Source: an uncultured Mucispirillum sp. (GTDB taxonomy: Bacteria > Chrysiogenota > Deferribacteres > Deferribacterales > Mucispirillaceae). From it: a DNA stretch of 39,323 bases. Location of the stretch: contig CALUWN010000017.1 in the NCBI GenBank assembly GCA_944324495.1, forward strand, positions 1-39,323, written 5' to 3'. Position 1 is the first letter of the stretch; the number at the start of each line of letters is the position of its first letter. Of this stretch, positions 1-39,323 are shown one piece after another. A program made the translations under genes and the position numbers. Under the pieces are notes generated by a model. The model worked only from the letters and a program-made list of their open reading frames with translations, did not search any database and was not told where the DNA came from.

Positions 1-63
1 TGTAGTGGCAATGGAAAAACAATAATGAGTGATTATACCTTTGGAGCTTTATATGTAAAATAA
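1..63 (+). CDS. C-terminal fragment of an unknown protein
   Basis: Frame 1 is open from the window edge and ends at TAA 61-63, giving the last 20 residues CSGNGKTIMSDYTFGALYVK. Only the tail is visible, so no family can be named. A repeat element begins about 10 bp after the stop. The reading could be spurious because it is so short, but its composition is protein-like. Confidence 0.45.
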   Translation, partial: CSGNGKTIMSDYTFGALYVK

Positions 64-72
64 CAAAACACC

Positions 73-390
73 CGTTTCTGAGATTTTCGGCGTAAAAATA
101 TGGAAAGGTAAAAATATGGCAGTAAGATATTAATAGATTATACTTAATTTTAATATATCTAAAACTGTTATATTTTTTAAGTTTACAATTTCATTTTCTT
201 ACGCTCAATATTACACAGTAGTAATATCAATAATCTATTAATAATCTTACAACCCTATACAATTAAAAAGATTAAAAGAAACTGCTTCGCCTACTATCGT
301 AGGCTCAGAATGACAGTTATTACAATTATTTCTATTTTTACATATCTTATCAAGTGTTATAGCATTTTTTAATAAAAAATGGGGGTGAAG
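73..390 (+). repeat. Intergenic repeat, copy 1 (partial)
   Basis: Positions 73-384 align end to end with 20497-20808 in the same orientation (both 312 bp), with about a dozen differences by eye. Inside is a pair of roughly 20-bp inverted arms (GTAAGATATTAATAGATTA near 121 against TAATCTATTAATAATCTTAC near 231) and a small hairpin CCTAC-tatc-GTAGG near 290-303 next to AGAATGACAGT. The right end AAAAAATGGGGGTGAAG is the reverse complement of the left end of the repeat at 39235. The left half present in the copy at 20245 is missing here. No open reading frame of substance lies inside. Confidence 0.85.
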
Positions 391-421
391 TAGGTTTTTG
401 TGCATATCTTCAATATAATAT

Positions 422-450
422 TTGACAATTTTATATATTAACATTATAAT
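422..450 (+). promoter_or_regulatory. Sigma-70 type promoter for the Ig-like lipoprotein genes
   Basis: TTGACA (422-427), a 17-bp spacer and TATAAT (445-450) match the consensus exactly. Transcription would start near 457, leaving about 180 nt of leader before the chosen start codon at 638. It lies about 30 bp beyond the right end of repeat copy 1, so it is not part of the repeat. Confidence 0.8.
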
Positions 451-485
451 CAACTATATTATTTTTATTCGTTTTTTTATTTTTA

Positions 486-516
486 TGCAGTCTAAAATAT
501 ATCTATTTTAACTGCA
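486..516 (+). other. Leader hairpin upstream of first Ig-like lipoprotein
   Basis: TGCAGT-c-TAAAATA-tatc-TATTTTA-ACTGCA forms a 13-bp stem with one bulged C, about 30 nt into the predicted transcript. It is followed only by CTTTTGTG, so it is a weak terminator at best. It may act as a stability or attenuation element. Between it and the gene (517-637) the sequence is AT-rich without further structure that I can see. Confidence 0.5.
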
Positions 517-637
517 CTTTTGTGAAATATATGCTAATAAGTATATATTTATTATATAGATTAAAGTTTTTGGTTACAATGTGTTTAGATGTGTATTGTA
601 CCATTTTTTGATGTTTTATAATTTAAAAGGAGCATTT

Positions 638-3600
638 ATGTTTAAAAGAGGCTATGTCTTTATTTTTTATTTTATTTTAATGTTATTTCCTCTTTTATTC
701 GCTGCATGTTCTACAGACAGTAATAGTAGCTCTGTGGGTACAATCTATGAAGATTCTGACCCTAATGTGGTAATTACTGGGATAAGCCTTCCGGGTAACT
801 ATATTGAGCTTACAAAATCACAAGATGCTGTTTTATATTATGATATTAGTGCTGTTGCAGAACCTGCTAATGCAGTGAATAGGAAATTATTGTATTCATC
901 CAGCAACCCTGAAATTGCTTCTATTGATGAAAAAGGGATTTTAACCATTACTGGTTTAGGTGAATTTTCTGTAGAAGTAAAATCGGCTGCAAATTTAAGT
1001 ATTTGGCAGAAAATTGATTTTTATGTTGCAGAAAAAATATTAACAGATGTTAATGTTGATAGTATCCCATTATCTTTATTTGGTGATTATTCTATAAGCC
1101 AATATGGTGTTAATAAAACTCCTGATACAAATATTTCAGGCAGTCTTTCTATTAATGCTAATAAATCAAACAGTAATGTTGTTACTTTAGGTTTGGTTTT
1201 TAATGGTGCTGTGTTTGATTTAGCTTTATCAGATGAAAGTTTTACTACCCTTTCTTATGAGAATATTGCATTAAAAATCAAAGAGCAGTTGAAGATTGTA
1301 AACCATACTAATAGTGATGCAGATATAATCATATCATTAAGTGGGGCAGATTTTCCTTCGCTTGTAGAAAGTAATGTAATTGGTGATGATGAAGTTTTAC
1401 AATTATCTCTTAAAAAATTAAATGATATTAATGTGGGACAGGATGTTGAATCAATGCCTATACTTACTACTGAAGTTACGCTGGCAGACAGCAAGGAAGT
1501 AGACAGGAAAGATGTTCCAGAATTTATGATAGAGCCAACTATTAAGCCTAGCAATGCAACAGATAAAAGTGTTAAATATACTTCATCAGATGATACAATT
1601 GCAACAGTTAATGAAATTGGTTATGTTACTTTACATAAGGCAGGTAATGTGAAGATTACTGCTGTATCTAACGCCAATGATAAAGCAAGTGGTGTAATGA
1701 ATGTAACAGTAACAGACAGCACTATTCCTGTTACCCATATTGTTAGGAACAGCGAAGTAAACCAAGTATCAGTTGGTGGCACTATTGACTTATCTGGCAC
1801 AGCTATGCCAGACACTGCAACACACAGGTCTATAACATATGTTTCATTAAACCCTGAGATTGCTTCTATTAATAATACAACAGGTATATTAACAGCTAAT
1901 AGAAAAGGCACTGCAAAAATTTATGCCATAACAGATGCTGGTAATTATAAAGAAGAATATACCATAACAGTTGATGCGTTTGCATTTCCAGTATCAGCTA
2001 TTATGAATATTCCATCTATACTGAATATAAGCATAAAAGATGAGCCTTATACAATAAACCCACAAGCTTTTCCAGACTATGCTTTTGATAAAAATTTAAC
2101 ATATACTATTACTTCAGGCAGTGATATTATCACTTTTGATGAAACAACTAAAACTATAAAAGGTTTACAAGAAGGCACTGCTGTATTAACAGTTGCTTCA
2201 GCAAGTGATGCTACAGTAAAAAAAGCAATACAAGTAAATGTAAGGGCAGAAATAGAAGCAATTGAAGTTTCACAGATAAATATAAATACTCCTCCTGCAA
2301 ACTTGTATATTAACCACACTACATTTGATTTAACAGCAACAGTTAATGAAGATGCCAATGTAAATACTGATTTGTTTATAGAATCATCTGATAACAATAT
2401 TGTTGGTGCATACCCTGTAGTTGGAGAAAAAAACAAATGGCAGTTAATGCCTGTTACAGAAGGTACTGCCGAAATAAAAGTTTATTCTTCAAGTGGTGTT
2501 GAGCAAAAGTTTAATATATCAGTGCATAAGGTAATGAATACTAAAGGTTATTACAGGTTAAATAAAGTGGATTATTCTTATAACGGAATTAATCGCACAT
2601 TTTACCCTAATGGTGAAAATGGAAATGATAACCTGCAAGGTGAATTTGGTATAAATGTTGATGATGCAAAAATACTTCTCCATGGCAGGCTGCAATTTAC
2701 ACCACAAAATCCACTGCAACAGTCTTCATATACATTTAATAACTGGCGGTTTTTATATATAAGTAAAGAAATTGCACTAGACAGTAATGATGTATATGCA
2801 AAACAAATTAAGCAGGGCTATGCAAATGAAGGTATTAATATAACAAGCGAAAAAACTATTGAATATACATATACTGAAAATGGTTTTCAAGCTCATTTAT
2901 ACCTTGAAAAAGTATCTGATGTATATACAGTAATTGAAGATAAAACTATATATATGACAGATATAGATGTGGTAAACGACCCACACAGTTTAGAAGGCTA
3001 CTATGAAATGACATGGTTTTATGGTAACTCCGTTAATAATAAATGGCTTGAAAGATACCCTGCCATATATTCATCATCACAAGATGATATGCCAACACAA
3101 AGTGATATAGGTATAACTTATCATAAAGACTGCCCAAATATTGGTGGCTGGGCTGCCTGCTTCTCTGGTGGAGGTGGAGAAAATGGTTCTGTTACCAACT
3201 ATACAGGTGCTTTTGCTATAAAAGTGGATGGCACAGGTGAAAATGCACAAATTAGCTTAATTACAAAAGTTCAAATGCAGGGCCATCAAAACTTTAATTT
3301 GCAATCATGGATGAAATATATCCATAGCAGGTTTGATGGGCTTAATATAGCACAAAATAAGTCATTTAATAATGGCTTTAGTTTAATTGATAAACAATTA
3401 AAAGCAAGCATAAATAGTAATAGTGGAAATGAGGGTTATCAGGGAGCATATTTAGCATACAGGCTTTTAAATGGCAATAATATGCAGTTTGAAATGCAGT
3501 TTTTATCAGATTATAAGTTTATGTATCGTGCTGTAAAAGTAAGTGATAGGTATATAGATTTGCCTACAGCAAAATATGTAGATGGTGATGTTTCTGATAG

Positions 3601-3679
3601 AATGCCGCCTGAAAAACCATCTCAAGTTGAGATTAAGCCTATTACAGAAGTAACAGGTAGTGCATCAAATATTTATTAA
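638..3679 (+). CDS. Large Big_2 (bacterial Ig-like) domain lipoprotein
   Basis: The 1013-residue protein begins MFKRGYVFIF with a hydrophobic segment and the lipobox LFAAC followed by Ser, so it should be lipidated and anchored in a membrane, probably facing the periplasm or surface. I chose ATG 638 because AAAAGGAG lies just upstream; ATG 581 in the same frame lacks a ribosome site and would bury the signal peptide. The first ~600 residues hold several Big_2-type repeats, each with a pattern like YSSSNPEIASIDEKGILT followed by a G-x-x-x-I/V strand, including a recurring V-x-x-I element. From about residue 635, and again from about residue 784, comes a different domain starting G-Y-Y-x-(L/M) that also recurs in the next gene. 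Big_2 domains usually serve adhesion or cell-surface display; the specific ligand is unknown. It is transcribed ahead of a related lipoprotein gene 66 bp downstream. Confidence 0.85.
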   Translation: MFKRGYVFIFYFILMLFPLLFAACSTDSNSSSVGTIYEDSDPNVVITGISLPGNYIELTKSQDAVLYYDISAVAEPANAVNRKLLYSSSNPEIASIDEKGILTITGLGEFSVEVKSAANLSIWQKIDFYVAEKILTDVNVDSIPLSLFGDYSISQYGVNKTPDTNISGSLSINANKSNSNVVTLGLVFNGAVFDLALSDESFTTLSYENIALKIKEQLKIVNHTNSDADIIISLSGADFPSLVESNVIGDDEVLQLSLKKLNDINVGQDVESMPILTTEVTLADSKEVDRKDVPEFMIEPTIKPSNATDKSVKYTSSDDTIATVNEIGYVTLHKAGNVKITAVSNANDKASGVMNVTVTDSTIPVTHIVRNSEVNQVSVGGTIDLSGTAMPDTATHRSITYVSLNPEIASINNTTGILTANRKGTAKIYAITDAGNYKEEYTITVDAFAFPVSAIMNIPSILNISIKDEPYTINPQAFPDYAFDKNLTYTITSGSDIITFDETTKTIKGLQEGTAVLTVASASDATVKKAIQVNVRAEIEAIEVSQININTPPANLYINHTTFDLTATVNEDANVNTDLFIESSDNNIVGAYPVVGEKNKWQLMPVTEGTAEIKVYSSSGVEQKFNISVHKVMNTKGYYRLNKVDYSYNGINRTFYPNGENGNDNLQGEFGINVDDAKILLHGRLQFTPQNPLQQSSYTFNNWRFLYISKEIALDSNDVYAKQIKQGYANEGINITSEKTIEYTYTENGFQAHLYLEKVSDVYTVIEDKTIYMTDIDVVNDPHSLEGYYEMTWFYGNSVNNKWLERYPAIYSSSQDDMPTQSDIGITYHKDCPNIGGWAACFSGGGGENGSVTNYTGAFAIKVDGTGENAQISLITKVQMQGHQNFNLQSWMKYIHSRFDGLNIAQNKSFNNGFSLIDKQLKASINSNSGNEGYQGAYLAYRLLNGNNMQFEMQFLSDYKFMYRAVKVSDRYIDLPTAKYVDGDVSDRMPPEKPSQVEIKPITEVTGSASNIY

Positions 3680-3688
3680 TATATTTTC

Positions 3689-3719
3689 TTTCTTGCCTGT
3701 AATAAATGCAGGTAAGAAA
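3689..3719 (+). terminator. Hairpin between the two Ig-like lipoprotein genes
   Basis: TTTCTTGCCTG and CAGGTAAGAAA form an 11-bp stem (one G-T pair) around a 9-nt loop, followed by GGTTGTTTTTATTTT. It may be an attenuating terminator, or an RNA-stability hairpin letting the second gene be expressed at a different level. Confidence 0.55.
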
Positions 3720-3745
3720 GGTTGTTTTTATTTTGGAGAAATTTT

Positions 3746-6544
3746 ATGAAAAAAATAAGTAATGTATATAAAGCAATACTTATATGTGTTTTAATGTTAT
3801 CTTTAGCATGCTCTAAAGAAGAAAATAGTGCAGGTGGTGTTAATGTAGTTAAAAACCCACCAAAGGACCCAACAAGTATTGTAACTCAATACAGCTATAT
3901 ACCTTTAGAAAGCAGTAAAACCTATAATCTAAATGCGGCTGTAATACCACTAGAAAAAGCACTGGAGCCTCTTGAGTATTCATCTAATAATAACAATGTG
4001 GCAGGGGTTGACAGCACAGGCAAAATTACAACTTATAATAATGGGGTTGCTACAATAAAAGTTTCCCTTAAAAATGATAAAAATATATATAAAAATATTA
4101 TAATTAATTCTTATAATAAAGCAGATGCTGCAAATAATTCAAAAGTACGTGCAGTATATGTTAATAAAACGTATATATCATTAGATGAAAATAAGAATGA
4201 TGCATATACAATAGATGCAAGCATAAGGCCTCTTGATGCAGAAGATGAGCTTATATATATTTCAACAGATTCAAATGTGGCAACTGTAACAGACAAGGGT
4301 GTTGTTTCATCAAAAAAAGCAGGTAATGCTGCAATTATAATATATGCAAAAAATAACCCTGCAAAATATGCTCAGCTTGCTGTGGAAGTAAAAGCAAAGT
4401 CATCATCTAATAGTGGTGGCTCATCATTTACTCCGCCAGCAGGGATTGCACCAATTGATTTAAATGCAGACCCATTTTCATTAATTGCAAAATATCAGGT
4501 ATTAGATTACAGTATAAATGGTGGGGAAGCAACTTCTGCTGGTGTTGATAGTAATTTACGAGTTAATGTTAACTTAGGTGAGCTTAGTGCAGGTATTGTT
4601 AAAATTTTGATGTATGTAAAATTAAACGGAAAAGAAGTACGCCTCATACAGCAAAAAAATATGAACGACTATGGCAGTATACCAGACATATTTACATCTC
4701 TTGGTGCAAAAATCACAGGAGATTATACTATGGAATTTACATTAGACCCTGTAAATTACAGCGAACTTGCAAAACAAGGGCTTGTAAATCAAGGTGAAAC
4801 TTTAGTTTTAAATATTGGTAAATTAGAAAACCTTGTGCCAGCTGGTGGTTTAGGCAGTGATATTGTTTTTGATGAAAGCACTGTGCCTGTAGAAAGTGGA
4901 AATGGGCAGGCAGGAGACTCAAATGGTGGAGACAGCCAAACTGACAGCAGTGTTACAAAAGTAATATTAGATAAATATAAATATACGCCATATGCAGTAA
5001 ATGAGAAGTTTAAAATTACAGCATCTGTAGAACCATCTACTGCGGCAGATAAAACTATAACTTGGAAAAGTAGTGATAATAATACAGCTACCGTTACACA
5101 AAATGGAGAAGTAACTGTTTTAAAAAATGGTAAAGCTACTATAACAGCCACTGCCTCAAACGGAGTAAGTGCATCATTAAATATTATACCTGTTACTACA
5201 CCACAAGATTTTATGCTGGAAGTTGATAAGCAGGATTTAATATTAGGTTTAATAGAAGAATTTCAAATAAAGCCTATTCCTTACCCATTTATTATCAGTG
5301 TTGAAGATACAGATGTAACATACAGAGTAGCAGATGACAGCATTGCAACAGTAACAGATACTGGGCTTGTGCGTGCTGTCTCAGAGGGTGAAACTATAGT
5401 TTATGTAACAATTGCAGGGGTAGAAAGGCAGTGTTATATAAATGTACTTCCAAAATCAGCAGCCAATGTACCTGTGGAACGTATTATATTAACAGAAGAA
5501 AGTGGGCTTTATGATTTAGTAACAGGTTCTTTTAGAATATCTGCCACAGTAGAGCCATCAACAGCAGGTGATAAACGTTTAAAATACCAAGTTACAAACC
5601 CTGAAATATGCCAGGTAAATGATACAGGGCTTGTAACATTTAAAAAACCGGGTGAAACTACAATTATTGTAAGTGCTTATAATAATAGTGAAGTGCAGGC
5701 AGTATATTCTTTAAAAATACAATCATTACCAACAAAAATAGCTTTTGAAAAGATTGATATTGGTATTATAGTTGGTGAAGAAAGTACACTTTTACCTGTT
5801 TTAGAAGGCTTACAGCCATCTAGCAGAATTATATATTCATCTGATAATCCTGCAATAGCCAGTGTTGATGAATCAACTGGAAAAGTTACTGGTCATAATA
5901 TTGGTACAACAACCATAAAAGCAGTCACTGAAAATGATTTAGAAGCCACATATGATGTGCATGTATATACACCATTAAATGCTGATGATGTATCATCACT
6001 TCAAGGCACATATCAAATAATAGACTTTGAACAGTCAAATGGTACATTAGATGTAAGTACAACGGCTAAATATGGTAAGGTAGAACGCATGGTTGGTGAA
6101 ATGACTATTGAAGTAAATAATAATACTGTAACAATTAAAAGTAAAATCCAAATGGATAGTAGTGCTATGAATACTTTTGGTGGTGTATTAGGGCAAGGTA
6201 AGGAAGAAGCAAGAAAAGGTCAATTTCAATATACAGAGTATTCACCAGCAGTATATAATAAAAATGGTTTTGGAACAGCAGGCAAAACATCAGCTCAAGT
6301 AACATTTGATAATGGTAATTTAAAACTTTACCAAACTTGGAAAGAACTTGGTATTGCAACGGTAAATGTTAATACTTGGATAAAGAAAAAATCAAATGAT
6401 ATAAAAGATTTACAACCTAATAAATTTCATTTTTACTATAGTGATATAAATGGTACTAAAAAGGCAAATGCTGTGGCTCATCACCCAGATATTTTACCAC
6501 CAGATAATGAGCCTTATTACACATATGGGCGTATAAGTCAATAA
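3746..6544 (+). CDS. Second Big_2 Ig-like domain lipoprotein
   Basis: The 932-residue protein starts MKKISNVYKAILICV and has the lipobox LSLAC followed by Ser, so it is predicted to be a lipoprotein. ATG 3746 is preferred because TTGGAG sits 8-12 bp upstream; a TTG at 3722 in frame has no ribosome site. Big_2-like repeats occur near residues 30-120, 130-220, 410-490, 500-570, 580-660 and 665-745, with signatures such as WKSSDNNTATVTQNGEVTV and YSSDNPAIASVDESTGKVTG. Between them (from about residue 244) and at the C-terminus (from about residue 751) is the same non-Ig domain seen twice in the upstream protein, opening with (G/K)-x-Y-x-(I/V)-x-(D/x)-(F/Y). A Ser/Gly/Asp-rich linker precedes the second block of Ig repeats. 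Same strand and architecture as its neighbour, so likely a duplicated pair working at the same surface. Confidence 0.83.
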   Translation: MKKISNVYKAILICVLMLSLACSKEENSAGGVNVVKNPPKDPTSIVTQYSYIPLESSKTYNLNAAVIPLEKALEPLEYSSNNNNVAGVDSTGKITTYNNGVATIKVSLKNDKNIYKNIIINSYNKADAANNSKVRAVYVNKTYISLDENKNDAYTIDASIRPLDAEDELIYISTDSNVATVTDKGVVSSKKAGNAAIIIYAKNNPAKYAQLAVEVKAKSSSNSGGSSFTPPAGIAPIDLNADPFSLIAKYQVLDYSINGGEATSAGVDSNLRVNVNLGELSAGIVKILMYVKLNGKEVRLIQQKNMNDYGSIPDIFTSLGAKITGDYTMEFTLDPVNYSELAKQGLVNQGETLVLNIGKLENLVPAGGLGSDIVFDESTVPVESGNGQAGDSNGGDSQTDSSVTKVILDKYKYTPYAVNEKFKITASVEPSTAADKTITWKSSDNNTATVTQNGEVTVLKNGKATITATASNGVSASLNIIPVTTPQDFMLEVDKQDLILGLIEEFQIKPIPYPFIISVEDTDVTYRVADDSIATVTDTGLVRAVSEGETIVYVTIAGVERQCYINVLPKSAANVPVERIILTEESGLYDLVTGSFRISATVEPSTAGDKRLKYQVTNPEICQVNDTGLVTFKKPGETTIIVSAYNNSEVQAVYSLKIQSLPTKIAFEKIDIGIIVGEESTLLPVLEGLQPSSRIIYSSDNPAIASVDESTGKVTGHNIGTTTIKAVTENDLEATYDVHVYTPLNADDVSSLQGTYQIIDFEQSNGTLDVSTTAKYGKVERMVGEMTIEVNNNTVTIKSKIQMDSSAMNTFGGVLGQGKEEARKGQFQYTEYSPAVYNKNGFGTAGKTSAQVTFDNGNLKLYQTWKELGIATVNVNTWIKKKSNDIKDLQPNKFHFYYSDINGTKKANAVAHHPDILPPDNEPYYTYGRISQ

Positions 6545-6569
6545 AATATTTATAATATATAATATAATA

Positions 6570-6587
6570 GGGGAGCTTATGCTCCCC
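6570..6587. terminator. Shared hairpin between convergent genes
   Basis: GGGGAGC-ttat-GCTCCCC lies between the plus-strand lipoprotein stop (6544) and the minus-strand gene ending at 6593. A perfect 7-bp GC-rich stem with AT-rich sequence on both sides could stop transcription from either direction. Confidence 0.7.
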
Positions 6588-6592
6588 CAAAT

Positions 6593-7156
6593 TTATATTT
6601 TCTCTGGATAATCAACAAAATCAGGAAAATATTCTTGAAGTGTAATATCTCTTAAATCTTGAATGTATTTTAAAAGTTTTAAAAATTCATCATCACTTAA
6701 TGTGGTATTTAAGCCCAATAATTTTTCCTGCTCATGACGCTGGATTTTCCATATTTCTTCATTTATTAAATTATCCCGCTTTTGCCTGTGGTAGTTTTCT
6801 TTTTCCTGCCTTTGCATAATTTCTAGTTTTTCACATTCTGCCATTTCCACCAATTGATTATTTTCTGTTTTATAGTATGGTGGCATTTCTTCTATACCTG
6901 CTATCACTTTTTCAACATAAGCCATTTCTATTAACATATTATTTTCAAGCTTAAAGCCTGTAGGTATATCTATTAAGCCTAATTGCATAAGCTCTATATC
7001 ACTTTTTCTACTCCAGTTATCATTATAAAATGCAATATTTTCACCAGCTCTTACTTCGTGATTTTCTGGTAATACTACAATTTTTTCATTTTCTTCCACA
7101 TCTCCGCAATATATTGCTTCTATTATATTATTATTAATAGTCATATATTCTGCCAT
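6593..7156 (-). CDS. Phage tail-fibre assembly (chaperone) type protein
   Basis: This 187-residue protein has no signal peptide. Its last 25 residues contain LRDITLQEYFPDF followed by DYPEK, matching the L-R-D-x-x-x-Q-x-x-F-P-x-x-x-x-x-P ending typical of tail-fibre assembly chaperones in the Phage_tail_APC-like group. Residues ~65-115 hold two imperfect repeats of the form F/Y-K-x-E-N-N-x-L-(I/V)-E-M-A. A charged Glu/Lys/Gln-rich helix (about 105-145) precedes the terminal motif. The gene follows the fibre gene 12 bp downstream in the same direction, the usual place for its chaperone, which assists folding or trimerisation of the fibre tip. Function is inferred from the C-terminal motif plus context. 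Confidence 0.68.
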   Translation of the reverse strand: MAEYMTINNNIIEAIYCGDVEENEKIVVLPENHEVRAGENIAFYNDNWSRKSDIELMQLGLIDIPTGFKLENNMLIEMAYVEKVIAGIEEMPPYYKTENNQLVEMAECEKLEIMQRQEKENYHRQKRDNLINEEIWKIQRHEQEKLLGLNTTLSDDEFLKLLKYIQDLRDITLQEYFPDFVDYPEKI

Positions 7157-7168
7157 AATATTCTCCTT

Positions 7169-9664
7169 TTATGATATTTTTTTCCAAATTCTTATTGCAC
7201 TATTATAAGGTGTAACATGGGTGGAAGCACCATATATTGAGTTATTTGGCACAAAATAAGGAAAAGGTGATTGACTAAAACTAGTATTTCCTGTTCCAAT
7301 AGCAACAGCAGAAGTTCCATTATATCCTTGTGTTGATGCCATCCCACCTAAACCTTTATTTGCAGATGTTAATTTTTCACCTTTTGGTAGAACTTTATTT
7401 TGACCTTGTACAGCTCTATCAGTTACTATGTTAAATGTTGGCAAGCCTTCATTTTGTTTACTGCCAAAGCTGGCACTATTCCCACCAACTGCCCTAAAAA
7501 ATTCCCCTGCATAAGTGGAGCTTATATCCTGCCATTTGCCTGTTGTATTAAAAAGCACATCTGGTGTAGACTGCCCGCGAAGTTGAATATATATAAACCC
7601 AGTAGGAAGCGATGCTTTTAATATATTATTAAGTGAAGAAAGTGATAATTTTTTCACGTTGCCACCAGAATAAATATATAAAAATTCGCTGTCAGCCATA
7701 GTGGTGGCTTCTGCTGCATCTTTTAATATATTATTTGCTGCCCCTTGAAAATTATCAGAACCTGTGCCGCCTTTATTAACTGATAAAATATCTTTTAATT
7801 TTTCATCGTTTATTGATAATTCATTTAAAAGAGCAAAACTTCCAAGAATAACAGATAAATTATCTGCCATTATTTTGCCTTCACTGTTTATGATTTTTAC
7901 CCAGTAATCAGGTGATGAGACAGGGTCATATATTTTTGAAAGTTCTGCCCCATTATCCTGCAAACAGTAGTATAAACAGCTATCACTTCCTAATATTAAA
8001 GCACCTTGCGTGTAGTTTTGGCTATCCACCCATTTATATGTTTTGCCATGTTCTAAAAGGGATGTTATAATATTTGCAAATAAATCATTTTTATGAACTT
8101 TTCTTATGCTTGTTTCATTATTCATTAAAATATGGCTGTTTTCTAAAAATGTGCTTTCTTCATTAATTTCTATATCTTTTTCTGAAATTATTACTTTTTC
8201 CCACATTTGCCAGTTATTATTATATTCTCTTTTACAGCCTGTATTAAAATTATAATCAGTACCTGCAAACTGATATATTTTTTCTTCATTTTTTTGCACC
8301 AGCAGGTATATAACATCACTTTCAAATGGTGCATTTGTAAGTTTCTTTTCTATAATATAAATACCTGCTGTTTTTATATTATCAAAGTTTTCAATACTGC
8401 TGTCTTGAGAAATATTTGTAATTTTAATCTGCCTTGTATCCATACTTGTACATTCTATTAATAAATCATCAGAATATACAGGGTATTTGCCATTTTCTTT
8501 TCCTGTTCTATATTTGAGATAGTCCTTTAAAGTATAAGGGTTAATAGATTTATTAACATTTTCATCACTTATTACTTCTTCAAGTGAGGCAAACATAATA
8601 CCAGCAAGCCCACCATTTGATGATTTTGCAGCGTATAAGTTATCCTTATTTTCTGATATGGAAAAGGCAGTAAAAAAGTAATCAGTACGCAAAAGATTAG
8701 CCCATGAGCCTTCAGGGCACATGGTTTCTATCCAAGTTATACCGTCATAGCTTGCCATTGTAGTGCCTTGTAAAGATACAAGTACAAAAACATCTGCTCC
8801 AAATGAAATATCAGAAAATACATCATCTTTAGGCATTGTAACCCTTTGCCATACTGCTTTATGTTCTAATATATCTTTTTCAAGACATATGCTTATTTTA
8901 TTACAGTCAATGGCACATACTACAAATTTTCCTTTACCATAAGTAATTGAAGCACCTTGAGAAAATGGCAGGTTAAATGAGTGCCAGTATGCACCAAAAT
9001 CTGTAGAATATATAAGGCTGTTACTTTCATTACTGCTTAAAGCTATGATTATGTTATTTACATATAATATTTTTGTAAAAGGGCTTTCGCTGTATTCTGC
9101 AATTTTAGTGAAATTATTAAACTTATCCATTGTGGCAAATATTTTACCACAGGCAGTACCTAATAAAAATGTGCCTTTATTATAAGCGATACAAGTAAAA
9201 TCATAGTTTTCATAAGTTATCTCTTTATAGCTTTGCCCCATATCTTCACTTATATATATTTTACCAGCAGATGATGATATTGCAAAAATATTATCTCCAA
9301 AAGCAATACCAGTAATATTATCACAAACTTTATACTCTTTAAAACTTTTGCAAAAATCTAAAGATACAGCAGTGTTACCGTCACTTGTTGCAGCTATAAT
9401 AGTGTTATTACCATAAGCAGAAGCACACCAAAGCCCATAAATCATAGGCACAGCGTCCCACGGAGCATATTTTACTTCCATAGCTTTTTTATTTAGTGCA
9501 TCACTTATCCAAGATATATCTATCTGCTTATTAAAATCATCTGGTTTTTTTTCTAATATATCCTGCAGGGAAAGTTTGCCAAGTTCTGCTACATATACAG
9601 GGCTTGTTCTATTTTCTGCCTGCTTATTAGATACTGTAACATTTACATATGCTGTGCTATCCAT
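7169..9664 (-). CDS. Phage-type tail fibre with Asp-box propeller and collar-like tip
   Basis: The 831-residue protein begins with about 60 residues likely for attachment. Residues ~75-345 look like a BNR/sialidase-type beta-propeller, with Asp-box patterns SLDFCKSF (101-108), SEDMGQSY (139-146), STDFGAYW (220-227) and later SYDGITW. A middle part carries the tail-fibre pattern I-x-x-F-D-N-I-K-T-A-G-I-Y-I-I, then N-N-x-W-x-x-W. The C-terminus has PTGFIYIQLRGQSTP, a W-Q-D-I stretch, an F-F-R-A-V-G-G turn and the ending TPYNSAIRIWKK, resembling collar/fibre tips that contact receptors. It overlaps the upstream gene by 8 bp, with the start inside AAATGGATAG, suggesting coupled translation. Likely role: receptor-binding fibre of a phage or tail-like particle. 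No baseplate, sheath or capsid gene is nearby. Confidence 0.78.
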   Translation of the reverse strand: MDSTAYVNVTVSNKQAENRTSPVYVAELGKLSLQDILEKKPDDFNKQIDISWISDALNKKAMEVKYAPWDAVPMIYGLWCASAYGNNTIIAATSDGNTAVSLDFCKSFKEYKVCDNITGIAFGDNIFAISSSAGKIYISEDMGQSYKEITYENYDFTCIAYNKGTFLLGTACGKIFATMDKFNNFTKIAEYSESPFTKILYVNNIIIALSSNESNSLIYSTDFGAYWHSFNLPFSQGASITYGKGKFVVCAIDCNKISICLEKDILEHKAVWQRVTMPKDDVFSDISFGADVFVLVSLQGTTMASYDGITWIETMCPEGSWANLLRTDYFFTAFSISENKDNLYAAKSSNGGLAGIMFASLEEVISDENVNKSINPYTLKDYLKYRTGKENGKYPVYSDDLLIECTSMDTRQIKITNISQDSSIENFDNIKTAGIYIIEKKLTNAPFESDVIYLLVQKNEEKIYQFAGTDYNFNTGCKREYNNNWQMWEKVIISEKDIEINEESTFLENSHILMNNETSIRKVHKNDLFANIITSLLEHGKTYKWVDSQNYTQGALILGSDSCLYYCLQDNGAELSKIYDPVSSPDYWVKIINSEGKIMADNLSVILGSFALLNELSINDEKLKDILSVNKGGTGSDNFQGAANNILKDAAEATTMADSEFLYIYSGGNVKKLSLSSLNNILKASLPTGFIYIQLRGQSTPDVLFNTTGKWQDISSTYAGEFFRAVGGNSASFGSKQNEGLPTFNIVTDRAVQGQNKVLPKGEKLTSANKGLGGMASTQGYNGTSAVAIGTGNTSFSQSPFPYFVPNNSIYGASTHVTPYNSAIRIWKKIS

Positions 9665-10364
9665 TTTTCACCTCTTTTTTTCTTAAAAGAGCATAGTGGC
9701 GGGCAGAATATAGGTTATTTTCTACAGGTATATTTATTGGGTTAGTTGCCCATTTTTTGCTGTTTTCTGCATATTTTTGGCATATTTCAGCATTATTTTT
9801 TATTTCTGCCATATATTTTTCATATATTTTTTCTAAACTAAGCCTCATATTAAAATATTTTGAAGCCATTTTATTTTCTGCCTGTTCTAATATATCAGAT
9901 GTTTTAACAGAAAGTGTGTTAATATTTTTTTCAATATTTTTGATATTTTCTTGAATATTTTTTTCTTTTTCATCTATTTTAGTTTCATATTCTTTTAAAT
10001 TTTCAAAAATATTTTCCATATTTTCTAAAGTTTTATCATATTTTTCTTTTACTTCATTTATTGCTTTTATTTTTTCATCAATTTGGTTGATTTTTAAAAT
10101 AGTTTCTTCTAATTTTTCCTGCATAGAAAACAGGTCTTGAGTTTTATTTATGATTTCATCTTTTAAATCACCTATAATCATTTGCATATTTGATGAAATA
10201 TTTTGCATTTCTTCTATATTAAAAATATTTGCTATTTCAGTAAAATTACTGTTTTGAAAAAGGTGTGATTTATTTTCATCTACCATAAAAAAAGGCGATA
10301 TAGTTTTGATTTTTCCATTATCATTAATAGATATTTTTTGGCTGTTCCAAGAGTATATTTTCAT
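9657..10364 (-). CDS. Coiled-coil phage tail-fibre protein
   Basis: The 235-residue protein opens MKIYSWNSQKISINDNGK and then forms a long Lys/Glu/Ile/Asn-rich coiled coil from about residue 55 to 200. Near the end come S-K-K-W-A-T-N-P and, at about 219-226, YSARHYAL, the pattern found in many tail-fibre proteins (typically S-x-x-W-A-x-x-x ... YSAKYYA). That makes a structural fibre segment or fibre adaptor the best reading. It is the first gene of the three-gene cassette; its TAG stop overlaps the start of the next gene. GGAGA lies 5 bp before ATG 10364. It could alternatively be an unrelated filament-like coiled coil, but the terminal motif and the neighbours argue against this. Confidence 0.65.
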   Translation of the reverse strand: MKIYSWNSQKISINDNGKIKTISPFFMVDENKSHLFQNSNFTEIANIFNIEEMQNISSNMQMIIGDLKDEIINKTQDLFSMQEKLEETILKINQIDEKIKAINEVKEKYDKTLENMENIFENLKEYETKIDEKEKNIQENIKNIEKNINTLSVKTSDILEQAENKMASKYFNMRLSLEKIYEKYMAEIKNNAEICQKYAENSKKWATNPINIPVENNLYSARHYALLRKKEVKNG

Positions 10365-10423
10365 ATGTTCTCCTTACATTATTTATTTCTATGTGAAAAC
10401 ATTATCATGAAAAAAATATGCTC

Positions 10424-10477
10424 TGTCCAAAAATACATAAATAGTCCATAAAAGTATCTTATGTCCGTTTTGACATA
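10424..10477. promoter_or_regulatory. Putative operator region upstream of the tail-fibre cassette
   Basis: A perfect inverted repeat TATGTC-cgtttt-GACATA occupies 10460-10477. On the minus strand, GGACA, GGACT and GGACA recur at regular 19-bp steps (plus-strand TGTCC at 10424 and 10462, AGTCC at 10443), about two helical turns apart. Position about 60-110 bp before the cassette start suits a regulator site. No regulator gene is visible in the window. Confidence 0.4.
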
Positions 10478-10523
10478 CTTAAATTATATTATTTTATAAA
10501 TTGGAATAGTTAAGATAATATGA

Positions 10524-10556
10524 ATAAAAAAAGCAGGCTTTTTATAAGCCTGCTTT
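10524..10556 (-). terminator. Rho-independent terminator of metH
   Basis: AAAGCAGGCTT (10530-10540) and AAGCCTGCTTT (10546-10556) form an 11-bp perfect stem with a 5-nt loop. On the minus strand it is followed by TTTTTTTATT, directly after the metH stop, so it should end metH before the tail-fibre cassette. Confidence 0.85.
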
Positions 10557-10567
10557 AAATTATGGAA

Positions 10568-13500
10568 TTAATATTTAATATTTGGATGGTGGATAATAAA
10601 AGCAGATGTAGAATATTCTGGCTGCATTTGGTGACTTTGGCTCATTTTAACCCCAATTCTTTCGCTTTGAAGCATATTTGCAAGTACTGTATTATTTTCA
10701 ACATCAGGGCAAAGAGGATATCCAAAACTAAACCTTTTAGAGCGGTATTTTCCATTAACTGCATTTTCAATAGCTTCGTTATTTTCAGCTATTTTCAATT
10801 CTTTTCTTATGATGCTGTGTACATATTCTGCAAAGCTTTCAGTAAGCTCTGTAAAAAGCCCATGGGCCATATAATAGTTTTTATAATCATTTGCTTTAAA
10901 AAGCTCTGCACAGTACTGGGCTGGTTTTTCGCCTAATGTAACAATCTGTACAGGAAGCACATCATAATATTCTTCAGAAGTTGTAATAAAATCAGCTAAA
11001 CTATATTTTGGGCTTGCTTTACTGTCAGGAAACGAAAAAGTATGAAGAAGTACATTATCCTGAGTATATATTTCTATGGCATTATTAACAGCCCTGCATT
11101 TAAAATAGCCATATATTGCTTTTGGTTCAGCTGCTTTTTTCTGCATTATATCTTTAAATAAATTTTTAAGCTCAGGTAGAGCCGTGCCGTTTATAAGCAT
11201 TTCATAATCTTCACAGCTTAAATCTTTCTTTTTATAGCCCCATATATTTGAAAATAAAAATGGTTTATTAAGATATTTATATATTTCATTCATATCACCA
11301 TTTATAACTTTCGTACCAAAAAATGGTGGCTTAGGTATATCTTTTTCGCTTAATTTTAAAATATCTGCTCGTTTTTCACTTTTTTCTTCATGAATAGTTA
11401 AATCCATATTAGATATGCTTTCAATTTTAGCAGCTGCTTTTTTACTGCCGTCCATTGCTGCAATATTATCAAAAGCATCCTTACAGTAAAAAACTTTATC
11501 AGGCATAATAGTGGCACAACTTTCATTAACAAATTTGGAAGTAAGAGCAGCACCGCCAAGCATAATTTTTACATCAGGCAGTTCTTTTGCAATTTCTTCT
11601 AAGTTATCTTTCATAATCAAAGTAGATTTTACTAAAAGCCCGCTCATACCAATAGCTTTTGCCTGCACCTCTTTTGCTTTTTTAATCATATGGCTAACTG
11701 GTACTTTTATACCAAGGTTATGTACCTTATAGCCGTTATTACTCATAATAATATCAACTAAGTTTTTACCAATATCATGCACATCACCTGCAACTGTAGC
11801 AATAACCACATCGCCTTTTGATGCACCCTCATTTTTTTCTAAAAATGGCTCTAAAATTGAAACGGCAGCTTTCATAGTTTCAGCTGATTTTAATACAAAA
11901 GGAAGCAGCATTTTGCCTTCTGCAAACATATCGCCCACTTTTTGCATAGCAGGAAATAATATATTATTGATAACATCTTCTGCCTTTTTATTATTAAGCA
12001 CTTCTTTAATAATTGCTTCAAGCTCTGTTTTATCACCTTTTATGATTTTTAAAGGCAGTTTTTCAACTGCTGGGATATTTTCATCTATTTCTTCCTTATT
12101 GATTTTTACCCCTGCAAAATGCTCAATAAATTTTGCAAGTGCATCATCAGATTTATTATATATTAAATCAAGGCAGCATTTTATATCATCATCTGAAAGG
12201 TTAGCAACTGGTGTAAGTTTTGAAGCATGCACTATGGCAGTATCAAGCCCAGCTTTTACAGCTTCAGATAAAAATACAGAGTTTAATATCTGTCTAGAAT
12301 CAGGAGATAACCCAAAGGATACATTACTTACTCCAAGGGTAGTTTTCACACCTTTTAAGTTTTCCTTAATCAGCTTAATAGCCTTTAAGGTTTCCACTGC
12401 GGCATTTTTTAATGTTTCATCACCACTGCCTATAGAAAAAGTAAGGGTATCAATAATTAAGTCTTCTGCTCTTAAATTATATTCTTTCACCCAAACATCA
12501 TAAAGCCTTTTAGCTATTTGGAATTTCTTTTCACAAGTTGCAGCCATACCTTCTTCATCAATGGTTAAAGCAACCATACAGGCAGGGTGGTTTTTAACAA
12601 TTTCAAGCATTTTATGAAGTTTTGTGCCACCATCTTCAAAGTTAATAGAGTTTATAATAGGCTTTCCAGAGTATCGCTCTAGGCTTGCTTTAATAGTTTC
12701 TGGGTCTGTTGAATCAAGCACCAAAGGTGCAGTTAAACTGGAATTTAATATTGGTACCATTTGTTTATAATCATCTATTTCACTTCTTGAAGCATAAGCA
12801 AGTGATAAATCTATAAAATGGGCAGTATCTTCTTGGTTTTTACAGATTGCAGTCATGCCGTCAATATCAGAAGCTAGGAGCATTTCTCTAAATGCTTTTG
12901 AGCCTGTAGCATTAGCACGTTCACCAATCATTGCAGGTTTTGGGTCCTGCTCTAAAGATACAGCAGTAAAAAGGCTTGCTGCCTCTCCCACATATGCAAT
13001 AGAGTCTCTTTTAGGCAGGTTTCTTGTATGAGCCATATTGTAAAGCATTTTAATATGACTTGCGTCAGTACCACAGCAGCCACCAGCCATAGAGATTGGG
13101 TATTTATCCATTAAATCTTTCATAACAGCAGTAAATTTTTCATCATTCATAGGATAAACTGTTTTGCCCTCAACGGTTTCTGGCATACCAGCATTAGGGG
13201 AAATATATATTTTACCCTGCCATATTTTTGAAAGGGAAGATATAGCAGGTTCCATCATATCTGGCCCCATAGCACAGTTAAGCCCTAAAGCAAATACAGG
13301 CATACCTGCCATAACAGCAGCAACTGCTGAAATATCTGAGCCTGTAAGCAGTGTATAGTTACTTTCTACAGTAAATGATACAAGTATTGGAGTATTTGTA
13401 TTTTTCCTTCTATTTGCTTCTTTGCAGGCATTAACTGCCGCTTTTAATTGCAAAATATCTTGAGCAGTTTCAATATTGTATAAATCCACATCCACACATT

Positions 13501-13921
13501 CTGCCTGCTCTAAATACTGGTTATATAAAGATTCATATGTGGTATGCCCCAAGCTTGCAAGTTTTGTGCCCGGGCCCATGGAAAGAGAAATAAAAGTATT
13601 TTCTTTACCAGCAGCTGCACGGCGTGCAATCTCAACAGCGGCTTTATTTATTTCAACAACTTTATCTTCTAAGCCATATTCTGCTAAAACTGAAGCAATA
13701 GCACCAAATGTATTTGTAACAGCTACATTTGCTCCAGCATCAAAATAAGCTTTATGTATATTATAAATAATATCAGGAGCAGCAAGGCATAAAAACTCAT
13801 TACAGCCGTTTTTACCCTGCCATATTTCATCATTTATATCTACTTTTTGAATAGATGTGCCCATAGCACCATCAAAAATTACAATATTATTTGCAGCAAA
13901 ATCTTGTAAAGACACAACCAT
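10568..13921 (-). CDS. metH: Cobalamin-dependent methionine synthase
   Basis: The protein (1117 residues, a little shorter than the ~1227 of E. coli) moves a methyl group from methyltetrahydrofolate through cobalamin to homocysteine. The homocysteine domain starts near FDGAMGTSIQ and has zinc ligands Cys216 (GLNC) and Cys282-Cys283 (GGCCGTD). The pterin domain follows (~325-590, with IGERANATGS), then the helical cap and the B12 domain with DVHDIG, His715 being the lower cobalt ligand. The C-terminal activation domain is present (RFSFGYPLCPD and final HHPNIKY), so reductive reactivation with S-adenosylmethionine is expected. The annotated ATG is only one base from GTGAGG; the GTG two codons later (13915) has better spacing and may be the true start. 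I see no riboswitch of a known class in the short leader. It ends at a strong terminator. Confidence 0.97.
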   Translation of the reverse strand: MVVSLQDFAANNIVIFDGAMGTSIQKVDINDEIWQGKNGCNEFLCLAAPDIIYNIHKAYFDAGANVAVTNTFGAIASVLAEYGLEDKVVEINKAAVEIARRAAAGKENTFISLSMGPGTKLASLGHTTYESLYNQYLEQAECVDVDLYNIETAQDILQLKAAVNACKEANRRKNTNTPILVSFTVESNYTLLTGSDISAVAAVMAGMPVFALGLNCAMGPDMMEPAISSLSKIWQGKIYISPNAGMPETVEGKTVYPMNDEKFTAVMKDLMDKYPISMAGGCCGTDASHIKMLYNMAHTRNLPKRDSIAYVGEAASLFTAVSLEQDPKPAMIGERANATGSKAFREMLLASDIDGMTAICKNQEDTAHFIDLSLAYASRSEIDDYKQMVPILNSSLTAPLVLDSTDPETIKASLERYSGKPIINSINFEDGGTKLHKMLEIVKNHPACMVALTIDEEGMAATCEKKFQIAKRLYDVWVKEYNLRAEDLIIDTLTFSIGSGDETLKNAAVETLKAIKLIKENLKGVKTTLGVSNVSFGLSPDSRQILNSVFLSEAVKAGLDTAIVHASKLTPVANLSDDDIKCCLDLIYNKSDDALAKFIEHFAGVKINKEEIDENIPAVEKLPLKIIKGDKTELEAIIKEVLNNKKAEDVINNILFPAMQKVGDMFAEGKMLLPFVLKSAETMKAAVSILEPFLEKNEGASKGDVVIATVAGDVHDIGKNLVDIIMSNNGYKVHNLGIKVPVSHMIKKAKEVQAKAIGMSGLLVKSTLIMKDNLEEIAKELPDVKIMLGGAALTSKFVNESCATIMPDKVFYCKDAFDNIAAMDGSKKAAAKIESISNMDLTIHEEKSEKRADILKLSEKDIPKPPFFGTKVINGDMNEIYKYLNKPFLFSNIWGYKKKDLSCEDYEMLINGTALPELKNLFKDIMQKKAAEPKAIYGYFKCRAVNNAIEIYTQDNVLLHTFSFPDSKASPKYSLADFITTSEEYYDVLPVQIVTLGEKPAQYCAELFKANDYKNYYMAHGLFTELTESFAEYVHSIIRKELKIAENNEAIENAVNGKYRSKRFSFGYPLCPDVENNTVLANMLQSERIGVKMSQSHQMQPEYSTSAFIIHHPNIKY

Positions 13922-13942
13922 ACCTCACGCATTTATGAATTC

Positions 13943-14002
13943 ACCATACTACTATATATAAAACTTGCTTTTTTGCAAGAAAATATTGCAGTATGGTATA
14001 AT
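13943..14002. promoter_or_regulatory. Divergent control region between metH and the membrane-protein operon
   Basis: For the plus strand, TTGCAA (13973-13978), an 18-bp spacer and TATAAT (13997-14002) form a good promoter, with a start near 14009. An 8-bp inverted repeat ACCATACT (13943-13950) and AGTATGGT (13990-13997) encloses a smaller hairpin CTTGC-tttttt-GCAAG (13963-13978). The right arm abuts the -10 box, so a bound regulator could act on both directions; alternatively it is a structured leader of metH. Confidence 0.5.
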
Positions 14003-14051
14003 TTTATATATAATGCAGTAGTATTTACCAAATTGACCTAAGGGTATTTAA

Positions 14052-15914
14052 TTGAATAGAGATATTAATGCAATATTATCAGAAGATTATACACAAAAGC
14101 AGTTTTTTGAAAACAGTATATTAAATTCTATAATTATATTTAAAAATATTGTTCTAGATTATTTTAAGTATTTTTTGTTTTATCTTTCTCCATTATCTCG
14201 TTATGAATTTTGGTGTTTTTCAGTTTTTACGGCTGTTACTATTATAGTTTTATTTGCTTTAGTATCAATTATAACCATAACTTTTCCTGCTTCAAAAATA
14301 TATATTTTTACTTTATTTTATATGTATGTGTTTATTGTAATTAATATTGCAATAAGGGTGTTTGCTTCTAGATTATTAAGTGTAAAAATGTATATAAACC
14401 ACGTGGAGCAGGTGCAGAATAAAATACCTATGCTTGCAAAAGCAGAAAATTTATTCAAAAAAATATTTCTAAGTGTCACATTATATGTTTCAATGGCATA
14501 CATAAAACTTCTTATAGTTGGTTTATATTTTTCTAATATGTTTTTATTTCATTCAGAAGTTATTACAAACATTTATGATTTATTTAGTACAAATCCTGTT
14601 TTATATCTGATTATTTTTATATTAAAAGTTATTACTATAATTTATACCATTTTTATGGTTTCACCATCACTAAACAGGGTTGAATATTTAGAGCATAAAA
14701 AAACAGCATACTATAGGATATCATATTACAAAACATGGTACACAAAAGAATATTTTGTAGACTATTTAACACTAGCAGCAAGCATATTTTCTGTAATCGC
14801 TGTAGGCCATCTTTTGATTATTGGTTATTCATTAACATGTCATTTAATTATGAGCCTTGCACTTTTATTTCAAAGCCTTGCATTACTGCTTTCTGGCAGG
14901 TTTTTTTGCGTAGTAACAGGGTTTGTAAGTATAATACTTTTTATTATATCTTCAGCTTATATTATTATAAATGGGGTAGATTTTTTCCAACATTCAGATA
15001 ATATGATAGAGCTTGTAAAATATTATCAGGTAGCAATAGCGTTGCTTTTTTTTGGTATATTTTACTATTCATCTTTTGATAGAGATATACTGAAAATGAT
15101 TGCTGTACTTGGCTGTTACCTAGCTGCCTTATTTTTATGGGAAGACCAGACAGCAATTAAAAGGCTTATGGTCTATGATAACCACGCAATACCAGTTTTA
15201 ATATATGGTCTTATAGGGCTTTTTACATTTTTCATATACCTTATAAGAGTTGCAAACAGTAAAGGGATGTATCAGTCTGACAGGCAGTATTTAACAGTAT
15301 TATGGAGTGATTTTCGTGCAACTGTTACACTTATTAAAGTAAAATATATTTATATGATAATCTTTTATTCAAGTGTTACTATTTTAATTTATGTTATACT
15401 GCTGTTTATATATCCTATAGTTTCTGATGCTTTAATAAAAGATTCTGTAGATGCTTATATTTTTTCATTTTTAACAAATATAAGAAAATTAATTGCTTTT
15501 TATATGCTTTTAGGGCTTTATTTGCTTTTTAAAAATTATAATGATACATTTCCAATGTTAATAATAGCATTTGTGGTGGCACTTGAAATGTATGTAATCT
15601 TATACCCGTCACTTGGCACACTTTTACCTTCTGATACTTTATATCCATTAAAATATGTGTATATGTATATATATGGGCTGATGTTTATATTATCTATCAG
15701 TCTTAGTAAATATTGTTTAACTATAGCAGCAGGGTTTGCTTTATCAATAGTTCCCTTTATAATGTCTTTAATTGGAATATTAATGGGTGCAACTTTTACT
15801 GCTAATAGTGCAGGGTATAATGTAATAATGATATCATTTATTATAGCAAATATGCTGGCAGCTTATGGAAGCTACAGACATATTAAACAGGAACAATTAA
15901 ATGAACATAAATAA
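14052..15914 (+). CDS. Polytopic membrane protein of unknown family
   Basis: A 620-residue protein with roughly a dozen hydrophobic segments spread over almost the whole length, starting near residue 55 after a hydrophilic, Asn/Glu-rich N-terminus. The start is a TTG at 14052 with TAAGGG seven bases upstream; no ATG nearby is better placed. Two longer loops (about 105-145 and 200-235) are polar. No family motif was recognised, and there are no catalytic signatures such as GxSxG or HExxH. Its end overlaps the start of an OppF-type ATPase by 14 bp, which suggests co-translation and perhaps a joint role, but it does not resemble the usual Opp/Dpp permeases with their EAA loop. Function unknown; inner-membrane location is secure from the hydrophobicity. 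Confidence 0.75.
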   Translation: MNRDINAILSEDYTQKQFFENSILNSIIIFKNIVLDYFKYFLFYLSPLSRYEFWCFSVFTAVTIIVLFALVSIITITFPASKIYIFTLFYMYVFIVINIAIRVFASRLLSVKMYINHVEQVQNKIPMLAKAENLFKKIFLSVTLYVSMAYIKLLIVGLYFSNMFLFHSEVITNIYDLFSTNPVLYLIIFILKVITIIYTIFMVSPSLNRVEYLEHKKTAYYRISYYKTWYTKEYFVDYLTLAASIFSVIAVGHLLIIGYSLTCHLIMSLALLFQSLALLLSGRFFCVVTGFVSIILFIISSAYIIINGVDFFQHSDNMIELVKYYQVAIALLFFGIFYYSSFDRDILKMIAVLGCYLAALFLWEDQTAIKRLMVYDNHAIPVLIYGLIGLFTFFIYLIRVANSKGMYQSDRQYLTVLWSDFRATVTLIKVKYIYMIIFYSSVTILIYVILLFIYPIVSDALIKDSVDAYIFSFLTNIRKLIAFYMLLGLYLLFKNYNDTFPMLIIAFVVALEMYVILYPSLGTLLPSDTLYPLKYVYMYIYGLMFILSISLSKYCLTIAAGFALSIVPFIMSLIGILMGATFTANSAGYNVIMISFIIANMLAAYGSYRHIKQEQLNEHK

Positions 15915-16728
15915 TAAAGAAAATATTATTACTATAGAAAATATTACAAAATCCTTTACAGCTTCTGAGGGTGTATTTTCAACTGGTGAACAGTTTTTTG
16001 CAGTTGATAATGTATCTATCAATATAAAAGAGGGCTCATCTTTAGGAATAGTGGGCGAATCTGGCAGTGGAAAAACAACTATTGCAAGAATGATTTGTAA
16101 TATATATAAGCCAGATAATGGTAGAATATTATATTTTGGAAAAGATATAAACAGCATGGCAAAAAATGATTATGAAGATTATAGAAAAAACGTACAGATG
16201 GTTTTCCAAGACCCAAATAATTCATTAAACCCAAAATTAAAAATATCTTCAGCATTAAAAGACGGCATTAAAAAATATATTACCAAGGAAAATACTGAAA
16301 TAGAAAACTATATGAAAAAATTAATGGATATGGTGGGGCTTCCTTATGAATATTCAGAAAGATACCCCCATGAATTTTCAGGCGGGCAACGGCAGAGAAT
16401 ATCTATTGCCAGAGCATTATCCATTAACCCAAAGGTGATTATAGCAGATGAGCCTGTAAGCTCACTTGATGTTTCAGTGCAGGCACAGATTTTAAATCTT
16501 ATGAAATCCTTGCAAAAAAATGGTATTACCCTTATATTAATATCCCATAGTTTAGCAGTTGTATCTAATATGTGTGAAAATATTGCAGTAATGTATAAGG
16601 GGCGTATGGTGGAATATGGCAGTACTGATAAAGTGTTATCAGAGCCATCATCAGAATATACAAAAAATCTTTTAAAGGCTTCAAGCTATACATTATTAAA
16701 TAGAAATGAAATGGAGTTAGTAAAATGA
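15901..16728 (+). CDS. OppF/DppF-type ABC transporter ATP-binding protein
   Basis: The 275-residue ATPase has Walker A GESGSGKT (52-59), a Q-loop in VFQDPNNSLNPK, the signature FSGGQRQR (about 159-166), Walker B VIIADEP followed by SSLD, and the switch His in LISHSL. The QDP-x-x-S-L-N-P sequence is characteristic of the oligopeptide/dipeptide/nickel importer ATPases. It stops soon after the ATPase fold, so the usual C-terminal oligo_HPY extension is largely missing. No OppD, permease or binding protein is present; upstream is an overlapping unknown membrane protein and downstream is cysS with a 4-bp ATGA overlap. It may serve a transporter encoded elsewhere or work with the upstream protein. 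Confidence 0.88.
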   Translation: MNINNKENIITIENITKSFTASEGVFSTGEQFFAVDNVSINIKEGSSLGIVGESGSGKTTIARMICNIYKPDNGRILYFGKDINSMAKNDYEDYRKNVQMVFQDPNNSLNPKLKISSALKDGIKKYITKENTEIENYMKKLMDMVGLPYEYSERYPHEFSGGQRQRISIARALSINPKVIIADEPVSSLDVSVQAQILNLMKSLQKNGITLILISHSLAVVSNMCENIAVMYKGRMVEYGSTDKVLSEPSSEYTKNLLKASSYTLLNRNEMELVK

Positions 16729-18155
16729 GTATATCACTTTATAATACTATGACAAATAAAAAGGAAGAATTTAAGCCTATTAATGAAGGCAAGGTGGGTA
16801 TGTATGTATGCGGTGTTACAGTATATGATTATACCCATATTGGCCATGGCAGAAGTTCTGTAGCTTTTGATGTTATTCGCAGATATTTTGAATACTGTGG
16901 TTATGATGTTACATTTGTTAAAAATTTTACAGATGTGGATGATAAAATAATCAACAGGGCCAATGAAAATAAAGAGTTATGGAGCGAGCTTGCTTTAAGG
17001 TTTATTAAAGAGCATGATGAAGATATGGACAGCCTTTATATTAAACGACCAACATATACTCCAATGGCAACAAAATATATTGAAAAAATGATAAACTACT
17101 GTGAAAGGTTAATAGAAAAAGGCAACGCTTATGCAGTAGATGGCGATGTTTATTTTAGAGTAAACTCATTTAAAGAATACGGTAAACTTTCAGGCAGAAA
17201 CTTAGATGATATGATGGCAGGAGCAAGGGTTGATGTAAACGATAAAAAGGAAAACCCACTTGATTTTGCCCTATGGAAAGGAGCAAAAGAGGGCGAGCCT
17301 TTTTGGGAAAGTCCATGGGGTAAGGGCAGGCCGGGCTGGCATATAGAATGCAGCGTAATGAGTGAAGCAATTTTAGGAAGCTCTATTGATATCCACGGTG
17401 GCGGGCAGGATTTAATATTTCCTCACCATGAAAATGAAATAGCTCAGTCTGAAGCAATATCATGCACTACATTTGCAAATTACTGGATACATAACGGGTT
17501 TGTAAATATTAATAAAGAAAAAATGTCTAAATCATTAAACAACTTTTTCACTATTAGGGATATTTTAAAAATATGCCACAGTGAAGCATTAAGGCTTTTA
17601 TTTTTAATGACTCACTACAGGCAGCCACTTGAATATTCAGAAGATAAACTAAAAGAAGCCACATCAGCACTTCAAAGGATATATACATTTTTAGATGAAG
17701 TGGAACATGTTCAGGGCAGTAAAAAAGGCAAAAATATGGAAAAAGAAATCTGTGATATGAAAGAGCATTTCATAAAAGAATTTGAAAGTGCTATGAGTGA
17801 TGATTTTAATACTCCAAAAGCAGTTGCTGCCATATTTGAAATAGTGCGTATTGGTAATACTGTAATTGCTTCAAAACCAGATAATGAAACAGCAGAACGC
17901 TTAAAAGATGTGACTGCTTTTATATTTAATATTGTATCAAAAGTTTTAGGTATTATGAACCACAGTGCAAAAGACTGGTATATAAGCAACTTAAAAGTGC
18001 CTTTAGAAGAGGTGGAATCATTAATTGCAAAACGAGCAGAAGCTAGAAAAAATAAAGATTTTGCTCTGGCTGATAGTATTCGTGCAGAATTAACTGAAAA
18101 AGGGGTAGAAATTATAGATACAATAGATGGTACAAGGTTTAGAACTATTTCATAA
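16725..18155 (+). CDS. cysS: Cysteinyl-tRNA synthetase
   Basis: This 476-residue class I synthetase charges tRNA-Cys. Visible signatures are MYVCGVTVYDYTHIGHGR (Cys zinc ligand and the HIGH-type motif HIGH at 38-41), the zinc and active-site block WHIECS ... GGGQDLIFPHHENE, and KMSKS at 266-270. The C-terminal region has the anticodon-binding helix bundle ending in D-T-x-D-G-T-R-F. Length matches the family. Its ATG overlaps the stop of the ABC ATPase (ATGA), an unusual operon partner for an essential synthetase. A strong terminator follows. Confidence 0.98.
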   Translation: MSISLYNTMTNKKEEFKPINEGKVGMYVCGVTVYDYTHIGHGRSSVAFDVIRRYFEYCGYDVTFVKNFTDVDDKIINRANENKELWSELALRFIKEHDEDMDSLYIKRPTYTPMATKYIEKMINYCERLIEKGNAYAVDGDVYFRVNSFKEYGKLSGRNLDDMMAGARVDVNDKKENPLDFALWKGAKEGEPFWESPWGKGRPGWHIECSVMSEAILGSSIDIHGGGQDLIFPHHENEIAQSEAISCTTFANYWIHNGFVNINKEKMSKSLNNFFTIRDILKICHSEALRLLFLMTHYRQPLEYSEDKLKEATSALQRIYTFLDEVEHVQGSKKGKNMEKEICDMKEHFIKEFESAMSDDFNTPKAVAAIFEIVRIGNTVIASKPDNETAERLKDVTAFIFNIVSKVLGIMNHSAKDWYISNLKVPLEEVESLIAKRAEARKNKDFALADSIRAELTEKGVEIIDTIDGTRFRTIS

Positions 18156-18176
18156 AAGTTTTAAGTAAGAGAATAA

Positions 18177-18211
18177 GGTGGCTGATTTGTTATATTTCAG
18201 CCACCATTTTT
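18177..18211 (+). terminator. Rho-independent terminator after cysS
   Basis: GGTGGCTGA (18177-18185) pairs perfectly with TCAGCCACC (18197-18205), followed by ATTTTTAT. Confidence 0.9.
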
Positions 18212-18254
18212 ATATAACTAATTAATAAATATGCTCTTTTAAAAGGAGAGGGTT

Positions 18255-20207
18255 ATGCACAAAATATTTTTAGTATTTATTGTAACTTTATTTACTTTCA
18301 ATCTTGCATATGCAGAGCCATTTAAAATAAGCAGTGTTCAAAAAACTGCGGGTATCCCGTTATCTGAAATGGCTTATGAACTGCCATATAAAGATGTGAT
18401 TGTAGATTATGATTACAGCAGATTAAGTGATAAAGAAAAAGTAAAAAAAGCTAATGAATTTCTTTTGAAATTAAATGTAAAACCAGAGTTTCTACATGAA
18501 GTAAATAGTAAAAATATGAATAAAGGGTATGTTTATTTCTTAGCTTTTCATAAATATATTATGGAAAGTTTAGCAAGCATTAAGGATGAAAATGTTAAAA
18601 AATCTCAAGAATATCATCTTGCATATACCCTTGGTTATTTAGCAAAAAACGGGCTTTATGAATATGAAAGTATTTTAAGCTATATAAAACATTTAAAAGG
18701 TATGAGCCTTGCTCAAATGCAGCAATATATAGTGCATAAAGAAGATAATGCAGAGTTAATAGAAAAAATATATAATTTAATTACAGTTTTAAATAAATCT
18801 AATTTTTCAAATGATAGTTTAGCTGTTGCACATCTATATGATACATTAATAGATAATAATATTACAAATACCGTATTATTTGAATATGGTTATCTAGATA
18901 CATTAAACAGTAATCAAGACTTTTTTTCTATTATTTCAACAGAGGGTGCGGATAGATACAGCAGTATAGATGTTGATTTAAGCAGTCTGGATTACACTAT
19001 TTTCAATACATTTATTTATAGGTTTTCAGATAAATACAATGCGCTTAGTTCTGATATAAAGCAAAAATATACACAAAGTCTTTTAGAGGGTGTTATTTCA
19101 GATAATACTTTATCTATGGGGGTATCATATTATTTTTATCCATTTAATAAAAATGTATATGTTATAAGACCAGAAGGTATGCCAAAAAGCTATAATATGT
19201 ATCTTCTAACCATTGATAATATAGAGATGCGTGATAAAGATAATGGGCTTGATAGAAATTTATTTATTGAAAATAAGGCAGCAGAAAATACTATAGGCGG
19301 CTATACTTATGAAGAATTAATAAAGGCTGCCATTGATACTAATGATTTGTTTATTAATGATGAAGAATTAGCAAAAGTTGCACCTAAATCACCATTTATT
19401 AAAAACGGCAACTTTGATGATGCTGCATTTATGGAATATTTAAAAGGCTATATTGATAAGCCACATGCTTATCATTCTTATATTATCTACTATAAGTTTG
19501 ATATAAATAATGATGGTAAAGATGAAATGATAGTGTATTCAGGTTTTGAACTGCCAAGAACATATGAAACAGTAGGCAATGTATTTTTAGCAGATGAAAA
19601 AACATTAAAAATAAAAGAAGATAATAAACTGGGGCAGTTATTAAAAGTATTATCTGGCAATATTACGCCTTTGGATAAAAGTAAAATTAATGCATTAATA
19701 AATAAATATGCAAAAAATAAAATAAGTGAAGCCGATATTTTAGATGCTATATCAGACGGTTTCAATTTTTATTTATATGAACAAAACGGCAAAAAGAAAA
19801 TAGCATTAGTAAGTGGTAATAGATTTGTAGATATATTATATATGAATGATAATCTAGAAGTTACTATGGGTTATCTTAAAGCAGAAAAAAGCAATGCAAA
19901 ATTAGTATGGAATGGCAAAACTAAAAACGGTAAACCAACAGGATTATTAACATTAGATGCATCATTTGATATGAGTAAAGCTTCCACTTTATCAGAAAAA
20001 GCAATAGTAGATGATGCAAATTTAAAAATGTTAGATAGAATGTCAAGTGCTTTATATTTTGACTTAATAGAAGTTTATAATGATTATCACAAAAAAGAAG
20101 CATTAAAAGAAAGAAGGCAGATGAATAAAGATATTAAAAACTGTAATGGTAAGAAAAAATGTATATTTGATATATTATTTGATGATGTATTTAATAAAGG
20201 TGCATAA
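18255..20207 (+). CDS. Secreted/periplasmic protein, paralogue of the gene at 29097
   Basis: A 650-residue protein with signal peptide MHKIFLVFIVTLFTFNLAYA and predicted cleavage before EPF. AAGGAG lies 6-11 bases before ATG 18255. I recognise no domain overall, but residues ~416-424 (DINNDGKDE) resemble a calcium-binding loop of the FG-GAP/EF-hand kind, in a context Y-K-F-D-x-N-x-D-G-x-D-E. Regions (L)-x-x-N-G-L-Y-(E/D)-Y-E-S and L-(F/Y)-(E/N)-x-G-Y-(L/F)-D are shared in the same order with the 530-residue protein at 29097, so the two are paralogues. The C-terminus is basic with two closely spaced Cys (DIKNCNGKKKCIF). Its own terminator appears to have been pushed away by an inserted repeat element downstream. 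Confidence 0.8.
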   Translation: MHKIFLVFIVTLFTFNLAYAEPFKISSVQKTAGIPLSEMAYELPYKDVIVDYDYSRLSDKEKVKKANEFLLKLNVKPEFLHEVNSKNMNKGYVYFLAFHKYIMESLASIKDENVKKSQEYHLAYTLGYLAKNGLYEYESILSYIKHLKGMSLAQMQQYIVHKEDNAELIEKIYNLITVLNKSNFSNDSLAVAHLYDTLIDNNITNTVLFEYGYLDTLNSNQDFFSIISTEGADRYSSIDVDLSSLDYTIFNTFIYRFSDKYNALSSDIKQKYTQSLLEGVISDNTLSMGVSYYFYPFNKNVYVIRPEGMPKSYNMYLLTIDNIEMRDKDNGLDRNLFIENKAAENTIGGYTYEELIKAAIDTNDLFINDEELAKVAPKSPFIKNGNFDDAAFMEYLKGYIDKPHAYHSYIIYYKFDINNDGKDEMIVYSGFELPRTYETVGNVFLADEKTLKIKEDNKLGQLLKVLSGNITPLDKSKINALINKYAKNKISEADILDAISDGFNFYLYEQNGKKKIALVSGNRFVDILYMNDNLEVTMGYLKAEKSNAKLVWNGKTKNGKPTGLLTLDASFDMSKASTLSEKAIVDDANLKMLDRMSSALYFDLIEVYNDYHKKEALKERRQMNKDIKNCNGKKKCIFDILFDDVFNKGA

Positions 20208-20244
20208 AATAAATTATAAAAATTAAAAGTAAATTATAAATATT

Positions 20245-20818
20245 ACTGGTGGTACCCCATTTTTTTACAACATTTTATGTCACTCAGAGGCGAAGTGCTA
20301 GCGGAGCCGAAGAGTCTATAATTTTTACTAGTTGGAACATTATAAGCGAATGCGAAAGTTAGTAAAATATTAATAGTTTTTATCCATATTTAGGAGCTAA
20401 AGTTATATTATCACTGAGCGACTTATTTCATACGCAGTGTTTTTTGCGTAATGGTTATGGAATTTGGAGACGAAGGGATAATATAACATTTCTACACGTT
20501 TCTGAGATTTTCGGCGTAAAGATATGGAAAGGTAAAAATATGGCAGTAAGATATTAATAGATTATATATACTTTTAATATATCTAAAACTGTTATATTTT
20601 TTAAGTTTACAATTTCATTTTCTTACGCTCAATATTACACAGTAGTAATATCAATAATCTATTAATAATATTACAACCCTATACAATTAAAAAGGTTAAA
20701 AGAAACTGCTTCGCCTACTGTCGTAGGTTCAGAATGACAGTTATTACAATTATTTCTATTTTACATATATTATCAAGTAGTTATAGCATTTTTTAATAAA
20801 AAATGGGGTACCACCAGT
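20245..20818. mobile_element. 574-bp non-autonomous MITE-like element
   Basis: The ends are a 21-bp perfect terminal inverted repeat beginning ACTGGTGGTACCCC and running into a T tract (20245-20265 and 20798-20818). A direct repeat AAATATT flanks both sides (20238-20244, 20819-20825), as expected of a 7-bp target duplication. There is no meaningful reading frame inside, so it would need a transposase in trans. The interior is packed with inverted repeats: GTTATATTATC with GATAATATAAC (20402-20412, 20477-20487), TACGCA with TGCGTA near 20430-20450, and the ~20-bp arms shared with copy 1. Its right half (20497-20808) matches 73-384; its left end resembles 39241-39290. This element fills most of the gene-free stretch 20208-21016. 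Confidence 0.75.
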
Positions 20819-20832
20819 AAATATTAATGCAG

Positions 20833-20858
20833 CCCCATTTATTAATAAATAAATGGGG
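20833..20858 (+). terminator. Hairpin, probably the displaced terminator of the 18255-20207 gene
   Basis: CCCCATTTATT (20833-20843) and AATAAATGGGG (20848-20858) form an 11-bp perfect stem with a 4-nt loop, followed by TTTCTATTTTT on the plus strand. It lies just past the element's right target duplication. Confidence 0.75.
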
Positions 20859-20956
20859 TTTCTATTTTTATATTAAAAGCTAAAAATATATACCTATATA
20901 AGTTTTTTTATTTATTATAATAAAACTTCATAAAGTATAGTATAACTGGAATATAA

Positions 20957-20989
20957 AAAAAGGGGAAAGCATTTAACTTTCCCCTTTTT
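20957..20989 (-). terminator. Terminator of the ankyrin lipoprotein gene
   Basis: AAAAAGGGGAAAG (20957-20969) pairs with CTTTCCCCTTTTT (20977-20989) around a 7-nt loop. Read on the minus strand it ends in a run of T, 28 bp after the gene's stop codon. Confidence 0.85.
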
Positions 20990-21016
20990 ATATGATTATG
21001 TTTTGAATTATTTTAA

Positions 21017-23026
21017 TTATTCTTCAATAACAAGTTCTACATCAGCATCACTTTCAGAATCTGTATTATCTGCAGGGGTTTCTTCCACTGTAGTATTTTC
21101 ATCTATTACAGTTTCAGTGCTTTCTGTACTTTCTTGTGGAGCCTGATTTACACTTGATTCTTCAAGAAACATTCTTCCATTAGTATACATGTTTTCTTTT
21201 TTATTGTAAAATCTTTCATTTAATTCTGGGTGTGGTTTTACATTAGCAGGGTTTTTAAGTGAAGCTTTTACAGCAGTGCAATCACCTTGAGCCATTCTAT
21301 CTGCAAAGTCATAAGCATTATATTTTAAATCGTTTTCCCCTGTTATTCTAATATCAGTATCTGCCATACCTACTATTAAGGCATCAACTGCTTCACTGTT
21401 ACATAATAAAGCAGCAGCTATTAATGGAGTAGCATCTTTTGGTATAGTTACACCATTTACTTCTACAGCAAAAGGAAGCTGGTTATCAACACCACCATCA
21501 AGAATTCTAGCTATTTTAGAGCCACCTTCAATACCATTAAAAATTTCTTTAGCGATAGTTACAGAAGCAGCTCTTACTGGTTCTGCGTATTCTGCAACTA
21601 CTTTAAGAACAGCTTGGTTAGTGCCCTGAAAAACTGATTCAATACCTTCAGCTTCACCAAGTTCTTGAAGTTGTGCCATGCTGCCTAAAGCTGATGAAGT
21701 CATTAAAATTTTTGCTATTGCTGCCTGATTATCTACTTTCTCAGTATGAGCTAATGTATTTAATGGAGTATATGGTGTAGTATTTGCTAGGTCAGCACCT
21801 GATTCAAGTAAAGTTTTTACAGCAAGTGGGCTACCATTTTCAATTGCAATAGTTAATGGTAAAGTACCATTATCGCTACCTGCTGGATAGCTTACTTTAT
21901 TAATAGCTTTTACACCATCAGGAATAAATGATAAACCTTTTGGAATATAGTTGTAGCCTAAATATGCAGCAATATGAGCTATATTTGAACCAGCAGGGAT
22001 TACAACTTCACCTTTTTTTGTTTTAATAGTCATATCCTCTGTAGTTTCAGCTAAAATATTACCACCTTTAGTTAATTCTCTAATCTCTGGAATACCAGCA
22101 CCTTTTTGGTTATAGCCATTTAACACTAAGTTTAAAAGCACATCGGTAGGAACATTTGCTTCTTGGAATAAATGCCCCATATCGTTATAGAAAATATAGT
22201 TGATAATATTTGTATCCGTGCCGTCTTCTGCTTTCATATCAATATATAAAGAAGCAGTTTTTGTGAAAAAGAAGTTTAATGCTTCATAGTTTTTGCTTTT
22301 TAATGCTGTTATTACAGGCATTTGGTTATTATTTTCATCATTTCTATTAGTGAAGTTAATACCACCTGCATATTTAATAATTACAGGTATTGCATCATTT
22401 AGATTGTTTTCTACAGCATAATTAAGGATAGTTTTTCCTTTGCCGTCTTCATCTGTAATATTTTCTTTTATAATAGCATTAGCAGCATATAATGCTGGTT
22501 TATCTTCGTATATGCTTGGGTTAGCTTTTTCAAATTTACGAACTTTATCTAAGTAGTTTTCAAACATACCAGCCTGTTCTGCTTCGCCACACTGGATAAT
22601 AATAGCAGAAATTTCCATACCGTTTGTTTTGGCTTTTAAATCTGCACCTTTTTCAATTAAATCATTCACTAAAGAAGGAGTACAAAAAAGAGCAGCAATA
22701 CCAAGAGGTGTTGCACCTTTTTGGATAGTTATTTGTGGCTCATCAATAAGAAGTCTTTTTGCGTGGCTTGGGTATCCAATAGTTACATCTTTATCAAGCT
22801 GAGCATTAATGCCACCATCTTCAATTAACTTGTAAACCAAGTCATATTGCGGGTTTTTTAAAACAGATAATGATTTTTTAAATGGTTCCATATCTGTTTT
22901 AGGTTTTTCTACCTGAGTTTGGTTGTCTGTTTGATTATCTTTTGGGGTTTCTTTTGGAGCATCTTTTTTACATCCAAAAGATAATAAAACAAGTGATAAG
23001 GCTAATAAAGTAATAATTTTTTTCAT
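21017..23026 (-). CDS. Ankyrin-repeat lipoprotein
   Basis: A 669-residue protein starting MKKIITLLALSLVLL with lipobox LSFGC followed by Lys-Lys. I chose ATG 23026, preceded by GGAGAG; the longer frame to 23056 puts ten charged residues before the signal. Ankyrin-type units are visible: GATPLGIAALFCTPSLVNDL, GKTILNYAVENNLNDAIPVI, a P-V-I-T-A-L-K unit, a SNIAHIAAYLGYN unit, GTLPLTIAIENGSPLAVKTL with LLESGADL, and near the end DATPLIAAALLCNSEAVDAL. The final ~45 residues are very acidic (Glu/Asp/Thr/Ser-rich). Ankyrin repeats bind proteins; a periplasmic or surface scaffold is likely, and an effector-like role at a host surface is possible but unproven. Single-gene unit with its own terminator. 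Confidence 0.85.
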   Translation of the reverse strand: MKKIITLLALSLVLLSFGCKKDAPKETPKDNQTDNQTQVEKPKTDMEPFKKSLSVLKNPQYDLVYKLIEDGGINAQLDKDVTIGYPSHAKRLLIDEPQITIQKGATPLGIAALFCTPSLVNDLIEKGADLKAKTNGMEISAIIIQCGEAEQAGMFENYLDKVRKFEKANPSIYEDKPALYAANAIIKENITDEDGKGKTILNYAVENNLNDAIPVIIKYAGGINFTNRNDENNNQMPVITALKSKNYEALNFFFTKTASLYIDMKAEDGTDTNIINYIFYNDMGHLFQEANVPTDVLLNLVLNGYNQKGAGIPEIRELTKGGNILAETTEDMTIKTKKGEVVIPAGSNIAHIAAYLGYNYIPKGLSFIPDGVKAINKVSYPAGSDNGTLPLTIAIENGSPLAVKTLLESGADLANTTPYTPLNTLAHTEKVDNQAAIAKILMTSSALGSMAQLQELGEAEGIESVFQGTNQAVLKVVAEYAEPVRAASVTIAKEIFNGIEGGSKIARILDGGVDNQLPFAVEVNGVTIPKDATPLIAAALLCNSEAVDALIVGMADTDIRITGENDLKYNAYDFADRMAQGDCTAVKASLKNPANVKPHPELNERFYNKKENMYTNGRMFLEESSVNQAPQESTESTETVIDENTTVEETPADNTDSESDADVELVIEE

Positions 23027-23111
23027 CACTCTCTCCATTGTTAAATTTTTTCGCATAATAACATAAAAATTTTATTTTGTCATCATATTTATATGGTATT
23101 TTTAAGATAAA

Positions 23112-23163
23112 GTAAATTCTAAAAACGATTGCTTAATGTGTTGCAATCGTTTTTAGAATTTAC
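23112..23163. repeat. Perfect 21-bp inverted repeat upstream of rho
   Basis: Arms 23112-23132 and 23143-23163 are exact reverse complements (core AACGATTGC / GCAATCGTT) with a 10-nt loop TTAATGTGTT. A weaker outer extension AGATAAA / TTTTATCT continues it. It lies between the divergent ankyrin lipoprotein and rho. It lacks a T tract on either side, so it does not look like an ordinary terminator. Confidence 0.8.
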
Positions 23164-23191
23164 CATTTTATCTAAATTATAAAATTTTTGC

Positions 23192-23220
23192 TTGACAAGT
23201 ATAAAAATATATAATAATAA
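23192..23220 (+). promoter_or_regulatory. Promoter of rho
   Basis: TTGACA (23192-23197), 17-bp spacer, TAATAA (23215-23220). A start near 23227 gives a leader of about 190 nt. Long leaders allow rho to limit its own transcription in other bacteria; whether that holds here is inference. Confidence 0.7.
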
Positions 23221-23415
23221 GAAAACAAGTATTCATACTACTTTCTCAAGGTTCTGTATATTATCAACCAAACATAGTTAAATTTCAGTTACCTTAAGTT
23301 ATTTTGATTGGATTTTTATGTTTATTTTTGAAATCGCATATTTTATGCGGTATTTCTTAGTGTTGCTTAATTTAAAGTAATTTATAAAGTCAATAAATAC
23401 ATAAAGAGGTATTTT

Positions 23416-24702
23416 GTGAATCTTACTGAGTTAAAAAAGAAATCTATTGAAGATTTAGTAGCTATTGCTACGCAGCTTGAAATTGAAAATGCTGAAAACT
23501 TACTTAAACAGGAGCTTGTATTTGAAATATTGAAATCTACAAGCATAAAAAACGGGCAGATATACGGTCAAGGTGTATTAGAGATTTTGCCTGATGGTTT
23601 TGGGTTTTTACGCTCTCCTGATTATAACTATTTACCAGGGCCAGATGATATATATGTTTCGCCTGCTCAAATTAGACGTCTTGGTTTAAGAAATGGTGAT
23701 ACTGTGGCAGGAGAGATTAGACCACCTAAAGATAATGAAAAATATTTTGCACTTTTAAAAGTGGAAACTGTAAACTTTGATGCACCTACAAGGCAGAGAA
23801 ATCTTTTTGAAAACTTAACACCTCTTTTTCCTGATGAAAGGCTTGATTTAGAAGCAGACCCTACAAAATACGATACAAGATGTATAAATTTAATTGCACC
23901 AATAGGTAAAGGGCAGCGTGGTTTAATTGTTGCTCCACCTAGAACTGGTAAAACTGTACTTATGAAATCTATTGCAGGCTCTATTGCTAAAAATCACCCA
24001 GAAGTATATATGATATTACTTTTGATTGATGAACGTCCAGAAGAAGTTACTGACTTTAAGAAAACGGTTGCCAAAATGACAGAAGATGCCATAAATGAAG
24101 GCAGGCAGCCTATGCAGGTGGAAGTTATTTCTTCCACATTTGACGAGCCAGCATACAGGCACGTTCAGGTTGCTGAAATGGTTTTAAATAAATCTAAAAG
24201 GCTTGTGGAAAGTGGCAGAGATGTTGTAATTATTCTTGATAGTATAACTCGCCTTGCTCGTGCATATAACGCTGTTGAGCCATCAAGCGGTAAAGTGCTT
24301 TCTGGTGGTGTGGATGCCAACGCACTTCATAAACCAAAACGCTTTTTTGGTGCAGCAAGAAATATTGAAAATGGCGGCTCTCTTTCTATTATTGCTTCAG
24401 CATTGGTGGATACTGGCTCTAGAATGGATGAAGTTATTTTTGAAGAATTTAAAGGAACAGGTAATATGGAACTTCACCTTGACAGAAGGCTTGTGGAACG
24501 CAGGCTTTTCCCTGCTATTGATATTAATAAATCTGGCACAAGGCGTGAAGAACTGCTTCACACTCCAGAAGAGCAAAACAAAGTATGGATATTACGCAGA
24601 TTCTTATCAAATATGAACTCAGTAGATGCTATGGAACTTGTGCTTGATAAAATGCGTGGCACAAAAACAAATGCAGAATTTTTAAACAATATGAGCAAAT
24701 AA
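23416..24702 (+). CDS. rho: Transcription termination factor Rho
   Basis: This 428-residue hexameric RNA helicase has the N-terminal helical domain ([18 protein letters not shown]), the cold-shock-like RNA-binding fold with [20 protein letters not shown], Walker A APPRTGKT (173-180), Walker [17 protein letters not shown] (Asp275 region), the Q/R-loop block around [20 protein letters not shown], and C-terminal ATPase elements. Length equals the family norm (E. coli 419), with no insertion between the RNA-binding and ATPase domains. Translation starts at GTG 23416 with AAAGAGG six bases upstream. It ends transcripts that lack hairpin terminators. It is monocistronic, closed by a terminator. Confidence 0.98.
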
Positions 24703-24707
24703 ATTAG

Positions 24708-24733
24708 TGGGGGTTTAAAAGCCCCCATTTTTT
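24708..24733 (+). terminator. Rho-independent terminator after rho
   Basis: TGGGGG (24708-24713) and CCCCCA (24722-24727) form the stem, followed by six T. Confidence 0.85.
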
Positions 24734-24765
24734 ATCCTTTCAAATATTCCTGTTTTATATTATAC

Positions 24766-24793
24766 TTGAATTAAATCAGCAATAAGATATATT
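24766..24793 (+). promoter_or_regulatory. Promoter of the sirtuin gene
   Basis: TTGAAT (24766-24771), 16-bp spacer and TATATT (24788-24793), about 30 bp before the start codon. Confidence 0.5.
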
Positions 24794-24824
24794 AAATAAA
24801 AAGTTTTCTTTCATTAGGTGAATT

Positions 24825-25544
24825 ATGGGTAAAATGGTATTTTTTAGTGGTGCAGGTTTAAGTGCTGATAGTGGTTTAGGCGTTTTCCGTGGCGGTAATG
24901 GTTTATGGGATAAATATGATGTAAACCAAGTATGCAATATAAACACTTGGGAAAAAAATTATAATTTAGTTCACGAATTTTATTCTTTAAGGCGGGTAGA
25001 ATATGCTAAAGCAAAGCCTAACAGTATGCATAAAGTTATAGCCTCTCTACAGCAAAAATATGGCAAAGAAAAAGTAATAGTTATTACCCAAAATATTGAT
25101 AATTTACTAGAAGAAGCAGGATGTACTGATGTAATTCATGTGCATGGTAGAATAAACTATATCCACTGTACAAAATGTAACAGTGAAGTATATATTACAG
25201 GTGAATTTAAAGGGGAAACCTGCAAAAACTGTGGTGGCACTCATTTTAAGCCGTCCATTGTATTTTTTGGGGAGCAGGCACCAAAATATGCTGATATGTA
25301 TGGTGTATTTGCAAATTTAACTGAAAATGACGGTGTAGCAGTTATTGGAACAGAAGGTTCTGTTGTGCCTATTGCTCATATATTAGGTGATAAAAGTTAT
25401 GGTGTAAAAGCATCAAGGCTTTTATGTAACTTAGAAAAGTCATTGTATATTAATGATAAACTTTTTGATGAAGTGATATATGACAGGGCAGAAAATGCAG
25501 GCACTAAAGTTCAAGATTTTGCTATAAATATACTTGAAAGATAA
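24825..25544 (+). CDS. cobB: Sirtuin, NAD-dependent protein deacylase (class III type)
   Basis: This 239-residue Sir2 enzyme removes acyl groups from lysines using NAD+. Visible are GAGLSADSGLGVFRG (NAD binding, 9-23), TQNIDNLLEEAG, catalytic His107 in VIHVHG, and four zinc Cys (115, 118, 133, 136). Tyr53 and Arg56 in EFYSLRR match the Y-x-x-R pair that in SIRT5 and E. coli CobB favours malonyl- and succinyl-lysine, so desuccinylase/demalonylase activity is likely besides deacetylation. The loop normally written G-T-S-x-x-V-x-P-A reads GTEGSVVPIA here, placing Glu at a usually small residue close to NAD. AGGTG lies 6 bases before ATG 24825. Monocistronic by appearance. Confidence 0.92.
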   Translation: MGKMVFFSGAGLSADSGLGVFRGGNGLWDKYDVNQVCNINTWEKNYNLVHEFYSLRRVEYAKAKPNSMHKVIASLQQKYGKEKVIVITQNIDNLLEEAGCTDVIHVHGRINYIHCTKCNSEVYITGEFKGETCKNCGGTHFKPSIVFFGEQAPKYADMYGVFANLTENDGVAVIGTEGSVVPIAHILGDKSYGVKASRLLCNLEKSLYINDKLFDEVIYDRAENAGTKVQDFAINILER

Positions 25545-25663
25545 AATTTGCAGATAAGTTATGAATAAATGCATAGATTTGAATAAAATAATTATACCAT
25601 TTATTTATTCCATATATACTTTCTCAAAACGGTTATAAAGATAATAAAAAAGGTGATAATTAA

Positions 25664-26224
25664 TTGGATAATGTATTATTAGAAATAGATAAATTAGTTA
25701 CAATCACGAAAAGTGAGCCTGTAAATTTAAAAGTTTTAAATGGTGAAATAATCTGTATTTTTGGGTTTAATGGCAGTGGAAAAAGCGTGCTTTTAAAAAC
25801 CATATTAGGTATAATGGAAAAAAAGCAGGGCAGTATTAATTTTTTTATTGATAAAAAAGAGTATGGAGTATGCCTGCAGTTTCCAGAGCATTTAATATTT
25901 AAAGAAACGGCTTTTGATGAGGCTATGCTGATTTGTGATAATAATGAATTAATGGCAGAAAATTTACTTAATGAAATAAATGCTTTAAAAGATATGAGCC
26001 CATTTTATTTAAGTGACGGTCAAAAACGTCTGCTTTTTATATATGGATACCTTGAAACGAAAAAACTTATTTTTTTAGATGAACCTTTTGTATCTTTAGA
26101 TGAAATATCTAAAGAAAAGGTTGCAGAAAAGATTATACAGGCTAAAAATCAAGGTAAATCTATTATATATACAGCAAATAGAGAAAATGATAAAAAAATA
26201 GCAGATAAAATTATAAATATATAA
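25664..26224 (+). CDS. Small EcfA-like ABC ATPase
   Basis: A 186-residue ATPase starting at TTG 25664 with AAGGTG eight bases upstream. Walker A is GFNGSGKS (34-41), the signature is LSDGQKR, and Walker B is KLIFLDEPFVSLDE. The Q-loop CLQFPEHLIFKETAFDEAM closely resembles EcfA subunits of energy-coupling-factor vitamin/metal importers (pattern Q-(F/Y)-P-E-H-Q-L-F). The protein is short (EcfA is usually ~280) and the switch region reads YTANREND, with no His where the H-loop is expected, so ATP hydrolysis may be impaired. No EcfT or substrate-binding component is nearby; instead a membrane protein gene follows after 15 bp, its likely operon partner. Confidence 0.8.
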   Translation: MDNVLLEIDKLVTITKSEPVNLKVLNGEIICIFGFNGSGKSVLLKTILGIMEKKQGSINFFIDKKEYGVCLQFPEHLIFKETAFDEAMLICDNNELMAENLLNEINALKDMSPFYLSDGQKRLLFIYGYLETKKLIFLDEPFVSLDEISKEKVAEKIIQAKNQGKSIIYTANRENDKKIADKIINI

Positions 26225-26239
26225 TACAAAAAGGATTTT

Positions 26240-27544
26240 ATGCTCCAAATTGATTACTCTAAAATAGAAATAAATATATCAAAAGTTACTATGAACTTTA
26301 TGTTATCAGTATATTTTTATATACTACAGTTTTTAGTATTTTTAAGTTTTTTTCATGAATATTCTTTTTTATTTTTATTAGCTATTATTGGAAGCACATT
26401 TATTGTGATTAGATATATTTATAATGTTTGTATACATACTAATATGGCACCACTTTTCATATTTATTTCTATACTGATTTTAGTATTTCTAACAAGATAT
26501 AGTACTACTTTAATATGTAATGCTGCTTTTTTATTATATGCTTTTTTTACATTGAAACTGCTTTATAATTATGGCTTAAAACAGGAAGAATTTATAAACC
26601 AATATAAAAATATGATTGATTTTAATAAGTTTGTAACAGTTTTTTCTGTAGTTTTTGTGTTATTTCTAGCATATTTTATACTACTAGCCTTTTTAAGCCT
26701 TAGTTTTATTGCTTCACATGAATTGGTATTTTTTAGTAATGCTTTTTTTAATGCACTAAAATATTTTGGTGATACTTTTAAAGAGCATATGTTTATAGTA
26801 GTATATATTATATTTCCTTTAATAATTTTGTACTTTATTATAACTATGTATATAACTTATCTTTTAAAATGCCAGTATGTCTATATTTTATGCCCATTAA
26901 GCAAATATTGCCAAGTGCCACTTTCTGCAATTACCAATAAATTTAAAAATGCTAATGTTAATAAAGAAGTTATGCAGGAATGGTTTAATGAAAATATAAG
27001 TATGTATATTAAAGGTATCCATTTAGATGTGGATAAAAAAATGATAGTTTTTGGCGATGGTGATACATCAGTTAATTATAAGGAAAATATCAGCCAAATA
27101 CCGCAAGTTGAAACAGGCGATTATGAATATATTACATACAGTTTAGATGATTCATTAAAGAAATTAGACTCATTAATGGCAAAAGTTGTGCATAATGGCA
27201 CACACTTAACAGGTGTGCTGTATAATATGAAATCATATCTTGAAAAGATAAATATACTTCATAAGGATAAACGAAAATATAATAAAAATATTGATAGAAT
27301 AAATAACAGGTATATTCCATATGTGGAATACTTGGTGGATACATATTTGCAAAATATATTGTTAAGAGATGAAAAAATAAACCAAATTCAAGAAAAAATA
27401 GTGGAGTCTTTAAATAATATATTAGAAGTGTTTAAATCAATGTATGAAAGTAATATGGAATATATAGCATTTAATATAGAAAACGAAATAGATACAATGG
27501 AGCTTTTAATTAGACAAAAAGGGTTGATAAAAGAGAGCCTGTGA
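26240..27544 (+). CDS. XpaC-like membrane protein, tandem copy 1
   Basis: A 434-residue protein with about six membrane segments in residues ~20-210, followed by a helical cytoplasmic part. The hinge reads YVYILCPLSKYCQVPLSAIT, and the end IENEIDTMELLIRQKGL resembles the C-terminus of XpaC-family proteins (PF10112, named for 5-bromo-4-chloroindolyl phosphate hydrolysis), which end E-I-x-V-L-E-x-M-L-K-Q-D-G-L after a Y-L-P-x-x-x-x-L-L-x-x-Y motif (here RYIPYVEYLVDTY). In other bacteria XpaC often accompanies TelA; none is seen here. The next gene is a paralogue with the same layout. The closest upstream gene is an EcfA-like ATPase 15 bp away. AAGGA precedes ATG 26240. The XpaC link is by motif only. 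Confidence 0.62.
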   Translation: MLQIDYSKIEINISKVTMNFMLSVYFYILQFLVFLSFFHEYSFLFLLAIIGSTFIVIRYIYNVCIHTNMAPLFIFISILILVFLTRYSTTLICNAAFLLYAFFTLKLLYNYGLKQEEFINQYKNMIDFNKFVTVFSVVFVLFLAYFILLAFLSLSFIASHELVFFSNAFFNALKYFGDTFKEHMFIVVYIIFPLIILYFIITMYITYLLKCQYVYILCPLSKYCQVPLSAITNKFKNANVNKEVMQEWFNENISMYIKGIHLDVDKKMIVFGDGDTSVNYKENISQIPQVETGDYEYITYSLDDSLKKLDSLMAKVVHNGTHLTGVLYNMKSYLEKINILHKDKRKYNKNIDRINNRYIPYVEYLVDTYLQNILLRDEKINQIQEKIVESLNNILEVFKSMYESNMEYIAFNIENEIDTMELLIRQKGLIKESL

Positions 27545-27596
27545 AAAAAAATCTGTAAATTCAGTTTTCTATGATTATATTTTTTTCACAGGCTCT
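27534..27596. terminator. Long inverted repeat at the end of tandem copy 1
   Basis: AGAGCCTGTGAAAAAAA (27534-27550) and TTTTTTTCACAGGCTCT (27580-27596) are a 17-bp perfect inverted repeat with a 29-nt loop. The left arm contains the gene's last codons and its TGA stop. It is probably a terminator with the stop codon built into the stem. Confidence 0.6.
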
Positions 27597-27603
27597 AATC
27601 ATT

Positions 27604-27634
27604 TCTTGAAAATTTTTGTATAATAGTATTTAAT
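27604..27634 (+). promoter_or_regulatory. Promoter of tandem copy 2
   Basis: TTGAAA (27606-27611), 17-bp spacer and TTTAAT (27629-27634), with a TATAAT inside the spacer (27619-27624). The same 31-nt sequence, with few changes, lies upstream of hemL at 30733-30763, which supports it as a real promoter. Confidence 0.6.
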
Positions 27635-27663
27635 ATACTGTAACACACTACAAAAGGGTAAAG

Positions 27664-28923
27664 ATGACATTACAAGACTATTCTAAATTAGAAATTAATC
27701 TTCCAAAAGTTATGCTAAATTTTACACTATCAGTGTATTTTTACTGTTTAGCTATGTTTAACAGCATAACATTTGCCCATTATTTTGCAGATTATAAAAT
27801 AGCTGATATCTTTTCTATTGAGATGGCAGCAGCTTTTCCTGTAATATTATTAGCAACAATTTTTATTATTAAAAATATATATAATTTATATCATACTATT
27901 AAATGTACTTCATTATACATATTTTTAGCTTCAATTTTATTTGTCCTTATTTCTAGTGTTTTTTCTTTATTTTTGAGTATGATTGTAAGCTTATCATATG
28001 CTGTATATACTTTATCCTTATTAATTATATATGGCAGAAGACATGAAAGTTTTATTAATAAATACCAAAATATGATTAAGCATGATAAATATGTGGCAAA
28101 TTTTTATATTAATTTTACTATATTTTTGTTTTATTTTTTATTTTTAGCCATGCTTGTGTTTTTTGCTTTTTATTCAAACAGTATTGATAAAACCGATTAT
28201 TTAACATATGTATTTCTACCAATTTTACTTTTTATATTTGTTTTAAGCCTTTATTATGTATTTCTTTTTAATGTAAGGTATGTATATATTTTATGCCCGT
28301 TAAGTAAATATGGAAGCATACCACTAACTAATATTACATCTAAATTTAATAAAATAAATATAGATAATGATGAATTGCAGCAGTGGTTTCAGCGTAATAT
28401 TGGTAGCTATCTTAATAATGTCTTATTAGATATAGATGATAAAATGATAATTTTTGGAAATACTGCATTAAAAATTAATCAGCAAAAAGAACAAAATATG
28501 GCATATAATCTGGAAAATTCATTAAAACTTACAGATAAACTTATAGAAAGTACTGTTTACGCACAAGCAGATATAACAAACATATTATGTGATATGAAAT
28601 TATATATGGAAAAAATCAATATATTACATATCAATATATTACATGAGGATAAATATAGTAAATATATAACTAAAATAAACCAAAGGTATATACCATATAT
28701 AGAATATTTAGTGAAAACGTATCTTAAAAATATAAAATTAGAGGATGAAAGCATAGCTAATATTCAAGAAAAAATAATATTATCCCTTAATAGTATATCG
28801 GAAGTGTTTAAATTAATATATGAAAGCGATGTGGAATATATGAAATTTAATATAGAAAACGAAATAGAAGCTATGGAGCTTTTAATTAGGCAAAAAGGAT
28901 ATGTAAAAGATGAGAATAAATAA
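27664..28923 (+). CDS. XpaC-like membrane protein, tandem copy 2
   Basis: A 419-residue paralogue of the preceding gene. The N-termini run parallel (DYSKLEINLPKVMLNFTLSV against DYSKIEINISKVTMNFMLSV), as do the hinge YVYILCPLSKYGSIPLTNIT and the end IENEIEAMELLIRQKG. About six membrane segments lie in residues ~20-205; the rest is a helical cytoplasmic domain with the Y-I-P-Y-(I/V)-E-Y-L-V motif. GGGTAAAG lies before ATG 27664. A separate promoter and a preceding hairpin suggest that it is expressed independently of copy 1. Function is unknown; the XpaC resemblance is restricted to the C-terminal part. A duplication followed by divergence mainly in the membrane region is the likely history. 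Confidence 0.65.
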   Translation: MTLQDYSKLEINLPKVMLNFTLSVYFYCLAMFNSITFAHYFADYKIADIFSIEMAAAFPVILLATIFIIKNIYNLYHTIKCTSLYIFLASILFVLISSVFSLFLSMIVSLSYAVYTLSLLIIYGRRHESFINKYQNMIKHDKYVANFYINFTIFLFYFLFLAMLVFFAFYSNSIDKTDYLTYVFLPILLFIFVLSLYYVFLFNVRYVYILCPLSKYGSIPLTNITSKFNKINIDNDELQQWFQRNIGSYLNNVLLDIDDKMIIFGNTALKINQQKEQNMAYNLENSLKLTDKLIESTVYAQADITNILCDMKLYMEKINILHINILHEDKYSKYITKINQRYIPYIEYLVKTYLKNIKLEDESIANIQEKIILSLNSISEVFKLIYESDVEYMKFNIENEIEAMELLIRQKGYVKDENK

Positions 28924-29025
28924 TAAATTTTAAATCTTATATAAAGCGTTTTTGTTTTGCTAGATGTTGTATTTAACTTAATAATGGGTGAAAAAACTAA
29001 GCAGTAAACTCTTAAAAACGTGTAA

Positions 29026-29054
29026 TTGATACAGCAAAGAGAGTAGTATATAAG
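29026..29054 (+). promoter_or_regulatory. Promoter of the 29097 secreted-protein gene
   Basis: TTGATA (29026-29031), 17-bp spacer, TATAAG (29049-29054). The AT-rich leader contains the palindrome-like ATATTAAATATTTAATAT just before the ribosome site. Confidence 0.55.
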
Positions 29055-29096
29055 GAAATATTAAATATTTAATATATAAATTTAAGGAAAGGTAAT

Positions 29097-30689
29097 ATGA
29101 AGAAATTTTTAATTTTAATGTTTATTTTTTTAGGTGTTTTTTATAGTTTTGCTCAAGAAGAGTATGGAGAATATGATGAGTATTCAGAAGGAGATTATGA
29201 TGCCTTTAAAGATACTTACAGCTGGAATTATGGCCCTTATGCTTTACGCTTTACTATAATGGCTGATTTTAACGGCCATGAAGAATTATCAGAAACAATT
29301 ATAGATGGAGATGTTATTGAAGACTATACTGCTAAATATTTTGCTGAATATATGGCGTTGCAAAATAATTTAATCAAAAAGTTTCAAGCACCTGATTTAT
29401 CAAGCAGTATATTTACAGAAGGTGGCTTTAAATATAACCCTTCAAATAAAATACCACTTTCATGTTCTGATAAAATTTTAGATGGTAAAATATCTAATAT
29501 GTATTACTATTCAATAACATCAAAAATGGTTGGTAAAGCTCTCAAAAATGCTGTCATAGGAAAAATTAAAGATGATATTCGCAGTTTTAGATATTCTCCA
29601 CATTCTGAAATATATGGAATGTATTTGGTTGTATTAAATCTTATGCTTAATGGTTTATATGATTATGAAAGTGCATCATCAGGGGCACGAGCTTTTACGA
29701 GTAGTGAAAAAAACAATGATGATATTCTTGCAGAGATTACAAGTGATAATCAAACAGCTAATAAATTAAAAAAACTGATGCATCTTTTAGATACATTTGA
29801 TATGGGTCAAAAAACAATTGTAGATTTTTATGAAGAAGCAAAAAAGGCAGATGTTTTAGATTTAATTTTATATAATCAAGGATATTTTGATATATATAAT
29901 GATGAAGTTTATGACTGGGTAGAAATTACTCAGGTAAATAATCAAGCTGTTTTAAATATTTATGAAAAAAACTATATATCAGATTATGATAGTTTGAATT
30001 ATTTATACCCGCGTTTTTATAAACAGGATAATGTGTCATATGATAACAGTAAATATCCTAAACAACACTGTACAAATAATGTTTATAATGGTCTTTTATT
30101 TATTTTTCCATTTGATGGTGTAACTTATATTATTAATACTGATGAGAAAATGAATTTAAAGAAAATAGAAGTAAGAAGCCCAGTTCTTTTTAATACAGAT
30201 TATGCAGTTAAATATACGGCTGATTTCCCAGATACAAAGGAAGGGAATAAGCTGTCAGCTCTACATAGGGTATCAAATATGGGTACTTTTTCTTATAAAG
30301 ATAATATAGTATACAGCATGAAAGATAAGAAAGTGAACAAAGATGTTATAGATAAAATAATTAATTATGCACTAGAATATAAGTATGGCTGGAAGTGTGA
30401 TGAAATAGACCCTAATGATGAAGAAAGAAGGGAAGATGCGTTATATCGCAGTATAGTATGCAGTGACAGGCTTCTGCTTACTCTTTCAGCTTATTATGAT
30501 AGAATAGCAAAGTTGCAGGATTATGTTTCAGATGTTTCTTATTATTTTGATAATCCAATATATTCATGTATTGAAAAAACAGACAGTTATAGCGGCACAG
30601 TAAACTGTATGGCAAAGCATATTAAGTCGTTAGAAAGCACACTGGATAATAACACTTTAAATGTGTTTAAGCCTTATGAAGAAGAATAA
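29097..30689 (+). CDS. Secreted/periplasmic protein, paralogue of the gene at 18255
   Basis: A 530-residue protein with signal peptide MKKFLILMFIFLGVFYSFA, cleaved before QEEY, then a Tyr/Glu/Asp-rich stretch. AAGGAAAGG precedes ATG 29097. Shared blocks with the 650-residue protein at 18255, in the same order: N-G-L-Y-(D/E)-Y-E-S, the L-x-x-L-L/N helix followed by L-(I/F)-x-(Y/E)-x-x-G-Y-(F/L)-D, and a Y-P-(R/F) strand block followed by an F-P-(F/L)-x-x-x-(V/T)-Y-(I/V)-I motif. It has several Cys (for example in CTNNVYNG, YGWKCDEIDP and YSCIEKT), suggesting disulphides after export. The calcium-loop-like segment of the paralogue is not obvious here. No known family was recognised. Confidence 0.78.
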   Translation: MKKFLILMFIFLGVFYSFAQEEYGEYDEYSEGDYDAFKDTYSWNYGPYALRFTIMADFNGHEELSETIIDGDVIEDYTAKYFAEYMALQNNLIKKFQAPDLSSSIFTEGGFKYNPSNKIPLSCSDKILDGKISNMYYYSITSKMVGKALKNAVIGKIKDDIRSFRYSPHSEIYGMYLVVLNLMLNGLYDYESASSGARAFTSSEKNNDDILAEITSDNQTANKLKKLMHLLDTFDMGQKTIVDFYEEAKKADVLDLILYNQGYFDIYNDEVYDWVEITQVNNQAVLNIYEKNYISDYDSLNYLYPRFYKQDNVSYDNSKYPKQHCTNNVYNGLLFIFPFDGVTYIINTDEKMNLKKIEVRSPVLFNTDYAVKYTADFPDTKEGNKLSALHRVSNMGTFSYKDNIVYSMKDKKVNKDVIDKIINYALEYKYGWKCDEIDPNDEERREDALYRSIVCSDRLLLTLSAYYDRIAKLQDYVSDVSYYFDNPIYSCIEKTDSYSGTVNCMAKHIKSLESTLDNNTLNVFKPYEEE

Positions 30690-30732
30690 AGATTAAGAAA
30701 GTATGTAATATAATAAAATACTATAAATCTCA

Positions 30733-30763
30733 TCTTGAAAAATTTGTTATAATAGTATTTAAT
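30733..30763 (+). promoter_or_regulatory. Promoter of hemL
   Basis: TTGAAA (30735-30740), 17-bp spacer and TTTAAT (30758-30763) with an embedded TATAAT (30748-30753). It is the near-twin of 27604-27634, and both end ATAATAGTATTTAAT. Confidence 0.6.
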
Positions 30764-30795
30764 GTGTTTATTCTGAAATAATTTTGGAGATAATT

Positions 30796-32061
30796 ATGAG
30801 TTATTTTGATGAAGCTAAAAAATATATCCCTGGTGGTGTAAACAGCCCTGTTAGAGCATTTGGCTCTGTTGGTGGCGAGCCATTTTTTGTATCAAAAGGA
30901 AAGGGCAGCCATATTTGGGATACTGATAATAATGAATATATAGATTATGTATGCTCATGGGGCCCTATGATATTAGGTCACTGTGATAAAGATGTAAATG
31001 AGGCAGTTATAAAAGCAGTTGAAAACGGTACAAGCTTTGGAGCACCAACTGTTTTAGAAACAGAGCTGGCAGAGAAAATAGTAGAGCTTATGCCATCTAT
31101 TGAAAAAGTAAGAATGGTATCTTCAGGCACGGAAGCTGTAATGAGTGCTTTACGCCTTGCAAGAGGATATACAAAACGCGATAAAATTATTAAATTTGAA
31201 GGCTGCTATCATGGTCATTCTGATTTTATGCTTGTAAAAGCAGGAAGCGGTTTGCTTACTTTTGGGGAAACATCATCTCCCGGTGTTCCACAAGATGCAG
31301 CAAAAAATACAATAATAGCACAATATAACGATTTAGAAAATGTGGCAGAAATATTTAAGCAAAATAAAAATGAAATAGCTTGTTTAATAGTTGAGCCAGT
31401 GGCAGCTAATATGGGTGTTGTGCTTCCTAAACCGGGCTTTTTAGAAGGTTTAAGAAAATTATGTGATGAAAATGGTGCATTATTAATATTTGATGAAGTT
31501 ATAACTGGTTTTAGGCTTTCAGCAGGTGGAGCACAAAAATATTTTGGCATTAACCCAGATATTACTACTATGGGTAAAATTATTGGTGGTGGTATGCCTG
31601 TTGGTGCATACGGTGGCAGAAGCGATATTATGGATATGGTATCTCCTGCTGGCCCTGTATATCAAGCAGGTACATTATCAGGTAACCCACTTGCTATGAC
31701 AGCAGGTCTTAAAACATTAGAAAAATTATCATCTAATGGTTTTTATGAAAAATTAAAAGAAAAATCAGATGCGTTATGGGAAGGTTTTAGGCAAAACTCT
31801 AAATCATTAGGGTTAAACTATGCTTTTAATACAATAGAATCACTTTCATGCACATTTTTTACAGAAGGAAAAGTGGAAAGCTATGCAGAAGCTGTAAAAA
31901 GTGATACTAAAAAATATGCAAAATTTTTCCATAATATGTTAAAACGTGGTATATCTTTAGCACCTGCTCAGTTTGAAGCTATGTTTGTTTCAAGCGTGCA
32001 TACAGATGATGATATTGAAAAAACAATAAAAGCTCACTATGAATCATTAAAAGAGTTGTAA
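30796..32061 (+). CDS. hemL: Glutamate-1-semialdehyde 2,1-aminomutase
   Basis: This 421-residue PLP enzyme turns glutamate-1-semialdehyde into 5-aminolevulinate, the C5 entry to haem, sirohaem and cobalamin. Family signatures are [13 protein letters not shown] at the N-terminus, [16 protein letters not shown], the D-E-V-I-T-G-F-R segment, the PLP lysine Lys261 in [18 protein letters not shown], and [14 protein letters not shown] 30796 is chosen because TTTGGAG sits 7-13 bases upstream; an in-frame TTG four codons earlier overlaps that site. It is followed 1 bp later by an AtpZ-type gene, so it probably leads the F0 accessory genes in one transcript. Confidence 0.97.
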
Positions 32062-32062
32062 T

Positions 32063-32335
32063 ATGGATGAAGATAAAGAAAAAGAACGGCTTGAACGCAA
32101 AAAGACGTATAACGAACTTTTTAATGCTGCCACAGTTGGTATGGCATTAGTTTCTGGTGTAATAGTTGGGGGTGCTATCGGTTATTTTTTAGATAAATGG
32201 CTTGGCACATCCCCATGGCTTTTATTTATCTTTATAGTTTTTGGTTTTATTGCTGGTGTGAAGAATGTCCTTTATTATATAAAAAAAGCAGGTATAGAAC
32301 TAGAAAGCTTAAAAGATGATAAAAATAAAAAATAG
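32063..32335 (+). CDS. AtpZ/AtpI-family F0F1 assembly protein
   Basis: A 90-residue protein with a charged N-terminus (MDEDKEKERLERKKTY) and two membrane segments around GVIVGGAIGYFLDKWLG and SPWLLFIFIVFGFIAGVKN. G-x-x-x-G-x-x-x-D and the W-x-x-x-x-x-x-x-G-x-x-x-G pattern match the ATPase_gene1 family (AtpZ/AtpI-like) that helps assemble the c-ring or F0. It begins 1 bp after the hemL stop and precedes atpI and atpB, consistent with an F0 role. The charged tail ends in ESLKDDKNKK. Confidence 0.8.
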   Translation: MDEDKEKERLERKKTYNELFNAATVGMALVSGVIVGGAIGYFLDKWLGTSPWLLFIFIVFGFIAGVKNVLYYIKKAGIELESLKDDKNKK

Positions 32336-32420
32336 ATAAATTATTATACATAAAGTATTATATTTACTTATTTATTGATATTTTTAAAAAATATATCTTT
32401 AATAGGTATTAAGAAAATAC

Positions 32421-32447
32421 TTGCTAAAAATAAATATATGATATAAT
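32421..32447 (+). promoter_or_regulatory. Possible promoter before atpI
   Basis: An extended -10 TGATATAAT (32439-32447) with a weak TTGCTA (32421-32426) 15 bp upstream. The start site would fall only a few bases before the atpI ribosome site, so its use is doubtful; read-through from hemL is the alternative. Confidence 0.3.
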
Positions 32448-32460
32448 ATGAAAGGGTATT

Positions 32461-32832
32461 ATGGTAAGGCGCTTTAAAAGCACACTTTTAATTGAATTTG
32501 CATTATTGGTTTTAGGCTATGCAGCATTTTTATTGTTTGTAGATTTTGCATATGCCAACGCTTTTTTAGGTGGTTTTATTATAATTTGTATTGATTTATT
32601 ATTTTTAGCTCGCTATCTAAATAATGCATTTAGGAATTCGTCAGCAGCTGGCTTTTTAATGCAAAGTATATTTAGGTGGTTTTTTATTGCTGTTTGTATA
32701 TATATAGCTCTTGTTAAGCTTGATATGTACAAATGGTCATTTGCTGTGGGTATAATACTTCCATTTTTTGGGGTTTTTATTACTGGAATATATCAAATCT
32801 TTCGGGGGAAAGAAGATGGAACATCCTCTTAA
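32461..32832 (+). CDS. atpI: ATP synthase I-type protein
   Basis: A 123-residue protein with four hydrophobic segments, the size and layout of the ATP synthase I family. R-x-(Y/F)-(L)-x-N followed by a loop and then R-W-F-F-I-A in the third segment fits the family. It is thought to aid c-ring assembly with AtpZ. GAAAGGG precedes ATG 32461. Its 3' end overlaps the atpB start by 17 bp, an arrangement common for F0 genes. Confidence 0.8.
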   Translation: MVRRFKSTLLIEFALLVLGYAAFLLFVDFAYANAFLGGFIIICIDLLFLARYLNNAFRNSSAAGFLMQSIFRWFFIAVCIYIALVKLDMYKWSFAVGIILPFFGVFITGIYQIFRGKEDGTSS

Positions 32833-33487
32833 TTTAACATCGTTTTTACCAGCTAGTATTCAGCATCATTATTTACATGTTATTATGTTGCTTGTAGCTG
32901 TTTTAATTATTTTCATTATGGGTTTATATGCTCGTACACTGCGTAGCGAAGTGCCAGGCAAAGCACAAAACTTTTTTGAAGTTTTAGTTGGTGGCGTTAG
33001 TAATTTAGCAGTGGATGTTATGGGTAAAGAGGGTAAAGCTTATATACCTGTTGTTTTTGGCATTGGTTTATATGTAGCAGTATCAAACCTTATGGCTTTA
33101 ATTCCGGGTCTTATACCACCAACAAGTAATATGAATACAACAGCAGCACCTGCTATATTTGTATTTTTATTATACAACTTCATCGGTATTAAAAAACACG
33201 GTGCACGTTACATTAAGCACTTTTTAGGACCTTTAGCATGGCTTGCTCCGTTTATGTTAATTATAGAGTTTATAAGCCACTTAGCAAGACCACTTTCTCT
33301 TACAATGCGACTTTTTGGTAACATCGCAGGTGAAGATTTAGTTGTTGTTATATTATTTATGCTTGTACCAATTATAGTACCACTGCCAATGTTTTTCTTA
33401 ATGATATTTACAAGTGTACTGCAAGCATTTGTATTTATGATGTTGACTATGGTGTATATAGCTGGTGCTTTAGAAGAAGCCCACTAA
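32816..33487 (+). CDS. atpB: ATP synthase F0 subunit a
   Basis: A 224-residue membrane subunit that forms the ion half-channels against the c-ring. The essential arginine is Arg165 in SLTMRLFGNIAGEDLV; other marks are the N-terminal H-x-x-x-x-x-L segment and the closing FVFMMLTMVYIAGALEE. ATG 32816 follows GGGGGAAAG; an earlier in-frame ATG at 32768 lies within atpI and lacks a ribosome site. It is followed not by atpE directly but by 960 bp of repeats and a decayed gene. The F1 and b/delta genes are absent from this window, so the operon is split. Confidence 0.97.
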   Translation: MEHPLNLTSFLPASIQHHYLHVIMLLVAVLIIFIMGLYARTLRSEVPGKAQNFFEVLVGGVSNLAVDVMGKEGKAYIPVVFGIGLYVAVSNLMALIPGLIPPTSNMNTTAAPAIFVFLLYNFIGIKKHGARYIKHFLGPLAWLAPFMLIIEFISHLARPLSLTMRLFGNIAGEDLVVVILFMLVPIIVPLPMFFLMIFTSVLQAFVFMMLTMVYIAGALEEAH

Positions 33488-33488
33488 A

Positions 33489-33621
33489 ATTAACTATCTT
33501 TTAATTTTATACTGTGTTGGATAGTTTCAAAACTTGGTCATTTACTACTATGTAAACTCCCTGCGTTTTAAAACTATCCGCCTTGTCTAAAATTAAAATC
33601 TTAGTTAATTTGCGATGTTTG
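33489..33621 (+). repeat. Hairpin cassette 1 after atpB
   Basis: Outer arms 33489-33509 and 33588-33609 and inner arms 33519-33533 and 33565-33579 are near-perfect inverted repeats closing a 31-nt loop (33534-33564) that ends ACTATGTAAACTCCCTGC. After the inner stem comes TGTCTAAA, then AAAATC, then TTAATTTGCGATGTTTG. The loop and the tail recur in cassette 2 at 33950, but the arms do not. It may also serve as the atpB terminator or an mRNA processing site. Confidence 0.75.
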
Positions 33622-33685
33622 GTATAGCGTTTGAAAAATATATGTTATTTTAGTATAATCACTAGCTATATTTATCATTCGTATA

Positions 33686-33776
33686 TAAAGCCAGTTATTG
33701 TGGCTTATTATAAATTTAAAAACTAGCGTTTTATTTACGCTTAAAATATTAATTAATTTTTTTGGAGGACTTTTAA
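33686..33776 (+). promoter_or_regulatory. Duplicated atpE-type leader, copy A
   Basis: This leader matches 34358-34447 closely. It contains a hairpin AAGCCA-gttattg-TGGCTT, then TATAAATTT, then AACTAGCGTTTTATTTACGC (4-bp hairpin AGCG/CGCT), an AT run and TTTGGAGGACTTTT before ATG 33777. It drives a broken reading frame here. Confidence 0.75.
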
Positions 33777-33977
33777 ATGAAAAAAGTTATCGGATTTTTA
33801 TCACTCTTCATTATTATTGGTCTACCAGTATTCTCTTAAGAATCAACTGTAGTTACTGGTAAAGTAATGACTGAAAACTCAACAGCTATGGAAAAAGTTA
33901 TTGATGCTCAGTAAAAAGACCAGAAAGCAACTGTAGAAGTTGCTGCAGAGTTGAAAAGTAAAAGAGCTCAGGTCTAA
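33777..33977 (+). pseudogene. Small secreted-protein gene with two in-frame TAA codons
   Basis: With a perfect GGAGG and the atpE-type leader, the frame starts MKKVIGFLSLFIIIGLPVFS, a good signal peptide, then meets TAA at 33837-33839. The same frame continues with protein-like codons (ESTVVTGKVMTENSTAMEKV), meets TAA again at 33912-33914, continues KDQKATVEVAAELKSKRAQV and ends at TAA 33975-33977. Both inner stops are one C-to-T change from CAA (Gln). The 66-codon frame is otherwise intact, with no frameshift. It is not subunit c. Most likely a recently inactivated small periplasmic protein; I cannot name the family. Its 3' end forms one arm of hairpin cassette 2. Confidence 0.6.
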
Positions 33978-34054
33978 ACTATTATGTAAACTCCCTTCGC
34001 TCTCTTACTTTTCGACGTGTCTAAAGAAAAAATCCACGCTAATTTGCGGTGTTT
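33950..34054 (+). repeat. Hairpin cassette 2
   Basis: The left arm GTTGAAAAGTAAAAGAGC (33950-33967) is the end of the broken gene; the right arm GCTCTCTTACTTTTCGAC (33999-34016) pairs with it (16 of 18). The loop 33968-33998 is 31 nt and ends ACTATTATGTAAACTCCCTTC, nearly the loop of cassette 1. Downstream come TGTCTAAA, AAAAATC and CTAATTTGCGGTGTTTG, as in cassette 1. Confidence 0.75.
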
Positions 34055-34326
34055 GAATTTATTAAGACTAAACTAATTAAATTTTTATTTTTAATTCCGT
34101 CCGTGGAATTAAAAAAACGCACTCAGTCGCAGTAAATGCTCCCTGAGTTTACTAAAGCAAGCCTATCCATAGGCTTGAGAAGCTAATTTGCGGTGTTTGA
34201 ATTTATTAAGACTAAACTAATTAAATTTTTATTTTTAATTCCGTCCGTGGAATTAAAAAAACGCACTCAGTGGCAGTAAATGCTCCCTAGAGTTTACTAA
34301 AGCAAGCCTATCCATAGGCTTGAGAA
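34038..34326 (+). repeat. 144/145-bp tandem repeat upstream of atpE
   Basis: Two units, 34038-34181 and 34182-34326, differ by one substitution (CAGTCGC/CAGTGGC) and one inserted base (CCCTGAG/CCCTAGAG). A third, partial unit starts at 34327 (GCTAATTTGTGATG). Each unit holds AGTAAA-TGCTCCCTGAG-TTTACT, the hairpin AAGCCTAT-cc-ATAGGCTT, and ATTCC-gtccgt-GGAAT. The GTAAA...CTCCCT core and the TAATTTGCGGTGTTTG tail relate them to the two hairpin cassettes upstream. Confidence 0.9.
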
Positions 34327-34357
34327 GCTAATTTGTGATGTTTTAAATATTAAAAAT

Positions 34358-34447
34358 ATAAAGGCTTTCATAGGGCCTTATATAAATTTGATAACTAGCG
34401 TTTTATTTACGCTTAAAATATTTTTTATTTTTTTGGAGGACTTTTCA
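34358..34447 (+). promoter_or_regulatory. atpE leader, copy B
   Basis: Hairpin AAGGCT-ttcatag-GGCCTT, TATAAATTT, AACTAGCGTTTTATTTACGC, an AT run and TTTGGAGGACTTTTC before ATG 34448. The strong GGAGG suits the high c-subunit output needed for a multimeric ring. Compared with copy A, the first stem has changed on both sides while keeping its pairing. Confidence 0.7.
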
Positions 34448-34750
34448 ATGAAAAAAGTTATCTTAACTACTTTAATTGCATTAATTGCAGTTCCTGCTTT
34501 TGCAGCTACAAATGCTGATGCTACTTCTGCTTGGGCATTATTTGTTGGTGCTGGTCTTGCTATCGGTCTTGCTGGTCTTGGTGCTGGTGTTGGTATGGGT
34601 AGTGCTATCAGAGGCGGTCTTGAAGGTATTTCTCGTAACCCTGGCGTAGCTGGTAAAATCTTCACTTACTTACTTGTTGGTGTAGCTCTTATTGAATCTA
34701 TCGCTATTTACGGTTTAGTTGTATCTCTTATTCTTCTTTTCGTTAAATAA
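34448..34750 (+). CDS. atpE: ATP synthase F0 subunit c
   Basis: A 100-residue proteolipid with an N-terminal leader MKKVILTTLIALIAVPAFA, which looks like a cleavable signal and makes it longer than the usual ~80 residues. Helix 1 carries the Gly-rich GLAGLGAGVGMG, the loop is RNPG, and helix 2 holds the ion-binding Glu83 in ALIESIAIYGLVV. The E-S and Y positions echo Na+-type rings, but the helix-1 Gln that ligates sodium in Ilyobacter (GVGQG) is Met here (GVGMG), so protons are the likelier ion. ATG 34448 follows TTTGGAGGA. It is separated from atpB by an unusual 960-bp repeat region. Confidence 0.97.
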   Translation: MKKVILTTLIALIAVPAFAATNADATSAWALFVGAGLAIGLAGLGAGVGMGSAIRGGLEGISRNPGVAGKIFTYLLVGVALIESIAIYGLVVSLILLFVK

Positions 34751-34776
34751 TAAGTTTATAAGATATCAACATATAT

Positions 34777-34806
34777 AAAGCGAAGCATACTGCTTCGCTT
34801 TTATTT
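34777..34806 (+). terminator. Terminator after atpE
   Basis: AAAGCGAAGCA (34777-34787) and TGCTTCGCTTT (34791-34801) form an 11-bp perfect stem with a 3-nt loop, followed by TATTTTAT. Confidence 0.85.
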
Positions 34807-34900
34807 TATAAAAGTAAACCATATATACGATTATACTGTTTAAAAAGCACATAAATTTTAAATGCATACTTATTAAGGTATATATAAATAAGAGGGTAAT

Positions 34901-35398
34901 ATGAAAAAAATATTAGTTATTGTATTTACATTAATCGCAGTAAATGCTTTTGCTTTCGATGTAGAAAGAGTAAAAAAAATCTCCTGCGATGCTCCTGTAA
35001 AAACTACTGAAAACGATACTGAAATAACTACTTGGACTTGTACTTTTGCAGAAGGCACTCCACTTAGTTTTGCATATAAGGAAATTATAAATGACCTTTC
35101 AAAAGATATTGAGAAAAAAATATTAATGCCAAAAAGCAAAACTCAATTTAAACAAAATGTACAAAATGCATTAAATCAGAAAAATGCTAAACATAAAATC
35201 ACTCAAATTGGTATAAAAGGTATGATATATCTTGAGCCAACATATGATAATAACAAGAAAGCTGAAATATCTACTAATCTTGGGGTGGAAAACGAAAACC
35301 ACAGCTTTAATCTAGTGCAGGAAGATAATGTTAAGCTTACTTATGTTTTTTCTAAAGGTGATTCTCAAATAGAAAAAACTCAAAGCTACGAAGAATAA
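34901..35398 (+). CDS. Small secreted protein, paralogue of the gene at 36303
   Basis: A 165-residue protein with signal peptide MKKILVIVFTLIAVNAFA, then FDVERVKKISCD. AGAGGG precedes ATG 34901. Mature residues contain two Cys (KKISCDAP and TTWTCTFAEG) spaced for a disulphide, followed by helices (YKEIINDLSKDIEKKIL) and a beta-rich C-terminus. It shares AFAFDVE, the Cys pair, the helix with (Y)-K-(E/D)-(I/V)-I-x-(D/N)-(L/I), and the strand order with the 157-residue protein at 36303. No known family recognised. Probably periplasmic; it has its own terminator. Confidence 0.78.
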   Translation: MKKILVIVFTLIAVNAFAFDVERVKKISCDAPVKTTENDTEITTWTCTFAEGTPLSFAYKEIINDLSKDIEKKILMPKSKTQFKQNVQNALNQKNAKHKITQIGIKGMIYLEPTYDNNKKAEISTNLGVENENHSFNLVQEDNVKLTYVFSKGDSQIEKTQSYEE

Positions 35399-35411
35399 AA
35401 TTTAAAAAATA

Positions 35412-35431
35412 AGGCTCATTACTATGAGCCT
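35412..35431 (+). terminator. Hairpin after the 34901 gene
   Basis: AGGCTCAT-tact-ATGAGCCT, followed by ATTGTAGTATTTATT. An 8-bp perfect stem with only a weak T tract. Confidence 0.65.
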
Positions 35432-35597
35432 ATTGTAGTATTTATTAAATATGTTTGTAAATAAACTAGTGCTTAGTATTATCTTATTACTCTCATCATA
35501 TAAAATATGGCGTTATAAATAATATACAAATATATTTTTATTGTAAATAATGTTAACAAATCAATGAAATATGATGACAAATGTAAGGGTTTAATAG

Positions 35598-35626
35598 TTG
35601 ACTGAATTTATCTGATTTGCTATTAT
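35598..35626 (+). promoter_or_regulatory. Promoter of the DUF1269-type gene
   Basis: TTGACT (35598-35603), 17-bp spacer and TATTAT (35621-35626), about 30 bp before ATG 35656. Confidence 0.65.
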
Positions 35627-35655
35627 TTTTTTACAAAATATATGGAGATGATAAA

Positions 35656-36156
35656 ATGAGTAAGTTAATAGTTGTTTCTTATGACGATGAATTTAAGGCA
35701 GAGCAGGTAAGGCTTGATTTTATTAAAATGCAAAAAAGCTACCTTGTGGAGCTTGAAGATGCAGTAGTTGCAGTAAAAAAGCAGGACGGAAAAGTAAAAC
35801 TTCGTCAGATGCATAATTTAACAGCTTATGGTGCATTAGGCGGTGGTTTTTGGGGTATGTTAATTGGTATGATTTTTATGAACCCATTACTTGGTTTTGT
35901 AGTTGGTGGTTCAGCAGGTGCAGTAAGTGGTGCATTATCAGATATTGGTATAGATGATAATTTTATAAAACAAATTGCTGAAAAATTTAAACCGGGTACA
36001 TCTGCTTTATTCGTACTTTTAAGCTCAGAACTAAATGATAAAGCATTGGAAGAATTAAAAGGTACTGGTGGCACTATTATACAAACTTCATTAACTAATG
36101 AAGATGAAGAAAAATTACGTAAAGCATTAGCAGAAGCAAAAGTAGAAGTAAAATAA
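35656..36156 (+). CDS. DUF1269-family membrane protein
   Basis: A 166-residue protein with an N-terminal alpha/beta part (MSKLIVVSYDDEFKAEQVR), a central Gly-rich hydrophobic hairpin (ALGGGFWGMLIGMIFMNPLL then GFVVGGSAGAVSGAL) and a C-terminal alpha/beta part with KPGTSALFVL. The order V-x-x-K-x-x-G-K-x-x-(L)-R-Q then G-A-x-G-G-x-x-W-G-x-L-x-G is typical of DUF1269 (PF06897). ATG 35656 follows TGGAG eight bases upstream; the frame is open further upstream but without a ribosome site. The family is of unknown function, often stress-linked; the membrane association is visible, the role is not. Confidence 0.85.
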   Translation: MSKLIVVSYDDEFKAEQVRLDFIKMQKSYLVELEDAVVAVKKQDGKVKLRQMHNLTAYGALGGGFWGMLIGMIFMNPLLGFVVGGSAGAVSGALSDIGIDDNFIKQIAEKFKPGTSALFVLLSSELNDKALEELKGTGGTIIQTSLTNEDEEKLRKALAEAKVEVK

Positions 36157-36175
36157 AACTTATCTAAAATTTATA

Positions 36176-36207
36176 ATACAGATGTTTTAAAGCATCTGTA
36201 TTTCTTT
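36176..36207 (+). terminator. Terminator after the DUF1269-type gene
   Basis: ATACAGATG (36176-36184) pairs with CATCTGTAT (36193-36201), followed by TTCTTTAT. Confidence 0.8.
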
Positions 36208-36265
36208 ATATGGTTCAAAACAAATAATCATTGATATAAACAGTAAAATATATTACCATAATATT

Positions 36266-36302
36266 AATTTGGAGTGAAAATAATATAAATTTGGAGTGAA
36301 AA
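36266..36302 (+). promoter_or_regulatory. Duplicated ribosome-binding segment
   Basis: AATTTGGAGTGAAAA occurs twice, at 36266-36280 and 36288-36302, with a 22-nt period. Only the second is placed to serve ATG 36303; the first has no start codon at a usable distance. Confidence 0.7.
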
Positions 36303-36776
36303 ATGAGAAAAATATTTTTATTATTATTCATTTTTATTGCATTTAATGCTTTTGCATTTGATGTGGAAAACTTAAATGGTGCATCTTGCACAAAAGTTTC
36401 AGATGCGTCAGAAGATGGATTTGACCCTGCATTTTGGTATGATTATGAATGCAGCTTTAATGGGATTACTATCCAAGATGTATATAAAGATGTTATACAA
36501 AATATTGCAGATGCATCATCTAAAATATTATCAAATGAAAGCGATTTTTCACAGTCAGAATTTAATAAAAAAGTCAACGAATTTAAAAATCATAAAAAAG
36601 ATTTTTCATATGTAAAATCTTATGAAAGAAATGGATTTAGGATTTATGGTAAGTTTACTAATGACCAAATAACCATAGCAACAAACGAAGGTCAAGGTGA
36701 AGAATCTTTTGAATATACCATAAATAAATCTGGTAATAGTATATTTTTAACTTTTAAATACGATAGTGGTTTTTAA
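36303..36776 (+). CDS. Small secreted protein, paralogue of the gene at 34901
   Basis: A 157-residue protein with signal peptide MRKIFLLLFIFIAFNAFA followed by FDVENLNGASC. Two Cys (GASCTKV and YECSFNG) match the spacing pattern of the paralogue at 34901, and the helix I-Q-D-V-Y-K-D-V-I-Q-N-I matches its Y-K-E-I-I-N-D-L. The C-terminus is a run of beta strands with N-(D/x)-Q-I-x-I-A-T-N-E-G. No recognised family. The two paralogues bracket the DUF1269-type gene, and each of the three genes has its own terminator. The ribosome site is duplicated upstream. Confidence 0.78.
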   Translation: MRKIFLLLFIFIAFNAFAFDVENLNGASCTKVSDASEDGFDPAFWYDYECSFNGITIQDVYKDVIQNIADASSKILSNESDFSQSEFNKKVNEFKNHKKDFSYVKSYERNGFRIYGKFTNDQITIATNEGQGEESFEYTINKSGNSIFLTFKYDSGF

Positions 36777-36814
36777 TTTATAATAACTTAAAATTCATAA
36801 ATATATTCCTTTAT

Positions 36815-36850
36815 AAAACAAGCTTTGTGTAATGCGGGGCTTGTTTTTTT
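36815..36850 (+). terminator. Terminator after the 36303 gene
   Basis: AAAACAAGC (36815-36823) pairs with GCTTGTTTT (36839-36847), followed by a continuing T run. Confidence 0.8.
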
Positions 36851-36870
36851 ATTACAAATATATTGTAATA
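36850..36870. promoter_or_regulatory. Palindrome upstream of gpmI
   Basis: TATTACAA-atata-TTGTAATA is an 8-bp perfect inverted repeat about 80 bp before the gpmI start, suited to a dimeric regulator. CTTGTAAT recurs at 36893. No clear promoter was recognised close by. Confidence 0.45.
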
Positions 36871-36951
36871 GTGGTTATTTCTTAAAATTATCTTGTAATT
36901 TTTAGTAATCTAAACTAAAATTTAAAAAATATTATAAAAGGGAGAATAAAT

Positions 36952-38469
36952 ATGGATAAACAAAAAGTCATTCTTCTTATTCTTGACGGCTGGGGTTATA
37001 GAAAAGATATAGAACACAATGCAGTATTAGAATCAAACCCTGTTAATTTCAAATCACTTATGCAGGATAATAAATGGACATTAATAGATGCTTCAGAAGA
37101 ACGAGTAGGGCTTCCTGCTGGTCAAATGGGTAATTCTGAAGTGGGGCATACAAATATTGGTGCAGGTAGAATAGTTTTCCAAGACTTACTTCGCATTACA
37201 AATGATATAAATAATGGTGGAGCAAAAGAAAACCCTGTTATTAAAAAGTTTATGGAAGAAACAAAAAATGGCAGTGGCAGGCTTCATCTTTTAGGGCTTA
37301 TATCAGACGGTGGAGTTCACTCTCACATTGACCATTTTAAAGGTATATGCAAAATAGCAAAAGAATATGGCATAAAAGAAGTATATATCCATGCTTTTAC
37401 AGACGGCAGGGATACTCCACCAAAAAGTGGTTTAGGCTATATTACTGATTTAGATAATTTCTTAAAAGAAAACAATGCTGGTCAAATTTCTGATATTACA
37501 GGCAGATTTTATGCAATGGATAGAGATAAACGCTGGGACAGGGTTGAAAAAGCTTGGAACTTACTTAGAAACGGTAAGGGCGAAAGTGAAGCAGCTACAC
37601 CAGTTGATGCTATGAAAGCAAGCACAGAAACAGATGAGTTTGTTAAACCTGTAAAAATAGCAGGGGTAGACGGCACGTTAAAAGACGGCGACAGCGTATT
37701 TATGATGAACTTTAGGGCAGACAGGGTTAGAGAGCTTGTAAGCATTATGATACAAGATGATTTTGAGGGCTTTAATAGAGGTGCAAAACCAAACTTAAAT
37801 ATTATAACTATGACAGAATATGAAAAATCATTTGGTTTACCAATAGCTTATCCACCTGAAGATTTAGTTAATATATTTGGTGAAGTAATAAGTAACAGTG
37901 GCTTAAAACAGTTACGTATTGCAGAAACTGAAAAATATGCTCATGTAACATATTTCTTTAATGGTGGCAGGGAAGAGCCGTTTAATAATGAAGAAAGGGC
38001 GTTAATCGCTTCCCCTAGAGATGTGGCAACTTATGATTTAAAACCACAAATGAGCATCTACGAAGTGGAATCAAAATTTGAAGAACTTTTTAGAAAAGGC
38101 GATATTGATGTGGTGATTATGAACTTTGCAAATCCTGATATGGTAGGCCACACTGGTATAGAAGAAGCTGCTATAAAGGCCTGTAAAGCAGTTGATGAAT
38201 GTTTAGGAAAAGTTATGCAGGTAGCCAAAGATATGAATGCTATACTTTTTGTAACAGCAGACCATGGCAACTCAGAACAAATGTGGGATTATGAAAATAA
38301 CCAGCCACATACAGCACATACATTAAACCCTGTAGTATTTGCAGTTTACAATTACAGTGGTAATTTAAACGGCAAGCATGGGAAATTAGCAGATATTGCA
38401 CCAACCATATTACAAGCATTAAAAATAAACCAGCCAAAAGAAATGACTGGGGAAAGTTTATTAGCATAA
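36952..38469 (+). CDS. gpmI: Cofactor-independent phosphoglycerate mutase
   Basis: The 505-residue two-metal enzyme interconverts 3- and 2-phosphoglycerate in glycolysis and gluconeogenesis. Signatures are LLILDGWGYR (metal Asp), MGNSEVGHTNIGAGR with the phosphoserine Ser62, TDGRDTPPKS, GRFYAMDRDKRWDR, MNFRADRVRE, NFANPDMVGHTG and the metal-binding TADHGNSEQM. Length matches the family (~510). AGGGAG precedes ATG 36952. A ComF-type gene follows 15 bp downstream, probably in the same transcript. Confidence 0.98.
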   Translation: MDKQKVILLILDGWGYRKDIEHNAVLESNPVNFKSLMQDNKWTLIDASEERVGLPAGQMGNSEVGHTNIGAGRIVFQDLLRITNDINNGGAKENPVIKKFMEETKNGSGRLHLLGLISDGGVHSHIDHFKGICKIAKEYGIKEVYIHAFTDGRDTPPKSGLGYITDLDNFLKENNAGQISDITGRFYAMDRDKRWDRVEKAWNLLRNGKGESEAATPVDAMKASTETDEFVKPVKIAGVDGTLKDGDSVFMMNFRADRVRELVSIMIQDDFEGFNRGAKPNLNIITMTEYEKSFGLPIAYPPEDLVNIFGEVISNSGLKQLRIAETEKYAHVTYFFNGGREEPFNNEERALIASPRDVATYDLKPQMSIYEVESKFEELFRKGDIDVVIMNFANPDMVGHTGIEEAAIKACKAVDECLGKVMQVAKDMNAILFVTADHGNSEQMWDYENNQPHTAHTLNPVVFAVYNYSGNLNGKHGKLADIAPTILQALKINQPKEMTGESLLA

Positions 38470-38484
38470 ATAAAGAAAGCATAT

Positions 38485-39147
38485 ATGCTTAAAGAAATAT
38501 TTTCAGGTAAATGCCCCGTATGCAGCGGGGCATCTGCTTTAAATGAGCCAGTTTGCAGTAACTGTAGAGAGCATTTAAAACCATATATTCATTTTTGTGG
38601 CAAATGCGGTTTTCCACTTACAAAGCCGGGCATTTCCTGTTACAGGTGCAGTGGTAAAATCTCAAATCGTATTACAAATATCTATGCATTATATCATTAT
38701 AATAAATATGCAAGAAGTATTATTTTACAAATGAAGTTCCATTACAATATCAGGATTAATTATACATTAAAGCATTTAATAAACCTGCCAAATTTTGTTA
38801 CAAAATATGACGGTATTGAAATTGTACCAAGCCATTTCTTTAGGCGTATGTTTAGGTTTTATCACCCTGCTGATGTAATAGGAAAATATGTGGCATATAA
38901 ATTAAATGTGCCAGTACTTCACCATTTAAAAAGGGTGCGCTATACAGCATTTCAATCTCACATTTCAAAATCTGAAAGGGTTGAAAATGTAAAGGATGCT
39001 TTTCAATGTAAAAAATATAATGAAAATATTAAAAATATATTATTAATAGATGATGTTTTTACAACAGGGGCAACCATAAACCAATGCGTGAAAGCATTAT
39101 ATAGTGCAGGGGCAAGAAGAATTGATGTGCTTGTTTTTGCAAAGTAG
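38485..39147 (+). CDS. ComF-family phosphoribosyltransferase-like protein
   Basis: A 220-residue protein with an N-terminal zinc-ribbon-like part: Cys10/Cys13 (CPVC), Cys24/Cys27 (CSNC), Cys38/Cys41 (CGKC) and a later CYRC. The C-terminal half has the PRPP-binding motif ILLIDDVFTTGATINQC followed by GARRIDVLVFAK. The central LKRVRYTAFQSHISKSERVENVKDAF region reads like the family's K-R-x-x-x-T-x-x-Q-x-x-L-x-x-x-x-R-x-x-N. ComF proteins take part in DNA uptake in naturally competent bacteria, though most family members are annotated by fold only and competence is not shown here. Only a weak AAAGAAAG precedes ATG 38485. Confidence 0.93.
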   Translation: MLKEIFSGKCPVCSGASALNEPVCSNCREHLKPYIHFCGKCGFPLTKPGISCYRCSGKISNRITNIYALYHYNKYARSIILQMKFHYNIRINYTLKHLINLPNFVTKYDGIEIVPSHFFRRMFRFYHPADVIGKYVAYKLNVPVLHHLKRVRYTAFQSHISKSERVENVKDAFQCKKYNENIKNILLIDDVFTTGATINQCVKALYSAGARRIDVLVFAK

Positions 39148-39155
39148 GTAATACT

Positions 39156-39290
39156 ATGAGCATAATATTTAATAAAGCAGATAAAAGCCATATTGAAAAA
39201 TATATTATTCACCGTATAGAATTTATAAAATCTGCTTCACCCCCATTTTTTTTTGCAACACCTTATGTCACCTTGATGCGGAGCCATTAG
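39156..39290 (+). pseudogene. Short gene start running into a repeat element
   Basis: ATG 39156 opens 9 bp after the ComF-type stop, with AAGTAGGT nearby as a ribosome site. The first 26 residues (MSIIFNKADKSHIEKYIIHR then IEFIKS) look like a genuine helical N-terminus. From about 39235 the frame enters the repeat's left end and reads ASPPFFFATPYVTLMRSH before TAG 39288-39290. Best read as a gene cut by repeat insertion, with the rest possibly beyond the window; a genuine 44-residue protein cannot be excluded. Confidence 0.45.
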
Positions 39291-39323
39291 GCAAAAAATC
39301 TTAAATATAATAAATACAAACAC
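39235..39323 (+). repeat. Left end of a related repeat element, cut by the window edge
   Basis: CTTCACCCCCATTTTTT is the reverse complement of the right end of copy 1 (374-390). The following CAACACCTTATGTCAC and GCGGAGCC match the left interior of the 20245 element (CAACATTTTATGTCAC near 20268 and GCGGAGCC near 20301). Confidence 0.7.

Follow-up and report, generated by a model that had tools for sequence, protein, structure and literature searches.

A genus-wide array of probable ERIC-family hairpin elements between the atpB and atpE genes of Mucispirillum, with a possible influence on the expression of both genes

Organization of the atpB-atpE intergenic region

The window analyzed here is a stretch of 39,323 nucleotides of an uncultured Mucispirillum sp. 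(GenBank assembly GCA_944324495.1, genome G000; contig CALUWN010000017.1, referred to as C17), which contains the genes coding for the F0 subunits a and c. The stop codon of atpB (TAA, 33485-33487) and the start codon of atpE (ATG at 34448) are 960 nt apart. A first-pass annotation had described this gap as an island composed of two hairpin cassettes, a broken secreted-protein gene, a duplicated leader, and a 144/145-bp tandem repeat, and all of these parts were retrieved. They are listed below with the flanking genes; bit scores refer to R1, a covariance model built from a structural alignment of fifteen Mucispirillum copies of the hairpin element.

32816..33487, + strand: atpB, F0 subunit a (PF00119, E 4.8e-52)
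33487..33611, + strand: probable ERIC-family unit 1, full-length, beginning at the atpB stop codon in the orientation of transcription (R1, 134.8 bits, E 1.4e-29 in the genome scan; the unit is itself in the R1 seed alignment)
33631..33659, + strand: sigma70-like promoter match TTGAAA-17-TATAAT (11/12; consensus match only)
33680..33776, + strand: duplicate atpE leader with stem-loops and Shine-Dalgarno sequence, a copy of 34363-34447
33777..33974, + strand: broken reading frame that has a signal-peptide-like start, is interrupted by two TAA stops, and merges with unit 2
33944..34049, + strand: probable ERIC-family unit 2, without its 5' end (R1, 42.0 bits, model positions 24-102)
34038..34343, + strand: tandem repeat, period 144/145 bp, 2.1 copies in the assembly, 97% matches
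34363..34447, + strand: atpE leader with a variable upper hairpin, an invariant AGCGT...ACGCT stem, and the Shine-Dalgarno sequence GGAGG (aligned over eight species)
34448..34750, + strand: atpE, F0 subunit c (PF00137, E 1.2e-18)

The hairpin of unit 1 folded with a z-score of -8.3, none of 200 dinucleotide shuffles being equally stable, and that of the 5'-truncated unit 2, which is of the same unit type as the first unit of the congener G001, was weaker (z = -4.1). The folding energy of the atpE leader by itself was unremarkable (z = -1.2). In the 144/145-bp repeat, a second hairpin module is joined to tail sequences from two types of unit, and the two 144-bp copies of the repeat are not identical to each other; 29 nt of the second module recur exactly on another contig of this genome (G000:C7:86731-86759). 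For the broken reading frame at 33777, no parent was found in its own genome and none below E 0.05 in the other genomes searched. Unit 2 and the tandem repeats can be classed as modules that are either damaged or foreign. As judged from the sequence, the island was most likely rebuilt in this genome, involving a duplication of the atpE leader, partial units, and the second hairpin module; duplication and unequal recombination between elements would explain the leader copy, the broken frame, and the 144/145-bp repeat.

The second hairpin module (ATTCC-GTCC-GTGGAAT, together with TTACTAAAGCAAGCCTATCCATAGGCTTG) was seen at several element loci (window 34038-34343, G000:C7:86590-86765, and G000:C18:60-140) and may represent another repeat family. 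Elsewhere in the window, two small secreted proteins with similar N-termini and no Pfam family are encoded downstream of atpE (34901-35398 and 36303-36776), the first of which has a weak paralogue adjoining it in the congeners G001 and G006. Furthermore, three genes on the minus strand (6593-10364) resemble, by eye, genes for phage tail-fibre or tail-assembly proteins, and two large lipoprotein-like proteins with repeated Ig-like domains, also recognized by eye, are encoded in tandem (581-3679 and 3722-6544).

Structure of the hairpin element

The element is a long imperfect hairpin of about 125 nt, most copies measuring 120 to 130 nt. Its arms vary in sequence yet stay complementary. Indeed, over the fifteen aligned copies 93.2% of the cells were paired, compensatory changes occurred in 25 of the 46 pairs, and the covariation score was 0.385, compared with 0.117 in shuffles; in a slid control, in which the partner was moved by one to three positions, at most 50% of the cells were paired. 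The internal loops with their mismatches are constant, as is the apical stem (TCA-TTTAC-loop-GTAAA-CTC), and so is a part further out in which ACTGYGTTG faces CGCCTTGT. Since G.T and A.C mismatches were about equally frequent (45 versus 38), selection on the RNA of one strand is not visible, and an RNA-only selection of that kind finds no support. Hairpin-templated repair or gene conversion could keep the arms paired without selection.

Exchange between copies is apparent from chimeric units: the outer arms of the first unit in the congener G003 derive from two unit types. Similarly, two orthologous copies (L113 and L120) have their outer part in common and differ in their inner hairpin.

Distribution in Mucispirillum

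A scan with R1 retrieved 15 copies in the genome under study (2.43 Mb) and 4 to 12 copies in each of nine congeners, dispersed at unrelated places and in both orientations. Eight of these 15 copies lie within a Mu-like prophage on contig C12 (G000:C12:27758-48914; L102 and L103), between its genes, which encode a phage transposase, a DNA transposition protein, a terminase, a head maturation protease, a major head protein, a tail sheath protein, a tape measure protein, and an endolysin. Related prophages in congeners (L115, L125, L128, and L139) carry copies with other arms after some of the same genes. Further copies adjoin 5S rRNA or tRNA genes, the RNA genes being recognized by eye. At two duplicated places in the genome of G007 (G007:C1, near 1464 kb, L132, and near 1998 kb, L133), two tandem elements lie antisense beside a tRNA-like gene, and these places are probably inside rRNA operons.

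Outside the atp locus, a same-strand stop codon was found within 30 nt of the 5' edge for 29 of the 60 full-length copies and an opposite-strand stop near the 3' edge for two of the 60, with orthologous loci counted separately and genes taken from simple open-reading-frame calls. One locus is filled in G006 and G002 and empty in G008, the sequence around the insertion being rearranged; at another locus, G007 appears to retain a remnant of the element. In the G002 copy at the first of these loci, further hairpins occupy the apical loop; such a nesting of other hairpins in an element (G002:C4:5235-5412, L281) suggests an insertion of hairpin into hairpin.

The atpB-atpE region in related genomes

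The first-pass annotation had proposed a comparison with related genomes, and the island proved to be conserved between atpB and atpE in all seven congeners in which both genes lie on one contig, among them the single-contig genome of G007. The gaps range from 246 to 893 nt and each contains one to five copies of the element. Including the genome under study, at least one element lies directly at the atpB stop codon in eight of eight Mucispirillum genomes, and among the genomes in which the site was readable no Mucispirillum species without the island was encountered. In two sister genera of the family, the gap between atpB and atpE is 30 to 40 nt and contains no element, and R1 had no matches anywhere in five sister-genus genomes. 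Being present in the congeners and absent from the sister genera, the island is a genus trait with a variable copy number. The sister genera without the island also lack the conserved atpE leader.

Relationship with ERIC elements

Read on the other strand, the core of the Mucispirillum element is GAG-TTTAC-loop-GTAAA-TGA, which we take to be the heart of the ERIC consensus (AGGAGCTTACATAAGTAAGTGACT). When R1, built from Mucispirillum copies only, was applied to 160 kb of E. coli DNA chosen around four ERICs, it returned four matches up to E = 10, corresponding with these four ERICs, each over all 126 model positions and on the same strand (21.5-27.3 bits, E 0.0009-0.025). In another ERIC-bearing stretch of 844 nt, the score was 23.9 bits, compared with at most 5.4 bits elsewhere in it. 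These scores are modest because only the loops and the architecture are common, the arms sharing no sequence; the core common to both elements is TCA[CT]TTAC-loop-GTAA[AG]CTC. In addition, three of the four E. coli ERICs, those after narK, ybhI, and cusC, begin 2 to 7 nt behind the respective stop codon, lie between co-directed genes, and have the same orientation, which is the placement of unit 1 at atpB.

The ends of the elements agree with this assignment. TA was enriched at the termini of the Mucispirillum copies (16/58 at the 5' end, 22/58 at the 3' end, and 8/58 at both, with a background of 10.7%), although most single copies lack TA on at least one side. Such an enrichment would be predicted from ERIC, whose termini are TA and whose insertion duplicates this dinucleotide (PMC2759123).

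ERIC (also IRU or RU-1; 127 bp) and the element of about 125 bp described here thus have in common one long imperfect hairpin, in which the apical stem and the mismatched loops correspond position by position from end to end, TA-rich ends, a location in intergenic sites near the ends of coding genes, beginning directly at a stop codon or shortly behind it and oriented like the gene, and tens of copies or fewer per genome. The Mucispirillum elements differ in that their arms are entirely different and much more variable between copies, and in that they occur in Deferribacterota, in tandem arrays, and in multiple copies in a Mu-like prophage. To our knowledge, no mobilizing enzyme is known for ERIC. 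It is concluded, from a test in one direction (the Mucispirillum model on E. coli DNA), that the cassettes can be regarded as members of the ERIC family in a broad sense. Because a model without any ERIC in it picked out exactly the four ERICs in 160 kb of E. coli DNA, it is highly probable that the island is a short, genus-wide, copy-number-variable array of non-autonomous ERIC-family miniature elements, being imperfect palindromes placed in the orientation of transcription after the atpB stop codon.

According to a 2024 review of MITEs, ERIC ranges over the Enterobacteriaceae and Vibrionaceae (PMC10969869), and a systematic stem-loop survey listed it for E. coli, V. cholerae, and Y. pestis (PMC2267715). 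No report of ERIC from Deferribacterota or Bacteroidota was found in the part of the literature covered. The element itself appears to be a diverged representative of a type already described. Novel, as far as can be seen, are its occurrence in this phylum, its fixed tandem array between atpB and atpE, and its presence in multiple copies within a Mu-like prophage.

Related elements in other phyla

A strict pattern of the core retrieved elements in Pseudomonas, Halomonas, Kangiella, Bacteroidales, Marinilabilia, Oligoflexia, and others (L160-L239 and L327-L381). A looser pattern occurred 2 to 50 times in ten of those genomes, compared with no occurrence of a reversed control; it did not occur in two sister-genus genomes and matched once in one Flavobacterium genome whose strict-pattern match looked coding. 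R1 matched many such loci, including Kangiella copies missed by the pattern, and in the Kangiella genome it found about 20 places with scores of up to 75 bits. A BLAST search with the Pseudomonas-type core returned 15 plasmid records and nothing in phages or E. coli, and when unit 1 was compared with phages, the matches were weak and partial, none having an E-value below 0.03. Conserved coding sequence, rather than an element, seems to underlie the Flavobacterium matches and 17 of the 18 viral-contig matches obtained with the first pattern, which were set aside.

Two of these loci were of a particular kind. An Oligoflexia genome contains a tandem array with a period of about 110 bp (G069:C86:28023-28264). 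A Kangiella copy (L364; G064:C8:52293-52415) has about 20 nt of arm sequence per side in common with a copy in the Mucispirillum prophage (G000:C12:44497), an identity that exceeds the sharing of loops only and may be due to horizontal transfer or to chance in AT-rich arms.

A more far-reaching interpretation holds that ERIC is part of a superfamily with fixed loops and free arms that extends over several phyla (Deferribacterota, Bacteroidota, Bdellovibrionota, and several Pseudomonadota) and spread partly by Mu-like phages, and that the Mucispirillum array was recruited at atpB and atpE, where it would set the ratio of a to c message through translation-dependent cleavage by RNase E/G. Taken together, these propositions are speculative and rather improbable.

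Possible influence on the expression of atpB and atpE

About ten subunits c are needed per one subunit a. The first-pass annotation had suggested that structured RNA in the island could set this stoichiometry, which is plausible by analogy, because the cassettes belong to the ERIC family and ERICs at the 3' ends of Yersinia genes have been reported to alter the levels of the flanking mRNAs. As summarized in two papers, the Yersinia elements are co-transcribed with their neighbours, the upstream transcripts being less stable than the downstream ones and the orientation being crucial (PMC2229807), an effect that has been ascribed to the unmasking of an RNase E site within the 3' inverted repeat (PMC10969869). 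If this behaviour holds in Mucispirillum, less atpB than atpE message would be expected, which would fit about ten copies of c per a.

A corresponding mechanism may be proposed as follows. The array would be co-transcribed with the atp genes, and ribosomes finishing atpB beside the first hairpin would cause the element to expose an entry site for RNase E/G. The atpB segment would then decay faster than the downstream segment, at the start of which lie a conserved stem-loop leader and a strong Shine-Dalgarno sequence, so that c message would come to exceed a message in the operon. A gene of the RNase E/G family is present in ten of ten genomes, and the conserved atpE leader would suit an independently stable downstream message. 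An effect of the opposite sign on the atpB and atpE messages is also possible. As a whole, the mechanism, comprising co-transcription, RNase E/G entry at the first element, and faster decay of atpB, is tentative and falls somewhat short of being probable. The ERIC-family array combined with its proposed effect is the best explanation overall, and a moderately probable one.

That the array persists neutrally is almost as probable as an effect on expression. According to this explanation, which is a serious contender without being the favoured one, the array is selfish DNA that was inserted after atpB in the ancestor of the genus and later expanded and recombined, the insertion being tolerated because no coding sequence was harmed. 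It agrees with the variation in copy number at the site, from one to five between species, with the chimeric units, with the coming and going of elements at other loci and their residence in a prophage, and with the absence of visible strand-specific selection. It agrees less well with the finding that each of the eight genomes has at least one element immediately at the atpB stop, and with the compensatory changes that keep the arms paired.

A rather unlikely explanation is that atpE expression is set by a promoter and leader of its own, the hairpins being a spacer or idle. The sigma70-like match (11/12) lies before the leader copy in this genome and directly before atpE in G001, and a leader with an invariant stem and a Shine-Dalgarno sequence occurs in eight genomes. 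However, the match in this genome precedes the duplicated leader and the broken gene, 790 nt from atpE, no such match exists at that place in G007, and the region contains no more promoter-like matches than shuffled sequences do.

Comparison with other element classes

The ERIC-family assignment was weighed against other kinds of structured DNA. An Rfam search gave nothing credible at the locus, no family reaching its gathering score, and at the related loci in other phyla it returned tRNAs only; on sight, no motif matched an integron attC site, a group II intron or retron RNA, or a riboswitch. The PeSL of T4-type phages, which are reportedly mobile regulatory cassettes carrying early promoters, are likewise repeated stem-loops in phage intergenic gaps, whereas the prophage copies of Mucispirillum are of the ERIC type and lie in a Mu-like phage. 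The Correia or NEMIS elements of Neisseria, compared by description only, resemble the Mucispirillum element in being MITE-like, with terminal TA and RNA that is processed by an RNase (PMC2229807, PMC10969869), but theirs is a processing by RNase III and they possess promoters of their own.

It is very improbable that the cassettes represent a non-mobile regulatory RNA dedicated to the atp operon. Their stable, covarying structure and conserved position would suit such an RNA, but 4 to 15 copies per genome occur at unrelated places, in both orientations, in prophage and adjacent to rRNA genes, and related elements exist in other phyla. Hence, of the structured cassettes and signs of recombination noted in the first pass, both are supported, the latter by the chimeric units, the duplicated leader, and the unequal copy number between species, whereas the dispersed copies contradict a dedicated atp RNA. 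Similarly, its alternative of a recombination scar applies to the mosaic but not to the core, which is an array of a known mobile-element type in all readable congeners.

Equally improbable are REP or REPIN elements moved by an IS200-like Y1 (RAYT) transposase. These, too, are interspersed extragenic hairpins that at times form tandem clusters (PMC3116915), and a Y1 transposase of IS200 size is encoded in six of the ten genomes. Yet the single-contig genome of G007 has ten copies of the element and no Y1_Tnp match, so that this transposase is not required, and the four Y1 genes inspected have no adjoining core copy, except for one isolated word match of 7-9 nt. Moreover, the architecture is unlike that of two inverted REPs (PMC3116915), no pair of inverted REP palindromes tagged by a tetranucleotide being seen on inspection of the aligned copies. 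An assembly artefact is the least probable of all, since, although assemblies are indeed interrupted by such elements, of which two are located at the ends of contigs (C13 and C18), the gaps of seven other genomes, one of them a single contig, are built from the same elements in the same architecture with differing numbers of units, and the two 144-bp copies differ.

Implications

ERIC elements underlie a standard typing method. If the matching elements in Deferribacterota, Bacteroidota, and Bdellovibrionota and in a Mu-like prophage are true members, the view of the origin and spread of ERIC would change. The constant loops and free arms of the element also provide a diagnostic, and its many natural copies could be used to search for whatever binds or moves ERIC. 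Finally, its fixed position between a gene whose product is needed once and a gene whose product is needed about ten times makes the atp locus of Mucispirillum a natural experiment as to whether such hairpins tune an operon.
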